The notes beneath the pieces were generated by a model. It saw only the letters and a list, made by a program, of their open reading frames with translations, had not been told where the DNA came from and made no database searches. From positions 62,001 to 126,000 of the forward strand of contig JAUZOO010000011.1 of assembly GCA_030706405.1 (NCBI GenBank): a stretch of DNA of 64,000 nt. The letters are read 5' to 3'. The translations under genes were made by a program, and so were the position numbers. This DNA is from Bacteroidota bacterium. GTDB taxonomy: Bacteria > Bacteroidota > Bacteroidia > Bacteroidales > JAAUTT01. This document shows positions 1 to 64,000 of the stretch, in pieces (positions within the stretch are counted from its first letter, which is position 1; each line of letters opens with the position of its first letter).

Positions 1-294
1 AGCCTCATCGCATTCAAATCGTTACTCAAAGGATTAGACAAGCTTATCGTAAACATCGACGCCATTAATCACGATTTGGAGGCCAACTGGAGCGTTGTTG
101 CCGAAGGCATTCAAACCATCCTGCGTCGCGAAGGTTATCCCAATCCTTACGAAGCCCTAAAAGAACTTACCCGTACCAATCAACGGATTACAGCGCCGGT
201 AATTGCTGAATTTATTGCAGGGTTAAACGTGAGCGAAGCTGTAAAACAAGAGCTTTTAAAAATTACACCTCATTCTTATACTGGCATTTACTAG
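1..294 (+). CDS. purB: Adenylosuccinate lyase, C-terminal part (cut by window edge)
   Basis: Reading frame 1 is open from the first base and ends at the TAG at 292-294, so only the last 97 codons are present. The C-terminal segment with DLEANW near position 73, followed by NPYEALKELTR and the closing helix region, matches the end of adenylosuccinate lyase (fumarase/aspartase superfamily). That cytoplasmic enzyme cleaves SAICAR and adenylosuccinate in purine synthesis. The catalytic regions lie outside the window, so the call rests on this tail alone. A strong hairpin follows directly, so the gene probably ends its own transcript. Confidence 0.85.
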   Translation, partial: SLIAFKSLLKGLDKLIVNIDAINHDLEANWSVVAEGIQTILRREGYPNPYEALKELTRTNQRITAPVIAEFIAGLNVSEAVKQELLKITPHSYTGIY

Positions 295-314
295 TTTAAA
301 GAACAAACCATTAT

Positions 315-352
315 AAAAATGCGCTCATCTCTTCTGAGAAGAACGCATTTTT
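315..352 (+). terminator. Rho-independent terminator after purB
   Basis: A 9-bp perfect stem (AAAAATGCG at 315-323 with CGCATTTTT at 344-352) lies 20 bases past the purB stop. Its 3' arm ends in a T run, so it would end purB transcription before the exporter gene. Confidence 0.75.
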
Positions 353-390
353 AGTGGAGATAACATGGCAAACAAAACCATTTCACACAC

Positions 391-2211
391 ATGAAGCAAT
401 TTTTCAGGTACGTAATCAAGTTGATTTCTCCTTATAAATGGAATGCAGGATTAAACATTCTTTTTAACATACTCACCAGCATTTTCGGAGTTGTTTCTAT
501 AGCAATGATCATCCCTTTTCTGAATGTTTTATTCGATAAAAGCCAAAAAGTAGTTGATCCAGTGCATTTTGTATTTAGCATGAAAGGTGTGGAAAACTAT
601 TTTAAATTTACGCTATCCCATCTAATTGAAAGTCAGGGAAAAGCGTCGGCATTGTTTGCCGTATGTATCTTAGTAATTACCATGATGTTTTTCAAAACAC
701 TTACGTGGTATCTGGCAAACTATTTTCTTACGCCTTTGCGAAACGGCGTTGTCAGGGACATGCGTAATCAAATTTATTCGAAAATACTGGGTTTACCTTT
801 GGGATATTTTACCGAAACCCGCAAAGGAGATGTACTTTCAAGAATGACGGGCGATGTACAGGAAATAGAATGGTCCATCATGTCGTCGCTCGAAATGATG
901 TTCCGGGAACCAATTATGATTATCATCAGTTTAGTTGGTTTGCTTTGGATTAGTCCACAACTAACGTTGTTTGTATTTATACTTCTCCCCGTTGCCGGAA
1001 CTATTATCGGGCTAATTGGTAAAAACCTGCGCAAAACATCCATGAAAGGTCAGATCAAAATGGGCGAAGTAATGTCCACCATTGAAGAAACCCTCAGCGG
1101 ATTGCGCGTGATTAAAGCTTTCAATGCAGAAAAACGAGCCTACGCAACATTCTATCGTCAGAATAACGAATATACCCGGATAGCTAACCGCATTATGAGA
1201 AAACGCTTCCTAGCCTCACCGGTTAGCGAATTTCTTGGAGTAGGCACGCTGGTTATTGTTCTATGGTATGGAGGTAACATGGCACTTGCCGGGAATAAAT
1301 CCATCAGTTCCGAGGCCTTGATTGGTTTTGTGGCTATATTCTCACAAATCATCAATCCTGCCAAAAACTTTACCCAGGCATTTTATAACATCCAAAAAGG
1401 CCGGGCTTCGCTCGACAGGGTGAATGCTATTCTCGATGCGGACGAAAGAATTGTTGAGAAGCCTGATGCTATTGAAGTTAAAAAATTTGGCAAAGAAATT
1501 GAATTCCGTAATGCAAGTTTTGCTTACGAGAACGAAAAAGTCCTGAAAAATATTAACCTGAAAATTGAAAAAGGCAAATCGATAGCCCTGGTTGGCCAAT
1601 CCGGTTCCGGAAAATCGACCCTGGTTGACCTGATTCCTCGTTTTTACGACATTCAGGAAGGTGATATCTTGCTGGACGGCACTTCAATAAAAGACCTTAA
1701 ATTAACCGATCTTCGCGGACTTATGGGCAATGTTAATCAGGAAGCTATTCTGTTTAACGACTCGTTTTATAATAACATTGCTTTTGGGGTTGAAAACACA
1801 ACTCCAGAAGCTGTTGAAGCTGCCGCAAAAGTGGCCAATGCGCACGAATTTATTATCGCAACCGAAAACGGATACGAAACCAACATTGGCGACCGTGGCG
1901 GAAAACTCTCCGGAGGTCAGCGCCAACGTATCAGTATTGCACGTGCAGTGCTCAAAAACCCGCCCATTCTCATCCTCGACGAAGCAACTTCGGCCCTGGA
2001 CACCGAATCTGAACACCTGGTACAGGAAGCTTTGTTCAACCTGATGAAAAACCGCACTTCCATTGTAATTGCTCACCGTTTATCGACTATCAAAAATGCC
2101 GATGAAATCTGCGTATTATATGAAGGGGAAATTGTTGAACGAGGCAAACACGAAGAATTGCTTGCCTTAAACGGTCATTATAAAAAACTATACGATTTAC
2201 AGATTTTTTAA
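391..2211 (+). CDS. ABC exporter, MsbA/lipid-flippase type (fused permease and ATPase)
   Basis: This 606-residue half-transporter has about six membrane segments in residues 1-330 and a C-terminal ATPase. Walker A (GQSGSGKST) lies near residues 400-408, the signature LSGGQ near 506-510 and Walker B with DEATSALD near 525-537. This order and length fit the MsbA-like branch, which works as an inner-membrane homodimer exporting lipid A precursors, lipids or drugs; the substrate cannot be read from sequence. It stands alone between purB and a convergent GH28 gene, with terminators on both sides. Its position outside the sugar locus suggests a housekeeping role. Confidence 0.9.
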   Translation: MKQFFRYVIKLISPYKWNAGLNILFNILTSIFGVVSIAMIIPFLNVLFDKSQKVVDPVHFVFSMKGVENYFKFTLSHLIESQGKASALFAVCILVITMMFFKTLTWYLANYFLTPLRNGVVRDMRNQIYSKILGLPLGYFTETRKGDVLSRMTGDVQEIEWSIMSSLEMMFREPIMIIISLVGLLWISPQLTLFVFILLPVAGTIIGLIGKNLRKTSMKGQIKMGEVMSTIEETLSGLRVIKAFNAEKRAYATFYRQNNEYTRIANRIMRKRFLASPVSEFLGVGTLVIVLWYGGNMALAGNKSISSEALIGFVAIFSQIINPAKNFTQAFYNIQKGRASLDRVNAILDADERIVEKPDAIEVKKFGKEIEFRNASFAYENEKVLKNINLKIEKGKSIALVGQSGSGKSTLVDLIPRFYDIQEGDILLDGTSIKDLKLTDLRGLMGNVNQEAILFNDSFYNNIAFGVENTTPEAVEAAAKVANAHEFIIATENGYETNIGDRGGKLSGGQRQRISIARAVLKNPPILILDEATSALDTESEHLVQEALFNLMKNRTSIVIAHRLSTIKNADEICVLYEGEIVERGKHEELLALNGHYKKLYDLQIF

Positions 2212-2215
2212 ACAG

Positions 2216-2242
2216 AAAAGGGGAAGCTAATCTTCCCCTTTT
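2216..2242. terminator. Bidirectional terminator between convergent ABC exporter and GH28 genes
   Basis: An 11-bp perfect stem, AAAAGGGGAAG (2216-2226) and CTTCCCCTTTT (2232-2242), has a 5-nt loop and T runs on both strands. It lies between the stop of the exporter and the stop of the minus-strand GH28 gene, so it can serve both. Confidence 0.85.
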
Positions 2243-2261
2243 TTGTTTAATATCACACCTA

Positions 2262-3887
2262 TTATTTTTGAAGTGTTGCAGATGTAAAAACAGAAGTCTT
2301 CCATTCTGAAGGCTTTTCAGGCCTGCAGTTTTCAAATTTTATATTATGTGAAAGCTCTCCTTTAATCTCTGTGATAATCTTATTATTTGGTGTATTAAAA
2401 TTCACCTTTTCAAACGAAATATTACGACCGTCCAGTATTTCTATAAGACTATCCGAGCTATGGATATTTACGTTTCGGAGGATAATACCATCGGCATCAT
2501 GCACTCCTATTAATTTTTTACAGGTTACGTCAACATTTTCAACAAAAAAATTTCGTAACGGAGATTCCGGAATAGCAGTAACCTTTATAAATTCAGGTGT
2601 TTGTTCTATAACGATATTTCGTGCCACAATATTCCGGTACAATGGGGTAAGTTTATTAACTTCCCTAAAAGGAAGTCTGCTTGCTAATTTGCCTACATAC
2701 TGGCTACTTCCAAGCATATCAAAGGTAAAAGCTGTTCCTTTAAGGTTCATCATCCTAATCCGTTCGTAATACAAATTTTCGCCGCCACCTCCGCGGGGTC
2801 TGCGGGTCTTAAAGCGTACCCCAATACCTGTTTCATCGAATACACAGTCATGAACGTATAAATTTCGGATCATTCCGGCAGTTTCACTTCCACAGGTAAT
2901 TCCTCCATGCCCCTGCCGGGCAAGGCAATACCTGACGACTACATTTTCGGTGGCTTTATTTACCCGTAAACCATCTTCGCCACGACCAGCCTTTATGGTG
3001 AAGCAATCATCGCCACAACTTAAAGTACAATATTCTATCAATACATTCTTTGAAGATTCTATATCAATACCATCGCCACGTGGAATGCCTACCGAATTAA
3101 CCGTTATGCCTCTGATAATTACGCCATCGCAATAAACAGGCACAATATTCCAAAACGCAGTATTTGAAAGCGATACCCCTTCGATATAAACATTTTTACA
3201 ATTGATTGGAGAGATAAACATAGGAAGAAATACCGGGCTTCCGTTGTACCCTTCATACACTCGTTCTGCTACCGGAGTTGTTGCCGATATAATATTTTCA
3301 ACCACATCTGCTTTCATTACCTGCTTTCTTACCGAACCATCAGGCGGGCCTATCAGTTTGCCTTTGCCGGTAACCGCTATGTTTTCTTGTCCGTTGGCAT
3401 AAATTAATGCGCCAAGCGACATCATTTCAACCCCTTCATTCCTTGTAAAAACAGCAGGCCGATAATCTTCAATCTCTCCACTAAAATGCAGCTCAGCCCC
3501 TTCTTCAATATGTAAATTGACATTACTTTTAAGACTCAACCGTCCGGTTTTCCATACACCACGCGGAACTATAACTGTTCCGCCACCCTTCCGGCTTACC
3601 TCTTCAATAGCCGTTTGTATCGCCTTTGTGGGCATTTCATCCTGTTTCGCCCCTTTTTGGGTAATAACCAATGATAATTTTGGGAAAACAGGTTTTTTAA
3701 ACTTGGGCATCTGAAATGGAGCCTTCACCGGAGCAATAGTCTCAGGCAACTTTAAAGCACCCACATCGGCCTTGGTTGGAATTGAATCTTGGGGAGATGC
3801 GGTTGCTTCGAAAGTAAAATAACTTCCAAGACCAATAGCGATTGCAACTAAAAAAAGGAATCTCTTCTGCAAAAGTGTAGTTTTCAT
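2262..3887 (-). CDS. Glycoside hydrolase family 28 (polygalacturonase-like)
   Basis: The 541-residue secreted protein starts with a hydrophobic signal segment (residues 10-30) and folds as a right-handed beta-helix by family. The GH28 signature is visible in order: GDGIDIES near residue 270, CGDDC near 290, GHGG near 325 and RFKT near 356. These supply the three catalytic aspartates, the His and the Arg/Lys pair of the inverting mechanism. GH28 enzymes cut alpha-1,4-galacturonan, or rhamnogalacturonan in some subfamilies, so this suggests a pectic substrate. It is divergent from the FucP-like permease at 4206 and separated by 318 bp. Exact linkage specificity is unknown. Confidence 0.88.
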   Translation of the reverse strand: MKTTLLQKRFLFLVAIAIGLGSYFTFEATASPQDSIPTKADVGALKLPETIAPVKAPFQMPKFKKPVFPKLSLVITQKGAKQDEMPTKAIQTAIEEVSRKGGGTVIVPRGVWKTGRLSLKSNVNLHIEEGAELHFSGEIEDYRPAVFTRNEGVEMMSLGALIYANGQENIAVTGKGKLIGPPDGSVRKQVMKADVVENIISATTPVAERVYEGYNGSPVFLPMFISPINCKNVYIEGVSLSNTAFWNIVPVYCDGVIIRGITVNSVGIPRGDGIDIESSKNVLIEYCTLSCGDDCFTIKAGRGEDGLRVNKATENVVVRYCLARQGHGGITCGSETAGMIRNLYVHDCVFDETGIGVRFKTRRPRGGGGENLYYERIRMMNLKGTAFTFDMLGSSQYVGKLASRLPFREVNKLTPLYRNIVARNIVIEQTPEFIKVTAIPESPLRNFFVENVDVTCKKLIGVHDADGIILRNVNIHSSDSLIEILDGRNISFEKVNFNTPNNKIITEIKGELSHNIKFENCRPEKPSEWKTSVFTSATLQK

Positions 3888-4205
3888 TGATTAATAAAAT
3901 TATGGATTGATTTATAAATGCGACATTCTTATTTTTCCACAAAACGCCTTAATATAGTAGTTTATATACCATACAGTTGTCTTAGTAATAGTTCTTTAGT
4001 CACGACTCAAAGCCAATAATCGTGCCAATTTTACGAAAACAGCACAATCACTCTAAACCTGCTAAGGATTAGAAAAAATAAACTTTTCCGCGCAATACTC
4101 CCTACTTTATTTTTTATCCGTTCAATGGTAAATACTATTGAAGAATTAATAATTTTACGCCACTCCATAAAATCAATTTTGCATATTGAAATATAGGGCA
4201 CTACT
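3888..4205. other. Divergent intergenic region between GH28 and sugar permease
   Basis: This AT-rich 318 bp must hold the promoters of both flanking genes. I see no perfect TAnnTTTG box. A near match (CAATTTTG, about 4174-4181) precedes the permease by about 25 bases. A single AAAACG half-site near 3952 resembles the operators elsewhere but lacks the TTTAGCA half. No RNA gene or hairpin is evident. Confidence 0.4.
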
Positions 4206-5459
4206 ATGAAACAAAGGGTTGCTTTGACTGAAAAAAAATATTATTTAGTCTTTACATTTCTCACTTTCCTTTTTTTAATGTGGGGCCTTGCTTTAACAAT
4301 GGGAGATGTACTAAATAAGCATTTTCAGGATGTATTGCATATCTCAAAATCCCGGTCAAGCCTCATTCAATTATCTACATTTGGAGCTTATGCAGTTATG
4401 AGCATCCCTGCCGGTCTTTTTATGAAGTCGTTTGGTTACAAAAAAGGGATTATTTTAGGCTTAGTGCTATACGCAACGGGAGCTTTTCTGTTTATTCCTG
4501 CGGCAGATGCTAAATCATTTGAAATGTTCAGGATTGCGCTATTTATACTGGCATGCGGAATGGCCACTCTGGAAACCGTAGCCCATCCGTTCATTGCACT
4601 ATTAGGAAACCAACAAACCAGCGACCAACGTATTAATTTTGCACAATCCTTTAATGGGTTAGGTGGAATTATAGGTCCACTAATCGGGAGTTATTTTATT
4701 TTGAGAGAAGGCCAGGAATACTCTCACAGCTTGCTATCTGTCAAATATTTATATTTATATATTGGCTTATTTATCACAACTATTGCAGTCACTTTTTCGT
4801 TTACCAAAATCCCTGCTTTTGGGCCTTCCATTGCTTCTACCGTTGAAACAAATACAAGCAATCAAACCCTGCATAAGTCAAATTTTTGGAGTGATACGGC
4901 AATCCTATTTCGCAAAAAACATTTTACTTTTGCTGTTATTGCTCAGGTATTCAATGTGGCAGCTCAAGGAGGAACCTGGGCGTATTTCATTAATTACGGT
5001 CACGAAATCATGCATTTAAGCGCTGAAAAAGCGGGCTATTTCTTTGGTTTCAGCATTTTCATACTTATGATCGGACGTTTTGCCGGAACTATAACTATGC
5101 GCTTTATTGCACCATCCAAATTACTCTCGATTTTCGCTGTTGGAAATATTGTGATGTGTATTCTTGTAGCACAAGGATTAGGATGGTGGTCGTTTGCAGC
5201 ATTGATAATGATCAATTTTTTCTTCAGTATTATGTTTCCTACCATCTTCAGCCTTGGACTAAAAGATTTGGGGCAATACACACCGCAAGGTTCACCATTT
5301 ATTGTAATGGGACTTGTTGGTGGAGCTCTTTTCCCGCCTATTATGGGATTAGTTGCCAACCATAATATTGCACATGCTTATTATTTACCAATTATTTGTT
5401 ATATCATTATTGCATTATTTGGCTATTTATACCCAAAACTAAGAAACTCAGATTTATAA
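4206..5459 (+). CDS. Sugar:H+ symporter of the MFS, FucP-like
   Basis: The 417-residue protein has about twelve hydrophobic helices. The opening FLMWGLALTMGDVLNKHFQ resembles the fucose/glucose-galactose porter (FHS) group of the major facilitator superfamily, where this helix is MWG..N.LN..L..F. Such inner-membrane permeases import a monosaccharide with a proton. It lies 78 bp upstream of the LacI-family regulator on the same strand, so the two may be co-transcribed. It would bring in a sugar released by the nearby hydrolases; fucose, rhamnose, galactose or mannose are all possible. This is one of two MFS sugar permeases in the window. Confidence 0.85.
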   Translation: MKQRVALTEKKYYLVFTFLTFLFLMWGLALTMGDVLNKHFQDVLHISKSRSSLIQLSTFGAYAVMSIPAGLFMKSFGYKKGIILGLVLYATGAFLFIPAADAKSFEMFRIALFILACGMATLETVAHPFIALLGNQQTSDQRINFAQSFNGLGGIIGPLIGSYFILREGQEYSHSLLSVKYLYLYIGLFITTIAVTFSFTKIPAFGPSIASTVETNTSNQTLHKSNFWSDTAILFRKKHFTFAVIAQVFNVAAQGGTWAYFINYGHEIMHLSAEKAGYFFGFSIFILMIGRFAGTITMRFIAPSKLLSIFAVGNIVMCILVAQGLGWWSFAALIMINFFFSIMFPTIFSLGLKDLGQYTPQGSPFIVMGLVGGALFPPIMGLVANHNIAHAYYLPIICYIIIALFGYLYPKLRNSDL

Positions 5460-5537
5460 CTTAAGTATATTCAATTGATTAAACTTAAGCAAACACTTAT
5501 TATTATCAAGTATTTTTAACTTCATACCTATTATAAA

Positions 5538-6560
5538 GTGAAAAAGAAACTCTCTATCGTTGATATTGCAAAGCATTTAAATATTTCTAAAAGTTCCGTC
5601 TCCTTTATCTTAAATGGAAGAGCTCAGGAAAAACGGATTAGCGAGGAACTCGTTGAAAGGGTAACAAAGTATGTTGAAGAAGTGGGCTATAAACCTAATT
5701 CGTTTGCCAAAAGTTTACGTACCGGCAAATCAAATACAATAGGTTTGATGGTTGAAGATATTTCCAACCCATTTTTTGCCAAAATAGCGCGTCTGATTGA
5801 GGATCGCACCTATCAGAACGGTTACAAAATGATCTATTGCAGTACCGACAACAATACCCAAAAAACACTCGAATTAATAACCATGTTCAGGGACAGGCAT
5901 GTTGACGGTTACATTATTGCACCTCCCGAAGGTATTGAAGACGAAATCAATTCCCTTTTAAAAGAAGACTTGCCTGTTGTATTTTTTGACCGATATCTGC
6001 CAGCCATTGATACTGACCACGTTGTTATTGACAACAGATTAAGCACGTACAACGCTACTATTCATCTTATTGAACAAGGCTTCAAAAATATTGGATTTGT
6101 CACATTCTCATCCGTACAATTACAATTACAAAATCGTTTACAAGGTTATAGAGATGCTCTTAAAGAACATAATTTAAAAGCTTCTATAAAGGAAATTGTA
6201 TTTAATCAGAATGAAAGTGTAATGTACGATCCTATACATTCTTTCTTAAAGAAACAAAAAAACTTAGACGCAGTACTATTTTCCACCAACCACTTAGGTG
6301 TTTTAGGACTAAAAATAATCAACGAATTAGGTATTAAAGTCCCCTCAGAACTCGCGGTAGTATCGTTTGACGATTATGAAGTTTTTCAGCTTTACTCTCC
6401 TCCGATAACAGCAGTAGCGCAGCCTATCGAAGCGATTGCCGATAATATTATCACTATTTTGCTGAACAAATTAAGCTCTACCTCAAAGCAAAAAACCAGT
6501 CAATCTGTAACATTATCTACTCAGCTTATGGTTAGAAAATCCTCATCAAAGGACTTATAA
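5538..6560 (+). CDS. LacI-family transcriptional regulator
   Basis: The 340-residue protein starts with GTG at 5538, because the helix-turn-helix begins at once (VDIAKHLNISKSSVSFILNG, about residues 7-26). The hinge helix with AKSLRTG follows near residue 58, and its Leu is the residue that inserts at the central CG of LacI-type operators. A periplasmic-binding-protein-like effector domain fills residues 62-335. It lies next to a sugar permease and at the edge of a 50-kb glycan locus. The repeated AAAACG(A/T)TTTAGCA elements upstream of four operons fit a LacI-family operator, so I infer this is their regulator. The effector sugar is unknown. Confidence 0.92.
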   Translation: MKKKLSIVDIAKHLNISKSSVSFILNGRAQEKRISEELVERVTKYVEEVGYKPNSFAKSLRTGKSNTIGLMVEDISNPFFAKIARLIEDRTYQNGYKMIYCSTDNNTQKTLELITMFRDRHVDGYIIAPPEGIEDEINSLLKEDLPVVFFDRYLPAIDTDHVVIDNRLSTYNATIHLIEQGFKNIGFVTFSSVQLQLQNRLQGYRDALKEHNLKASIKEIVFNQNESVMYDPIHSFLKKQKNLDAVLFSTNHLGVLGLKIINELGIKVPSELAVVSFDDYEVFQLYSPPITAVAQPIEAIADNIITILLNKLSSTSKQKTSQSVTLSTQLMVRKSSSKDL

Positions 6561-6585
6561 TGCAAGCTATGTACTAAATATAAAC

Positions 6586-6618
6586 AAACCGATCGGCTAC
6601 ACTGTAGCCAATCGGTTT
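6586..6618. terminator. Bidirectional terminator between lacI-type gene and GH31
   Basis: Long inverted repeat arms at 6586-6601 and 6603-6618 (AAACCGAT... with ATCGGTTT) carry one mismatch on the plus strand that becomes a G-U pair on the minus strand. It lies between two convergent stop codons, with modest T-rich tails on each side. Confidence 0.75.
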
Positions 6619-6629
6619 ATTGAGTTATT

Positions 6630-8831
6630 CTAAAAAGCAACACTGCCCTTAGTGCTGAGAGGTACTGTTTTTTCCTTACCTTCCAAAACTACCTTAATGG
6701 TTTTAAACACACTTTTGTCTGAATAGGTACCACTTACCTGCCATTTCAATGTTTTTGTAGCATCAGCCCAGATATATGTTGTTGTTCGCACCGACCCTTT
6801 TGTATAATTATACGATTTACCATCATCCTCGGTCATCACAAATTTACCATCATGACCAGGGTAGATGCGTATTTCAAGAGGAGCAACCGTATCCTGAGCA
6901 GAATATTGAACTAGCGGTCCAACAGGTAATATTGTTCCGGCACGAACATAAACCGGAATCTCATCCAAAGCTTTGGTAACCTTGAATTTAGAAGGGCCTT
7001 CAATTACCTTTCCGGTTTCAAATTCATACCAACGATCTTTCGGCAGGTAAATACTCCGTGTTCCACCTTCGTTTAATACAGGAGCCGCTAACAATCCTTT
7101 TCCTAAAAGCCATTCATTGTTCATATTAGCAACTGTTGAGTCATTCTGAAACTCCATAACAAGAGGCCGCATAATAGGAGCTCCGGTTTTATAAGCTTCG
7201 TGTCCCAAGCTATAAATAAAAGGAAGTAATTGATAACGAAGATTAAGCGCTTTACGGATAGCTGCTTCTCCATCGGCTTCCCATAGCCAGGGAAAACGCG
7301 CAACTGTTCCAATGTTTGAATGAGCACGCATAACAGGGAAGAATACTCCTGCCTGAAACCAACGTACCAGATTCTCTTTAGAGGGAGTTCCCTGAAAGCC
7401 ACCTATATCACAACTGCCATAATACATTCCCGACAAACTCCAGTTAAGAAGATCGGCAGGGGTTTCCTGCAACGCCTCCCAGGTCGATTTTATATCACCA
7501 TTCCATGTACAAAAGCCCAACCGTTGAGTTCCCAGGGAAAACGATCGGTTAATCGAAAAATGCCTGTCGTTAGGCCTTACCGAAGCACGTAAATCATACT
7601 GAGCTTTATTCCACCAGTAATAACACGAATAATAGGCTTCGCCTTCATCGTCCCACCATGCATCAACACCGGCATCTAATAATGGTTTGTTTTGTTCGGC
7701 ATACCATTTACGTAAATCCGCATTACTAAAATCAATATCACGATTGTTGTAATCTGATTTTACCACCCATCCTTTGCTGCGCGCCATAACAAGACGTAAC
7801 GAATCGCCGAGACGAGGTTTACGGATACCGATAAATTTAACACCCTGACTTTTATAATCGGCAATCTGCTTTTCCGGCTCAGGGAAAAGTTTGGCATTGA
7901 ATGAAAAATCAGAATATCCGGCTTTCCCGTTTTCCTTCACAAAATAGTCGGGAGTAACTGTATACCATTCAAAATCATAAATAAAGGCATCAACCGGAAG
8001 TTTATGAGTGCGGAATTTATTTAATGCATCTTCGATATAGGCACGGTCCTGCCAGCCCCATTGGCTTTGTAAATAACCATAAGCCCACTTGGGAGGAAGT
8101 TTAGGTTTACCACTAAGCTTTACCAATCCCTTTGTGGCATCGTATAACGTTTGGGCCAGCCATAGGTACAAATCCGCAGACCTGCCTTTAAATTTCCAAT
8201 CCACAGACGATGTTCCATTACTACTCCATGTAGCTGGTCTATTATCATTATTGGTGATACCTAAGATACTATATCCGGCAGAGCTCCACAGATAAGGTAT
8301 ATCAACCGTTCCGTTACCCTGTAAAGCTACTGATTTGTTCTTAACCAGGTTTTTAGTAGAATAATTTCCTGCACCGTATAAAACACTTTTGCTTATCGTA
8401 TTATGACTAAAGCTTTGCAAAGTATCTGTTGAAACAAAAGTTCCATTAGAAATCAGTACTTTCCCATTCGCATCGTACAGCGACCATGTTTTGGAACTGG
8501 AATTAATCTCCAACTTACCATATGATGTTTTAATGCCGTATACAGGAGGTTTAGAAACTACGGTAAACTTAGCCTGCGTTTCAGCGCTATTGTCAATAAA
8601 AATACTGGGAATAACTTTAGGGGTTCCCGAACTACTGACACTTAAACGAAATGCCTGTGTTTTGGCAACTGCCAGTTCCACCTGTTTTCCGTTCACATTT
8701 ACGATAATTCCATCAGGGGTTACTTTTGTTTGAGCGTTTATCCGCTGTAACATTGCGGATTGCAACAAACCCACTACTAATAAAGCCAACAGAAATCTAA
8801 TGTTTAATCTTTGTAAATGAAGTTGTTTCAT
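6630..8831 (-). CDS. Glycoside hydrolase family 31
   Basis: The 733-residue protein has an N-terminal signal segment (hydrophobic residues about 12-30, cleavage near INAQ). The barrel shows the GH31 nucleophile region DAWWDDEGE near residues 390-398 and the acid/base region WNGDIKSTWEAL near 442-453. AHSNIG further on is another typical GH31 strand. GH31 members retain the anomeric configuration and release alpha-linked glucose, xylose, galactose or GalNAc. The sequence YDFEWYT near residue 288 is not enough to assign one. It is the last gene of the minus-strand block, 44 bp after the orphan binding protein, and probably acts in the periplasm. Confidence 0.88.
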   Translation of the reverse strand: MKQLHLQRLNIRFLLALLVVGLLQSAMLQRINAQTKVTPDGIIVNVNGKQVELAVAKTQAFRLSVSSSGTPKVIPSIFIDNSAETQAKFTVVSKPPVYGIKTSYGKLEINSSSKTWSLYDANGKVLISNGTFVSTDTLQSFSHNTISKSVLYGAGNYSTKNLVKNKSVALQGNGTVDIPYLWSSAGYSILGITNNDNRPATWSSNGTSSVDWKFKGRSADLYLWLAQTLYDATKGLVKLSGKPKLPPKWAYGYLQSQWGWQDRAYIEDALNKFRTHKLPVDAFIYDFEWYTVTPDYFVKENGKAGYSDFSFNAKLFPEPEKQIADYKSQGVKFIGIRKPRLGDSLRLVMARSKGWVVKSDYNNRDIDFSNADLRKWYAEQNKPLLDAGVDAWWDDEGEAYYSCYYWWNKAQYDLRASVRPNDRHFSINRSFSLGTQRLGFCTWNGDIKSTWEALQETPADLLNWSLSGMYYGSCDIGGFQGTPSKENLVRWFQAGVFFPVMRAHSNIGTVARFPWLWEADGEAAIRKALNLRYQLLPFIYSLGHEAYKTGAPIMRPLVMEFQNDSTVANMNNEWLLGKGLLAAPVLNEGGTRSIYLPKDRWYEFETGKVIEGPSKFKVTKALDEIPVYVRAGTILPVGPLVQYSAQDTVAPLEIRIYPGHDGKFVMTEDDGKSYNYTKGSVRTTTYIWADATKTLKWQVSGTYSDKSVFKTIKVVLEGKEKTVPLSTKGSVAF

Positions 8832-8875
8832 ATTTTATTGTTTTTATTTTGATACGATTTTTCACTAATAAGTCT

Positions 8876-9868
8876 TTACAATTGCACTCCGCCTTCCTCG
8901 CTTAAGGTACTTTTCACATTAGAAAAATCGACCAGGATCGGTTTCAAAAAAACTGTGGGAACATCCAATTTTCCATTGAACGAACCCGACTTGCAATGTG
9001 TAACATCCTTTCCACTGGCTAGTTTAACTGCTAATTGAGCTGCTATTTTGGCCTCGTTTTTAAACGATTTAAAAACAGTCATGGATTGTTGCCCGTTAAT
9101 AATTCTGCGGCAAGCGGCCAAATCGGCATCAAGTCCGGTAGTGACTACCGAAGATATCATTTTATTTTCTTCCAGAGATTTAATAACCCCGCCAGCCATC
9201 CCATCATTGGACGCAAGTACGGCATCGATCTTTTCTCCACTCAAATTTATAACGCTACATACATCTTTGTATGCATTTTCTTCGGACCAATCTTCAACAT
9301 AGGTACTATACAGTATTCTAATTTTCCCCGAATCAACAAGCGGTTTTATAATTTCCATCTGCCCTTCTTTAATCAATTCGGCATTTTTGTCGGTTTTATC
9401 GCCACCTATAATTACATAATTCCCCGAAGGCTTATGCTTAATTGCATAAGACGCCTGAAGCCGTCCTACCTCCCGGTGATCGAACCCTATTAAATAATCG
9501 AGGTCGCAATTCTGAATTAATCGCTCATAGGCGATAACCTTAACTCCTTTATCATGAGCAAATCGGACTATTGATGCTGCAAGATTTTGGTTTACAGCCG
9601 TAATTACCAGCACCTTTGCCCCTCTCTCAATCATCTCCATGGACTGTTTTAGCTGCACATTGGGATCGTTAGAAGCATTGCCAAACTCAACAACACCGCC
9701 CAACTGCTTTACTTCTGCCGAAAAATAGTCCCGATCCTTCATATACCTGGCATCTTCCAAATTAGGAAGCAAAAATCCTATCTTTAATGAATTATCAGTG
9801 CAAGAGGTTATTAGCAGTAAAAAAACCGCTAAACAATTCAAATATAGTTTGGAATAATATCGATTCAT
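8876..9868 (-). CDS. Periplasmic sugar-binding lipoprotein, XylF/RbsB-like, without ABC partners
   Basis: The 330-residue protein has a lipobox (LLITSC near residues 18-23), then a type I periplasmic-binding fold. Visible features are KIGFLLPN at the mature N-terminus, AVNQNLAASIV near 93, the hinge region around YLIGFDHREVG and the later VLASNDGMAGG. This is the layout of D-xylose/ribose-binding proteins. No ABC permease or ATPase gene is anywhere in the window. It sits between GH2 and GH31 with gaps of 35 and 44 bp, so it is co-transcribed with hydrolases. It may buffer or present a released monosaccharide, or signal its presence; I cannot decide from sequence. Confidence 0.85.
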   Translation of the reverse strand: MNRYYSKLYLNCLAVFLLLITSCTDNSLKIGFLLPNLEDARYMKDRDYFSAEVKQLGGVVEFGNASNDPNVQLKQSMEMIERGAKVLVITAVNQNLAASIVRFAHDKGVKVIAYERLIQNCDLDYLIGFDHREVGRLQASYAIKHKPSGNYVIIGGDKTDKNAELIKEGQMEIIKPLVDSGKIRILYSTYVEDWSEENAYKDVCSVINLSGEKIDAVLASNDGMAGGVIKSLEENKMISSVVTTGLDADLAACRRIINGQQSMTVFKSFKNEAKIAAQLAVKLASGKDVTHCKSGSFNGKLDVPTVFLKPILVDFSNVKSTLSEEGGVQL

Positions 9869-9903
9869 TTCAAAATAATCAGTAAAAATAGTTTCAATTG
9901 CGT

Positions 9904-12840
9904 TTAAAAATTATTGTAAGGCTCTACGATAAGCTTATATTTTCCATCCATAAGCAAAGCTTCATCAAAGTCTATTTGTACCGATTTTGACTCGCCTTTC
10001 ATGAGTGTGAAATAATCGTCATTCATCGTGGCAGGAAGAATACGTTCTCCATCACTTGCCCTGACGACCTGAACTTTAATGGCAAATGCCGGCGCCGATG
10101 ACGTATTGGTTATGGTAGCACTAATGATAATGCGGCCATCTTTACGGGTAAGTTTTGATGTTATTTTTAGATTTACCTTTGGCAACGAATTCAAAGCAGT
10201 ATAATCGGCATTTTTGCTACTTCTCCAGTAAAAATTATAGGAGACCAGTTCATTCTTGCTATTTTTCAGGTACAAGCGGATAAACTGCATTTGTGGCGCA
10301 ACCGGTTTGGTATCAGCATAAACCTCAAAATCGTAAAGCGAATAACCATATCCGGTGGCTCTTTTTACACCCAGCATACGCACATACCGGCCTTTGGCGG
10401 GGGTAACTAAAAGATGCTCATAGCCGCCTTTTGACTGATCGGTCGTGTAAATATCCGACCAGTTAACGGCATCGTCCGAAACCTGAAGTTTATAAGCCTT
10501 GGCATAAGCAGCTTCCCAGTTTAAGACAACCGACTTTACGGTCTTACTTTCGCCAAGATCGACATAAACCCACTCATCATCCGTGTAGTTACTACTCCAA
10601 CGCGAGCCATTATTGCCATCGGACACTGCCGCAGCGTCACTGGCATCGGTTGACACGGAAGATGCAACGGCCCGTTTCTTAAAAGCCATATTATCGGTAT
10701 TAAGATCGAGATCGAGCGTAAAACAAGGACGAGCTGTATTGGACGAGCTATTTACAATCGCCGTTTTCCCAAGATTTTTCTGTACTAATCCATTAAGATT
10801 ATACACAACCGCTTCGGCTTTCAGGTCATTAACTGTGTTAAGACTGGTATTCACCACCTTTACCGAATTATCGGCATAACTCCATTGAATATGGATGGGT
10901 TCGCAAGCTTTTTTCACCCCCCAGTAAGCTCCGTTCAAATCATAATAGTAATCGTACGTTTGCCATACCATCGACGGGTAGGCCGACTGGCTCATCCAGG
11001 TCATAACACCGGAGGCGTCGTTCCACATATTATGCAGCCATCCTTCGTACAAAGCCTTGTTGGTTTCGATGTTTACCAACTGGGCTTTACGGCAATAATC
11101 CTCGATACCCTTAGCCTGTCCGTAACTTTTATTGATGGTACGGTCGTAAGTATCCGGTCCGCCATTACCTGCCGAAGGACCAAAGAAATGCTTGTCCCAC
11201 ATCTCATTTCTGGGCCACCAGGTTTCTTTGGGCATAAACTTTTTAAAGCTTTCGAAAGAGACAAACACGGCTGTACCGATTTCGGTGCGGAATCCCCAGC
11301 CTTTGTCGCCGCCAAAGCCATTGGGCGATCTGGTGAAATACCAGATAGGATGAAAATTAGCCCACGGACCACTTCCGGTCAACGCGTCAGAATGCGAGTT
11401 TGCCTGATATAACCGATCGTTTGCGTCAAATACTTTCACATCTTCTTTCAGCCAAGTATTGAGCGGAGGCAACGGATAGCCTTCATTATCGCCACACCAT
11501 ACGGCAATACAAGGATGATTGCGAAGTCGTTTAATTTTTTCAACTGCATTTTTATTGAAAGCGTTCACATCCGAAGGGAGATTGGGATGCGAGTTCAACC
11601 AGAAATCGTCCCAAACCATGATCCCGTATTTATCGCAAGCTTCGTAAAACTCTTCATCGGTGGTAGAACCAATCCAGTTTCGGATCATGTTAAAATTCAT
11701 TTCCTTATGAAGTTTAACTTTCAGATCGTATTCCGCGCCTCGGCAACGAAGCATGTATTCGGACATTCCCCAGTTACCGCCTTTTACAAAAACAGGCTCG
11801 CCGTTTACCTTGATATGCAACACATTTCCAATGGTATCGTACGTATATTTTTTGATACCAAACGTTATCTTTTTTGTATCGGACAATTCATTGCTTTTAT
11901 TGAATTTCAGCTCTGCAGTATAAAGTTTTGCCTCGCCATACCCGTTGGGCCACCACAATTCAGGATTGTTAATTTCCAGCTCTTTAACCTTCTTCTGATC
12001 AAAAAATACGGTTTGATTCTGATGAGCCCCAATCTTTACCTTTTGCGAAAAGCTGATATTACCCGGATTTATTACTCCGCTAAGTTCCCCTTCCTGTTCG
12101 ACATCGGAGCTGTTGTTGAGTTCAATATTTAGGCTGACCTCAGCTTTTGATTTTGAAGGCACTTCGGTCCGAATCCATGAGTCATTAATGGTTACCGCCC
12201 CGGAAGAAGTGAGGTAAACATCGTCGGTAATACCCATTAAAAGTCCGGGTACATAAGGCATCCAGTCCCAGCTGGAACTTGAAATGTAGGTTGGACTGGC
12301 ATAATTGGGGATTGGTGTTTGCGGCCAGTAAACGAGAACCGCCAGCACATTGGGTTTGTCTTTTACCAGCAGGTTACTTATATCATACTTTCCCCGTTCC
12401 ATGAAGCCGTCGAGTTTGCCTAAAAATTCGCCATTGAAGTAAACATCACCTTTACGGTTAATGCCTTCAAAGTTTAACCAGGTTTTTTCGGCAGTATAGT
12501 TTACAGGCAAATTAAACTCGGTACGATACCAAAAGTTTCTGTCGTACTTTTTTTTGTCGACCTTATAAATATTATCGCCGAAGTTGGGATCTTTTTCGAG
12601 CCCGGCAACAACATACGAGTTGAAAACCGTACCGGGCACAATGGCACTCACCCAGCCTGAGGTGTTAATTCCGGAAGGAAAAATTTCAGCAGCAGCCTTC
12701 TTTACATCCGCCTGTGCTATTACCTTCCACTGAACCGATTTATTGTCAGAATTTAATGACATCCGGTTATTTTGCGCAAACGTTTCAATATTGAGTCCGG
12801 CCAGCACCGCTAAAACTATTAATAATGATCTCATATGCAA
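9904..12840 (-). CDS. Glycoside hydrolase family 2 (beta-mannosidase / exo-glucosaminidase type) with embedded F5/8-type C domain
   Basis: The 978-residue protein has a signal peptide, a GH2 sugar-binding jelly roll, an Ig-like domain and a TIM barrel. The likely acid/base Glu is in CGDNE near residue 453 and the nucleophile Glu in FRTEIG near 519. The N-terminal pattern (WVSAIVPGTV, DRNFWYRTEF) is that of beta-mannosidases, mannosylglycoprotein endo-beta-mannosidases and exo-beta-glucosaminidases. A discoidin/F5-8-type C domain, probably a CBM32-like lectin, is inserted at about residues 718-842, followed by a last beta-sandwich. With GH92 and GH130 upstream, cleavage of a beta-mannosyl core such as Man-beta-1,4-GlcNAc is a fair inference. 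Confidence 0.85.
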   Translation of the reverse strand: MHMRSLLIVLAVLAGLNIETFAQNNRMSLNSDNKSVQWKVIAQADVKKAAAEIFPSGINTSGWVSAIVPGTVFNSYVVAGLEKDPNFGDNIYKVDKKKYDRNFWYRTEFNLPVNYTAEKTWLNFEGINRKGDVYFNGEFLGKLDGFMERGKYDISNLLVKDKPNVLAVLVYWPQTPIPNYASPTYISSSSWDWMPYVPGLLMGITDDVYLTSSGAVTINDSWIRTEVPSKSKAEVSLNIELNNSSDVEQEGELSGVINPGNISFSQKVKIGAHQNQTVFFDQKKVKELEINNPELWWPNGYGEAKLYTAELKFNKSNELSDTKKITFGIKKYTYDTIGNVLHIKVNGEPVFVKGGNWGMSEYMLRCRGAEYDLKVKLHKEMNFNMIRNWIGSTTDEEFYEACDKYGIMVWDDFWLNSHPNLPSDVNAFNKNAVEKIKRLRNHPCIAVWCGDNEGYPLPPLNTWLKEDVKVFDANDRLYQANSHSDALTGSGPWANFHPIWYFTRSPNGFGGDKGWGFRTEIGTAVFVSFESFKKFMPKETWWPRNEMWDKHFFGPSAGNGGPDTYDRTINKSYGQAKGIEDYCRKAQLVNIETNKALYEGWLHNMWNDASGVMTWMSQSAYPSMVWQTYDYYYDLNGAYWGVKKACEPIHIQWSYADNSVKVVNTSLNTVNDLKAEAVVYNLNGLVQKNLGKTAIVNSSSNTARPCFTLDLDLNTDNMAFKKRAVASSVSTDASDAAAVSDGNNGSRWSSNYTDDEWVYVDLGESKTVKSVVLNWEAAYAKAYKLQVSDDAVNWSDIYTTDQSKGGYEHLLVTPAKGRYVRMLGVKRATGYGYSLYDFEVYADTKPVAPQMQFIRLYLKNSKNELVSYNFYWRSSKNADYTALNSLPKVNLKITSKLTRKDGRIIISATITNTSSAPAFAIKVQVVRASDGERILPATMNDDYFTLMKGESKSVQIDFDEALLMDGKYKLIVEPYNNF

Positions 12841-12882
12841 TGTGTAAAGAATATTTTATTCAAATTATAATTTCGTAGTTAG

Positions 12883-12905
12883 AAAAAGGACTTGCAGCCC
12901 TTTTT
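12883..12905 (-). terminator. Possible terminator between GH130 and GH2
   Basis: AAAAAGG (12883-12889) pairs with CCTTTTT (12899-12905). On the minus strand the hairpin runs into a T run. It falls in the 78-bp gap after GH130 and may reduce rather than stop read-through into GH2. Confidence 0.45.
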
Positions 12906-12918
12906 AAAGTTGAGGCAA

Positions 12919-14064
12919 TTAATCTTTACGCAACGGTTTTGCCGGATCGTACACTGCAACAGCTACGCGCGAATCGGCACAACCATAATACAAAAACCAT
13001 TTTTTCTTGAAGAAAACCAGTCCTTCAATAAAAACCGTTCCGGCCGGGTATTGCCCGCTTTTCTCAAACGACTCTGTCGGCACAAAAAACGGTTTATCAA
13101 GACGAGAAACGAGTTTTTCGGGATTTTTAAGGCTGAATAAAGCCTGTCCGGCACAATAAGCCCCGACGGTATAATTGGCATCACCATCGCTTCCCGGAAG
13201 ATTTTTGCCGTTATACATCAGCAGAATCCCTTTACTGGTAATGATTGAAGGAGGCCCGCATTCAGTAAGCTGGCTGTCAAAATATCCTTTCCGTGGCGAC
13301 ATTAAAATTTTCAGTTCTCCGTTACTTTCGACCAAAGGTTTCCAATTAACCAAATCGGTAGAGGTTGCCGCATAAACGTTGGCTTCGCCCCAGTACATCC
13401 AGTACGCGCCGTTAATCTTTGCAATAACCAGTTTCCCTTTTTTAACTTTGGTTAGTACCGATGCCGATTTCGTTGCCATGTTAAAAAACTTTCCCTGATA
13501 AGCTTCCCTGAAAACCGGACCCGACTTTTTCCAATGAATCAAATCCTTGGATGTAGCAGCCGCCAAACGGGGAACTTTATTATTCCACTGGGTATAAAGC
13601 ATTAGGTAAGTTCCATTTTCGGTTACAGCCACGCGCGGGTCTTCGCATCCGCCTCTCCACTCAAACTCTTTCTGGTTATCGTTAGCAGGAAACACAACCG
13701 GTTCGCTGTTTCGTTTAACCTTTAATCCATCCGTACTTTCGGCCAGGCCAATACGTGAGGTACGACCGCCTATCCCCTCTCCCGACTTATCCTCGGCACG
13801 GTAAAGCACATAAATCTTACCATCCTTGGCAACAGCAGCAGGATTGAAAGTGTCGTTCGATTCCCAATCCAGCGATTTTCCACTCATGGGATCGGTAAAC
13901 CGCGATTCGCTGTTGGGTAAAATAATGGGGTTCACGCCCGAAGGCCTCACAAAACTACCTAAAGCCCAGGCAGGAAGCTTGCTTTGCGAAGTTTGTCCAT
14001 GAAGGTTTCCGGCAATCACCAAGAAAACAACAAGTGCTTTTATAATCAGTTTGTTAGTTTGCAT
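12919..14064 (-). CDS. Glycoside hydrolase/phosphorylase family 130
   Basis: The 381-residue protein has a signal peptide (hydrophobic residues 8-22, then HGQ). The five-bladed beta-propeller of GH130 is suggested by FNPAAV and LYRAED near residues 73-92 and by the diagnostic GGCEDPRV near 138-145. GH130 enzymes act on beta-mannosides. Intracellular members are phosphorylases, while secreted ones are often beta-1,2-mannosidases. The signal peptide favours a periplasmic hydrolase here. It starts 25 bp after the GH92 stop, so it is surely in the same operon, which supports a role on mannose-containing glycans. Confidence 0.85.
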   Translation of the reverse strand: MQTNKLIIKALVVFLVIAGNLHGQTSQSKLPAWALGSFVRPSGVNPIILPNSESRFTDPMSGKSLDWESNDTFNPAAVAKDGKIYVLYRAEDKSGEGIGGRTSRIGLAESTDGLKVKRNSEPVVFPANDNQKEFEWRGGCEDPRVAVTENGTYLMLYTQWNNKVPRLAAATSKDLIHWKKSGPVFREAYQGKFFNMATKSASVLTKVKKGKLVIAKINGAYWMYWGEANVYAATSTDLVNWKPLVESNGELKILMSPRKGYFDSQLTECGPPSIITSKGILLMYNGKNLPGSDGDANYTVGAYCAGQALFSLKNPEKLVSRLDKPFFVPTESFEKSGQYPAGTVFIEGLVFFKKKWFLYYGCADSRVAVAVYDPAKPLRKD

Positions 14065-14089
14065 ATTTCAAGATATTAAAATTCAATCA

Positions 14090-16279
14090 TTACTCAAAAG
14101 ACGGTGGTTCTATGCTTGTTCCCCATTGTTTATTAGGTTCTTCCGAAAGCTGAAACATAAGTTTTCCGCCATTTTTAATACTGCTCCATGGAATCCAAGT
14201 GCTGTTGTAATCTCCCTTATTTAGTTTTAATGAATTGACATACGCTTTCGCGGCATCGCCACCTTCGATAAGCAAAGTTTTACCCGAACCCAGGTGAATT
14301 TTAACCATCGGAAATAAAGGACTGTTGATTGAAAAACCAGCCAACCCTGGCACCATTGGATATAGCCCGATGTTTCCAAAAACATACCAGGCACCCATCG
14401 CACCAAGGTCGTCGTTACCCGGTAATCCATTGTCGCGGTTCGAGTATTGTACTTTTATGATGCGACGAATAAGAGCCTGCGTTTTATAGGGAGCACCTGC
14501 CCAGTTGTAAGTCCAGGGCACCTCAAAATCCGGTTCATTTCCTGAAGCAAACCACTCCTGATTATAACTGGCATCAATGCGTTTAAAGAAATCGTCCAAT
14601 CGATCTTCGGCCACCTTTTTTCCGCCAATTGTGTTGATGAGTCCTTTAAGATTGTAGGGAATCATCCAGAAATAATTCCTGTAACTGGCTTCTCTCCAGT
14701 CTTCATCGTATTTTTTCCAGGTTCCGTCTTCATTTTTGGACTGCAACCAGTTTGTTTGCGGATTATAAAGATTTTTCCATAGCTGAGCCCTTTTCAGGTA
14801 AGTGTTATAAAGCGCCTTGTCGTTAAAAGCCTGAAGTGCAAACTGCCCGATGGCAAAATCAGCCGACGTGTATTCGAGCATCATGGAGGCATTCATATAT
14901 CCCTTTTTGAGATACTGGTCGAGGTACGGGCGGGTTAAAATGTCCTGCGATTTGGTTCCGGGAATTTCGGCTCCGCGTCTCATCACTTCCAAGGCTGCCT
15001 TCTTATCAAAGTTATCGGCGCCAAAAGCATAGGCATTAGCTACCAGAATTGCAGTAGGATCGCCCTGCATGATACCGGTCTCGGTATTGGCCATCACCCA
15101 ACGCGGAAAGCCACCTCCGGAAAGCTGGGCAAAATTAATGATTGAGTTCACCATATCGCCAGTTTCTTTTGGAGCGATCATGCTCACTAACTGAATTTGT
15201 GTACGATAGGTATCCCAGTTGCTAAACGAGGTGTAATAATTACGCCCTTCAACTTTATGAACCTTGTTATCGGCCCCCACATATTCGCCGTTCACATCGT
15301 TGCAGATGTTGGGGTGAGCCAGTGAATGGTACAGATGAGTATAAAACTGCGTGGTATGATCGGCCGAACCGCCAGCCACTTCAATCTTACCAAGAATCCC
15401 GTTCCATGCCGCCATGGCAGCATCCTTAACCTTATTGAAATTCCATGCGGTATTTTCCTCCTTCAAATTTTCGCGTGCATTTTCGAGCGAAACGTAGGAA
15501 ATACCGAACTTATACTGAATATCCTTATCCGATGAAACATCGAACGTAAAATAGGCCCCGGAATTCTCGCCTTCTACCGAACCAGAACCAGACTGAATTT
15601 CTGTCCCTTTCCATGTTCCCGACTTAACGGCTTTGGCATCGAATTCGGCCACAAAATAAACTTTGAACGGTGTGATCGATCCGCAGAACGACCCTCCGTC
15701 GGCATAGCCTTCGCAAGTACTTGGACCGATAATTTTGATGGTTGCTTCCTTAATTTTTGTGGCATTTATTCCCGAGCCGATAATAATCGTAGCGGTCTTT
15801 TCGGTTGCAGGGTAAGTATAACGGGCCATACCGGTACGTTTTGTCACGGAAAGCTCGCAGGCAATATCGCCCCGCACCTTTACACTATAATATCCTGCAA
15901 CTGCTTTCTGAACTTTGTACTGAGGGTTTAACTCCATCATGGCATTCGGCGAGGTAGTCAATTCTCCCGCAAGAGGTAATGTCGGGAAATTACCCATATG
16001 ATCGCAACCAGCGCCACTAAGCTGGTTCACCACAAAGCCCTTTTCCTCAGTAAAAAAAGTTGAAGTAAACTGCACCATCCCGAACGGATACATGGCTCCG
16101 GGGAAAGTATAACCGGCCTCAAGGTAACGCTCCGAAATATCATGTCCTTTTCCTTTAGTACCGATGAGCGTGTTTACTTTCTCAGCATAATTGGCTGATT
16201 GTTTTTTTTGTGCAAAAAGCGCCAGTTCACCAACAAGCAGCAAACAAAATGCACCAAATAAAATCCTCTTAATTAGCAT
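14090..16279 (-). CDS. Glycoside hydrolase family 92 alpha-mannosidase (first of three)
   Basis: The 729-residue protein has a signal peptide ending near LALFAQ. The N-terminal beta-sandwich begins with VNTLIGTKGKG and FPGAMYPFGMVQ, typical GH92 motifs. The (alpha/alpha)6 domain carries GNEPDFEVPW near residue 577, with the Glu that serves as general acid in the family, and LPGNDDLGAMGAWY near 619, with the Asp pair that acts as base. GH92 enzymes are calcium-dependent inverting exo-alpha-mannosidases acting on N-glycans and yeast mannan. It is the first gene after the operator at 16330 and leads GH130, GH2, the binding protein and GH31. Confidence 0.9.
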   Translation of the reverse strand: MLIKRILFGAFCLLLVGELALFAQKKQSANYAEKVNTLIGTKGKGHDISERYLEAGYTFPGAMYPFGMVQFTSTFFTEEKGFVVNQLSGAGCDHMGNFPTLPLAGELTTSPNAMMELNPQYKVQKAVAGYYSVKVRGDIACELSVTKRTGMARYTYPATEKTATIIIGSGINATKIKEATIKIIGPSTCEGYADGGSFCGSITPFKVYFVAEFDAKAVKSGTWKGTEIQSGSGSVEGENSGAYFTFDVSSDKDIQYKFGISYVSLENARENLKEENTAWNFNKVKDAAMAAWNGILGKIEVAGGSADHTTQFYTHLYHSLAHPNICNDVNGEYVGADNKVHKVEGRNYYTSFSNWDTYRTQIQLVSMIAPKETGDMVNSIINFAQLSGGGFPRWVMANTETGIMQGDPTAILVANAYAFGADNFDKKAALEVMRRGAEIPGTKSQDILTRPYLDQYLKKGYMNASMMLEYTSADFAIGQFALQAFNDKALYNTYLKRAQLWKNLYNPQTNWLQSKNEDGTWKKYDEDWREASYRNYFWMIPYNLKGLINTIGGKKVAEDRLDDFFKRIDASYNQEWFASGNEPDFEVPWTYNWAGAPYKTQALIRRIIKVQYSNRDNGLPGNDDLGAMGAWYVFGNIGLYPMVPGLAGFSINSPLFPMVKIHLGSGKTLLIEGGDAAKAYVNSLKLNKGDYNSTWIPWSSIKNGGKLMFQLSEEPNKQWGTSIEPPSFE

Positions 16280-16617
16280 TTTAATGTAGTTTTAATGACA
16301 GATATGATTGGTAGAAATATTTCGCAATTTAAAACGATTTAGCAAAATTTCAAAAATTTAAATTAATGATTTATAGTTCATCACAATTGCACAATTGCAA
16401 AACAACAAACACTTATTCAATAAGAATATAAACAACAAATTATCAAGTATTTGAATTTATAAATCGAATTATTACTCAAATTACATCTTTTAAGACCTAG
16501 TTATTTCGTAAAATATTTCAACCTGTTATTTAATAATATATTACAAAAACTAAGCCATTAATTGCTAAATCAATTTACTTTATTTCATTAGCGCAAATAC
16601 GCCCAATATGCCGCTTG
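16280..16617. other. Intergenic region upstream of the first GH92
   Basis: This 338-bp AT-rich spacer lies between the GH127 stop and the GH92 start, both minus strand. It holds the operator at 16330-16346 and a long stretch (about 16360-16600) with no hairpin or coding signal I can support. No clear terminator follows GH127, so read-through is possible. Confidence 0.5.
16330..16346 (-). promoter_or_regulatory. LacI-type operator upstream of the GH92-GH130-GH2 operon
   Basis: TAAAACGATTTAGCAAA is identical over 17 bases to the site at 52736. Read on the minus strand it begins TTTGCTAAATCG, so its end supplies a -33-like TTTG. The matching -7 box is poor here (TATTTCTA after about 23 nt). It lies about 50 bases upstream of the GH92 start. 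Confidence 0.7.
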
Positions 16618-19125
16618 CTATTTCAGCATCGACCCGGGTTTGATACCTTTTACCGAAATGTCATCGTATTTAGCCACAGCGCCATAGGTTCTCACACCTA
16701 TGGCTCCTTTAGAAAAGGAGGTGTCCGTTATTTCAATTACCGGTACTGGCGTTTCATCAATAAATACTTTAATACTTGCGCCCATAGCAACAATTTTCAC
16801 ATGAAACCAGGTATTCGCACGAAAACTGGCATGAGCCGTTTTAATTGGGGTCCAGCTGCCATTTGCTTTTCCTACGACGACATTTCCACTGGCACTAAAA
16901 CCAACATAATATCCATTGTAAGCGTCGGGGCCGGTTGTAGGACTATTAACGCGAAATAACAAACCGGCATCTCCATCAGAACCTACTTGAATTTTAGCTT
17001 CATAACTAAAATCAGAAAACGAGGTTGCAGTTTGTATCGACTTTCCTCCCGGAGCGCCTTCTATATTCGTGGATACGTATTCGCCATTTTCCACCATAAA
17101 ACTTCCGTTATAATTAACCCAACCCACCTGATTACCATCAGAAAAATCATCGTTAAAAGAAGTTGAAATCAAGGAAGGTTTACCAATGTAAGGCAAACAG
17201 GTAACCCTAAGAGTCTGGGCACCAAAAGGAATCAAGGTCACCTTCTCAATTTTACTTTTTGAAACAACCGGACCATACGGAGGATCGTTGGCCATCAACC
17301 CGTTAAGAGACAATTTCCAATCGGGCAATAATTTTGCATGCGCGGTCAAGGTAACAGGAGTGACGGCTTGAACGAACGGATTAGCAGGCATATCCGACTT
17401 ATTGACAGTTATGTTTTTATCGGGATTATTCTTATTGAGCACCAATGCATAATTCCATTTTGTCGTCGGAAGGATTTCGTTTTCGACAAAGCCATTGCCA
17501 TAATCGGTGCGGGTAATCCAATTTTCTCCTATTTTTAAGGAATACACTAATGGCCCACGCTCAATGCTCACCGAATTATTCACTTCATCATTAACCTTCA
17601 GTTTCATTGGGAGTTCCAGCACAACCACGTCGTTATTGTTCCAGATTCGATTAATGGTATAAAAAGTGCCAGGTATAACTTTCTTCTGAACAATCCCATT
17701 TACTTTCACAACCGGCGCGGCGCTCCAAGCCGGAATCCTGAATTTCAGAGGGAAAGAGGTTTGTTGACCGGCGGAAACAACAAAGCTTATCTGCTCCTCG
17801 AACGGATAATTTGTTTTCTCAACAATGCTAACACTTGATCCATTGGACACTTTCGCGGTTACGTGACAAGGGCCATAAGCCATAGCGGCTAAACCGCCAT
17901 CATGCGTGGCAGCCCACATATTTTTTACATAATATGGCCACCCCATGTGCATATTGAAACGACAACACGGGTACCCCGAATATGGGCCCTGCAAAAAACC
18001 ATTATCGTATTCCTGTCCAAAATGAACATTACCAAACTGGCATTTCACCTGGTTAGTTTGGGTATAATAAGCATGGCCTTTAAAATCCTTCCGGAAGGCA
18101 GCAGGCAATGCGTTAAAAGCAACTTTCTCCAAAATATCGCCAATGGAAGGATCGCCCAGAATCATCTGAACCTCCTCGCAGCTTTGCATTTGTTCAACCG
18201 TGGAGCAGGTTTCTAATCCTGTAACAGAGCTTTTGCCATTAATCATCTCGTTACCAGACTCCATTCCGCAAGGCTGACCATGGTCACGCATAAGACATTC
18301 CCGACCATGTTTAAAAGCATCGCGATCAGCTGCATCATTCGATTTTTGATAATATATGGCCGGCATTTTTAGGGCCTGAGGTACATTTACATTGTGCTTG
18401 GGCTGGAAGTCGGCACCCAAATACATAAATTTATTATTGGTAAAGATATCTGTCCAATTGTAGGCCTGACTTTTAAGCTTATCGGCCAAATCCAGAAGGA
18501 AAGCATCTCCGGTTCTGTTGTAAAGCCAAAAAACTATATCAATGTTATCGCCGGCCCTTGACCGTCCCCAACTACTTAATGGGTTGGCATCGAGCTTACT
18601 GTTTTCGTACTGAAAATATTTGGTAAGAAAAGGAATGACACGGGCATCACCTGTTGCCTCGTAAAACTCTTTGATTGCATACAACATTGGCATACGGCAC
18701 CACCAGTCGGCGTTATTGGCAGGACCAAAATACCCGTCGGCGCTCTGATTATCAATTGACCAATCCACCCATTTCCGGGCTTTTTTTATCAGGTCGCCGT
18801 CGTCCAAAACATACGCCAAGGCAATCAGGCCCTTTACGTAATAAGGAACCCGTTCCCAACTATCACCTTTGCCTCCCAGCCAATCGCTGCCAGCTCCAAG
18901 GTTTGCATCTTCCTTGTAAAGCATTTCGGCGTTACCGGTGAGCCCATCCTTTTGTAAATTTAACTGGGTAAGAAGCCAACCATCGGCCTTAACCGATGTT
19001 ATGGGCAAGGGAATAAACGGATTTTCATGCAATGGCGCTTTGTTATTGATGTAATTGAAATTTTGTGCTTCCATCGTTAATGGAAGAATCAACAACATTA
19101 ATATTCCGGAAATCTTTGACAGCAT
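16618..19125 (-). CDS. GH127-type beta-L-arabinofuranosidase family protein with C-terminal concanavalin-like domain
   Basis: The 835-residue secreted protein has a signal peptide (about residues 1-20). The (alpha/alpha)6 barrel of the former DUF1680 family shows its metal and catalytic residues: ETC near residues 304-306 and the pair CC in CCRFNMHMGWP near 385. In GH127 these Glu and three Cys bind zinc, and one Cys is the nucleophile. GH127/GH146 enzymes release beta-L-arabinofuranose. Residues about 665-830 (DDFSDGNQVGW, GLLFRVN, GYYVGF) form a lectin-like beta-sandwich of the LamG/CBM66 type. It is transcribed after Lgt and GH92. Substrate assignment within the family is uncertain. Confidence 0.82.
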   Translation of the reverse strand: MLSKISGILMLLILPLTMEAQNFNYINNKAPLHENPFIPLPITSVKADGWLLTQLNLQKDGLTGNAEMLYKEDANLGAGSDWLGGKGDSWERVPYYVKGLIALAYVLDDGDLIKKARKWVDWSIDNQSADGYFGPANNADWWCRMPMLYAIKEFYEATGDARVIPFLTKYFQYENSKLDANPLSSWGRSRAGDNIDIVFWLYNRTGDAFLLDLADKLKSQAYNWTDIFTNNKFMYLGADFQPKHNVNVPQALKMPAIYYQKSNDAADRDAFKHGRECLMRDHGQPCGMESGNEMINGKSSVTGLETCSTVEQMQSCEEVQMILGDPSIGDILEKVAFNALPAAFRKDFKGHAYYTQTNQVKCQFGNVHFGQEYDNGFLQGPYSGYPCCRFNMHMGWPYYVKNMWAATHDGGLAAMAYGPCHVTAKVSNGSSVSIVEKTNYPFEEQISFVVSAGQQTSFPLKFRIPAWSAAPVVKVNGIVQKKVIPGTFYTINRIWNNNDVVVLELPMKLKVNDEVNNSVSIERGPLVYSLKIGENWITRTDYGNGFVENEILPTTKWNYALVLNKNNPDKNITVNKSDMPANPFVQAVTPVTLTAHAKLLPDWKLSLNGLMANDPPYGPVVSKSKIEKVTLIPFGAQTLRVTCLPYIGKPSLISTSFNDDFSDGNQVGWVNYNGSFMVENGEYVSTNIEGAPGGKSIQTATSFSDFSYEAKIQVGSDGDAGLLFRVNSPTTGPDAYNGYYVGFSASGNVVVGKANGSWTPIKTAHASFRANTWFHVKIVAMGASIKVFIDETPVPVIEITDTSFSKGAIGVRTYGAVAKYDDISVKGIKPGSMLK

Positions 19126-19183
19126 AATAAAAACAGATTAACAAACAGAATTTCAGTATCTACGAACCGTTTAAAAGACAAGA

Positions 19184-19214
19184 GAACCTGCACAAGATAA
19201 ACTCGCGCAGGTTC
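19184..19214 (-). terminator. Hairpin downstream of the second GH92
   Basis: GAACCTGC (19184-19191) pairs with GCAGGTTC (19207-19214). On the minus strand it is followed by a pyrimidine-rich TCTCTTGTCTTTT stretch. It lies between GH92 and GH127 and may attenuate transcription. Confidence 0.45.
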
Positions 19215-19267
19215 AGCAATATTATGTTCAATCGAGAAAGAACACTTTTAATAAAGTGTCAAAAAAA

Positions 19268-21532
19268 CTATGGTTTTGTCAGCGAAAAAGGTTTATCATC
19301 AACAGACAACCCGCGGTCCAAGGCAGGTTTATCGCCCATTTCGAAGATTAACGTACCGCCGTTTACAATATCCGAATGGCTGAGCCAATTTTTAGAATAC
19401 GGCTTACCATTGAGCGTTGCCGACTGGATGTACACATTCGACTTATTATTATTTCTGGCTTCGATAACAAATTTTTTTCCGTCTTCCATGGTGATGGTAG
19501 CTTTACGGAACACCGGGCTTCCAATAACATACTGGTCGGTTCCAGGACAAACACTGTAAAAACCTAAAGCACTGATCACGTACCACGACGACATCTGCCC
19601 CTGATCCTCATCGCCAGGATAACCGTTTTCGGTCGAGTTATAAAGCTTTTCCAAAGCCTCACGAGCATGTTTCTGGGCTTTCCATGGCTGACCAGCATAG
19701 TTATACAGGTAAATCATGTGTTGAATAGGTTGATTTCCATGAGCATACTGTCCCATGTTCGCATTTACCATCTCGGTCATCTCGTGAATCATTTGGCCAT
19801 AAGCCCCAACATTTACCTTGTTTGGCACGCTAAACACCGAGTCGATCTTAGCTACAAACTTATCGTTGCCGCCCATTAAATTGATTAAGCCTTGCACGTC
19901 GTGAAATACCGACCATTGCCAATGCCAGGCGTTACCTTCGGTATATGGGCCACCCCAGGAATAAGGATCAAAATTTGACACCCACTCTCCGTTAGCCTTC
20001 CGACCGCGCATAAAATTGCTGGTGGAGTCGTACAGGTTCTTGTAATTATACATTTGCTTGGCAAACCTGTCGGCATAAAACGGTTGACCGGTCATTTTAG
20101 CCAGTTGATAACCGCAAAAATCATCGTAAGCATATTCCAACGTCTGGGAAAGCGCGCCTTCCGAACCCGGATATGCCACATAACCCAACTGATAATAATC
20201 CTTCCAACCAGCACGTCCGTTGGCTCCACCCCATGGGCCTTTGTTATTGGCTTCGTGGAAATAGGCATCAACAGCACGTTTGGGGTCGAATGTCCGAATC
20301 CCCTTAACCCAGGCATCGGTCAACAGAGAGATGGCGTGATTTCCAAGCATTCCTCCGGTTTCGCCGGGGAAAGACCAAGCCGGCAACCAGCCACACTGAC
20401 TCTGAGCATCGAGCAGTGCATTCATATACCTGCCTTCGTAAGTAGGATGAATGATCGTATTTAAAGGAAACTGAGCCCTGAAGGTATCCCAGAAACCATT
20501 GTCGGTGTACATATACCCGTCATGTACTTTTCCGTCGTATGGGCTGTAGTAATAGGGTTCTCCATTCTTCTTATATTCAAAAAACTGACGAGAGAAAAGA
20601 TTGGCATGATACAAGCAGGAATAAAATGTTGCCATTTCCTCTTCGGTTCCGCCTTCGACCAAAACTCTGTTGAATAATTTATTCCACGCATCAGCGCCGG
20701 CAGCTTTGGTTTGTTCAAGTTTCGAATATTTGTCCAGTTCCTGATTTAAAGTAAGCTCGGCCTGCTCAATGCTGATATACGATGAAGCAACCTTAGCCTG
20801 CACCGTTTCGCCATCTTTAAACTGAATAAAAGCACCAATGCCTTTACCTTCATCGCTTAATTTATTTTCAGACATTTTATTGCCGACATTTTCCCAGGTT
20901 CCATAGGCTTTAAAGGGTTTATCGAAAATAATGACGAAATAATTTCGGAAATTCTCAGGTATAAACCGGCCGTTATTTACATAACCCACAATTTTACGTT
21001 CCGAGGGAATTATCTCTACTTTGCTCATCCGGGTATACCCATCAAGGACGATATACGACTTTTCTTTGGAAGGAAAGGAAAAACGCAGATGTGCACCACG
21101 TTCGGTGGGTGAAATTTCGGTGGTAATATGATTATCGAACGTAACTTTATAATAATTTGGCTTAGCCGTTTCGTTGGAATGACTAAAGGCTGACGCCCGC
21201 TCATCTTCATTCACTTTTAGCGCACCTGTTACCGGCATTAGAGAAAATACGGCATAATCATTAACCCATGGGCTGCACTGGTGAGCCTGTTGAAAGCCGC
21301 GTATTGTTTTAGCTTTATACGAATATTTCCACCCATCACCATTTTTACCTGTCTGGGGCGACCATGTATGCATTCCAAAAGGCAATGCCGTTGTTACATA
21401 AGTATTTCCATAACTCAATGCATAATCCGAATTAGTCCCCTGCAACGTATTTGCATAATGAACCAAATCCTTTTGCTGTGCGTTAACCGCGAACGTTATA
21501 AGCAACAGAAATAATAAATTATAAAATTTCAT
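19268..21532 (-). CDS. Glycoside hydrolase family 92 with Gln at the catalytic-acid position
   Basis: I place the start at the ATG at 21532, which gives a signal peptide (FYNLLFLLLITFAVNAQ); an upstream in-frame TTG at 21556 is less likely. The 754-residue protein has the GH92 N-terminal motifs LQGTNSDYAL and LPFGMHTWSPQTG. The motif that reads GNEP or ANEP in the other two GH92 proteins here reads HGNQPIQH near residue 598, with a clear CAA codon. The base motif PGDEDQGQMSSWY near 638 is intact. In GH92, Gln here is known from the mannosyl-phosphate uncapping enzyme CcMan5, where the phosphate leaving group needs no acid. It may therefore act on mannose-phosphate-mannose. Confidence 0.88.
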   Translation of the reverse strand: MKFYNLLFLLLITFAVNAQQKDLVHYANTLQGTNSDYALSYGNTYVTTALPFGMHTWSPQTGKNGDGWKYSYKAKTIRGFQQAHQCSPWVNDYAVFSLMPVTGALKVNEDERASAFSHSNETAKPNYYKVTFDNHITTEISPTERGAHLRFSFPSKEKSYIVLDGYTRMSKVEIIPSERKIVGYVNNGRFIPENFRNYFVIIFDKPFKAYGTWENVGNKMSENKLSDEGKGIGAFIQFKDGETVQAKVASSYISIEQAELTLNQELDKYSKLEQTKAAGADAWNKLFNRVLVEGGTEEEMATFYSCLYHANLFSRQFFEYKKNGEPYYYSPYDGKVHDGYMYTDNGFWDTFRAQFPLNTIIHPTYEGRYMNALLDAQSQCGWLPAWSFPGETGGMLGNHAISLLTDAWVKGIRTFDPKRAVDAYFHEANNKGPWGGANGRAGWKDYYQLGYVAYPGSEGALSQTLEYAYDDFCGYQLAKMTGQPFYADRFAKQMYNYKNLYDSTSNFMRGRKANGEWVSNFDPYSWGGPYTEGNAWHWQWSVFHDVQGLINLMGGNDKFVAKIDSVFSVPNKVNVGAYGQMIHEMTEMVNANMGQYAHGNQPIQHMIYLYNYAGQPWKAQKHAREALEKLYNSTENGYPGDEDQGQMSSWYVISALGFYSVCPGTDQYVIGSPVFRKATITMEDGKKFVIEARNNNKSNVYIQSATLNGKPYSKNWLSHSDIVNGGTLIFEMGDKPALDRGLSVDDKPFSLTKP

Positions 21533-21606
21533 TGTAATTTGTTTATTAAGTTTCAACTAAAGAACAAACCTTTATATTTAAACACAATAATACCAGACAT
21601 TTGCAA

Positions 21607-22794
21607 CTATTTAACCTTAAAAAATAAAGTCAAATTAGTTACCAATCTGCGCTTTTTCTTTATTGCGATTATTATCAACCCTACAATTCCACCGATCATC
21701 AGGCTTAACCCGATCAACTCGGCCTGAGCAAAAGATAATTGCCCGATATGATATTGTTGATTTACCTTGATATGTTCCATCATAAAACGCTCCGTACCAT
21801 TAAATATCAAGTAGATACAAAACATTAAACCAGCAATCTTTATTCTATTCCTAAATCCCCATAGGATAAAAAACAATATCAGACAAATTGTTGCCTCATA
21901 GAAAGAAGTAGGAAAAACCCCGTGAGGCAATTCATAACAATAATTTCCAAAACAATTAGGCATTTGAATTCCCGCATTCAGAACATTATGAGGAAACTTG
22001 AAAGACCAGGACCAGTCTGGAATCCAACTTAAAAACGATGGTTTAGGATGCAGATTTACAATCCCCCAGTCTCCGTCACCAGACAATTGACAACCGATGC
22101 GACCCACTGCATAAGCAAGCATCATCCCGGGCGAGCCGATGTCGGCCAAATCAATCAATCTCATTCCACGCCGGTAGCCAAAAATAAGATACGCCGCCGC
22201 TCCAAAAGTCAGACCTCCGTAAAACGTCCACCCGGTTAATGAAAACAATTGAGTTAAGGGAGCATAAATAAAGCTATGCCAATCTTCCAGACAACAAAAA
22301 ATCTTTGCTCCTATAAACCCCCAAAAGGCACACCAAAAAACAATGGATGGCATTAATTGGTATGGATGAACTTTTTTTTCTACTATCTGTGGAACGGGGA
22401 GTTGTTCGCTTTTCCTGCTTTGATAGGTCAGATAAAAAAAAATCGCACATACGACAATACCTCCTGCAACATTTCCACTTAATGAGAATACATATTTTGC
22501 CGGGTTATTTACAAAAAGCCCATAATTTAAGACGGCTCCAATCAGTTTAAACCCGATTAAAAACCCAACAAACGAATTAAATAACAATTCAGGCACCGAG
22601 GCTGGTTTCCCAACAATCTCCTGCTTTTTAAATGGTTTAATAACTCCGAGTTGTTCCTTTCGTTTAAATTCACTTTTAAAAACAACATAAGCCAGAACAA
22701 ACGCAAGAGCTTCAAAAAGTCCAAACGTCTGCACCGGCAGCTTTATGTTTAACCCAAATAAATAATTGATAATGTGAGATAAGGTAGGAAACAT
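21607..22794 (-). CDS. Prolipoprotein diacylglyceryl transferase-like membrane protein (Lgt family)
   Basis: The 395-residue protein has seven or more membrane helices. Lgt landmarks are WTFYGGLTFG near residue 190 and the signature GRIGCQLSGDGDWG near 232, where E. coli Lgt has GRIGNFINGELWG. The Arg and Gly residues are kept, but N becomes C and the acidic position differs. The family transfers diacylglycerol from phosphatidylglycerol to the lipobox Cys of prelipoproteins in the inner membrane. The length is near the long Lgt form I associate with Bacteroidota. It lies between SusC and GH92 on the same strand, an unusual place. Activity should be checked given the altered signature. Confidence 0.8.
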   Translation of the reverse strand: MFPTLSHIINYLFGLNIKLPVQTFGLFEALAFVLAYVVFKSEFKRKEQLGVIKPFKKQEIVGKPASVPELLFNSFVGFLIGFKLIGAVLNYGLFVNNPAKYVFSLSGNVAGGIVVCAIFFYLTYQSRKSEQLPVPQIVEKKVHPYQLMPSIVFWCAFWGFIGAKIFCCLEDWHSFIYAPLTQLFSLTGWTFYGGLTFGAAAYLIFGYRRGMRLIDLADIGSPGMMLAYAVGRIGCQLSGDGDWGIVNLHPKPSFLSWIPDWSWSFKFPHNVLNAGIQMPNCFGNYCYELPHGVFPTSFYEATICLILFFILWGFRNRIKIAGLMFCIYLIFNGTERFMMEHIKVNQQYHIGQLSFAQAELIGLSLMIGGIVGLIIIAIKKKRRLVTNLTLFFKVK

Positions 22795-22830
22795 TAATTA
22801 GTTGAATGAATTAGTAATAATGAAAATGTA

Positions 22831-22838
22831 CAAATCTA
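22831..22838 (-). promoter_or_regulatory. Possible -7 box upstream of the Lgt-like gene
   Basis: TAGATTTG on the minus strand fits TAnnTTTG and lies about 37 bases before the Lgt start. No good TTTG -33 box is found at the expected distance, so this is tentative. Confidence 0.4.
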
Positions 22839-22865
22839 AAATTGATACAATAAATCTATTTAAAT

Positions 22866-22895
22866 AATAGGATGTAAAAAACTTTACACCCTATT
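22866..22895 (-). terminator. Stem-loop after the SusC-SusD operon
   Basis: The arms at 22866-22878 and 22883-22895 (13 bp, AATAGG..GTAAA with TTTACA..CTATT) have one G-U pair on the minus strand and a 4-nt loop. It follows the second SusC gene by 70 bases. The U tract is weak, so termination may be partial. Confidence 0.6.
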
Positions 22896-22965
22896 ATCAA
22901 ACACACTAAACACTAACACTAATTTAATCCACCTTTTTATAATAAGATAACTGGCATAGCATTTA

Positions 22966-25900
22966 TTACAAACCAATCTGAACACCGAAATTCACAACCC
23001 GTTGATTTAAGTAGGCATCGCCTGCTGTATTGGAAGTTACTTCCGGGTCTTGCTGATACAGAGAATAGTTGGTCCATGTAAGTAAATTGTAGCCACTCAA
23101 GTACAAGCGAATGTTTTTAATTTTAAATGGAAGCACTTTTTCGGGCAGCTGATATCCCAGTTCTACAGTTTTAAGCCTTACATACGTAGCATCTTTCAAC
23201 CAAAAATCCGACATATACGAAGATGGGCTGTTGATGGTTGTAGGGTTAGTACTAAGCCTTGGAAATTTGGCACTTGCACTATTTTCAACAGTCCACCTCT
23301 GCTGATGAATTGGCTGAAACTGACTCTGAAAAGGTTCTATACCGGTTCCGGTTACACTTAAGCTATATCCTGTAGTTCCCTGAAACAATACACTAAAGCT
23401 AAACCCTTTATAATTACCCGCAAGCGTAAGTCCAAACGAAGTATTGGGCAAATTTGGCTTTCCAATAGCTCGTTTGTCATATTGGTCAATTACTCCGTCT
23501 CCATTCAAATCCTGATACTTTAAGTCTCCCGGAACGATCTTGCTTCCGGTAACCGGTTTGGGGCTATTATCGATATCTGCCTGATCCTTGTAAAAACCTA
23601 AACAATGGAATCCAAAAGGTTGACCAATAGAAGTTCCGGTAACAGCTAACCAAGGATAGGCCGGAGATGGTTCTGCCTGGTAAATTATTTTATTCTTAGC
23701 ATAAGACAGTACTCCGGTTATAGAATAATTAAACTTGCCAATATTATTACGGAAAGCAAGCTGTCCGTCAACACCATGGTTTCTTACTTTAGCAATATTG
23801 GTAGGCGAAACTCCGATACCTGCAATGATTGGAAAAGCCTGATTAGACATCAACTGATCATACCGAAGATTGTTAAAATACTCCCAAGTCATCGAAATCC
23901 TATTTTTAAACATATTCAATTCAATCCCGACGTTCAACTCCTTTTGTTTCTCCCAGGTAACGTTTAAATTTCCTAAGTCACCTTCTTTAATTGAACCTAA
24001 AGCAGTTGGAGATTCTCCAAAGGAATAATTTGAACCAGCCTTGTAAACCTGTTGGTATAAATAACGGTTACTGGTAACTTTATCGGAACCTGTAAGCCCA
24101 TAAGATCCTTTAAATTTTAACAGATCTACAAACTTAAACCGTTCACTAAAAAAGCGCTCATTAGAAAGAACATATGCGGCAGAAACAGCAGGGAATAAGC
24201 CATACCTTTTACTTGAAGCAAACCTGTCGGTTCCATTATATCCTCCATTAAAATCAATTAAATACTTTTGTTTGTAATCGTAACCCGCACGAAAGGTCAC
24301 CCCCTGAAAATTTTGGGGTATCCAGTTCGAACTTTGATCGTCTGTTTTTTCTTTATACGATTCTCTGTTGTACAGCAGAAGCGAAGAAAAATGATGATTA
24401 CCAAAGGTACGGTCGTAGTTTAAACGAGCCAGGATATTTACACGGTTGTTATAAACACCCTCATAGGCCTTCAATGTATAACTACCTTCTGTATAACTAC
24501 TTCCATGCAAGGTGTAAGTTCCACTAGCAGGATCATAAAGATACGATGGAGGCTCATCACGGCTTTCTTCACGCGTATTTGATTCAACACTGGCATATGC
24601 AACCTGGGATGAAAAAGAAAGTCCCTTGGTAACTGCGTCCAGCTTTTCAGTTATTCCAAAAAGGACATTCATGTCATTTCTCCGTTCAAGCGAATACCCC
24701 TGAGATGCAAGTCTGGAATTGATTGTTGGGTGCTGGTCTTTAGTATCGCTGGCATAAGCATAAGTGTCGTTAGGGTTAAGAAAAGGTGCGGAATATGGAT
24801 GAATTTTGCTGAAGTCAAAAACTTCAGAAACCACATTTCCGGCAAAAGGAGAATTAATCTGGCTCAAACGACCCGTTATATCCAAACGGACATTTAAGTT
24901 TTTGGAAGCCTGAATGTCCAAGTTAGACCGAAAATTAAACCTTCTAAAGTAATAGTTGTTATCGACGGTACTTCCGGCATTATATATATCATTAAAATGT
25001 CTCACTGCACCATCTTGCGACAAAGCTCCTCCGGAAACAAAATATTTCACCGTTGCATTACCTCCCGAAATATCAATATTGCCGTTCCGTTGCATTGAAC
25101 TTGGTTTAAAAATCTTGTCGTACCAGTTTACATCCGGGTGTCCATAAGGATCATCGCCGGTTTTAAAATGATCCAAATCAGCTTGTGTAAACTTAGGGGT
25201 TAAACCATCATTAGTATAAGCTTCGTTAACCAGCAAAGCTGATTCATAAGCATTGAGAAAATGCAGCTTTTTTACAGGGGTTTGAAGTCCAGATTCTAGT
25301 CTTACATTTATTTTCGGAGCTCCGGCTTCACCTCTTCTGGTGGTTACCACAAGAACGCCATTAGCACCTTTAATACCATATACAGCTGTTGTTGACGCAT
25401 CTTTAAGCAATGATATACTTTCAATTTCATTTACATTAATCTGACTAAGCTGTTCATAAGTGTATTGAATATCATCAACAATAATCAAAGGCTGATTTCC
25501 GTCCGGATTTAATGAGCTTACCCCGCGGATAAAAAAGTCAGAGGCGTCCTTTCCCGGCTGTCCGGAACGTTGCTGAGAAAAGAAGCCTGGCAACTTACCT
25601 GTTAATGCATTCTGAACACTGGAAGTTGGCACCTCCCTAATTTGCGATGCCTTAATAGCACTTACCGACCCTGTGTTAGTAAGCTTCTTTGCAGTTCCAT
25701 AACCAACTACAACAACTTCGTCGAGACTTTGGTCGCTTGGTTGCAAAACAACTTCAAGTATTTGTCCACTCTTTATTTTCCGTTCCTGTTCCAAAAAACC
25801 AATCGAGTTAAAAATAAGAACATTGGAAGTTCCTTTTAAGGTAATCGTAAACTTACCATCGCTATTGGTTATACCAACACCTCCGCCTCCTTTTTCTTTA

Positions 25901-26022
25901 ATTGTCACACCCGGCAAAGGTCCTAATGCATCTTTTACAACACCGGAAACCTTTACCTGTGCCTCTAAAACAGAGGGACTTATTAAAAGAATAAGCAGAA
26001 AAATATATAAGTATCTTTTCAT
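22966..26022 (-). CDS. SusC/RagA-type TonB-dependent outer-membrane receptor (last gene of the operon)
   Basis: The 1018-residue protein has a signal peptide ending near VLEAQ and a carboxypeptidase-regulatory-like domain (VSGVVKDALGPLPGVTI, residues about 24-95). The SusC hallmark LDEVVVVGYGTAKK follows near 106-119, then a plug domain with LKDASTTAVYGIKGANGVLVVTT and a 22-strand barrel. The final strand ends with Phe-Gly-Val-Gln-Ile-Gly-Leu. Such proteins import oligosaccharides with TonB energy and a SusD lid. It starts 30 bp after the SusD gene at 26053 and so ends the operon, with no SusD after it. Confidence 0.95.
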   Translation of the reverse strand: MKRYLYIFLLILLISPSVLEAQVKVSGVVKDALGPLPGVTIKEKGGGGVGITNSDGKFTITLKGTSNVLIFNSIGFLEQERKIKSGQILEVVLQPSDQSLDEVVVVGYGTAKKLTNTGSVSAIKASQIREVPTSSVQNALTGKLPGFFSQQRSGQPGKDASDFFIRGVSSLNPDGNQPLIIVDDIQYTYEQLSQINVNEIESISLLKDASTTAVYGIKGANGVLVVTTRRGEAGAPKINVRLESGLQTPVKKLHFLNAYESALLVNEAYTNDGLTPKFTQADLDHFKTGDDPYGHPDVNWYDKIFKPSSMQRNGNIDISGGNATVKYFVSGGALSQDGAVRHFNDIYNAGSTVDNNYYFRRFNFRSNLDIQASKNLNVRLDITGRLSQINSPFAGNVVSEVFDFSKIHPYSAPFLNPNDTYAYASDTKDQHPTINSRLASQGYSLERRNDMNVLFGITEKLDAVTKGLSFSSQVAYASVESNTREESRDEPPSYLYDPASGTYTLHGSSYTEGSYTLKAYEGVYNNRVNILARLNYDRTFGNHHFSSLLLYNRESYKEKTDDQSSNWIPQNFQGVTFRAGYDYKQKYLIDFNGGYNGTDRFASSKRYGLFPAVSAAYVLSNERFFSERFKFVDLLKFKGSYGLTGSDKVTSNRYLYQQVYKAGSNYSFGESPTALGSIKEGDLGNLNVTWEKQKELNVGIELNMFKNRISMTWEYFNNLRYDQLMSNQAFPIIAGIGVSPTNIAKVRNHGVDGQLAFRNNIGKFNYSITGVLSYAKNKIIYQAEPSPAYPWLAVTGTSIGQPFGFHCLGFYKDQADIDNSPKPVTGSKIVPGDLKYQDLNGDGVIDQYDKRAIGKPNLPNTSFGLTLAGNYKGFSFSVLFQGTTGYSLSVTGTGIEPFQSQFQPIHQQRWTVENSASAKFPRLSTNPTTINSPSSYMSDFWLKDATYVRLKTVELGYQLPEKVLPFKIKNIRLYLSGYNLLTWTNYSLYQQDPEVTSNTAGDAYLNQRVVNFGVQIGL

Positions 26023-26052
26023 AATTTCTGATTTTACTTGGTTATTTACTAA

Positions 26053-27741
26053 TTACCATTGTGGATTCTGAACCATATTCTTATTTTTCATTACCTCTGA
26101 ATAAGGAATAGGGGCAAAATACATCTTAGCCGTAAACGCCATCTGAAGAACAGGGGTTTGTTGATAAGTAAGCGTACCTGAAGCTAATTTATAAATAAGC
26201 GCACCATGCAACATTTTATTAAAAGTTGTTTCGGCTTCTTTCCATCTCCTTACATCCCAATATCGATGTTCTTCAAAGGCAAGTTCTTTCCGTCGCTCAT
26301 TATGAATGATAGTACGCATCGCTTCTTTCGTTAAACCGGTATTAAGACTATATGGATTTAATCCAGCTCTTTTCCTGATAGCTTCAACGGCATCGTAAAC
26401 AGACTGATCAGGAGCAGCTAAATACTCATTTTGAGCCTCAGCATAATTAAGCAGGACTTCTGCATACCTGAATAAAATATAGTCATGATTATGATTTGAA
26501 TAAGTTGCAGTAGTTTCAAAATCGCCCATAAACTTACGGAGATAATAAGCGGTACGGGTCTGTTGTTTTGTCCCTCCGGGTTTATCAGCCCCATTTTCGA
26601 ACGTTTCTATGGACCGGTTTAACCACGGTGCAGCATTGTACAAGAATGTCTTATAGAATCTGGGATCCCTGTTAATGTAAGGATTCAATGAATTATACCC
26701 TGAACCAGCATCAGTAATATCTTTCCCATTTGCCATCCCAAATGCATCTACCAGCTCTTGGGTTGGACTTGTGTGTCCATTCCCCGGGGTAGTTCCAACC
26801 GGACCATTGGCGGTTTCAATATCCGTATTATTTCCTCCTTGTTTGGCAAAAATGCGTTCCGTATTCATTTGTGTAATGAATACATCTTTAAATGCCGGAA
26901 CAAGACTAAATACATTCAGATCCATTACTGCTTTGGCAGCCTTAGCAGCCAAATTCCAACGATCTGCAGAATAATCCGTATAACCGGTTAAAACATTCGA
27001 TCCATCAATATTACCTCCATTATACAGTGGACTTGCGGCATACAATAAAACTCTTGCTTTTAATGCTAATGCAGCTGCCTTGGTTGGTCGTTCAATATTT
27101 GAGGCATCAACCGGATTGGGGAGCAAACTATCTTTTATTGCATCACACTCATCACTGATAAACTTGACACAATCTTCAAAAGAGCTCCTTGGAATATTCA
27201 AATCATCGCCCAACTGATAAACTTTATCACCCAGCAACGGAACTCCCCCATAGCGTTTTACCAATTCAAAATAAAATAATGCTCTTAAATATTTAGCCTC
27301 AGCTTTCCAGACATGGTTAAAAGGTGTGCCATTGGCCAGTTTTCCTTTAAGGGGTACATTATCTATATTCGTAATAAAAATATTGGTTTGCCGTATGCCT
27401 GCATAATAATTTGACCATTGATCATCAGGAAACCCGGTAGAAGTATAAGTACCTGTTGCCAATTGTTGCACCGAAGTATTTGTAGTATTGGATGAAATAG
27501 CATCATCCGTAGCTGCATCTAAAAAATCACCGCCAACCCTGTTATATAAACTGGGAAGATATGTGTATGTGTCATATAAAAACCTACGGGCATCTACCCC
27601 TGCAGAGTCATGTCTATCGAATAGCAGATCTAGTGTTTCTTGTTCAACAGGAACATCTTCAAGCGAGCTCTTACAGGATGCTGCACATACAACTACAACT
27701 GCCACCCAAAGTAATTTATAAATATATTTTTTCATCTTCAT
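26053..27741 (-). CDS. SusD/RagB-type glycan-binding lipoprotein (second)
   Basis: The 562-residue surface lipoprotein has a lipobox ending in AASC near residue 23. The SusD fold is supported by KAEAKYLRALFYFELVKRYGGVPL near 147-170, by the later YAEVLLNYAEAQNEY near 422-436, and by RRKELAFEEHRYWDVRRWK near 475-493. It binds glycan at the outer surface and closes over its SusC partner. It starts 12 bp after the SusC at 27754, so in gene order it is the natural partner of that receptor. Met1 and Met3 are both usable starts. Confidence 0.95.
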   Translation of the reverse strand: MKMKKYIYKLLWVAVVVVCAASCKSSLEDVPVEQETLDLLFDRHDSAGVDARRFLYDTYTYLPSLYNRVGGDFLDAATDDAISSNTTNTSVQQLATGTYTSTGFPDDQWSNYYAGIRQTNIFITNIDNVPLKGKLANGTPFNHVWKAEAKYLRALFYFELVKRYGGVPLLGDKVYQLGDDLNIPRSSFEDCVKFISDECDAIKDSLLPNPVDASNIERPTKAAALALKARVLLYAASPLYNGGNIDGSNVLTGYTDYSADRWNLAAKAAKAVMDLNVFSLVPAFKDVFITQMNTERIFAKQGGNNTDIETANGPVGTTPGNGHTSPTQELVDAFGMANGKDITDAGSGYNSLNPYINRDPRFYKTFLYNAAPWLNRSIETFENGADKPGGTKQQTRTAYYLRKFMGDFETTATYSNHNHDYILFRYAEVLLNYAEAQNEYLAAPDQSVYDAVEAIRKRAGLNPYSLNTGLTKEAMRTIIHNERRKELAFEEHRYWDVRRWKEAETTFNKMLHGALIYKLASGTLTYQQTPVLQMAFTAKMYFAPIPYSEVMKNKNMVQNPQW

Positions 27742-27753
27742 TAATTTAAGAGT

Positions 27754-30700
27754 CTATAGCTTAATATTTATACCCGCATTTATAATCCTTTGGATAGGAT
27801 ATGAGGTAGTTCCATTAATCTCAGGATCTAATCTGTCATACGGAGTTACTGTAAACAAATTCTGGGCATTAGCAAAAATTCTTATTCCTGAAACTTTTAG
27901 CCTGTTATTCGCTTTTAATTGGAAAGTATATCCTATGTCGATATTTTTAACTCTAAAATATTCACCAGAACGAGTCCAAAAACTCGAATTATTGAGATAT
28001 GGTGTATTGTTAGCATTAAACCCTACCGTTAATCGGGGATATGTTGCTGTGGCGGCAGTTTCCGGAGTCCATCGTCCAAGCATAAAATCATATCCTTGAT
28101 CTTTCCCTCCAGCCCCGAATGAATAATCGGTTTGCTGATAGGTTCTGTTCTTAACTCCCTGCAAAAGAACGCTGAAATCAAATCCCTTAAAACTAAAGCC
28201 CAATGTTGCCCCATAATAAATAATTGGTTTGGTATTGCCAATCACAGTCTGGTCAAATTGGTCAATAACACCGTCTCCATTCAGGTCTACCAGCTTTATA
28301 TCCCCTGGATACACTTTTGTACCGGCAAGCAAAGGTGCTTTACTTGCTTCATCCTGTGTCTGAATCAAGCCATTAGCCAAATAGCCGAACGTTTGTCCAA
28401 CAGGCTTTCCGGTATGCTTGTTCCAGTCATATTTTTGCTGAAGTTCATCCATGTATAAAACCTCAGTTTTCATACGCGAAGCATTGGCTGTAACAAAGAA
28501 ATTAAGATTACCGACATGATCCTGATAGGTCACCTGAAGTTCCTGCCCGGTATATAAATTCTTGCCAAGATTTTCATTCGGATAAGAGTACCCCATCAAC
28601 TGAGTATTAGAACCTCGCTGCTGAAGCAAATCATAATAAACATCATAATAGTAATCAAAAACCACTTTCAAGCGCGATTTTAAGAAAGCCATATCCGCGC
28701 CAACGTCTAGTTTATGAGCCTTTTCCCAGGTTGCATTTACATTTGCAAGGTTCAATTCATGCACTCCCCATACCATACTATACGAAGAACCTCCTGCATA
28801 TCCATTGGTACCATCCTGTCCGAAGGCATGCCGCCAGGTAAAATAGCCAAGTGCTCCTTCATTACTATTACCGGTTAGCCCGTACGTACCCCTCACTTTC
28901 AAGAGGTCTATCCAGCTTACATTATCCTTTAAAAAAGATTCTTCCGCTATATTCCAACCCAACCCTCCAGCATAAAATAAACCGAACTGATGTCCAGGCT
29001 GAAAACGGTCAAAACCTGCATAATTCAATGCTGCTTCTACGAAATACTTTTGTTTATAATTATAATTGCCCGTAGCTGCAAGGTTATAATATGTCTCGGG
29101 CAAATCGAACTGGTAAGTTGCTCGTTGTTGATCAGCGAAAATCATTCCTCCAAACTGATGATCGCCGATTTTGGAATCATAACCCAAGGATGCCTGCGAA
29201 TAAAAAGTCTGAACTGTAGACGTCATACCAAAAGTATTCGATTGGTCAGCTATAGCCCCATACCGGGTATAAGCCGTATCACCCGAAGCATTCAACGATA
29301 GATCATAAACCGGTTGTTGAGATTTTCTGGTTATCAAACTGGAAGAGGTTGTAGATGCATTCACTTTAAATTTTGCGTATAACCCTGGCAACCAATGATC
29401 AAACTTATATTTCAAATCGAGGTTTGCCATAAGGTCTCGGGTATTATCCAATAAATAACCTGACCCTGCAGTTTGTTGATAAAGATTTGTGTTATAAGTA
29501 GAAGAACCACCGTAAGATCCATTCGGATTAAATACCGGGTAGGCATAATTGGGCGTTGAATAAAGTGAACTAAGAACCGTTGAAGTTCCAGCCCCTGGTT
29601 GACACCCTTCCTGAATACGTCCAAACACCTGTAATCCAATAGTCAATTCATTTGTAACATCAATATCTACGCTCGAATTTATAAGATAACGATCTAACTT
29701 TAAATTGGTATTATAACTAACGGTAGGAGACGTTTTAAACATCCCCAGCTGATCCAAATAACTAAGAGATATTGAGTATCTGGCATTTTTCAGCCCTCCA
29801 CTTACATTAAGATTGTATTTTGTTATCGGAGCATTATCCCTGGTTATCGTATTATACCAGTTTACATCCGGATACATATAGGGCGACGATCCATTGCGAA
29901 ATGTATTAAAATCATCAGATGAAAAAGCTTTCAATTTTCCATCATTCTGGAGGGCCTCATTATACAAATACGCATATTGATAAGAAGATAACGGTTTAGG
30001 CGTTTTCAAACGGTTTTGAACTCCTGTTTCAAATGTAAATGAAAGTTTTGGAGCCCCAGCCACACCCTTTTTGGTAGTAACCTGTAACACTCCCCGCGAA
30101 CTTTTTTGCCCCAGCAAAAGGCTCGACAATGCATCTTTTAGTACAGTTACAGATTCAATACTTTCGGGATCCAGCGAATAGATATCACGTTGAACTCCAT
30201 CAACGATTGTAACCGGACTCTGCCCCCTTAAGGCAAAGGCTATCTCAGAATTATCACTGTTACTGGATGTATATTTAGTAGCACTGCTAGGCAACCAACC
30301 AGCTAAATCCAAATGAGTGATTGCGTCTGTTTTTGCCACCCGAAACCCGCTTACTTCCTGGGTATAAAACCCGGCAATGCGTCCAGTTAATGCATTCAAA
30401 TATAACGGAGTTGGAGTAGTTGACAATTGACGGGTATAAACCGAAGAAACCGATCCTACAACTTCTTTCAAATCTTTTTCATCGTACAAAACGCCAATTT
30501 TATCAGGAGACTTTAAATAGCTATCCTGTAACCTTACTGTTAATGAATTATTATTTTTTACAATAACAGTTTTCGAATCATAACCATTACGGTCAAGGGT
30601 TACCTTTTGTCCGGGAACAGCCTCAGATAGATTGAATAATCCATATACATTACTGGTTCCTAACACTTTTCCATCTTTTGTCGCAACGTGAACCCCCTCT

Positions 30701-30867
30701 AAGGGACGCCCGAACTCATCGAGAACTGTACCTTTCCCTTCGCGCTGGATCATATTTGTCGAATCTTTTCCTGAGATATGCCTGGCATTTGCATTGTACC
30801 AACTCAGAGAAACCAATACGGTCCCTATAGTGCATATTTTTAAGCAGTATTTTAACATATTAATCAT
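27754..30867 (-). CDS. SusC/RagA-type TonB-dependent receptor with a diverged TonB-box region
   Basis: The 1037-residue protein has a signal segment (residues 5-28), a carboxypeptidase-regulatory-like domain (GKGTVLDEFGRPLEGVHV, about 43-115), a plug (LKDALSSLLLGQKSSRGVLQVTT) and a barrel ending in AGINIKL. Where the other SusC has DEVVVVGYGT, this one has only VLYDEKDLKEVVGSVSSVY. Several plug motifs are shifted too, and the plug carries an insertion with FALRGQSPVTIVDG. It therefore belongs to a divergent SusC branch. It is preceded by the DUF4961-like gene (45 bp) and followed by SusD (12 bp). Confidence 0.93.
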   Translation of the reverse strand: MINMLKYCLKICTIGTVLVSLSWYNANARHISGKDSTNMIQREGKGTVLDEFGRPLEGVHVATKDGKVLGTSNVYGLFNLSEAVPGQKVTLDRNGYDSKTVIVKNNNSLTVRLQDSYLKSPDKIGVLYDEKDLKEVVGSVSSVYTRQLSTTPTPLYLNALTGRIAGFYTQEVSGFRVAKTDAITHLDLAGWLPSSATKYTSSNSDNSEIAFALRGQSPVTIVDGVQRDIYSLDPESIESVTVLKDALSSLLLGQKSSRGVLQVTTKKGVAGAPKLSFTFETGVQNRLKTPKPLSSYQYAYLYNEALQNDGKLKAFSSDDFNTFRNGSSPYMYPDVNWYNTITRDNAPITKYNLNVSGGLKNARYSISLSYLDQLGMFKTSPTVSYNTNLKLDRYLINSSVDIDVTNELTIGLQVFGRIQEGCQPGAGTSTVLSSLYSTPNYAYPVFNPNGSYGGSSTYNTNLYQQTAGSGYLLDNTRDLMANLDLKYKFDHWLPGLYAKFKVNASTTSSSLITRKSQQPVYDLSLNASGDTAYTRYGAIADQSNTFGMTSTVQTFYSQASLGYDSKIGDHQFGGMIFADQQRATYQFDLPETYYNLAATGNYNYKQKYFVEAALNYAGFDRFQPGHQFGLFYAGGLGWNIAEESFLKDNVSWIDLLKVRGTYGLTGNSNEGALGYFTWRHAFGQDGTNGYAGGSSYSMVWGVHELNLANVNATWEKAHKLDVGADMAFLKSRLKVVFDYYYDVYYDLLQQRGSNTQLMGYSYPNENLGKNLYTGQELQVTYQDHVGNLNFFVTANASRMKTEVLYMDELQQKYDWNKHTGKPVGQTFGYLANGLIQTQDEASKAPLLAGTKVYPGDIKLVDLNGDGVIDQFDQTVIGNTKPIIYYGATLGFSFKGFDFSVLLQGVKNRTYQQTDYSFGAGGKDQGYDFMLGRWTPETAATATYPRLTVGFNANNTPYLNNSSFWTRSGEYFRVKNIDIGYTFQLKANNRLKVSGIRIFANAQNLFTVTPYDRLDPEINGTTSYPIQRIINAGINIKL

Positions 30868-30912
30868 TTTTTAGATCAATTTTAGGTATATCAGTCAATA
30901 ACATCTTGTTAT

Positions 30913-31917
30913 TCAATTGTCTGAACACGTAAATGTGTATTTAAAAGGATCAGAGGTATTGCCATAACCGACCTTAGCATTTCCAGTGGCATCTGTATAA
31001 TAGTATTCTATATGATCTATTGTCTTACCACTGCTTATACCGAAAAAGCCCCTTGGCCACATGTCAAATCTGAATTTTTCACCTCCTAAAGAAGTTAACT
31101 TAGTTCTGAATGTCTGCTCACAAACACTGAATTCTTCCCCTGTTGTAGTAACTGCTTTTCCGCAAAAATAAATATCAGTACTATTACTTAAACCGGTAGA
31201 AACAACCGCATTATCATAAGTCAAGGTAATAATGTCATTGTCAAGGGCACTTCCACTTACGGGATTGACAGAACTCAGCTGAGGATTACAAAAATCAACA
31301 ATATCGCCAACACCTCCGCTTACCGGGAAACAACTGGAAAAAAAGGTTTTGTTATAATCATCAGAACTACTACTTAACCCTTCATGCGATGTCCCATAAT
31401 AGAACCCAAGTTTGACTAACATATTTTGAGGTCCTAATTTTGAGTTGACCACTACATCAAAATCAAAATTTTGTTGATTTGAAAGGGTATAAGCTGTGTT
31501 ACTTCTAAACATAACCCACTCAACGTCATCAACTAAATTACCCCCAATTCCAAGCTTCTTTTTAGCTGCATCAGCCCAAGGCAATCCACTATTTGGTTCG
31601 ATTTCCGAGGAAGGGATAAGCGACATAGTTTCGCCACCAATCTGACTGGTAAAAGAAACAGTAGTATTTTGACCAGCATGCCAGCTCTTAGGAGCAAGAA
31701 ATCCTATAACTAACTTGGTAGTATAAGTACCACTTGTCATCACGGGATTCACCCCACAATGAATTGTAAATGTTGACACTTGATTGGCTGTTCCATAGCT
31801 GGGCACATCTACTCCATGCAAAATCAAGGCACATTGCACCAGAAACACAACAACGACCAAGCCAACTCCTAGAATTACCTGTTTTATATTAATTCTACCT
31901 ATTTTTTTCATCTTCAA
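30913..31917 (-). CDS. Membrane-anchored PUL accessory protein, probably DUF4961 family
   Basis: The 334-residue protein has an N-terminal hydrophobic segment (residues 13-33) with a weak lipobox (LVQC), so it is secreted or anchored. The rest is rich in Ser, Thr and aromatic residues and looks like beta-sandwich domains. Four or more Cys in FCNPQLSS, YFCGKAV and SVCEQTF may form disulphides. I recall such proteins beside SusD and a small DUF5004-type lipoprotein, which is the arrangement here (5 bp from its neighbour). The family name is from memory and the function is unknown. A surface glycan-binding role is plausible from context. Confidence 0.6.
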   Translation of the reverse strand: MKMKKIGRINIKQVILGVGLVVVVFLVQCALILHGVDVPSYGTANQVSTFTIHCGVNPVMTSGTYTTKLVIGFLAPKSWHAGQNTTVSFTSQIGGETMSLIPSSEIEPNSGLPWADAAKKKLGIGGNLVDDVEWVMFRSNTAYTLSNQQNFDFDVVVNSKLGPQNMLVKLGFYYGTSHEGLSSSSDDYNKTFFSSCFPVSGGVGDIVDFCNPQLSSVNPVSGSALDNDIITLTYDNAVVSTGLSNSTDIYFCGKAVTTTGEEFSVCEQTFRTKLTSLGGEKFRFDMWPRGFFGISSGKTIDHIEYYYTDATGNAKVGYGNTSDPFKYTFTCSDN

Positions 31918-31922
31918 ATATT

Positions 31923-32366
31923 TTATTGTGCTTTTTCAAAATAATATTCATATGCATTTTTGGAACAGCCCGGACTAAACTTCAATCTAATTTGTCGTTG
32001 TCCGTTAACAATAGGATAGTCGAAATTTACCTTACTTTCAGAAGTTGAATTTTGAGGTAAAAACTTCATAAAGAAGGGATATTGAGGATCATCAAAACTA
32101 TAGGTTCCAGGATTAGTAACTAAAAAAGAAAATTGATCCTGAAGCGTATAAGTATTGTCGGCATTAAAAATGATCCGGAACTTACTGATATCTAATCTTG
32201 TTGTCATATCCTCTCCATTTCTGGTAAGTTGTACAATTTTCCAAGAGCCTACAACATTCTTTGTAGATTCTGCAATTGTTGCTATATCCTTTTGGCAGGA
32301 AGTAAAAAGAAATGCACACAAACCCAGGCAGGCACATAAAAATTTCTTGATATTATCTTTTTTCAT
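31923..32366 (-). CDS. Small lipocalin-like lipoprotein (DUF5004-type)
   Basis: The 147-residue protein has a clear lipobox (FLFTSC at residues 19-24). The mature part begins with VVGSWKIVQLTRNGED, the opening strand of lipocalin-like lipoproteins in Bacteroidota, and continues with FNADNTYTLQDQFSF. It lies 29 bp after SusD and 5 bp before the DUF4961-like gene, so it belongs to the outer-membrane binding and uptake complex genetically. A role as a surface glycan-binding or complex-stabilising lipoprotein is inferred only. Confidence 0.65.
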   Translation of the reverse strand: MKKDNIKKFLCACLGLCAFLFTSCQKDIATIAESTKNVVGSWKIVQLTRNGEDMTTRLDISKFRIIFNADNTYTLQDQFSFLVTNPGTYSFDDPQYPFFMKFLPQNSTSESKVNFDYPIVNGQRQIRLKFSPGCSKNAYEYYFEKAQ

Positions 32367-32395
32367 AATTGAAATTTTAGATTTGAATATTGGTC

Positions 32396-34138
32396 TTAAT
32401 ATCCGGGATTTTGCAATAGTTTAGGATCCTTTGAAACTTCCGATTCAGGGATTGGCCACAAATACATTTTATCAACAAAATTGTGTTTCCGGACTTCTAT
32501 TGTTTTATAGGTAGTTCCACTGGCTGTTTTGGTAGGTTCAGTTCCATGCATCATCACATTATCAGTTTGCGAGGCAATTTTCCATCTCCGGACATCCCAA
32601 AAGCGATGGCCTTCAAATGCCAGTTCCACCCGTCTTTCGGTCTGTATTACTTTTCGCATATCGGCCTGTGTGAGCCCTGCGGTAAGTTTATAGGGATTCA
32701 GACCTGCTCGTTGGCGAATGGCCTCCACTGCATCATAAACCTGTTGATCAGGAGCATCCAAGTATTCGTTTCTTGCTTCGGCAAAATTCAGCAATACTTC
32801 GGCATACCTGATTAACGGCATACAACGGGGTGTCAGCGTATTAAACCATGATGGTGCCACGGTTTGATCTACCATCTTATATGGATAATAACCGGTTAAC
32901 GTTCCTTTGTAAATAGCATCTACCCCGGATGTAACCTTAGACGGATTGGTAGCATCGATATAAAGATTTACAGGAAATTGCATTATTTCCGGACGACGCA
33001 TAACCGGAGTCTGATCGTGAATGACTGAATAATTAAAACGAGGATCTCGGTTACTGTATGGGTTATTGGAATCGTATCCTGAAGCAGGATCTGTTATGGG
33101 CAATCCATTATTCATTCCAAAAGCATTGATAAACTCAAGATACGGGAAGGTTATAGGTTTAGACATCGTTGATGGAGGAAGCCAGATATCTTCCAGATCT
33201 CGGTTATTATCCTTCATCTTCGCAAAAATCATTTCGGAGCTCTTTCGCAATGTAAATACTTTATAAAAGCCATAGCCCGGAGCCGTTGTATTATCTATAT
33301 ATAACGAATATTGCCCACCCATAACTTCGAGAGCTGCGTCTTGAGCAAGTTTCCATCGGGTCTTATCATAAGTTGGATAACCTGTCAAAGACTTTAAAGG
33401 CTCAGAAGTTGCAATTCCGCCACCATTAAACAGGGGGCTTGCAGCATACAACAAAATCCTTGCTTTCAAACTCTTACAAGCAGCTTTATTCACTCTACCG
33501 TATTCATTTCCTGTTTGTACCCAAGGAAGATAGGCCGCAGCTGAATCGCATTCCTGTGTAATATAATTAACACATTTTTCGTAAGTATCCCGCACCTGTG
33601 GAATAACATCAGAAGCGGTATAAAGGGTATCTCCAACCAACGGAACACCACCATAGTGCTCCACTAAAATAAAATAATACCAAGCTCTTAAAAATCTCGC
33701 CTCGGCTTTTACCCTTTTCTTTAAAGTAACTGTTAATGGTGCAGTTGGCAAATGCTTTAAAAACATATTAACGGCGCGAATGTCAGAATAACAGTTTTGC
33801 CATGCATCCTTGGACACAATGGAGGAGTTGACCGTACCACTAACAAACTGAATAAAGGTATTTCCCCCGCCCGACACATAAGCTTCCGACTCATCGCAGG
33901 CAGATTCTAGTCCGGGATAAGTTGTATAAATATTAGAAAATCGGGTAGGACTAGAACTAAAACCAACATCGGAATAGATGCCATTTAAGAAATTCATTGT
34001 ATAAGCACTGTCGGCAAATACCGTCTGCTCATTTAGTGTCGTAGATTGGGTTTGATCCAAAAAGCTTTCCTTTTTACAGGAACTAATGGATAAACTCACG
34101 AGTGCGCAAAACACAGTGACAAAATAGATTTTCTTCAT
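32396..34138 (-). CDS. SusD/RagB-type glycan-binding lipoprotein (first gene of the operon)
   Basis: The 580-residue lipoprotein has a lipobox ending in ISSC at residue 20. SusD landmarks are KAEARFLRAWYYFILVEHYGGVPL near 144-167, YAEVLLNFAEARNEY, and RRVELAFEGHRFWDVRRWK near the C-terminal third. It is about 35-40 percent alike by eye to the SusD at 26053, sharing all landmark blocks. Unusually it leads the operon instead of following a SusC; the next two genes are small accessory proteins. It is preceded by a 744-bp region with three LacI-type operators and one promoter. Confidence 0.95.
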   Translation of the reverse strand: MKKIYFVTVFCALVSLSISSCKKESFLDQTQSTTLNEQTVFADSAYTMNFLNGIYSDVGFSSSPTRFSNIYTTYPGLESACDESEAYVSGGGNTFIQFVSGTVNSSIVSKDAWQNCYSDIRAVNMFLKHLPTAPLTVTLKKRVKAEARFLRAWYYFILVEHYGGVPLVGDTLYTASDVIPQVRDTYEKCVNYITQECDSAAAYLPWVQTGNEYGRVNKAACKSLKARILLYAASPLFNGGGIATSEPLKSLTGYPTYDKTRWKLAQDAALEVMGGQYSLYIDNTTAPGYGFYKVFTLRKSSEMIFAKMKDNNRDLEDIWLPPSTMSKPITFPYLEFINAFGMNNGLPITDPASGYDSNNPYSNRDPRFNYSVIHDQTPVMRRPEIMQFPVNLYIDATNPSKVTSGVDAIYKGTLTGYYPYKMVDQTVAPSWFNTLTPRCMPLIRYAEVLLNFAEARNEYLDAPDQQVYDAVEAIRQRAGLNPYKLTAGLTQADMRKVIQTERRVELAFEGHRFWDVRRWKIASQTDNVMMHGTEPTKTASGTTYKTIEVRKHNFVDKMYLWPIPESEVSKDPKLLQNPGY

Positions 34139-34272
34139 AACAAAATAGTTTACACAAATTAAGAGTTGAAATAGTAAAAGTTACTGAAAAAAAACTCCAA
34201 TAACCATTTTCTTTTTACAATCCGAAGATTGATAGTGCTAAAAGCAAATCGCTCTAATATCAAAATATCAAC

Positions 34273-34287
34273 TTAAACGATTTAGCA
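34273..34287 (-). promoter_or_regulatory. LacI-type operator, proximal site of the SusD operon
   Basis: TTAAACGATTTAGCA shares 14 of 15 bases with the operator at 16330. It lies about 135 bases before the SusD start and downstream of the predicted transcription start, so it could act as a roadblock or auxiliary site. Confidence 0.6.
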
Positions 34288-34465
34288 TTAAGTTAAAAAC
34301 AGAGAAGACGAATAGTAAATGAGCAACAGAAGATAATTGTCAATACTCTTATTGACTTGGGTAGTTCTTGATTTTAGTTTTACATGCATAATTAATAGTT
34401 AATAGTCAGATTTTTTCTATCAATAAATTTGAGTTTCGTAGTAAATTTCTCACAATAATTTTGTG

Positions 34466-34497
34466 CTAAAATAACACCAGAAAAACGTTTTAGCAAA
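34466..34497 (-). promoter_or_regulatory. Promoter with embedded LacI-type operator for the SusD/SusC operon
   Basis: On the minus strand TTTG (34494-34497) is followed after 20 nt by TATTTTAG (34466-34473), one mismatch from TAnnTTTG. The spacer begins CTAAAACGTTTTT, the LacI-type dyad. The predicted start near 34459 leaves a leader of about 320 nt. Confidence 0.7.
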
Positions 34498-34515
34498 TTT
34501 TTTTATTCTTTTTTT

Positions 34516-34530
34516 ACTAAAACGTTTCAT
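34516..34530 (-). promoter_or_regulatory. LacI-type operator, distal site of the SusD operon
   Basis: ACTAAAACGTTTCAT contains the textbook LacI-family half-sites around a central CG (AAACGTTTCA). It is 37 bases from the promoter operator centre to centre, or about 3.5 helical turns, and upstream of the -33 box. Confidence 0.6.
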
Positions 34531-34615
34531 TAAATTCATAAAAAGAATCCGCTTCGCTACCGGCTTAGCACACCAAAGACAAAATATTGTTTATCACACA
34601 ATTGCATTTGTAGTT

Positions 34616-34857
34616 TTAATACTCTAGTAAACCACAATTAATATACTGACCACCGGTTATTTGATGACAATGAACTGCGATCGTGTTCTTTCCGACTTTT
34701 AGAATACTATTAACCAGCTTTTGGGTCTTTACAGGTTGGTATTTCCCACATATCCGTCTACAGAAACATTAATATAGATCAGCATCGCCGCCGTAAATTT
34801 GATGAGCAAAGCAAGTTTCTTATCAAATTTACGACGAATCCAAATATTTGTGGATTT
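34616..34857 (-). pseudogene. Decayed C-terminal fragment of a carbohydrate-active enzyme
   Basis: On the minus strand one frame (34857 down to about 34730) reads NIWIRRKF...KLALLIKF and INVSVDGY. After a frame change, a second frame reads KYQPVKTQKLVNS, then GKNTIAVHCHQITGGQY and a stop at 34616-34618. GKN.IAVHCHQ..GGQY is a phrase I know from the end of beta-sandwich domains in secreted Bacteroidota glycosidases. The two frames fit one ancestral domain broken by a frameshift, with no start codon. It lies directly upstream of the SusD promoter region and behind the gene at 34883. The parent family is not certain. Confidence 0.6.
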
Positions 34858-34882
34858 TCAAAGGGTATGGAAAGACTTCACT

Positions 34883-37639
34883 CTATTTGCTCTTTATAAA
34901 CATTTTTGTTTGCAATGTATTATCAACCTTTAACCTTAATAAATATGCTCCGGGAGTGAGATCTGAAACATCAACAGTTTTCCCAAAGACTTCTTTAAGC
35001 TTCACGCTCTGCATATTATAAACTTCAAGTTCGGCATTATTAGCCAATCCGTTTATATACAAAATATTAGATACGGGATTAGGATATAATGAAATAACTG
35101 AAGTGGCAAGGTTTTTACTATTTTCAATAGCTGTAATTGAAGCGGATGGTAACGCAATAATCCATTGTTGATTGGTCTGATTGAGATAATCCCACTGATT
35201 GGCCCCTGCCCCATTGGAAAGATCGGCAGATGCGATCTCCATAGCGCGTCCGCTGTTGCGGTTAATTAATCTAAAATGTTCGGTATCGACACTGTCTATT
35301 GTCCATTTCTGATTATAACCATTGTCATAGGTTCCTAATTGAACGGTTCCGCCGTTATCCATCGATGCATAACTTACTTCCAACGCTTTACCGCTAACCG
35401 CGTCAGTTATTTTATAATACCCTTCGCCTACATCAGTAATTACCCAAAGTTGATTAGCCCCGTTAATGTAGCTGCTCTGCTCCACCTTTATCCCGTTGGC
35501 ATTTACCTGCAACGCTTTATTGCTGTGACGGGCAATAATCTTATAGGTTTTCCCGGATTCGACAGTTTTATTGCTCCGGTTGGTATATGGTGAAATTTTC
35601 AACAAATCAGCTTGCACATATCGGGGCCAATAAAAATATTTATCGTTAAAGGCCGGCCCCCACTTTTCATAGCAGTTCACCGAATAGGATATGGAATATT
35701 TCCCAGGAGTATATAAATCGTCGTGAATATTAGGCATGTAATTCCAGTAATTAACCTCTTCGGGAACCTGGAAAAGCAGGATAGATTTAGTCCATGGGCC
35801 AACAGGTGTCGGGGCAAACGTAAGCTTCTCTTGTCCGCTCATGGCATCATTTGTCACCAGCACATAATTACCAGGACCCAGCTTTTTGGCTCCATTGGCC
35901 ACATAGGAACATACATGGCTGGCACTGTCTTTATTGGTATACCATCCGTACTTGGTATTATAAAACTGCCAGGGAGTATTAGCCCCTATCAGATCGCCCT
36001 TTTTTGCCCGTGCAATTTTAGTATAACCTCCCAGACCGGCATTTACACCACCATAGAGATAATAATAGTCGCCATCATCTATGATGGTTTCATAATCATA
36101 CCCGACAGACATCCTGTCTATTTTCTCCAATCCTAATGTAGATAAATTAAAGGTTGCCAAATAATTCCTACCGGTTGTTTGCGTTGCATCGCTTCCTGCC
36201 GGATAATCAACTTCCACAAGCATCTCTTTCAGTTTTCCTCCTTCAACAACTCCGTCGGCAACCCAATACAACTGATTGGGATAACCGTTAGGATCGGGTT
36301 CTGTCGGAATAAAAAATGTATTGCCATTTCCGCCTGTTGTGCTATACATGGTTGAGAGTTTTTTATTTTTATCATGAACAACCATTGCGTTCCGAACAAA
36401 ATTTCCATTCGGAAAAACATTTTCGAAAGGATTATTATTTCCTATAAAAGAATCATTAAAAAACCAGGCTACGCGTCCATCGGGCAATGTTACCGAGACA
36501 TCATTATCGCCAGTGTACCATCCATTCCCGGTTCTATTATAATGCCACATATAAGATGTATAAACATCGATTGTTCCGTTTGATTGATCTAGAACCTCAA
36601 CATCGTCGATATAATAATCGGAAACGGACTGAAAATAAAACTGTAATTTTACCGATGAACTCTTGGCTTTAAAAGGAAAATGATATTGATGCCATCCCCC
36701 GTGGCTATCGTTTTTCGTAGAAGTTTTCGCAGGATCATCATACCAACCTATGCGTGTTCTGAAATGACACTTTATCGTATCGTTTCCATCGATTATTGCG
36801 GCAACCAGGCTCGCCTCATCGACTTTGGACCTAGCCCAGAACTGCAGTAAATGAATTGAATCCTTGCTGGCGTCGAAAACTGTCGATGTTTGAACGGAAG
36901 AAACTTTACTTCCAAGGGCTGTTACCGAAGCTTTTAACGATTTGTAGCCAGTATGCACCACCGAATCGACGGTATTCACCCCAAAGGTTGCCGCTCCGCC
37001 ATCAGATGCAGAACTGACCCACCCGGTTAGGTCAGCTTCAAAACTACCGTTAGAAATAATTCGAGGCTTACACGGAATATCTGCACTTGCTGCTACCGAT
37101 GGTAATTCAACAGGATAATCTCCGACAGGCGACCGAAAATAATATGTGGTATTTTTTTCGATATTCTCAGTTGGTTTAATTACCCATTCGTATTCTGTTT
37201 TAGTCTTGCTTTTAAGCATCTGATAATTTTCCTCACTGCTTACAAGCACTTTCCCATTTTTGAATAAATTAGCCGAGCTCCCGGTCAATTGCTGGGTAGT
37301 AGTTTGTCCATCTTTTACAAAATCATTTTTGCAAGCTAACATAAATTCGGAATTACCAGCAATATAACCTACCCGCTTCCATGGGCCGCGTTTATTGGTG
37401 GCAAACTGCAATTCCTTATCAAAATTCAGACTATCCCCGGTATTATTATCCAATTCCAACCGTAAGCGTAACGTATTTAAATCATTAAGCGTTATTGTAG
37501 TATTCTCCGCAGCTTTCCATGTTGCCGATGTTTCCGTACCATTATCATTTCGCCATCGCCAATTTCGTTGACTAATATAACTGGCATTTAATGTATTAAA
37601 ACAACCTAAAAGCAGTAGTGCAAAAAAGAAATTTTTCAT
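34883..37639 (-). CDS. Secreted multidomain protein: carbohydrate-binding module, DUF4185/DUF5005-like propeller, ricin-type lectin, type IX sorting domain
   Basis: The 918-residue protein has a signal peptide, an N-terminal beta-domain (about 20-180) and a galactose-binding-like module (SNGSFEADLTGW, about 190-350). A five-bladed-propeller-like region with DGRVAWFFNDSF follows (about 355-680). A ricin B lectin with three QxW repeats (NQLW, NQKW, NQQW, about 685-830) precedes a C-terminal sorting domain starting LYPNPVSN (about 848-918). The last domain marks export by the type IX system to the cell surface. The propeller is shared with the protein at 39226. Glycan binding is clear; hydrolysis is possible but unproven. 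It is the last gene of the 11-gene block. Confidence 0.8.
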   Translation of the reverse strand: MKNFFFALLLLGCFNTLNASYISQRNWRWRNDNGTETSATWKAAENTTITLNDLNTLRLRLELDNNTGDSLNFDKELQFATNKRGPWKRVGYIAGNSEFMLACKNDFVKDGQTTTQQLTGSSANLFKNGKVLVSSEENYQMLKSKTKTEYEWVIKPTENIEKNTTYYFRSPVGDYPVELPSVAASADIPCKPRIISNGSFEADLTGWVSSASDGGAATFGVNTVDSVVHTGYKSLKASVTALGSKVSSVQTSTVFDASKDSIHLLQFWARSKVDEASLVAAIIDGNDTIKCHFRTRIGWYDDPAKTSTKNDSHGGWHQYHFPFKAKSSSVKLQFYFQSVSDYYIDDVEVLDQSNGTIDVYTSYMWHYNRTGNGWYTGDNDVSVTLPDGRVAWFFNDSFIGNNNPFENVFPNGNFVRNAMVVHDKNKKLSTMYSTTGGNGNTFFIPTEPDPNGYPNQLYWVADGVVEGGKLKEMLVEVDYPAGSDATQTTGRNYLATFNLSTLGLEKIDRMSVGYDYETIIDDGDYYYLYGGVNAGLGGYTKIARAKKGDLIGANTPWQFYNTKYGWYTNKDSASHVCSYVANGAKKLGPGNYVLVTNDAMSGQEKLTFAPTPVGPWTKSILLFQVPEEVNYWNYMPNIHDDLYTPGKYSISYSVNCYEKWGPAFNDKYFYWPRYVQADLLKISPYTNRSNKTVESGKTYKIIARHSNKALQVNANGIKVEQSSYINGANQLWVITDVGEGYYKITDAVSGKALEVSYASMDNGGTVQLGTYDNGYNQKWTIDSVDTEHFRLINRNSGRAMEIASADLSNGAGANQWDYLNQTNQQWIIALPSASITAIENSKNLATSVISLYPNPVSNILYINGLANNAELEVYNMQSVKLKEVFGKTVDVSDLTPGAYLLRLKVDNTLQTKMFIKSK

Positions 37640-37694
37640 AAAATCGATTTTTCATTAATTAGTTGATAGTTGTGGGTTATTATTATTTATTGAA

Positions 37695-39206
37695 TTAGGT
37701 TCGAAATTTTAAAACTGAAAAAACTATAACAATCATAGCACAGACACCCAAAAACAACTTACGAAATAAGAAAGAGTTATATTTAAAGTTATTAGGGTGA
37801 ATATTAACAAGTTTAATGAAGGGCGACGAACTTTGCTGCTGCATTTGAATCCTTCCCGAAGCTTCCACCAGTCCGGAAATCCCATAATTACTGTTTACGG
37901 CAATATCCTTACGAGTTTCAATAGCCCTTAACCTTAAATTGTAGAAATGAAGTCCAACAATATAAGAATCCCGAAACCAACCGTCGTTACTGAGCGTTAA
38001 AAAAAATTGGGCTCCTTTTTTAATCATATCCTCAGGCGATTTTTCCAGTGTCGCCTCATTGCAAATCATAATTCCTGCTTTTCCAAACGGAGTATTCAAA
38101 GGTTGCGCATAATCTCCCGGACACGCACTTGAGCCATCACCCGATAAGAAAGGGATTAAAATGCCGCCAACCGGTTTTTCGATAAAATCCAATAAAAACC
38201 GCTTATCGTACCTTCCTGCAACCAGCCCGTCCGGAAGCAAGCAATATACTGAGTTACAAACCTGTTTTTCTGAATAATCACTATTGATTCCAATAACATG
38301 GGTTATTCCGGCAGACGCAGAAATCCTACAAACTTCCTTTACAAAATCGTCATCTGTCCGGTATGTCCAAGGTACAGAACTCTCAGACCATAAAGCAAGC
38401 TGAGGCTTTAACCGCACAGCTTCTTTCTCTAATTCAAGAAGCCTGTTTACCAGGATATTGCCATTATTATTATCCCATTTCATTTCCGGAGGAAAATTTT
38501 CGGCAAGTATGGCTACTTTAATGGTGTTTGACCTGTTGATGGATTCTTTATAACCAACCAGAATAGTATAGCCGATAAGCATGTAAACCAGCATAATACT
38601 GCCAGGAACAAGTAACTGTTTCCATTGACGCGCAGCAACAAACTCGGAAATCAAAAAATTAACAAAAACGATTACAAACGAAATTACAGGAAGTCCAAAC
38701 ACCGATGCCAACTGTATTGCACTTAGATTCTTCAAAACGCCAAAGCCCGTATTATATGCAAACCACGGCATCCCGGGGAAAATACTGTTTAAGCCGGCCT
38801 CTCCCAGCGTCCATACCGAGGATACCAGCAAGGCATTCAGCAAAACGGACAACATGGGCGAACGCAGGGATACCCTCACTAAATTCACCGACGTACCTAT
38901 AACTGCCCAATAGACGCAGAAGATTAAAGAAGAAAGAAGGAAAACGAGCAGACCGTAAACAACACTTGCTCCGGTAAATTTTTCGGCCCCGGGAATCATC
39001 CAATAAAATGTAGGAATTGAAAGCCCTGCACCAAAAGCTATCCCGACCTGTATTGATTGCTTAATCGTTTTAGCTTTTAGGAAAATAAAAAAAAGCACAT
39101 AGCATACCCAAGCAAGCAGAAATACCATGTGCAACACAGCACAAAAGGATAGTATTCCGCTTACAAAGGCGAACCAATACGGTTTCTTTAAAAAATTATT
39201 TAACAT
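37695..39206 (-). CDS. Apolipoprotein N-acyltransferase-like protein (Lnt family)
   Basis: The 503-residue protein has about six membrane helices in residues 1-215, then a nitrilase-like domain with the Glu-Lys-Cys triad of the carbon-nitrogen hydrolase family: WSESSVPW near residue 271, YDKRFLLDF near 333 and MICNEA near 373. This is the architecture of Lnt, which N-acylates the lipidated Cys of apolipoproteins in the inner membrane. It starts 20 bp after the stop of the propeller gene at 39226 and precedes the lectin protein by 55 bp, so it is embedded in a glycan operon. Acylation of the locus's many lipoproteins is a tempting inference. Confidence 0.85.
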   Translation of the reverse strand: MLNNFLKKPYWFAFVSGILSFCAVLHMVFLLAWVCYVLFFIFLKAKTIKQSIQVGIAFGAGLSIPTFYWMIPGAEKFTGASVVYGLLVFLLSSLIFCVYWAVIGTSVNLVRVSLRSPMLSVLLNALLVSSVWTLGEAGLNSIFPGMPWFAYNTGFGVLKNLSAIQLASVFGLPVISFVIVFVNFLISEFVAARQWKQLLVPGSIMLVYMLIGYTILVGYKESINRSNTIKVAILAENFPPEMKWDNNNGNILVNRLLELEKEAVRLKPQLALWSESSVPWTYRTDDDFVKEVCRISASAGITHVIGINSDYSEKQVCNSVYCLLPDGLVAGRYDKRFLLDFIEKPVGGILIPFLSGDGSSACPGDYAQPLNTPFGKAGIMICNEATLEKSPEDMIKKGAQFFLTLSNDGWFRDSYIVGLHFYNLRLRAIETRKDIAVNSNYGISGLVEASGRIQMQQQSSSPFIKLVNIHPNNFKYNSFLFRKLFLGVCAMIVIVFSVLKFRT

Positions 39207-39225
39207 TTAAACATCTATTAATCTA

Positions 39226-40395
39226 TCATTTCCAGTTAAACACCCTTATAAAATAGGGTCTGTACATATCAGCACTTCCGGGAGCATTAAAATTATCCCA
39301 AAAATCGACCGGATTAACATTATACGATATCACCAACTCTCCACCCTTGGACAACACCGGGTGCAGACAGGCATTATAGGTAATAATCTTGCTTCCATCA
39401 TATTTATCGGGTATCCGGTATATGGTCCGTTTATTCAACCATGGCCCTACAGGTGATGCAGCCTCATAGAGATAAATATCCTGTCCCATAACCTGCTGAC
39501 TAACCAAATAAAACTTACATCCATCCTGAAAGACATTAGGCTGCGGAGAAATATTCTGCCCTATAGAATAATTGTCCGGTTGATCCGCCCAGCCATTGCG
39601 GGTATAGAACTCCCATTTGCCGCTAATATCGTGGTTTGCCGCCCGGGCAACAGTAAGATTGGCATTTGTAGTTCCGTACAAATACGTATATCCGTCGGGA
39701 GCATCAAAAATGCCGGAGCCATAACACACGTCTCCAACGGTTTTATCTTTTACAATTTGTATCAAACGAAAATCGGGGAGAGAAAATATAGCAAGGTCCG
39801 TAGACATATTTTTAAAATCCCAGGCTCCGGGTCCCGTTTTTTGGATATGGCCCAGGAGCTTATAATACTTCCCATCGTGTACCAATCCGGCTGCAGACCA
39901 ATACCAGTCTTTATCTCCTGCAGGATTATCCGGATATTCAATCCACGACTTCGACTTAGCTTCTTTCCCGGGATTAAGCTGAATGAATTCGGTCTTCTTC
40001 GGATCAGGTTGCAGGATGCCGGCATTATGCACAAAAGCATTATCAACACGGGCTCTGTCTGGTTTTACCTGTCCAAAAAAACTATCCTGAAATGACCATA
40101 AAATCCGGCCATCGGGAAGCAACAGTGTATAACAACCATCGCCCCCGTTCCAACCGGAATATCTGGTTAACAAATCATTATATGCCAAATCGCTGTAAAC
40201 CTCAACCTTTGAGTCCCATTTACCTGTATTGGGAATAAGCTCCAATCGTGAGGTTTCCATGGCTAAACTGTCCTTAATTTTAGCAACTTCTTCCTTAAAA
40301 CAATTATTTACCTCCTCTCCCATTACATCCGAAATCATTTGAGGAGAGAGCGTTAGCGAAAGGCTAAAACCGAAAAGCAGAAGCGATGTTTTCAT
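39226..40395 (-). CDS. Secreted DUF4185/DUF5005-like five-bladed-propeller protein
   Basis: The 389-residue protein has a signal-like N-terminus (LLLFGFSLSLTLS). It has DGRILWSFQDSFFG near residue 100, matching DGRVAWFFNDSFIG of the protein at 34883, and shares the order WYWSAAGLVHDGKYY, YTYLYG and PVGPW with it. It lacks the lectin and sorting domains. DUF4185 has members now classed as D-arabinan-degrading GH183, but this protein is distant, so a catalytic role is only a guess. It is 44 bp from the SGNH gene and part of the 11-gene block. Confidence 0.7.
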   Translation of the reverse strand: MKTSLLLFGFSLSLTLSPQMISDVMGEEVNNCFKEEVAKIKDSLAMETSRLELIPNTGKWDSKVEVYSDLAYNDLLTRYSGWNGGDGCYTLLLPDGRILWSFQDSFFGQVKPDRARVDNAFVHNAGILQPDPKKTEFIQLNPGKEAKSKSWIEYPDNPAGDKDWYWSAAGLVHDGKYYKLLGHIQKTGPGAWDFKNMSTDLAIFSLPDFRLIQIVKDKTVGDVCYGSGIFDAPDGYTYLYGTTNANLTVARAANHDISGKWEFYTRNGWADQPDNYSIGQNISPQPNVFQDGCKFYLVSQQVMGQDIYLYEAASPVGPWLNKRTIYRIPDKYDGSKIITYNACLHPVLSKGGELVISYNVNPVDFWDNFNAPGSADMYRPYFIRVFNWK

Positions 40396-40439
40396 TTTGA
40401 CAATGATTCAAATGTTAAATTTTATCACTTTTGTGTTGC

Positions 40440-41132
40440 TCATTTTTGCATCAAGGCCCTTTTGATGGCTTTTTCGGCAAGAGGCGCCATTACTTTATAC
40501 CCAACTTCATTGGGGTGAACGCCATCAGGAGAATATTCTGCTTTCATTCCCTTACGTTCATCAACCATGGAGGAATAATAATCGAGATATACCAGTTTAT
40601 TCTTATCGGCATAATTTTTTATCATGGCATTCAGGGCTACGATTTTTTCTGCCGGCTGAAGTCCTGGTTTCCAAGGATAATCAAACACCGGTAAAACTGA
40701 ACTAAGCACGACTTTAATTCCGTTAGCCTTTGCCAATTCGGCCATCGACATTAAATTATCGGCGATCATCTCAAGCGTTGACGGTCCGGTATTACCGGCG
40801 ATATCGTTGGTTCCGGCTAAAATAACCACAACAGCAGGTTTCAATTTAATTACATCGGCTCTAAACCGAACCAACATTTGCGGAGTGGTTTGTCCGCTTA
40901 TACCTCGATTAACATAAGGCTTTCCCGAAAAAAACTCAGGGCAAATCCTACCCCATCCTTCCGTAATTGAATTGCCCATAAAAACAACACGTTTTTCACC
41001 AGGAGCAGGCAGTCCCAGTTTTTCATTTTCAGCTTTAAACCGGTTTAAATTGGGCCAGTCCTGAGCATAAGAAAGTTCTCCTATAAACATTACGAATAAA
41101 AGAGTTAGTAAACCTAATTTTAAATTTTCCAT
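40440..41132 (-). CDS. SGNH/GDSL-family esterase
   Basis: The 230-residue protein has a signal peptide (residues 1-23). SGNH blocks are visible: GNSITEGW with the Ser near residue 52, GISGQT (block II Gly), GTNDIAG near 107 (block III Asn) and SPDGVHPNEVGY near 198, with the Asp-His pair. Such enzymes remove acetyl groups from polysaccharides or sialic acids. It sits between GH27 and the propeller gene and would de-esterify the glycan before exo-hydrolases act. The exact acyl target is unknown. Confidence 0.88.
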   Translation of the reverse strand: MENLKLGLLTLLFVMFIGELSYAQDWPNLNRFKAENEKLGLPAPGEKRVVFMGNSITEGWGRICPEFFSGKPYVNRGISGQTTPQMLVRFRADVIKLKPAVVVILAGTNDIAGNTGPSTLEMIADNLMSMAELAKANGIKVVLSSVLPVFDYPWKPGLQPAEKIVALNAMIKNYADKNKLVYLDYYSSMVDERKGMKAEYSPDGVHPNEVGYKVMAPLAEKAIKRALMQK

Positions 41133-41219
41133 TTGTAATTAATTAGTATGTAAGCCAATGTTAATGTATTTAAATTCATCGTCACTATCCCCACCGCCTT
41201 TAGATCAGATGTACAAATT

Positions 41220-42407
41220 TTACAAAGAATTATTTCTTTTTATAAAACGAAACACTTTTACCGAGTGAGGAGGCAATTTAATTGATATAAGAGCTTTATC
41301 CGGTTTAACTTCTTTGTGCTCCCACAAATCACGGATTTTATAATCATCCAATTTATAAGGTTCGGAAGACCAATAATCATCGTTGGCTTTCAACAATACA
41401 TTAAAATCGACCTGAACCGTTTTTTCTTCATCGCTGCGATTGAGCAAACATGCCGCTTTTTCTTTATGTGCGAGCTTTTTTATCCATATCTGATAACCGC
41501 CGTTATCCCGATAGCAAAAACCTTGAGCGCCCAACGAGTCCTGATCCAGAGCAATTAATTCCTGATTTTTAAGTATTGCCGACGTTTCGTCCGCCATGTT
41601 TTTCAAATCATTTCCGGCCATGAGCGGAGCTGCGAGCATACACCACACCGAAAAGTGAGTTCTGTACTCTTCGGTGGTCATTCCGCCATTCCCCACTTCT
41701 AACATATCCGGGTCATTCCAGTAACCGGGTCCTGCGTATTTGGCTAGGTCTTTTTCTTTATCTACAATCGAAATCATGGCATCCCAACGGTCCACAATAT
41801 CGCCGGTTGTACGCCATAAATGACCAGCTTCTTTTCCCCATTCCCATGGCTTTGCGGTTCCCCATTCGCATATGCTGAAAACGATGGGACGCCGGGCGGC
41901 AAAAAGGCCATCGCGCATGGTTATATAAGAAGATTTAGCATTTTGTGTTGTGGTATTACACCAGTCGTATTTTAAATAATCAACTCCCCAGCGGGCGTAG
42001 GTACGTGCATCCTGAAACTCATGCCCGCGCCCACCGGGGCGGCCGGCACAAGTCATTGAGCCGGCACAGGAATAAATTCCAAACTTTAATCCTTTCGAAT
42101 GAATATAATCGGCTAAATATTTAATTCCATGAGGAAACCGTTTCTGATCCACGACGATTTCACCGTTTGCATCCCGGTCGACCTGCCAGCAATCGTCAAT
42201 TACCACATATTCATAGCCGGCATCCTTCATTCCGCTGCTCGCCATGGCATCGGCCATCTGCATAATCAAATCTTCGCTGACATTGCACGCGAATTTATTC
42301 CAGCTATTCCACCCCATAGGTGGAGTTTTGGCTAATTGTTCAAACTTTTGACCTGTAGCATTTAAAAAACAGAAAATGGTCACTACCAATAAAATGTAAG
42401 ATTTCAT
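41220..42407 (-). CDS. Glycoside hydrolase family 27 alpha-galactosidase
   Basis: I choose the ATG at 42407 because it begins a signal peptide (MKSYILLVVTIFCFL); an in-frame ATG 63 bases upstream would add an odd hydrophilic extension. The 395-residue protein opens with TPPMGWNSWN. It has the nucleophile motif YLKYDWC near residue 147 and the acid/base region TGDIVDRWD near 202-210, with GYWNDPDMLEVGNGG further on. These are classic GH27 motifs for retaining alpha-galactosidases, though alpha-N-acetylgalactosaminidases and beta-L-arabinopyranosidases share the fold. It belongs to the 11-gene block. Confidence 0.92.
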   Translation of the reverse strand: MKSYILLVVTIFCFLNATGQKFEQLAKTPPMGWNSWNKFACNVSEDLIMQMADAMASSGMKDAGYEYVVIDDCWQVDRDANGEIVVDQKRFPHGIKYLADYIHSKGLKFGIYSCAGSMTCAGRPGGRGHEFQDARTYARWGVDYLKYDWCNTTTQNAKSSYITMRDGLFAARRPIVFSICEWGTAKPWEWGKEAGHLWRTTGDIVDRWDAMISIVDKEKDLAKYAGPGYWNDPDMLEVGNGGMTTEEYRTHFSVWCMLAAPLMAGNDLKNMADETSAILKNQELIALDQDSLGAQGFCYRDNGGYQIWIKKLAHKEKAACLLNRSDEEKTVQVDFNVLLKANDDYWSSEPYKLDDYKIRDLWEHKEVKPDKALISIKLPPHSVKVFRFIKRNNSL

Positions 42408-42564
42408 TAAAAAAGAAGTTTTTAAGAAGTAGTTAAACAATACGTTAGTCCGATAATGGTTGAAGTTCATAAATACCTGTCAAATAAACAATGGTTTTCC
42501 GGATTTTTATTTAACTATATTTCAACAAAACCGGACAGTACCGCCCCAAACACTACAGATATAT

Positions 42565-44328
42565 TTATTTATTTCTTAATTCATTAAAACCCGCATCAAT
42601 ACATTTTGTACGATAGCTATCTATTGTCGCTCCTAAGTCACCTCCGGAACCTGTTTTATAGATAGATGGGCACTCCGGCCGTTTTTCAAGTTCCCGCCAC
42701 TCAGCCCAAAGAGCATCGTATCTTTTAATGGCATCGCTCATGGCTTTGAAGTCGTAAACACCTGTTTTATCGCCTGCATACCCTTTCAGCATTACAATCC
42801 AGCCCATTTCGAAAATTTCGAATTTTATCCGCCCATAAGTACACGAAGTAGCTATAAAATTGCGAGTTGCCATATCGCCCGTTTTTATACTTCGGCCAAG
42901 TTCTTCAATATTTTTCCAGATTGCTGTACCTTCCTTTTTTTCTGCGAGATATTTATCAATGGCATTGTTAGCATAGATAGAATCGAGGGTTGCATGTAAA
43001 GCACCGCTTCCGCCCATGCCCTGATCTCTCGTCCAAACGACCATTACATCACCATAAACGCTGTACTGGCTATGCAAAATACCTTCGGACGAAAGCAGGC
43101 AAATCTGATGCAGCTTCTCAATATCGTCGTCCGCCAAGCCTTTGGTTGCGGCAAAATCGTGAAATATTTTACTCTCCGGTCTTTTCGGATTTTTGGCCCA
43201 ATTGGCAAGAACATACGTATTGGCATCGTTCCACAGATCATTTTTAATATACGGACCACCCCAGCCTCCACCTCGTGACCACGTCCATATTCCTGTAAAA
43301 TTAGGATTATTGACAACATCGTTAAGGCATTGCGGACCGGGCAAACCTTTGAGTTCTGTAAATCGATTAATGACGCCGTTGGCAATATAATTGGGATGAG
43401 CGCTTTTCCCCTCATACTCCCGTTGACATTGAATTTCAACAATTTGTTTATGTTTTCCTTTTCCAATGCAGGGATTAAACGGAATTCCATGCATCGAAGC
43501 CTCGTCTATCCAGTACTTCTGCATGTTATCGAGCTGATGTTCATTCCAATTGACCGGAGCCGAACGCCAATAATCGACCATGGTATGTTTAATCGAAAAA
43601 TACAGGTTTTTATGAGGTTCGACGCTGTCGGTAACCGTTAAATAGTACTTTGGCAGTGCATGAAAATAGTCGGTATCCCACGTGCGGTAATAAAGTTTTT
43701 TATTCCGTTTAACGCAAACTTCATCCCGCAAGAGGTTTATTAACTCAATATGACTGTGCGTTTTATTAAAAATAGGATTATTGCCCTGATGAAAAGGCGT
43801 ATCGTTTAAATAGGTTTCGCCGGTACGGATGACTAAACCGGAGAGCTCCGGAAATTTTATAAATATCTCATTAATCAGTGCCCGGATGATTTCCTGCGTT
43901 TTGGGTCGGTGAATATCAATTTTCCCACGCCCGTCGCAAATTTCAGTCTTATATTTTTGTACCAGTTTCTTGGGAAGCACAATCATATCCATCATACAAT
44001 AAACTTCCAGCCCGGCTTTGCTAAACTCTTTATACTTCTTCGAAATGCTTTCGGCCTTCCTGACAATCCATTTCTTATCTTCATCAGAATCGGCATACAA
44101 GCTCTTGTCGTACAACTCAAACGAAATGCCATACTGAGCAGCATCAAAGAGATGAAATACCTTGCCGGTATATCCGTATTGGATATATTTTTCAGGTGTA
44201 TTGTAGGATGTTTCGAATTCGGCTTCGCCGGGATTATGGTGAACCATATCAAAAACTGTCAGGCTCTTTTTAACCGAATGACAGCCGACCAGCGTTAAAA
44301 TACAAATAGCTATGTATAGTTTTCTCAT
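42565..44328 (-). CDS. Large periplasmic lipoprotein of unknown family, barrel-like, putative glycosidase
   Basis: The 587-residue lipoprotein has a lipobox (LVGC, residues 13-16). I recognise no established family. The order FHLFDAAQYGISFELYD, LEVYCMMDMIV, SGLVIRTGETYLND, YYRTWDTDYFH and IWTWSRGGGWGGPY suggests successive beta-strands of a TIM barrel with acidic residues at strand ends. The GE near residue 168 and WD near 218 could be catalytic. The C-terminal 200 residues are helical. A distant link to GH67/GH115 alpha-glucuronidases or GH20 is possible. Its place between GH43 and GH27 argues for action on the same glycan. Confidence 0.6.
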   Translation of the reverse strand: MRKLYIAICILTLVGCHSVKKSLTVFDMVHHNPGEAEFETSYNTPEKYIQYGYTGKVFHLFDAAQYGISFELYDKSLYADSDEDKKWIVRKAESISKKYKEFSKAGLEVYCMMDMIVLPKKLVQKYKTEICDGRGKIDIHRPKTQEIIRALINEIFIKFPELSGLVIRTGETYLNDTPFHQGNNPIFNKTHSHIELINLLRDEVCVKRNKKLYYRTWDTDYFHALPKYYLTVTDSVEPHKNLYFSIKHTMVDYWRSAPVNWNEHQLDNMQKYWIDEASMHGIPFNPCIGKGKHKQIVEIQCQREYEGKSAHPNYIANGVINRFTELKGLPGPQCLNDVVNNPNFTGIWTWSRGGGWGGPYIKNDLWNDANTYVLANWAKNPKRPESKIFHDFAATKGLADDDIEKLHQICLLSSEGILHSQYSVYGDVMVVWTRDQGMGGSGALHATLDSIYANNAIDKYLAEKKEGTAIWKNIEELGRSIKTGDMATRNFIATSCTYGRIKFEIFEMGWIVMLKGYAGDKTGVYDFKAMSDAIKRYDALWAEWRELEKRPECPSIYKTGSGGDLGATIDSYRTKCIDAGFNELRNK

Positions 44329-44392
44329 ATCAAAGGGTTAGTAGATTGAGGCTCGTTGCAAGCCTCTGTTAGTAAGGTAAACGCAAATAAGG

Positions 44393-45433
44393 TTACTTAA
44401 TACGACTTCTTTCCAGAGGTCTGCTTTCTACCCCTTTAAATGTCATAACAACAGGCATAATGTTGCCCTTCTCATCAAAGTTCATTTTATCGATGCAGGT
44501 CACCCTCGAATTTCCGGCCGTTTCACCCAAAGGTCTCCGGTGATAGACAATATACCACTCGTCGGTTCCGGGAATGTTTATAACGGAGTGATGTCCGGCT
44601 CCGGTTGCAACCTTGGGGTCCTGTTGAAGAATTGTACCAATACGCTCGAACGGTCCAAAAGGCGAATCGGCAATGGCGTAGGCAACCTTATAATGCGGGC
44701 CGCCCCAGCCACCTTCGGACCACATGAAATAGTATTTACCGTTGCGCATGAACATCACCGGGCCTTCAACATAGTCCTTGGGGGTTATTTCTTTAAACAA
44801 CGTACCATCGTTTAAAGGAAGGAAACCTGTAAAATCATCTTTCATTTTAACGATATTACAGTGTCCCCAACCGCCGTAAATCATGTAATATTGACCGTCT
44901 TTATCTTTAAAAACAAACTGGTCGATGGGTTGGGCTCCGTTAATAATTTTGTTCAACAATGGTTTGCCAACATAATCTTTAAACGGCCCTTCGGGTTTAT
45001 TAGCTACGGCTACGCCAATACCGCCTGTCTGATTATCGTTCTGAATATCATTTGCACTGAAAAACAAGAAATATTTCCCTTTTTTCTCCACAATGGCAGG
45101 AGCCCACATAGCACGCTTAGCCCATTTAATTGATGCGGTATCGATAATCCGGCTATGCTTCGTCCATTTAACCAAATCGGGAGATGAAAATGCATCCATA
45201 AACACTTGTTTCTCATACGAATCCGAAAACGTCGGAAATATCCAATAATTTCCTTTTAAAATTGCGCCTTCCGGATCGGCATACCAACCTTTAAAAACAG
45301 GGTTCCCGGCACTTAAGCTATTGGTAACTTTTCCCTTTGAAGTCTTTTTCACCGGTGCTTGAGAATACATATTACTCACCAGCGTCAACAGCAACAATGA
45401 AAAGGCAAATGATAGGTAGTGTTTGATTAGCAT
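44393..45433 (-). CDS. Glycoside hydrolase family 43
   Basis: The 346-residue protein has a signal peptide. The five-bladed propeller triad is visible: base Asp in WYADPEG near residue 50, pKa-tuning Asp in PIDQFVF near 167 and acid Glu in YVEGPVMF near 221. GH43 enzymes are inverting and usually remove arabinofuranose, xylose or galactose. EGGWGGPHY and GTGHHS-like GAGHHS are typical of the family but do not fix specificity. It precedes the unknown lipoprotein and follows GH78 by 20 bp. Confidence 0.9.
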   Translation of the reverse strand: MLIKHYLSFAFSLLLLTLVSNMYSQAPVKKTSKGKVTNSLSAGNPVFKGWYADPEGAILKGNYWIFPTFSDSYEKQVFMDAFSSPDLVKWTKHSRIIDTASIKWAKRAMWAPAIVEKKGKYFLFFSANDIQNDNQTGGIGVAVANKPEGPFKDYVGKPLLNKIINGAQPIDQFVFKDKDGQYYMIYGGWGHCNIVKMKDDFTGFLPLNDGTLFKEITPKDYVEGPVMFMRNGKYYFMWSEGGWGGPHYKVAYAIADSPFGPFERIGTILQQDPKVATGAGHHSVINIPGTDEWYIVYHRRPLGETAGNSRVTCIDKMNFDEKGNIMPVVMTFKGVESRPLERSRIK

Positions 45434-45453
45434 GACAAGTGTTTATAAAAAAT

Positions 45454-47889
45454 TTAGTCGTGATTCTTTTTGTTAGATTTTATTTGAATTTGATTAGGTC
45501 CACCTTTCAACGATTTAACTTGCCCATCCCAAACAAACGTACCTGTAAGGTTCTCGGGCAGGGTTACTTCGCCTGTTATATTGTTCTGTTTATCTTTTTT
45601 CAAACAAACTTTTATGGTTCCCAATTGGTGAGGCATGGAGCCTTCTATCCAGTTTAACCGGCCCAGGTGAGGCTCAATCCGTACCGATTTAAAACCGGGC
45701 TCGTTGGGTTTTATACCACAAATAAGCGATAAGAAATAATACACGGGCGAAGCGCTCCAGGCATGGCAGTCGGACCGGGTGTTTCCGGGAACCTCTGCAA
45801 AAGTGGTCAGACCATCACCCAGCATTTTTACCCAAGGACCCAACATGTCCGGATATCGGTCAGATAGGCCTGCTTTTTCGACGGCTTCGGTCAGATAAAA
45901 ACTGAAATAGAGTGTACACGCTGCGATATCTTTGTTGTTCAAAATATTCTCAGCTACTGCTCTTTGCTTTTCCAGAGGAATTGTATTGGTAAGGATTGCC
46001 AGAGAATTGCCATGTTGGCTAAAACAATCTTTTTCAGGCGTATCAGCCAACAGTCCTTTAGCCTCATCCCAACAATTTTTATAAACCGCAGCTTTCACAC
46101 TTTCGGCTATTTTTAAATAACGGGCTGCTTCTTCCTGCATACCAAAAGCCTTGAAAAGAATGGCTGTCTTTTGAAGCGTATACACATATTGCAAACTGAG
46201 AATAGCCGAATTACCGCTAAATGCCCCCGGGGGACAGCCTGCAAGCCAGTTTTTAAAATTAGCCCAATCCACAAAATTCCACCATTCCGTATGCCCGATC
46301 ATTCCGGTAGTAGTATCCATTCTGGATTCAAACCAATTCAACGATTCCATCATACCGGGAATCATAGACTTCACAAACTCTTTATCGCCGTTTAACATCC
46401 AGTAATCATTTACCATTGTATTCCAAACCAGCGAAAATGGCGGAATAACCTGTATTCCGGAACCCGGATAAGCGCTCCGTGTGATGCCGCATGGCAAACG
46501 GGAGTCGTGCAGGGATGATATAGCATGTTTTACGAGTCTGAAATCGCCGGACATATAGGTTGAAACAAGAGCTTGAATACGGGTGTCGCCTACATATTGT
46601 TGTTGCTCATAATACGGACAATCCCAATAAGTTTCCATAGCGCATAACCGTTGAGTGCGCCAGCCCACATTCCAAATATTGGTAAATATCGGATCATCAC
46701 ATTTAAAAGAAGCTTTCTCCTCAAAAGGATAGCCTGTAAATATGCTGTAAAAATCATTGATGATTAATGGCTCATCTTTAGTTTCGATAGCCAGTTCGAC
46801 ATATCGGAAAGGACGGAACCACAGGGATTCGAAGGTCCGGTTATCGCCTCCGTCGGCCAGGATGATGTCATAGTAGTAATCATCTATAATTTTCTGGTCA
46901 ATATCATCTCTATTTCCCTTTTCTTCCTTTTTGTTTTTGTCTTTGATAAGGGCTTCGGCGTAAGTGATTCTTATTTCGCTCTTTTTACCCTTCGAGAAAT
47001 TCAGCACAGGATAAGCATTGGTCAAGATCTTCTGATCAATCAGTATTTTGGTTTTGGTATGTGCTGGTATTGTCAACGCTTTTTCGCCTCGCAAAAAAGA
47101 ATCGGAAATTTTGGGCAAATCGGAACGCCGTATGCTTGAGAATCGTTGCATCTTTTGCTCCATTGCAGGAATAGCACGTGGTTGCAACACCCATGTGGAT
47201 GTACCACCAAATAGTCCAAGGCTGTTTAAAGGCCGGCCCTTTTCCAATTCCCGGGACTTGTTCCAGCCTGAATAATCAAAATCGGGCTGCATCCAGTTCC
47301 AGGGGTGCAATTCGCCGTCTATTTTCTCATTAGGGCCAATAATCCACAATTGCCCTACAATAGGAGAATACGCAAGGTCACGGAAAACAACCCAACTATT
47401 ATCTGTGTTGATGAGGCTTTCGGCATCTGTATTTCCCTGAAGAATAAATCCTGTCATACTTGAGACTTGTGAACCGGGACGAAATTCGGCAAAGTTCCAG
47501 ACTTCGGCAGTGATGATATTTTTACCTTTTTTTAAATACGACGCAATATCAATAGTCTCGAAATTCCACTTCAACAGGTCGCCTCTGGCAGGACCATTGC
47601 ATACCTGTTTTCCGTTCACATATAACTTATAGCGATTATCGCCCGAAACATGGACGATAAATTGGTTAGGTTCAGAATCCAAATTGAAATCCTTCCGAAA
47701 CAGATAAACCCCATATTCCTTACCGGAAATGCCGGGGCAGGTAATCCATTTGGCAGCCCACTCCTTGCTCAAAATATCCGGATTAACGCCAACCGTTAAT
47801 TGAGCAAATGTTGCAGTAGCTTTGAATAGAAATCCCCAAAAGAAAAAAGCAAATGCTATCCTTTTTAGATTCTTTTTAAAATCCATCAT
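45454..47889 (-). CDS. Glycoside hydrolase family 78-like alpha-L-rhamnosidase
   Basis: The 811-residue secreted protein has a signal peptide (about residues 9-29). An N-terminal beta-sandwich (KWITCPG, FRKDFNL, YKLYVNGKQVCNGPARGD) precedes an (alpha/alpha)6 barrel with the catalytic-region motif ETYWDCPYYEQQQYVGDTR near residue 418-436. Canonical GH78 has DCPQRDERxGWxGD here, so this is a variant clade seen in Bacteroidota, with Glu in YEQ as the candidate acid. RSDCHAWSASPVYYF near the C-terminus is also typical. It releases terminal alpha-L-rhamnose by family inference. Confidence 0.85.
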   Translation of the reverse strand: MMDFKKNLKRIAFAFFFWGFLFKATATFAQLTVGVNPDILSKEWAAKWITCPGISGKEYGVYLFRKDFNLDSEPNQFIVHVSGDNRYKLYVNGKQVCNGPARGDLLKWNFETIDIASYLKKGKNIITAEVWNFAEFRPGSQVSSMTGFILQGNTDAESLINTDNSWVVFRDLAYSPIVGQLWIIGPNEKIDGELHPWNWMQPDFDYSGWNKSRELEKGRPLNSLGLFGGTSTWVLQPRAIPAMEQKMQRFSSIRRSDLPKISDSFLRGEKALTIPAHTKTKILIDQKILTNAYPVLNFSKGKKSEIRITYAEALIKDKNKKEEKGNRDDIDQKIIDDYYYDIILADGGDNRTFESLWFRPFRYVELAIETKDEPLIINDFYSIFTGYPFEEKASFKCDDPIFTNIWNVGWRTQRLCAMETYWDCPYYEQQQYVGDTRIQALVSTYMSGDFRLVKHAISSLHDSRLPCGITRSAYPGSGIQVIPPFSLVWNTMVNDYWMLNGDKEFVKSMIPGMMESLNWFESRMDTTTGMIGHTEWWNFVDWANFKNWLAGCPPGAFSGNSAILSLQYVYTLQKTAILFKAFGMQEEAARYLKIAESVKAAVYKNCWDEAKGLLADTPEKDCFSQHGNSLAILTNTIPLEKQRAVAENILNNKDIAACTLYFSFYLTEAVEKAGLSDRYPDMLGPWVKMLGDGLTTFAEVPGNTRSDCHAWSASPVYYFLSLICGIKPNEPGFKSVRIEPHLGRLNWIEGSMPHQLGTIKVCLKKDKQNNITGEVTLPENLTGTFVWDGQVKSLKGGPNQIQIKSNKKNHD

Positions 47890-47930
47890 TAGTATAATAG
47901 TGTTAGTTATTAGTAATTGAACACGAGCAG

Positions 47931-48767
47931 CTATAATCCTTTTTTGGATTTATTAAAATACTTGCTCATAAATAAAGCCTGGTACTGTATCGAGTTTGCC
48001 CAATACTCCCAGGAATGGCCACCTGGCCGACAAATAAAATCGTGAGGTATATTATTAACCAAAAGCTTTTGGTGTAATTTTTCATTTACCTTATAAAAGA
48101 AATCATCGGAACCACAATCGAAAATTAAAGCCAGGGAACCCGGAGTAAGCAAATGCGTCAGATTAATCACGCTATAATGCTCCCAATTTTCAGGATGCTG
48201 GGCGTAAGTTCCAATTCGTTTGGGGAGATCCCAGTTTCCCGGAAACGGCCGCAAATCGACACCTCCGCTCATACTTCCGGCGGCTCCAAATATATCCTGA
48301 TGACGAAACGCCAGGAATAATGCTCCGTGACCTCCCATGCTTAAACCAGTTATAGCCCTTCCGGTCGGACTGGCTATCGTGCTATAATGCTTGTCAATCC
48401 AGTTTACCAGTTCGGTTCCTACATAAGTTTCATATTTCAAAGTAGAATCAACAGGACTGTCCATGTACCAACTTGAAAAATTACCATCAGGACAAACAAT
48501 CATGAGTTGATATTGATCGGCATAGTTTTTTATTGCAGGCACCTTGGTTATCCAATCGGCATAGTTACCACCGTAACCATGTAGCAAATAAAGTACCGGA
48601 TACTTAGTTCCCTTAAGATAGGTGTCGGGCTTTATCACCACAGCTTTAATGTTTTTTTTCATTGAAGCGCTATAGGTCAAGGTTGTATCCACCGTTGCAG
48701 CTTTCAGCGAAAACGCTGATTGAACAACTAACAACGCAACTATTAACCGAAATATATTTTTACTCAT
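47931..48767 (-). CDS. Esterase of the alpha/beta-hydrolase fold (CE1/esterase D-like)
   Basis: The 278-residue protein has a signal peptide (about 1-23). YLLHGYGGNYADW near 60-72 forms the oxyanion region, GLSMGGHGA near 140-148 carries the nucleophilic Ser, and the Asp in FDCGSDDFF and the His in PGGHSWEYW complete the triad. This is the esterase family that includes feruloyl and acetyl xylan esterases (CE1). It probably removes acyl or phenolic groups from the glycan. It is located between GH92 and GH78. Confidence 0.88.
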   Translation of the reverse strand: MSKNIFRLIVALLVVQSAFSLKAATVDTTLTYSASMKKNIKAVVIKPDTYLKGTKYPVLYLLHGYGGNYADWITKVPAIKNYADQYQLMIVCPDGNFSSWYMDSPVDSTLKYETYVGTELVNWIDKHYSTIASPTGRAITGLSMGGHGALFLAFRHQDIFGAAGSMSGGVDLRPFPGNWDLPKRIGTYAQHPENWEHYSVINLTHLLTPGSLALIFDCGSDDFFYKVNEKLHQKLLVNNIPHDFICRPGGHSWEYWANSIQYQALFMSKYFNKSKKGL

Positions 48768-48824
48768 AATCTATAAATTTCATAATTCAACACTTATTCA
48801 ATCCTGTTTAACAGGCTTCTAAGT

Positions 48825-51149
48825 TCATTTTGTAACACCCCAACCTTTATTGGGCAGGTTACCCATTTGCAATTCCAATACTCCTCCGGCAACGATAGCT
48901 GCATGATCGATATAGCACTTCGAATAAGGCTTACCGTTGAGCGTAGCGCTTTGGATATAAATATTTTCAGAAGAATTATTTTTAGAAATTATTGTAAAGC
49001 ACTTTCCTTTTGCATAGCGGCTGTCAAGTTTCAACACAACCTTAGAAAAGACCGGCGAGGTAATTTCGTAACGTGTATCGCCGGGGCAAACCGGATGAAT
49101 ACCTGCTGCTGCAAGAACATACCATGCCGACATCTGGCCAACATCCTCGTTACCTACCAGACCTTCAACCGAGTTGTGATAACCCCTTGAGCATATCTGA
49201 CGGGTCCATTTCTGGGTAAGCCACGGTGTTCCAACGCGGTTAAAGAGGAAAGGTACATGATGCACCGGTTCGTTGGCATGGTTGTAATAATCGTTCCACA
49301 TCAGGTTTTCAGGCGTTTTATCAAAAAAATTAGTCAGGTCGGCAATTACCTTTTGCTCGCCACCCATCAGTTTAACCATACCGGGAACATCCTGAGGAAC
49401 AAACCAACCTTGCTGATAAGGATTACACTCAATGCAACCATACCATTGCTCCAACCGACCGGTTGCCGGCCAGGGAAGCCATTTCTCATCCTTATCCTTA
49501 GGCCGAAACCATCCTTTTTCGGAATCGAAAATATTTTTATAATCCATGGAACGGGCTGCATATTTAGCCGCATCCCTTTCTTTACCTAATGCTCCTGCTA
49601 ATCTGGAAACACACCATTCAAAATAAGCATACTCTAAAGTATTAGATAGGCAGAACGGTTCGGCTGTATAGCCTCTGTCGTTATTACCGAAGCGTTCCAC
49701 CGAATTAACGGCAAGCTGATAGGCTTTGGGAACATCAAAATTACGGATTCCTTTGGCGTAAGCATCGGCAATTACCGAAACAGCCGGATTACCAATCATA
49801 CAACCGCTGTAAGAATTTAAAAACTCCCAGCGTTCCAGGTAATCCTTGTTCTTTTCGTCAGCCAGCGTTACCAATGAGTTTATCATATCATTCACCAACG
49901 ACGGATTAATGATGGTCTGCAAAGGCATTTGGCTGCGGAATACGTCCCAACCACTGAAAATGGTGCGTTTGGTAAATGTTGACGGATGATGAACCTTTCC
50001 GTCACCACCAATATAATTTCCGTCCACATCCTGATAAACCCGCGGGTCGATCATGGTATGATACAACGAAGTATAGAAAACGGCCTTTTCCTCGTGGGTG
50101 CCGCCACTCACGTTTACTTTCGAAAGGGCTTTATTCCAGTTCATCCGGGTTTGAGCACGAAGTCCGTCAAAATTCCAGGCAGCAATCTCTTTTGACAGAT
50201 TGTTACGGGCACCGTCAATGCTAACAAACGAAATACCGACTTTCATCAGTACCTGTTCGTCTTTGGCAGTTGAGAATTCGGTATAGAACCCTAAATGTTT
50301 TCCTTCCTTTTCACGCAATCCCTTCAGAATTTCAGCATTGGCAATCTGTTTCTGATATTTTTCGCTGGCAACCTCTTCCCGTTTGCGAGTCCAGTCGTCG
50401 GGAATATTGGCACTCCAAATACCAAAAGTCTTCAACGGTTTACTGAATTGTGCGCTGAAATAAACGGTATAATCGGCATGACCGTCGCCGTTACCCCAGC
50501 CACCACCGTCGGGGGTACATTTCATCCATCCTTCGATGGTATTATCGTTTACAACCTTAACGTATTGCAGTGTTGACGTACCGCCAACCCGCCGTGCCAG
50601 GTCTATCTGAATCCGGGATTGTTTATTTTCAGGAAAAGTAAACCGAAGCATCCCACTATGCGGGGCTGCGGTCATCTCGGCTTTAATGTTATAATCGGTA
50701 AGCACGGCGGAGTAATAACCCGCCGATGCTTTTTCGCTTTCCTTGGAATAATGAGAGCGATAGCCATCCATGGTGCCGTCTAAACTGCCTGCGCTGGTTT
50801 TCAATTTACCAACCGTAGGCATTACCAAAAAGTTACCTAAATCGCCGAACCAGCCTACGCCGCTCATCTGCGTAAAGGCAAAACCTTCGATACTGGTATG
50901 CTCGTAGCTGTAACCAGAGCCGTTATCCCCGCCGGTGATGGTATTCGGACTAACCTGTACCATGCCATAAGGAGCCACTGCACCGGGAAACGTTTTTCCC
51001 AGTCCGTGATAAATACCGGCTGCTCCGGTGCTTGTACTGGCCCCGACAAAGGGATTCACATAATCAGCAGGTTCCTTGGGCTTATTTTTAAAGCTACTTA
51101 ACAGCACTAAGGCAGGGATTGCCCAATAAAGTATATTCTTCCGAATCAT
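48825..51149 (-). CDS. Glycoside hydrolase family 92 alpha-mannosidase (third)
   Basis: The 774-residue protein has a short signal segment (residues 6-20), then YVNPFVGAS and FPGAVAPYGMVQVSPNT, typical GH92 openings. The acid motif NHANEPVHH near residue 623 keeps Glu, and the base motif GNEDVGQMSAWYV near 665 is intact. It thus looks fully active as an exo-alpha-mannosidase. It resembles the group with long N-terminal TGGDNGSGYSYEH more than the first GH92 here. It follows the SGNH gene by 18 bp in the 11-gene block. Confidence 0.92.
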   Translation of the reverse strand: MIRKNILYWAIPALVLLSSFKNKPKEPADYVNPFVGASTSTGAAGIYHGLGKTFPGAVAPYGMVQVSPNTITGGDNGSGYSYEHTSIEGFAFTQMSGVGWFGDLGNFLVMPTVGKLKTSAGSLDGTMDGYRSHYSKESEKASAGYYSAVLTDYNIKAEMTAAPHSGMLRFTFPENKQSRIQIDLARRVGGTSTLQYVKVVNDNTIEGWMKCTPDGGGWGNGDGHADYTVYFSAQFSKPLKTFGIWSANIPDDWTRKREEVASEKYQKQIANAEILKGLREKEGKHLGFYTEFSTAKDEQVLMKVGISFVSIDGARNNLSKEIAAWNFDGLRAQTRMNWNKALSKVNVSGGTHEEKAVFYTSLYHTMIDPRVYQDVDGNYIGGDGKVHHPSTFTKRTIFSGWDVFRSQMPLQTIINPSLVNDMINSLVTLADEKNKDYLERWEFLNSYSGCMIGNPAVSVIADAYAKGIRNFDVPKAYQLAVNSVERFGNNDRGYTAEPFCLSNTLEYAYFEWCVSRLAGALGKERDAAKYAARSMDYKNIFDSEKGWFRPKDKDEKWLPWPATGRLEQWYGCIECNPYQQGWFVPQDVPGMVKLMGGEQKVIADLTNFFDKTPENLMWNDYYNHANEPVHHVPFLFNRVGTPWLTQKWTRQICSRGYHNSVEGLVGNEDVGQMSAWYVLAAAGIHPVCPGDTRYEITSPVFSKVVLKLDSRYAKGKCFTIISKNNSSENIYIQSATLNGKPYSKCYIDHAAIVAGGVLELQMGNLPNKGWGVTK

Positions 51150-51167
51150 GACGGCTACCTTATAATA

Positions 51168-52553
51168 TTAAATTTGTTCAACCTTAATTTTGTGCACCTT
51201 AGGCGTATTCTTCTGATAAATTTCGTTTGTCAGTCCATCCATCTTTTTATAGAATTCATCCTTCGTGCTCTTCACGCGGACAATCTCATAATCACCCTTT
51301 TTAACATTTAACCAGCCATTGGTAGGAGCGTATTTATTGATAGTATCGCGCACAGCATCGGAATCATTAAACAACAAACCTTTATCTTTTAAGAAATCAT
51401 ACTGAACCCAGTAATAGTTTCTGATTTGCCATTCCATATCGTGGCGTTTCTGGTTCAAATCCATGATTTCAGAAGCCTGCATGTATTGCGGTGTTGTTTT
51501 TATAACTGCGAGGTTTATCCCTTTGGCCAAATCGGCAGCAGACCAGCTACCAATAACTTTACCATCAATGCTAACCTGGTATTTCTGTCCGCGCAATCCG
51601 GCAACTGCCAAGATTTCCCGGTTAAGATCGTTAGTAAACGGAATAACATCCAGAGCTTCGCCCTGCTTTTGCGGGTTCATAAACACTCTGGCCACAGTAT
51701 CGATAGGGAACGGCAATGATTTTGCCAGGTAATCGAAGCTAATGCTTTTTCCGGATGCTGTTACCTTTGAAACAGAGCAGTTAACCGATTGAAGAACTTT
51801 CTTTTTTGAAGCGTCAATCTTTACATCAGCCACAGGTTTACCGGTAAGTCCCTGCGCTTTCAGGAAAAGATAAGCCATTACCAGGTGACCGCCATTTCCG
51901 GGGTGAATTCTGTCGGGACCGGTTATTGTAAACTCAGGTTTAATTTTCTGTCCTTTCAGATTTATTTCGGTCATAGGATGCAGAAGATCCACAAAGCCCC
52001 AGTTATTAGTCCGGGCAGCTTCTAACTGAAACTGAGCTATCTTCTCGATTGTTGCACTTTTTCCCGGGAAATAATTCTGCGGATTTTTCATAGTTTCATC
52101 GTAAGGCGAAGTTGTCATAAGAATCTTTTTCACGCCTTGCAACCCTTTTATTTTTTCCTGTATCTGAAGAAACCCCTTATAGGATTCTTCAACAGCCGAT
52201 TTTCGAACTTCTTCGGCGACACCTTTATTATATTCAAAATAACGACTGTCGTTCATCCCAAAAGAAACCGAGAGCACCGTTGGTTTTTTAGCCAAAATAT
52301 CACCATCGAGCCGGGCATAAATCTGTTTGGCCACATCGCCACCTACACCTGCGTTAAAAACATCGATTCTCATCTGGGGAAAATGGAGCATATAATAAAG
52401 CCAGATATAGGATTCGTAATAGCCATGTTCGGTAATACTGTTTCCGGCAAAAACCACCCGGTCACCCTTTACAAAAGGAGTAACTGCCACCTGCGAGTTA
52501 ACCGAAAAACATACAGCTAAAAAGGATAAGATTAAACAAGAAATCTTTTTCAT
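51168..52553 (-). CDS. SGNH-hydrolase esterase with C-terminal extension
   Basis: The 461-residue protein has a signal peptide. SGNH blocks: GNSITEHGYY near residue 34 (Ser), GVGGD near 74, FGMNDSRYF near 97 (Asn) and DRIHPGNGGHLVM near 212 (Asp-His). At about residues 225-460 there is an extra mostly beta and helical region of unknown role, a layout I know from secreted Bacteroidota rhamnogalacturonan-acetylesterase-like proteins. It is the first gene of the 11-gene block, about 162 nt downstream of the predicted start site of the promoter at 52722-52752. Confidence 0.85.
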   Translation of the reverse strand: MKKISCLILSFLAVCFSVNSQVAVTPFVKGDRVVFAGNSITEHGYYESYIWLYYMLHFPQMRIDVFNAGVGGDVAKQIYARLDGDILAKKPTVLSVSFGMNDSRYFEYNKGVAEEVRKSAVEESYKGFLQIQEKIKGLQGVKKILMTTSPYDETMKNPQNYFPGKSATIEKIAQFQLEAARTNNWGFVDLLHPMTEINLKGQKIKPEFTITGPDRIHPGNGGHLVMAYLFLKAQGLTGKPVADVKIDASKKKVLQSVNCSVSKVTASGKSISFDYLAKSLPFPIDTVARVFMNPQKQGEALDVIPFTNDLNREILAVAGLRGQKYQVSIDGKVIGSWSAADLAKGINLAVIKTTPQYMQASEIMDLNQKRHDMEWQIRNYYWVQYDFLKDKGLLFNDSDAVRDTINKYAPTNGWLNVKKGDYEIVRVKSTKDEFYKKMDGLTNEIYQKNTPKVHKIKVEQI

Positions 52554-52721
52554 TTTACTTTTTTTAGGTTAGTTAGAAATTCATGACAAACACAATCAAA
52601 GTGGACGGCGTCCCAGAATCTCAAAATTTCACTATTTATTAAGTTAATTATGTTCTATACTCTTATCGTATAATGAGATTACCCCATTGAGTTTTATTAA
52701 TTTCAAAGGAAATAATCGATA

Positions 52722-52752
52722 CAAAAATAATCGATTAAAACGATTTAGCAAA
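52722..52752 (-). promoter_or_regulatory. Promoter with LacI-type operator filling the spacer (11-gene block)
   Basis: On the minus strand TTTG (52749-52752), a 19-nt spacer, then TATTTTTG (52722-52729), a perfect TAnnTTTG. The spacer opens with CTAAATCGTTTTAA. The element TAAAACGATTTAGCAAA at 52736-52752 equals the one at 16330. A bound repressor would block RNA polymerase directly. Confidence 0.8.
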
Positions 52753-52835
52753 TTTTTTCATGGAATACTATTGCTACTTTAAAAACTTTCGTTTAGCGGT
52801 TTTTAAAGCCATTTCATCCAATAAATATGTGCTGC

Positions 52836-55457
52836 TCATTTTCCAACATTCGTAAACCGTAAAGTTCTTATTCCAAATTTTGGAACCGTTAAATTGAGTG
52901 CATAATGGTTTTTTTGAGCTTTAGATATGGGCAATTGAGCTATTACCGTTCCATTTAATTCTACCAGTTCAGCTTTAGCCGCTTTAAAATCGAAGGATAC
53001 CTTCGTTGGTTCAGAAGTTCCTTCAGCATTAAAGAAACGGACAACCAAATCATTTCCATCAGCAACTATCGATGTTATTTCCAATCCGGAACCCGCAACG
53101 TCAACCAATGATTTGCGGGTATTGTCTTTTGATGGCAAATCCTGCATCAACGAAGGTATCAACGGCTCGTTCCACCGGTTTGCTTCCGTCCAGATTCCGC
53201 TTTTATCCCATTTTCCTTTATGCGGAACCAAGGCATAATTCACCTCGGTAGGTTCGGTAAGTTTATAATCCATTCCCCACAGACCTTTACCGGAGTATTG
53301 CAAGGTTAAGCCGAGCGGGAAATCAGCTCCATGCGCATAGCTCGAAGTATGATCGGTAAGAAGTGCACAGCCAAATTCACCCGAGCCATCCTCGACATCT
53401 ACCCAGTTTAGGATAATATTATTTTTGATGCTATCCCAGGTGCTAAAAAAAGTGTTCGTGAGCTTGCTTTCGGTTACATCGAACGGAGCGTCTTTAAACA
53501 CTTTCTGATTTTTCAGATTCAACGGAAAAAGTGCTAATAGCTTGTATTTATCGTTATAAAAAGCCTTTTTGTAATCGGTTGCCTTATAATTTTCCATCTG
53601 AGAAAATTCGCCAATACCGGGAGTGTTTTGCCAGTCAATTTTCAGGTTCACGTCTATCCTTCTCTCTCCATTTACAAGCGTAATGATTTGTGTAAAAGGA
53701 TTATTGGCAATCATCCCATCAACAGCGACTTTTACCCTTAGCGGTCCGTTCTCCAGAATTTTACATACAGCAGGCTTGTCCGAAGAGGAATGAAACCCGC
53801 CATCGTTATAAAAATTCCCGCGAACCTCGTTAAACCCACGTTCGTTCTTTACGTCAACAAACTCTTTGTTATCAAGAGTTTTGGCTACTATACTTTTTAT
53901 CATGCCACCCTTTGACGGGTCAATAATAATCCGGTACAAATCCGACTCCAACTTATAGGTACCATCGGCCAATACCACAACACCGGCACCGGAAGAAACT
54001 GCGGGTTGAGCCATTTGCAAAGAATAAGTCTCATACCCAACCGACGGAACATCGGCCCGGAAAAGCAGTTTCTTTCCATCGGCACCGGAAATAATTTGCG
54101 AAGCGACTTCCTTCCTGCTACTGTTCAGGACTCTGACATCCTTATCCTTCATCTGCGAAGGCAAATCGACCGCAACATAGTCGGTTCTTCTGGTTCCTAA
54201 CGTATTAATTACACGTACAAACCACTGCCCTGCCGATTTATTACCATTTAACAAATCGATCGACCGGTGAATAATGCTGTCCGACTTTGAATTAGTTATT
54301 CCGGTCCAGCCCACCACCTTGTCCGCCCACGAATTACCGCGGCCTCCATTGTAAGGCACAATCCAGCAATCGTGATGTTGAGACAGCAATAAACCCCTCC
54401 AGGCTTCATCAAAAGAAACGGCTGGCCAGTTTGCCTTTGTATAGACTTTTGCCAAGGCTGCTAACTTCTCGGCACGCACAATCTTGTTTTCAGAAACCCG
54501 AACCCTTTGAGCCAACTTTTGCAACACCTGCGCACCCCATACAAGGCTAACCTGAACATCTTCCTGAGAAAAAGCCCAATCCTTTTGCGGAGTTTTTATA
54601 GCAACATTTTCGAAATAATCACGCCATGTTTTGTACTCCGACGGATTATATGCGTGCCTGCTATCTCCCAGCCAAGGTCCTATTTTCCATCCTGCATCCT
54701 GAAAACACATGCCAACCGGATGCTGAATCCCATAATTTAACGCAGCATTCACATATTCCGGAGAATTTCCGGAGGCTATTGTTTGCCATGTCGAATTGGG
54801 ATCAAGTTTTTCAATTTCATACCGGGGAACTGTCGGCAGTTTCGTACCATCCGGTCCAACCCAATTTATCAACTCGCCGCCAAATGCACGGGTATATCCG
54901 CCCCAACAGGTATTTGGATTTTTTAATGAGGCATAACGAATCCCAAAAGACTTTAAAACCTGGGGCAAAGCACTGGTAAAACAGGGCTCTTCCACAGAAT
55001 AGGTAGTAAATACGGCTCCGGGAAAATGCACTTTCACTTTTCGGATTCCATAACTAAACTGCCGAATAATGCTCTCGCCCGAAATATTAAACATATAACT
55101 CTGAGCGTAAGAAGGATTTACATACTCAATTCTTCCGTTTACCGACTGATCGGCAAAGAGCGTTTGAAACTCACGATACGCCTCGGGTTCAACCTTCTCA
55201 GCCCGATCCCAGGTTTCGGGTTCTATTTCAATGTTGATCTTCCAATCCGGATTGGTCTTTAATTTATCAACCACAAACCTGGTAAAACCATCGGGATAAT
55301 GCCCCCAAACTCCGCCATGATAGCCATCAATAAAATAGGCTTTTTGCCCAAAAGACTGCAAAGACATCGCAGCAAACAACTGTAGTGCTATGACAAACTT
55401 TGCGGTCCGGTATTTTTTCAATAGACTTTCCAAATATTTTCGTGTTACTCTTGTCAT
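52836..55457 (-). CDS. Divergent glycoside hydrolase family 38-like alpha-mannosidase
   Basis: The 873-residue protein has an N-terminal hydrophobic segment (about 19-37). It opens with YFIDGYHGGVWGHYPDGF, where canonical GH38 has a H-x-D zinc-binding motif. Further on it has LLSQHHDCWIVPYNGG near residue 350, matching the GH38 HHD motif before the C-terminal beta domains, and a long beta-rich C-terminal half (HSSSDKP, QMENYKATDYK). GH38 are retaining alpha-mannosidases. The altered first motif leaves the zinc site uncertain. It follows the MFS permease by 16 bp in the ROK-MFS-GH38 operon. Confidence 0.75.
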   Translation of the reverse strand: MTRVTRKYLESLLKKYRTAKFVIALQLFAAMSLQSFGQKAYFIDGYHGGVWGHYPDGFTRFVVDKLKTNPDWKINIEIEPETWDRAEKVEPEAYREFQTLFADQSVNGRIEYVNPSYAQSYMFNISGESIIRQFSYGIRKVKVHFPGAVFTTYSVEEPCFTSALPQVLKSFGIRYASLKNPNTCWGGYTRAFGGELINWVGPDGTKLPTVPRYEIEKLDPNSTWQTIASGNSPEYVNAALNYGIQHPVGMCFQDAGWKIGPWLGDSRHAYNPSEYKTWRDYFENVAIKTPQKDWAFSQEDVQVSLVWGAQVLQKLAQRVRVSENKIVRAEKLAALAKVYTKANWPAVSFDEAWRGLLLSQHHDCWIVPYNGGRGNSWADKVVGWTGITNSKSDSIIHRSIDLLNGNKSAGQWFVRVINTLGTRRTDYVAVDLPSQMKDKDVRVLNSSRKEVASQIISGADGKKLLFRADVPSVGYETYSLQMAQPAVSSGAGVVVLADGTYKLESDLYRIIIDPSKGGMIKSIVAKTLDNKEFVDVKNERGFNEVRGNFYNDGGFHSSSDKPAVCKILENGPLRVKVAVDGMIANNPFTQIITLVNGERRIDVNLKIDWQNTPGIGEFSQMENYKATDYKKAFYNDKYKLLALFPLNLKNQKVFKDAPFDVTESKLTNTFFSTWDSIKNNIILNWVDVEDGSGEFGCALLTDHTSSYAHGADFPLGLTLQYSGKGLWGMDYKLTEPTEVNYALVPHKGKWDKSGIWTEANRWNEPLIPSLMQDLPSKDNTRKSLVDVAGSGLEITSIVADGNDLVVRFFNAEGTSEPTKVSFDFKAAKAELVELNGTVIAQLPISKAQKNHYALNLTVPKFGIRTLRFTNVGK

Positions 55458-55473
55458 CGTTATTTATTCATCA

Positions 55474-56643
55474 TTAAGCTTTCCTTATAGAATACGCACA
55501 AAACAAAAGATACAAGGCGCTGGCCAGGATAACAAATACCGATCCCACCTGTGAGCCAACAGCATCGGAGGTTATGCCCATAAAAAAAGGAATAACTGCC
55601 CCTCCAAATACACCGGTAATCATTAACCCCGAAATTTCGTTGGCCTTGTCGGGACGAAACTGAATGGCCTTGGAATAAATAATTGGGAAAATATTGGCAA
55701 TGGTAAACCCAACTACGCCAAACAATCCAAAAATAACAATCTCACCATGGACAAAAATCAACGCAATAAGCGCAAATACAGCAATTATAATATTTATTTT
55801 AAAGAACCTATCAGGAGAAAACTTAGCCAAAACAATGGCTCCGATAAAAGCACCTGCTGTACGGAAAGCAAAGTAAACACTGGGGCCATAACCCGCTACT
55901 ATCGAGTTTAACCCGCAACGTTCCATCAGGATTTTTGGTGCAGCCGTATTAAGACCAACATCAACTCCCACCACGAAAAGAATGCCTAAAAAAAGCAACA
56001 AAATCGTTTTATCTGCAAGAATCGAAAAAACACTACCATAAGAAGTGGCCTTTCCTACCTCCTGGTCTTCATGGATAGTGGTTACCATAAGCCATATCGT
56101 TGAAATTAGGGTAATAACCGCATAAATAGGAAAAATATATTGCCAGTTGCCCAACTGAGTAGCAGCAAACGCCGCAATAAACGGTCCACAGAACGAGGAG
56201 ATGGCTTTCACAAACTGACCACCGGTAAGACTACTGGTAAGCCTATCGCCCTTCACCACATTGGTAAGCAACGGGTTTAGCGATACCTGCAAAATAGTAT
56301 TGGCAATCCCTAACAACCCAAATGCAACCAAAGAAGTTCCAAACGTATAAGCTATTAAAGGAATAAACATAGCAACAATGGTGATGACATTGCTGAGCAA
56401 AACCGTCTTTTTACGACCAATCTTGTTCATCAGCACTCCGGTGGGAATTGAAAATATTAAAAACATAGAGAACAAAGCTACCGGAATCAAATTTGAAAGC
56501 GTATCCCGAAATTCAGGACTATAGCCACCTAATAAATCTTCTTTTACATGCATGGAAGTTATACCCACCACATCGCAAAAGCCCATTATAAAGAAGCCGA
56601 ATAAAACCGGTAATATTTTCGAATAAACATTTTCTTTTTTCAT
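55474..56643 (-). CDS. Sugar permease of the MFS
   Basis: I place the start at 56643 (MKKENVYSK); an in-frame ATG 18 bases upstream would overlap the operator-like sequence. The 389-residue protein has about twelve helices, with FFIMGFCDVVGI in helix 1 and GVLMNKIGRKKTVLLSN, the MFS loop motif, near 70-86. It is closest in feel to FucP-type sugar:H+ symporters. It lies between a sugar kinase and GH38, so import of mannose or another released hexose followed by phosphorylation is likely. The gene is 31 bp from the kinase stop. Confidence 0.85.
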   Translation of the reverse strand: MKKENVYSKILPVLFGFFIMGFCDVVGITSMHVKEDLLGGYSPEFRDTLSNLIPVALFSMFLIFSIPTGVLMNKIGRKKTVLLSNVITIVAMFIPLIAYTFGTSLVAFGLLGIANTILQVSLNPLLTNVVKGDRLTSSLTGGQFVKAISSFCGPFIAAFAATQLGNWQYIFPIYAVITLISTIWLMVTTIHEDQEVGKATSYGSVFSILADKTILLLFLGILFVVGVDVGLNTAAPKILMERCGLNSIVAGYGPSVYFAFRTAGAFIGAIVLAKFSPDRFFKINIIIAVFALIALIFVHGEIVIFGLFGVVGFTIANIFPIIYSKAIQFRPDKANEISGLMITGVFGGAVIPFFMGITSDAVGSQVGSVFVILASALYLLFCAYSIRKA

Positions 56644-56644
56644 A

Positions 56645-56661
56645 TTAAAACAATTTAGCAA
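56645..56661 (-). promoter_or_regulatory. Weak operator-like sequence just before the MFS start
   Basis: TTAAAACAATTTAGCAA keeps the TTTAGCA half but has CA in place of the central CG. It ends two bases before the start codon. It may be a decayed operator or chance in AT-rich DNA. Confidence 0.3.
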
Positions 56662-56674
56662 TTACAGACTAAGA

Positions 56675-57610
56675 CTACATTTTAGACAATAGCGGTTTTA
56701 CCTCATTCCAGAAGTCTTGTTCGAACATACGAGCACTGCCAACCAAAGCTGCATCTTCTTTAAGTTCTGAAATACCAATGGTTGTCGTCACATTTTGTTG
56801 GGCTAGTTTCTCCTCGAAGTAACCGCCAAAAAGATTATACGCTCCGGATACATTTCCTCCAATTACCAACACTTTAGCCTCAAACTTCTTAAGCCATGGA
56901 CCCAGAAACTCGCCTAAATTTTGTCCGAACTCAGCAAATACTTCGTTTGCCATTTGATCCGTGGCAACTCTGTCAGCTATTTCCTTAACCCCCGATGCCC
57001 GATGATTGGACATTTCTGCATAACGGCGGATGTACCAACGGGTAGAGAATGAATCATCGGCGATACCATCCTTAAACGGGAGGTGCCATACACATCCCAT
57101 CGCTGGAACATCTTCCCGTTCAACCACCGGCACTCCATTATCAACGAAGGCAGAACCAAAACCTGTACCCAATGTTATTGAAACCGAGCGGTCAACACCG
57201 GCGGCTTTACCCAGCCAGGCTTCCCCAACCGCAAAAGCCGAGGCATCGTTCATAAAACGTATATCAGCCTCGCCATCTAAACTTAAACGATTTTTCAACT
57301 GCTCGGCAACGTTAATCCCATATAACTTCTCAAATTTGGCCACTTCATGAGTAAAGAGCGCGACTCCATTGGCGTAATCAAAAGGCCCGGGCATAGCAAA
57401 ACCAACACCTGCCAATTGTGTTTTATCGATCGACTGAATCGACTGATTTAACGCACTAACCCAATTACCCAGTACTTCTTCGGCCGAAGCCTGATTATTT
57501 ACTTTTTGTGTAACAAAACTACCCTCAACCACCGATCTGGTTTCCAAATCCATAACAGCACAACTAATATGGCTCCCCCCCACATCAGCCCCAATAGTAT
57601 ACTTTCTCAT
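56675..57610 (-). CDS. ROK-family sugar kinase
   Basis: The 311-residue protein begins IGADVGGSHISCAVMD, the phosphate-binding motif of the ROK family. FMNDASAFAVGEAWLGKAAG near 115-134 carries the catalytic Asp, and ITLGTGFGSAFVDNG near 142-156 the second phosphate loop. The Cys-rich zinc motif of many ROK proteins is absent; the equivalent region reads MGCVWHLPF. There is no DNA-binding domain, so it is a kinase, not a repressor. It would phosphorylate the sugar imported by the next gene (glucose, mannose or similar). It is the first gene of its operon. Confidence 0.88.
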   Translation of the reverse strand: MRKYTIGADVGGSHISCAVMDLETRSVVEGSFVTQKVNNQASAEEVLGNWVSALNQSIQSIDKTQLAGVGFAMPGPFDYANGVALFTHEVAKFEKLYGINVAEQLKNRLSLDGEADIRFMNDASAFAVGEAWLGKAAGVDRSVSITLGTGFGSAFVDNGVPVVEREDVPAMGCVWHLPFKDGIADDSFSTRWYIRRYAEMSNHRASGVKEIADRVATDQMANEVFAEFGQNLGEFLGPWLKKFEAKVLVIGGNVSGAYNLFGGYFEEKLAQQNVTTTIGISELKEDAALVGSARMFEQDFWNEVKPLLSKM

Positions 57611-57800
57611 TATCAGTATTTTATAAACGTTTTACAAATTAAACAAGTGTAATTATCAACCCAATTGCCCTACGTTATACCCTTCAATACCGGCAACAGC
57701 AAGTAATGTTAAACGCAAAATATCAAAACCAGTTTGCTATACCCAAAAACGCAGGCTTAACCTCTGGCAACTACATATTAAAAGATAATTTGTGCAGGAG

Positions 57801-57831
57801 CAAAACTATATTAAAAAAACGTTTTAGCAAA
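57801..57831 (-). promoter_or_regulatory. Promoter with LacI-type operator filling the spacer (ROK-MFS-GH38)
   Basis: On the minus strand TTTG (57828-57831), 19 nt, then TAGTTTTG (57801-57808), a perfect TAnnTTTG. The spacer begins CTAAAACGTTTTTTT. The predicted start near 57794 gives a leader of about 184 nt. The remaining leader (57611-57800) shows no clear hairpin or coding signal. Confidence 0.8.
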
Positions 57832-57962
57832 TTATATTAAGACTATAATTTCTTTTTATTGACTATTTTCACATCAATATCACAGTTGAATTGAAAACAA
57901 TTGTAACAATCCGATTTTTTAAATTTAAAAGACTTATATTTAAGTTATTGCATATAACCGTA

Positions 57963-58017
57963 TAGAAAACAAAAAGGACATGCAACCTTTCTGCTTACAT
58001 GTCCTTTTTGTTTTCTA
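57963..58017 (-). terminator. Strong hairpin downstream of tRNA-Lys
   Basis: A perfect 20-bp inverted repeat (57963-57982 and 57998-58017) has a 15-nt loop and a T-rich 3' arm. It starts 4 bases after the tRNA on the minus strand, so it ends the tRNA transcript. Confidence 0.8.
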
Positions 58018-58021
58018 TTAG

Positions 58022-58094
58022 TGACCCCGGTGAGAATCGAACTCACGACCCAATGATTAAGAGTCATTTGCTCTACCAGCTGAGCTACGGAGTC
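58022..58094 (-). tRNA. tRNA-Lys (anticodon CTT)
   Basis: On the minus strand 73 nt fold as a cloverleaf. The acceptor GACTCCG pairs with CGGGGTC, the D arm is GCTC..GAGC, and the anticodon stem-loop ATGACTCTTAATCAT presents CTT. The T arm is GTGAGTTCGATTCTCAC with the invariant TTCGA. The gene does not encode CCA. The anticodon reads AAG, hence lysine. Confidence 0.95.
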
Positions 58095-58340
58095 GTTGCT
58101 TTTGCGGTTGCAAATGTATTAAAATAATTTTAAAAAAAGCAACATTATCAAGGTTTCCCTCATAAAAAAACAAATCAACTCTTAAATAGTTATTTTAATG
58201 ACAATTAGTAAAACTAAATCTAAACATGTTTTGGCCGCAGTTAAAATACACCTACAAACTATTCTTCACAATTAACTACTGTTTGATAATACATTACGAC
58301 AATATTCACCTGACAAATATCATTTATTTACAAAAAACAT

Positions 58341-58370
58341 TTTGTTTTCCCGTTTTAATCGATATATTTG
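58341..58370 (+). promoter_or_regulatory. Promoter of the ilv operon
   Basis: TTTG (58341-58344) and TATATTTG (58363-58370), a perfect TAnnTTTG, are 18 nt apart. The predicted start near 58377 lies only about 14 bases before the leader peptide ATG. The region 58095-58340 upstream shows nothing else I can support. Confidence 0.7.
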
Positions 58371-58390
58371 CCAATCTAAAACAGAAAATT

Positions 58391-58456
58391 ATGTCTATTT
58401 ATTCTCGCATTATTAGCCTCGTGGTCGTGGTGCTCGTCAAAAGATTGCCGGGGTGA
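58391..58456 (+). CDS. ilv operon leader peptide
   Basis: The 21-codon peptide MSIYSRIISLVVVVLVKRLPG contains three Ile, three Leu and five Val, so 11 of 21 residues are branched-chain amino acids, with LVVVVLV as the core. It lies between a good promoter and a terminator hairpin in front of ilvD. This is the layout of attenuator leader peptides: scarcity of charged Val, Leu or Ile tRNA stalls the ribosome and favours read-through. An in-frame extension from 58226 is rejected because it starts upstream of the predicted promoter. Confidence 0.88.
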   Translation: MSIYSRIISLVVVVLVKRLPG

Positions 58457-58485
58457 GAATGGATTGTATATATATGAACTTACAG

Positions 58486-58517
58486 AAGCCTTTCTCACAC
58501 CGAGAAGGGCTTTTTTT
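58486..58517 (+). terminator. ilv attenuator terminator
   Basis: AAGCCTTTCTC (58486-58496) pairs with GAGAAGGGCTT (58502-58512), 11 bp with one G-U, followed by seven T. The upstream segment GTGAGAA (58453-58459), at the leader stop codon, can instead pair with TTCTCAC (58492-58498), which would break this stem. That is the expected antiterminator. Confidence 0.85.
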
Positions 58518-58549
58518 ATTTTAAACTGTCACCTTTAAATTATACGAAA

Positions 58550-60376
58550 ATGCCTCAACTACGTAGTGCAACATCGACACAGGGTCGCCGCATGGCAGGA
58601 GCCAGAAGTTTATGGCGTGCCAATGGAATGACCGAAGAGCAAATGGGTAAGCCCATCATTGCTATTGTTAACTCGTTTACCCAATTCGTGCCTGGTCATG
58701 TACACCTTCATAATATCGGGCAACAGATTAAAGCCATTATCGAATCGAAAGGTTGTTTTGCCGCCGAATTTAACACCATTGCTATCGACGACGGTATTGC
58801 TATGGGACACGATGGCATGTTATATTCATTGCCTTCGCGCGACATTATTGCCGACAGTGTTGAATATATGGTAAACGCCCACCAGGCCGACGCTATGATC
58901 TGCATCAGTAACTGCGACAAGATTACCCCAGGAATGCTCATGGCCTCCATGCGCCTCAACATCCCTACCATCTTTGTTTCGGGTGGACCGATGGAAGCAG
59001 GTAATATCGATGGCAAAAAATACGACCTCATTGACGCCATGGTTGCTGCTGCTGACGATTCCGTTTCGGACGAGCAAATTTCAAAACTCGAAAGATCAGC
59101 TTGCCCCACGTGCGGATCATGCTCTGGGATGTTTACGGCCAATTCTATGAACTGTTTAAACGAAGCTATTGGATTAGGCCTTCCCGGCAACGGAACCATT
59201 GTAGCTACTCATAAAAATCGTACGAAACTTTTCGAAAAGGCAGCTAACCTCATCATCGACCTTGCCAACGAATATTATGGTAAGGGCAACGAATCGGTTC
59301 TCCCCCGCTCTATCGCTACCCGCGAAGCTTTCCTCAACGCCATGACGCTCGATATCGCCATGGGAGGCTCAACAAATACTGTTCTTCACCTTTTGGCTGT
59401 TGCTCAGGAAGCTGAGGTAGATTTCAGCATGAAGGATATCGATATGCTTTCACGGCGCACCCCTGTATTAAGCAAAGTAGCACCTAACTCTAATTATCAT
59501 ATTGAAGACGTTAACCGTGCCGGGGGAATCCTGGGAATTCTGGGCGAACTCAGTCGTGGCGGATTGGTTGACACTTCTGTAAAACGTGTTGACGGGCTCT
59601 CCTTAAAAGAAGCTATCGAACAATTCGACCTTACACTCCCAACTGCAACCGACGAAGCGAAGGAAGTCTACAGAAGTGCTCCCGGAGGCGGACGTAACCT
59701 CGTGTTAGGCTCTCAAGGTGCTTCATTTAAAGAATTCGATCTCGATCGTGAAAAAGGATGTATCAGAGATGTTGCTCATTGTTACAACAAAGATGGCGGT
59801 TTGGCTGTTTTATACGGAAACATTGCACAAAACGGTTGCATCGTGAAAACTGCCGGAGTAAGCGATAAAATCTTCCATTTTAAAGGTACTGCCAAAGTAT
59901 TCGAATCGCAGGATGATGCTTGCGCTGGAATTCTTGAAGGAAAAGTACAAGCCGGCGACGTGGTAGTAATTCGCTACGAAGGTCCCAAAGGCGGACCTGG
60001 AATGCAGGAAATGCTCTATCCCACGTCATATATCAAATCAAAACACTTAGGTGAAGCTTGCGCCTTGATTACCGACGGACGTTTCTCCGGAGGAACCTCA
60101 GGGCTTTCAATTGGGCACGTATCACCTGAAGCAGCTTCCGGCGGAGCCATTGCCTTTGTTCGCGACAATGACGCTATCGAAATCTGCATCAGCGACCGCT
60201 CCATTAATCTCTTGGTTAGCGACGAAGAACTTGCCAAACGTAAAGCTGAAGAAGAAAAACGAGGAGATAAAGCTTACACGCCTTCGAAGGAACGCCAACG
60301 CAAAGTATCGAAATCTCTCCAGGCTTATGCCAAAATGGTAAGCTCTGCCGATATGGGCGCAGTACGCATAATCTAA
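58550..60376 (+). CDS. ilvD: Dihydroxy-acid dehydratase
   Basis: The 608-residue enzyme dehydrates dihydroxy acids to the 2-keto acids of valine and isoleucine. Iron-sulphur ligands are visible in [12 protein letters not shown] near residue 118 and [18 protein letters not shown] near 184-201. [23 protein letters not shown] near 505 is the conserved C-terminal active-site loop. Length and motifs fit IlvD rather than the sugar-acid dehydratases. It is the first structural gene after the attenuator and 100 bp before ilvB. Confidence 0.95.
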
Positions 60377-60391
60377 ATAAGTAACAAACCA

Positions 60392-60435
60392 AATGGTTAT
60401 CAAAGATTGTAAATGTACAATCTTTGATAACCATT
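60392..60435 (+). other. Perfect intercistronic hairpin between ilvD and ilvB
   Basis: A 20-bp perfect stem (60392-60411 and 60416-60435) closes on a 4-nt AATG loop. No T tract follows, so it is not a standard terminator. It could guide mRNA processing or stability, or lower expression of the downstream genes. Confidence 0.7.
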
Positions 60436-60476
60436 ATAAATAACGAAATCAACATTTATATACAATACCTACAGAC

Positions 60477-62216
60477 ATGGATACATTGACCAAAAAGAAA
60501 GAGGATGAGGGCCAGGCGCCCAAAACAAAACGAATCACCGGTTCGGAAGCTATTATTTTGTCGCTCATCGAAGAAGGTGTGGAAGTGATCTTTGGATACC
60601 CTGGCGGAAATATTATGCCTGTATACGATGCTTTATACCATTATCAGGATAAGCATATCCGGCACATTCTGGCCCGTCACGAACAGGGAGCTGCTCATGC
60701 TGCCCAGGGATATGCCCGTGTATCGGGTAAAGTAGGGGTTGCCTTGGCTACCTCAGGCCCGGGAGCAACCAATCTTATCACCGGAATTGCAGATGCTTTG
60801 CTTGATTCTACTCCTTTGGTCTGTATCACAGGTCAGGTAGGCAGCCCGTTGCTGGGTACCGATGCGTTTCAAGAAACCGACGTTATCGGCATTTCCATGC
60901 CCGTAACCAAATGGAATGTTTTGGTTACTAAAGCCGAAGATATTCCAGCAGCTATTGCTAAAGCTTTTTACATTGCCAAAAGCGGACGCCCAGGCCCCGT
61001 TTTAATTGACATCACCAAAGATGCACAGTTTGCACAGTTCGATTACGAATATAAAAAATGCACCTCGGTACGCAGCTATATTCCGGCACCCAAGGTAGAA
61101 GCCTCCAAAATAGAAGAAGCAGCAACCATCATCAATAGCGCTCAAAAACCATTTGCCTTAATTGGGCAAGGAGTTATTCTCGGCGCTGCCGAAGCCGAAT
61201 TGCGCGCCTTCCTCGAAAAAACAGGAATCCCTGCCGCATGGACATTGCTTGGAAATTCAGCCTTACCAACCGACCACCCTTTAAATGTAGGGATGCTTGG
61301 GATGCACGGAAATTACGGCCCTAACATTAAAAGCAATGAATGTGACGTTCTCATTGCCATCGGTATGCGCTTTGACGACCGCGTAACGGGAGATGTTAAA
61401 CGCTATGCCAAACAGGCTAAGGTTATCCATCTAGAGATTGACCCGGCAGAGGTTGACAAAAACGTAAAAACCACAGTTGCAATATTAGGCGATGTTAAAG
61501 AATCACTTCCTCTGCTGACCGAAAAGGTTTCCGCGAACAAACACGAAGCCTGGATGGAAGAATTTAAAAAATGCGCTGAGATTGAATTTGAAAAAGTAAT
61601 CAAACACGACATCTTCCCTGAAAAAGAAGGTCTCACCATGGGAGAAGTAATTCGCAAGATTAACGAAAAAACCAAAGGTGAAGCCGTAATGGTTACTGAT
61701 GTTGGTCAGCAACAGATGATTGCTTCGCGCTATTTTAAATTCAACAAAACCCGTTCGGTGGTAACATCCGGAGGTTTAGGAACCATGGGATTCGGGCTTC
61801 CGGCAGCCATTGGAGCTAAACTCGGCGCACCCGACCGCGAGGTTATCGCAGTTATCGGCGATGGGGGTTTACAGATGACTATTCAGGAATTGGGCACTAT
61901 CTTCCAGGACGAAGTTCCGGTTAAAATCGTACTTCTTAACAATACCTTCCTGGGAATGGTTCGTCAGTGGCAACAGTTGTTTTTCGACAAACGTTATTCA
62001 TCCACACCGTTGATAAACCCCGATTTTATCGCCATAGCTAAAGCTTATTGCATTGCTGGCGAAAAAGTTACGGACCGTTCGAACCTCGAAGCTGCCATAG
62101 ACACCATGTTGAATCACAAAGGCCCTTACCTGCTCGAAGTAAAAGTAGAAAAGGAAGACAATGTATTCCCAATGGTTCCGGCAGGTTGCTCGGTATCTGA
62201 AATCAGACTTGAATAA
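60477..62216 (+). CDS. ilvB: Acetolactate synthase, large (catalytic) subunit
   Basis: The 579-residue ThDP enzyme condenses pyruvate to acetolactate, or with 2-ketobutyrate to acetohydroxybutyrate. The catalytic Glu lies in ARHEQGAAHAAQGYAR near residue 64, and the ThDP/Mg motif runs from GDGGLQMT near 461 to LLNNTFLGMVRQWQ near 487-500. FGYPGGNIMPVYDAL at the N-terminus is typical. The regulatory subunit gene follows after 39 bp. It acts in the cytoplasm at the first shared step of branched-chain synthesis. Confidence 0.96.
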   Translation: MDTLTKKKEDEGQAPKTKRITGSEAIILSLIEEGVEVIFGYPGGNIMPVYDALYHYQDKHIRHILARHEQGAAHAAQGYARVSGKVGVALATSGPGATNLITGIADALLDSTPLVCITGQVGSPLLGTDAFQETDVIGISMPVTKWNVLVTKAEDIPAAIAKAFYIAKSGRPGPVLIDITKDAQFAQFDYEYKKCTSVRSYIPAPKVEASKIEEAATIINSAQKPFALIGQGVILGAAEAELRAFLEKTGIPAAWTLLGNSALPTDHPLNVGMLGMHGNYGPNIKSNECDVLIAIGMRFDDRVTGDVKRYAKQAKVIHLEIDPAEVDKNVKTTVAILGDVKESLPLLTEKVSANKHEAWMEEFKKCAEIEFEKVIKHDIFPEKEGLTMGEVIRKINEKTKGEAVMVTDVGQQQMIASRYFKFNKTRSVVTSGGLGTMGFGLPAAIGAKLGAPDREVIAVIGDGGLQMTIQELGTIFQDEVPVKIVLLNNTFLGMVRQWQQLFFDKRYSSTPLINPDFIAIAKAYCIAGEKVTDRSNLEAAIDTMLNHKGPYLLEVKVEKEDNVFPMVPAGCSVSEIRLE

Positions 62217-62255
62217 AATTTATGTTTTTAAACATTTATCGTTAATTTTGACGTC

Positions 62256-62786
62256 ATGGAACAAGAATATTTCATAACCGCATTTTCGGAAAACAGCATA
62301 GGGCTTCTAAACCGCATCACCATTATATTTACGAGGCGGCAGGTCAACATCGAAAGTCTCAATGTTTCTCAGTCGTCTATTCATGGGATTCATAAATTTA
62401 CCATCGTGGTAAACACAACCCGCGAAAAAGTCGAAAAAGTTACCAAACAGATAGAGAAACTGGTAGAAGTTCTTAAAGCCTTCTATCACACCAGCGAAGA
62501 GGTTATTCAGCAGGAAATTGCTGTTTACAAAGTAAAAACCGAAGCCCTGATGAACAGCAAAGAAATAGAAAACCTGGTACGCAATTCCGGCGCCCGCATT
62601 CTTGAGATTACCCCAGACTATACCGTGATTGAAAAAACCGGCTATAAATCGGAAACTCAGGAGTTATTCGACAAACTCGATCAATACGGAGTGACTCAGT
62701 TTACCCGTTCGGGAACCGTAGCTGTAACTAAAAATCCGAAAGAATTACTTACCGAATACCTCAAAGAGGTAGGGTGGAAAGCGTAA
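62256..62786 (+). CDS. ilvN: Acetolactate synthase, small (regulatory) subunit
   Basis: The 176-residue protein begins with an ACT domain (EYFITAFSENSIGLLNRITIIF, residues 3-24, to about 80), which binds valine for feedback control. A second alpha/beta domain follows (about 90-170, with NSGARILEITPDYTVIEKTG). Length is typical of IlvN/IlvH. It starts 39 bp after ilvB and forms a complex with it. Confidence 0.93.
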   Translation: MEQEYFITAFSENSIGLLNRITIIFTRRQVNIESLNVSQSSIHGIHKFTIVVNTTREKVEKVTKQIEKLVEVLKAFYHTSEEVIQQEIAVYKVKTEALMNSKEIENLVRNSGARILEITPDYTVIEKTGYKSETQELFDKLDQYGVTQFTRSGTVAVTKNPKELLTEYLKEVGWKA

Positions 62787-62866
62787 TTTATTCATAAAAT
62801 AGTATTTTGAATCTTTGAATTTTATAACTTGCGAAACTTTTTTAAATAATTAAACAATACATAATT

Positions 62867-63916
62867 ATGGCAAAATTGATTTTTGGAGGAGTTGAAGAAA
62901 ACGTAATGACACGTGAAGAATTTCCACTCGCCAAAGCACAGGAAGTGTTAAAGAATGAAACAGTTGCAGTTATCGGTTACGGTGTTCAGGGACCTGGACA
63001 GGCTATGAACCTCCGTGACAACGGTATCAACGTTATCGTAGGACAACGTAAACCTTCGAAATCTTGGGACAAAGCAGTTGCTGACGGTTTTGTACCCGGC
63101 AAAACCCTTTTCGAAATTGAAGAAGCTCTCGAAAAAGCAACTATCATTTGCTATCTTCTTTCTGATGCTGCTCAAATCGCCGCCTGGCCAACCGTAAAAA
63201 AACACCTTACCACTGGTAAAGCTTTATATTTCTCCCATGGTTTTGGTATCACCTATAAAGAACGTACCGGAATTGTTCCTCCTGCTGATGTTGACGTAAT
63301 TCTCGTTGCTCCTAAAGGTTCGGGAACTTCACTTCGTCGCTTGTTCGTAGAAGGCAAAGGCTTAAACTCAAGCTATGCTATCTTCCAGGATGCTACCGGA
63401 AAAGCTAAAGATCGTGTTTTAGCATTAGGTATCGCTGTTGGTTCGGGTTACCTTTTCGAAACTAATTTCAAACGCGAAGTATATAGCGACCTTACCGGTG
63501 AACGTGGCACTTTGATGGGTTGTATTCAGGGTATCTTTGCCGCTCAGTACGAAGTTCTCCGTGCAAACGGTCACACTCCTTCTGAAGCTTTCAACGAAAC
63601 TGTTGAAGAACTTACCCAGAGCCTTATGCCTTTGGTTGCCGAAAACGGTATGGACTGGATGTACGCCAACTGCTCAACTACCGCTCAACGTGGCGCTCTC
63701 GACTGGTTCCCACGTTTCCGCGATGCAGTTAAACCTGTTTTCGAAAAACTTTACAGCGAAGTAGCTTGCGGAAACGAAGCTCAACGTTCTATCGACACCA
63801 ACAGCCAGGTTGATTACCGCGAAAAGCTGGATGCTGAATTGAAAGAACTTCACGAATCAGAAATGTGGCAAGCTGGACAAACCGTTCGTTCGCTCCGTCC
63901 TGAACGTAATAAATAA
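62867..63916 (+). CDS. ilvC: Ketol-acid reductoisomerase
   Basis: The 349-residue enzyme converts acetolactate to dihydroxyisovalerate with NADPH and magnesium. The Rossmann motif GYGVQGPGQAMNLRD is near residues 38-52 and the cofactor-specificity loop GQRKPSKSW near 58-66. SHGFGI and the knotted C-terminal domain with DLTGERGTLMG and ESMW-like SEMWQAG follow. This is the short class I form. It completes the ilvDBNC order, 80 bp after ilvN, and ends before a strong terminator. Confidence 0.96.
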   Translation: MAKLIFGGVEENVMTREEFPLAKAQEVLKNETVAVIGYGVQGPGQAMNLRDNGINVIVGQRKPSKSWDKAVADGFVPGKTLFEIEEALEKATIICYLLSDAAQIAAWPTVKKHLTTGKALYFSHGFGITYKERTGIVPPADVDVILVAPKGSGTSLRRLFVEGKGLNSSYAIFQDATGKAKDRVLALGIAVGSGYLFETNFKREVYSDLTGERGTLMGCIQGIFAAQYEVLRANGHTPSEAFNETVEELTQSLMPLVAENGMDWMYANCSTTAQRGALDWFPRFRDAVKPVFEKLYSEVACGNEAQRSIDTNSQVDYREKLDAELKELHESEMWQAGQTVRSLRPERNK

Positions 63917-63938
63917 GAAATAAAACAATTACGTATTT

Positions 63939-63975
63939 AAGCGATTAAGGGAAGTTTCCCTTAATCGCTTTTTTT
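63939..63975 (+). terminator. Terminator of the ilv operon
   Basis: AAGCGATTAAGGGA (from 63939) pairs with TCCCTTAATCGCTT (to 63970) as a 14-bp perfect stem with a 4-nt loop, and seven T follow. It lies 22 bases after the ilvC stop. Confidence 0.92.
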
Positions 63976-64000
63976 ATTTCTTCTCACATTTGCATTTTCC

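Follow-up and report, generated by a model that had tools for sequence, protein, structure and literature searches.

Leaders of the enterobacterial ilv operons encode a peptide rich in branched-chain amino acids (BCAAs) and can form an antiterminator or a terminator, the two being mutually exclusive. A passage in PMC1183508 names ilvGMEDA and ilvBN of enterobacteria as attenuated operons, and parts of PMC11857589 and PMC10272879 describe a BCAA operon with a leader ORF in Corynebacterium (the ilvBNC attenuator and the ilvB-II uORF, respectively). In Bacteroidetes, the Bacteroid-trp motif (RF01692) appears as a likely cis-regulatory RNA in the part of Weinberg et al. (2010; PMC2864571) that treats it, and, judged by its name, is probably a trp-operon leader. 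In the relevant passages of Sun et al. (2013; PMC3766115), 7.6 RNA sites are given per Bacteroidaceae genome and Ile/Val attenuators are said to be absent from Rfam at that time; short ORFs reminiscent of attenuation leaders are described for Bacteroides thetaiotaomicron in passages of PMC7366714 that name no ilv case. Among the matches listed in a search of the open-licence PMC literature, no paper dealt with ilv attenuation in Bacteroidota. Vitreschak and coworkers reportedly counted Bacteroidetes/Chlorobi, in 2004, among the groups with candidate attenuators of amino acid operons.

We investigated the region upstream of ilvD in a 64,000-nt stretch of Bacteroidales DNA (contig JAUZOO010000011.1, positions 62,001 to 126,000; hereafter the window), and its sequence, its predicted folds, and the comparison with relatives make it very probable that this region is a classical four-segment, ribosome-mediated transcription attenuator of an ilvDBNC operon with a BCAA leader. 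Compared by description, it resembles the ilvGMEDA and ilvBN attenuators in having a BCAA-rich leader, mutually exclusive antiterminator and terminator, and an operon for BCAA synthesis. It differs from them in phylum, in the gene order ilvD-B-N-C, in a Bacteroidota-type promoter motif, in the position of segment 1, which in the genus of the window lies upstream of the stall codons, and in that the Rfam leader families give no match here. The Corynebacterium ilvBNC attenuator, again compared by description and from part of its source (PMC11857589), also combines a leader ORF with alternative hairpins, but belongs to Actinobacteria, whereas the Bacteroid-trp motif concerns another amino acid and, at the gathering score, matched neither the window nor the trpE locus of the same genome (L201). 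The mechanism is textbook; the ilv leader is apparently a new, uncatalogued example of it, not the discovery of the mechanism in the phylum.

The operon downstream makes the same amino acids as those encoded by the leader codons. On the + strand, ilvD (dihydroxy-acid dehydratase, 58550–60376; NF009103, 1058.2 bits, cut-off 710; TIGR00110, 785.9 bits, cut-off 618.15) is followed by ilvB (acetolactate synthase large subunit, 60477–62216; TIGR00118, 720.5 bits, cut-off 538.35), ilvN (acetolactate synthase small subunit, 62256–62786; TIGR00119, 107 bits, cut-off 56.9), and ilvC (ketol-acid reductoisomerase, 62867–63916; TIGR00465, 320.1 bits, cut-off 226.15).

The short leader ORF (58391–58456, + strand) has ATG at 58391–58393, 21 codons, and TGA at 58454–58456, and its peptide, MSIYSRIISLVVVVLVKRLPG, contains 3 Ile, 3 Leu, and 5 Val. 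An earlier, sequence-only reading of this DNA had described a 21-codon peptide with 11 branched-chain residues and a Val run at 58421–58438, and direct reading gave exactly this count and, for codons 11–16 (VVVVLV), exactly these coordinates. The putative control codons, identified from the sequence and from codon bias in relatives, are CTC GTG GTC GTG GTG CTC GTC (L V V V V L V) at 58418–58438 (+ strand), a run without CTA. The reading frame stays open 5′ as far as an ATG at 58226 (a mechanical ORF of 76 aa), and we infer the start codon: the ATG at 58391 was chosen as the first downstream of the predicted promoter and because the resulting leader is similar in size to those of relatives, where BCAA-rich leaders also occur. 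Leaders of the ilv type are probably small enough for gene callers to miss.

The predicted promoter lies just upstream of this ATG. The octamer TATATTTG (58363–58370, + strand) is a candidate −7 element that fits TAnnTTTG, which we take to be the Bacteroidota −7 consensus, and TTTG at 58341–58344 (+ strand), 18 nt ahead of it, is a candidate −33 element of the same presumed promoter type. Transcription is predicted to start a few bases past TATATTTG, at about 58375–58379. Of 100 leaders, 88 carried TAnnTTTG in the 130 nt ahead of their codon run, compared with 245 of 2000 shuffles (the other three of the 103 leaders defined below had too little upstream DNA); a sigma-70 promoter scan returned 3 sites with 3.0 expected, no excess over chance. 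The closest upstream genes and a tRNA-Lys (58021–58094) are on the − strand, and + strand ORFs upstream of the leader are either antisense to − strand genes or the tRNA, or the leader frame itself. With upstream neighbors on the − strand, the terminator after the leader most likely serves only transcripts that begin in the gap. Directly past the 3′ end of tRNA-Lys we saw by eye a long inverted repeat (57962–58018), probably the transcription terminator of that − strand tRNA.

Between the leader and ilvD, in the 93 nt that follow the leader stop, sequence and folding predict an intrinsic terminator, in agreement with the terminator stem of the sequence-only reading: a 13-pair stem (58484–58496 with 58502–58514), a 5-nt loop, and a T tract at 58511–58517 (fold −18.0 kcal/mol, z = −5.6). 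Its 3′ arm and T tract (58502–58517, + strand) constitute segment 4. GTGAGAA (58453–58459) and TTCTCAC (58492–58498), proposed as an alternative pairing, are present at those positions, and the pairing does overlap the terminator 5′ arm; its extent had been underestimated, the 7 bp forming the core of a longer helix. In the fold of this antiterminator (−18.6 kcal/mol), segment 2 (58449–58468, + strand), which overlaps the leader stop codon, pairs with segment 3 (58481–58502, + strand), which overlaps the terminator 5′ arm, through helices 58449–58451/58500–58502, 58453–58459/58492–58498, 58461–58462/58489–58490, and 58464–58468/58481–58485. Antiterminator and terminator thus share an arm and, with −18.6 against −18.0 kcal/mol for the terminator alone, are almost equal in energy. 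In folds that contain both arms, the lower energy, −19.8 kcal/mol, belongs to the terminator form.

The three parts that had been called visible, leader, terminator, and alternative pairing, are therefore confirmed, but a fourth had been missed. Segment 1, the predicted protector arm (58397–58408, + strand), forms 12 pairs with 58453–58464 and sits upstream of the stall codons. With it, the locus has every segment of the classical four-part ribosome-mediated attenuator. Segments 1 and 2 together (58391–58470) fold at −20.6 kcal/mol, and an equally good protector pairing arose in 2 of 100 shuffles. Within the genus, L082, L084, and L085 show this pairing clearly and L083 shows it weakly (clear in two of the three other members with upstream DNA). 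Among the 103 leaders, segment 1:2 pairing reached the 5% shuffle level in 27, with about 5 expected; it is enriched, not general.

The transcript was also folded with a ribosome masked. With a ribosome at the stop codon (58439–58470 masked), the 2:3 antiterminator did not form and the terminator did. With a ribosome masked on the Val codons, 2:3 was the equilibrium minimum only until the transcript reached about 58506, and once 58512 had been transcribed the minimum had returned to 1:2 plus 3:4. Without a ribosome, 2:3 was likewise the minimum at 58500 and 58506, with the same switch later. Because the equilibrium folds are alike with and without a stalled ribosome, the outcome would be set by kinetics or by the stalled ribosome, or one behind it, holding segment 1.

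We looked for the same arrangement upstream of ilvD in relatives, using a detector that required a leader with at least 6 I/L/V in 10 residues and a terminator of −7 kcal/mol or lower, and took as its third part the best pairing of the terminator 5′ arm with the stretch that separates leader and terminator. The loci came from named contigs (the best 80 of 311), 5 family genomes, and 295 order genomes; 126 of the latter had an ilvD match, and upstream DNA was taken from 110 loci, the order matches left out being weaker, truncated, at a contig edge, or paralogous. L086 was omitted because it had no upstream DNA, L039 was too short, and L153, L183, L187, L026, L034, L037, and L077 were not anchorable. 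Of the 107 order loci that could be analysed, among them the window, 86 had the composite, compared with only 33 of 2140 shuffles and 7 of the 107 reverse complements; when pairing of −8 kcal/mol or lower was demanded, 84 order loci and 12 shuffles remained. Among the named contigs, it was present in 24 of 75 (shuffles: 18 of 1500; reverse complements: 3). Divided by phylum from the record titles, these were 23 of 35 Bacteroidota contigs against 1 of 40 from other phyla, and that one failed a stricter filter. The named matches include Anaerophaga, Natronoflexus, Carboxylicivirga, and Alkalitalea, together with MAGs labelled Tannerellaceae, Prolixibacteraceae, and Dysgonamonadaceae, while in three other Dysgonamonadaceae contigs the detector called none. 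It also made no call at 21 of the 107 order loci, which range from a good BCAA leader without a called terminator (e.g., L156), via loci that have something of both parts, to neither part, and on 12 of the 35 named Bacteroidota contigs; at L007 (Geofilum) leader and stem are visible, yet no call was made. In a search of 247 genomes of the class, all matches outside the order had at most 40% identity.

From 110 matches we retained a confident set of 103 leaders (80 from the order and 23 from named contigs, of which 89 share <85% similarity with each other); L097, L108, L125, L138, L148, L150, and L067 failed the energy or spacing filter. The 2:3 energy limit was exceeded by 2 of 86 order matches and 0 of 24 others, and filtering on this energy favors the following swap test a little. 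Segment 3 has 88 distinct strings among the 103 leaders; segment 2 nevertheless paired better with its own segment-3 arm than with the mean of the others in 98 of 103, and in 73 of the 103 leaders the own arm was among the top tenth. Only positions that pair in both structures were counted; the commonest triples there were GCG (404), ATA (256), TAT (117), TGC (53), and ATG (44), followed by GTA (36), CGC (32), TGT (16), GTG (9), and CGT (9), some types containing G-U. Segment 3 thus takes all four bases and its partners in segments 2 and 4 follow, i.e., the three vary jointly. Conservation of leader and pairing in relatives, which the sequence-only reading had suggested as a check, was therefore borne out: leader, terminator, and exclusive pairing recur and co-vary.

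The spacing between control codons and segment 2, which that reading had omitted, is also constrained, the last BCAA codons preceding segment 2 by roughly one ribosome edge. Segment 2 followed the beginning of the 8-codon run by 26–38 nt in 86% of the 86 order matches against 27% of the 33 shuffle matches, and the last BCAA codon was a median of 9 nt from segment 2 against 16 nt in shuffle matches. In 81 of 103 leaders the stop codon falls within or beside the beginning of segment 2, the window's own stop overlapping segment 2, and in the other 22 the ORF extends further into or beyond segment 2; either way, a ribosome beyond the codon run would be able to cover segment 2. Given usual ribosome footprint sizes, segment 2 would be accessible when the ribosome has stalled and covered when it stands at the stop.

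Codon choice in the run departs from that of ilvD. Pooled over the runs and over 46 ilvD genes from the same set of loci, the frequency was 0.50 against 0.14 for GTC, 0.22 against 0.04 for CTA, 0.31 against 0.15 for CTC, and 0.84 against 0.47 for ATT; part of the ATT and CTC excess could be due to base pairing of segment 1 and not to decoding. Of the 824 codons in the pooled runs, 334 are for Val, 204 for Leu, and 189 for Ile, and valine, as the commonest, is the likeliest main signal.

We computed the sequence parts, folds, arm co-variation, geometry, codon bias, and operon identity, and from them we infer translation of the leader, stalling, and a change in read-through as follows. Transcription would begin just upstream of the leader. 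When charged Val, Leu, and Ile tRNAs are plentiful, the ribosome would reach the stop at 58454–58456 and cover segment 2, leaving segment 3 to pair with segment 4, and transcription would terminate at 58511–58517. When BCAAs, valine above all, are scarce, the ribosome would stall within 58418–58438 with its front edge just short of segment 2, so that 2:3 could pair once segment 3 is transcribed; the terminator would then be blocked and the polymerase would continue into ilvD. Whenever segment 1 is free of the ribosome, its pairing with segment 2 would favor termination.

As the sequence-only reading had proposed, ribosome-mediated attenuation through the BCAA-rich leader is the best explanation for this locus. 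Other explanations were weighed against the same data. The terminator might be constitutive, and the short ORF and alternative pairing fortuitous: AT-rich DNA yields some T tracts by chance and is rich in I/L/V codons, and the 33 shuffles that passed the detector are consistent with this. Dinucleotide shuffling of 58150–58549 likewise gave some BCAA leader-plus-terminator composite in 40 of 3000 replicates, yet none of the 3000 attained the strength of the window (terminator ≤ −15 and alternative pairing ≤ −13 kcal/mol). A chance origin also leaves unexplained why the composite recurs in relatives with co-varying arms, constant spacing, and biased codons, and there is no evident + strand gene upstream that would need a terminator here, which makes this explanation exceedingly improbable.

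Terminator and antiterminator taken by themselves would be compatible with any sensor, be it a T-box, a metabolite riboswitch, or an RNA-binding protein, with the ORF incidental, and T-boxes do control ilv genes in some Firmicutes. Against this, Rfam 15 gave no match at the gathering score in the window except tRNA, and the seven matches with E ≤ 5 in 58300–58560 were all well below cut-off and included no T-box. The only leader-peptide family among them was Phe_leader (18.1 bits, cut-off 55), so that the locus falls in no Rfam leader or T-box family. The predicted transcript ahead of segment 2 is only about 75 nt, mostly leader ORF, and an untranslated ORF would not be expected to show the BCAA run, its constrained distance from segment 2, or the preference for GTC and CTA; another sensor is accordingly highly unlikely. 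The leader might instead act chiefly by translational coupling to ilvD or as a trans-acting peptide, with attenuation secondary, and PMC7298713 reports a leader peptide of Sinorhizobium meliloti, peTrpL, that acts in trans. Coupling across 93 nt and a terminator is difficult to reconcile with the layout of the locus, and leader peptides that diverge widely outside the BCAA run are a poor fit to a peptide with a conserved target; we regard this mode of action as extremely doubtful. Some observations weigh against ribosome-mediated attenuation as well: the equilibrium folds with a stalled ribosome keep 2:3 only until about 58506, segment 1 lies upstream of the stall codons and its pairing is not general in relatives, and the detector made no call at 21 of the 107 order loci.

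Leaders of similar construction stand before other amino acid genes of the genome. The pattern GAGAATGG-N15-45-CCWTTCTC, the core of the 2:3 pairing, matches the 4.93 Mb only twice, once upstream of ilvD and once upstream of leuA (control pattern: 0). The leuA locus (L193, G000:C2, − strand) has the leader MRNLFAIFALIIATLIILRD with GAGAATGG, then a CCATTCTC terminator, and is built like the ilv attenuator. At trpE (L201, G000:C2), a Trp leader, MNNISLNRNWWWRLLYSISRNEE, is followed by a strong terminator upstream of the gene. At hisG (L197, G000:C12, − strand), two His-rich leaders are arranged in tandem, each with its own terminator, and two terminators, each after a short ORF with His codons, precede hisG in five of five genomes of the genus (L197, L231, L232, L233, and L234), three of the ten leaders, which were read by eye, having only 2–3 His. 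From 37 order genomes with a hisG match, 30 loci were taken, 11 of which were not anchorable; a His leader with terminator was found at 14 of the 19 analysed against 0 of 380 shuffles, and two modules were called in 1 of 19, the window's own genome. No Rfam match was obtained at the gathering score in the leu, his, thr, and trp loci (L193, L197, L198, and L201), and no Thr leader was seen by eye at the aspartokinase loci L198 and L199. Upstream of an 837-aa aspartokinase-family open frame at L198 (G000:C20, − strand), there are hairpin-like repeats without a Thr or Ile leader by eye. A search for matching plasmid DNA returned no match.

The tandem his attenuators are more unusual than the ilv attenuator, and two in series, if real, would make control sharper or extend its range compared with one. 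Whether attenuation is the default for ilv, leu, his, and trp operons across Bacteroidales, through families outside Rfam that share a spacing rule and with one genus carrying two serial His attenuators, we consider an evenly balanced proposition. For ilv itself, there is strong comparative support for BCAA attenuation at most examinable ilvD operons of Bacteroidales (86 of 107), a group with few catalogued cis-regulatory RNAs. The 103 leaders constitute a ready family for annotation and, since their runs favor GTC, CTA, and ATT beyond ilvD usage, a natural data set for theories of control-codon choice.
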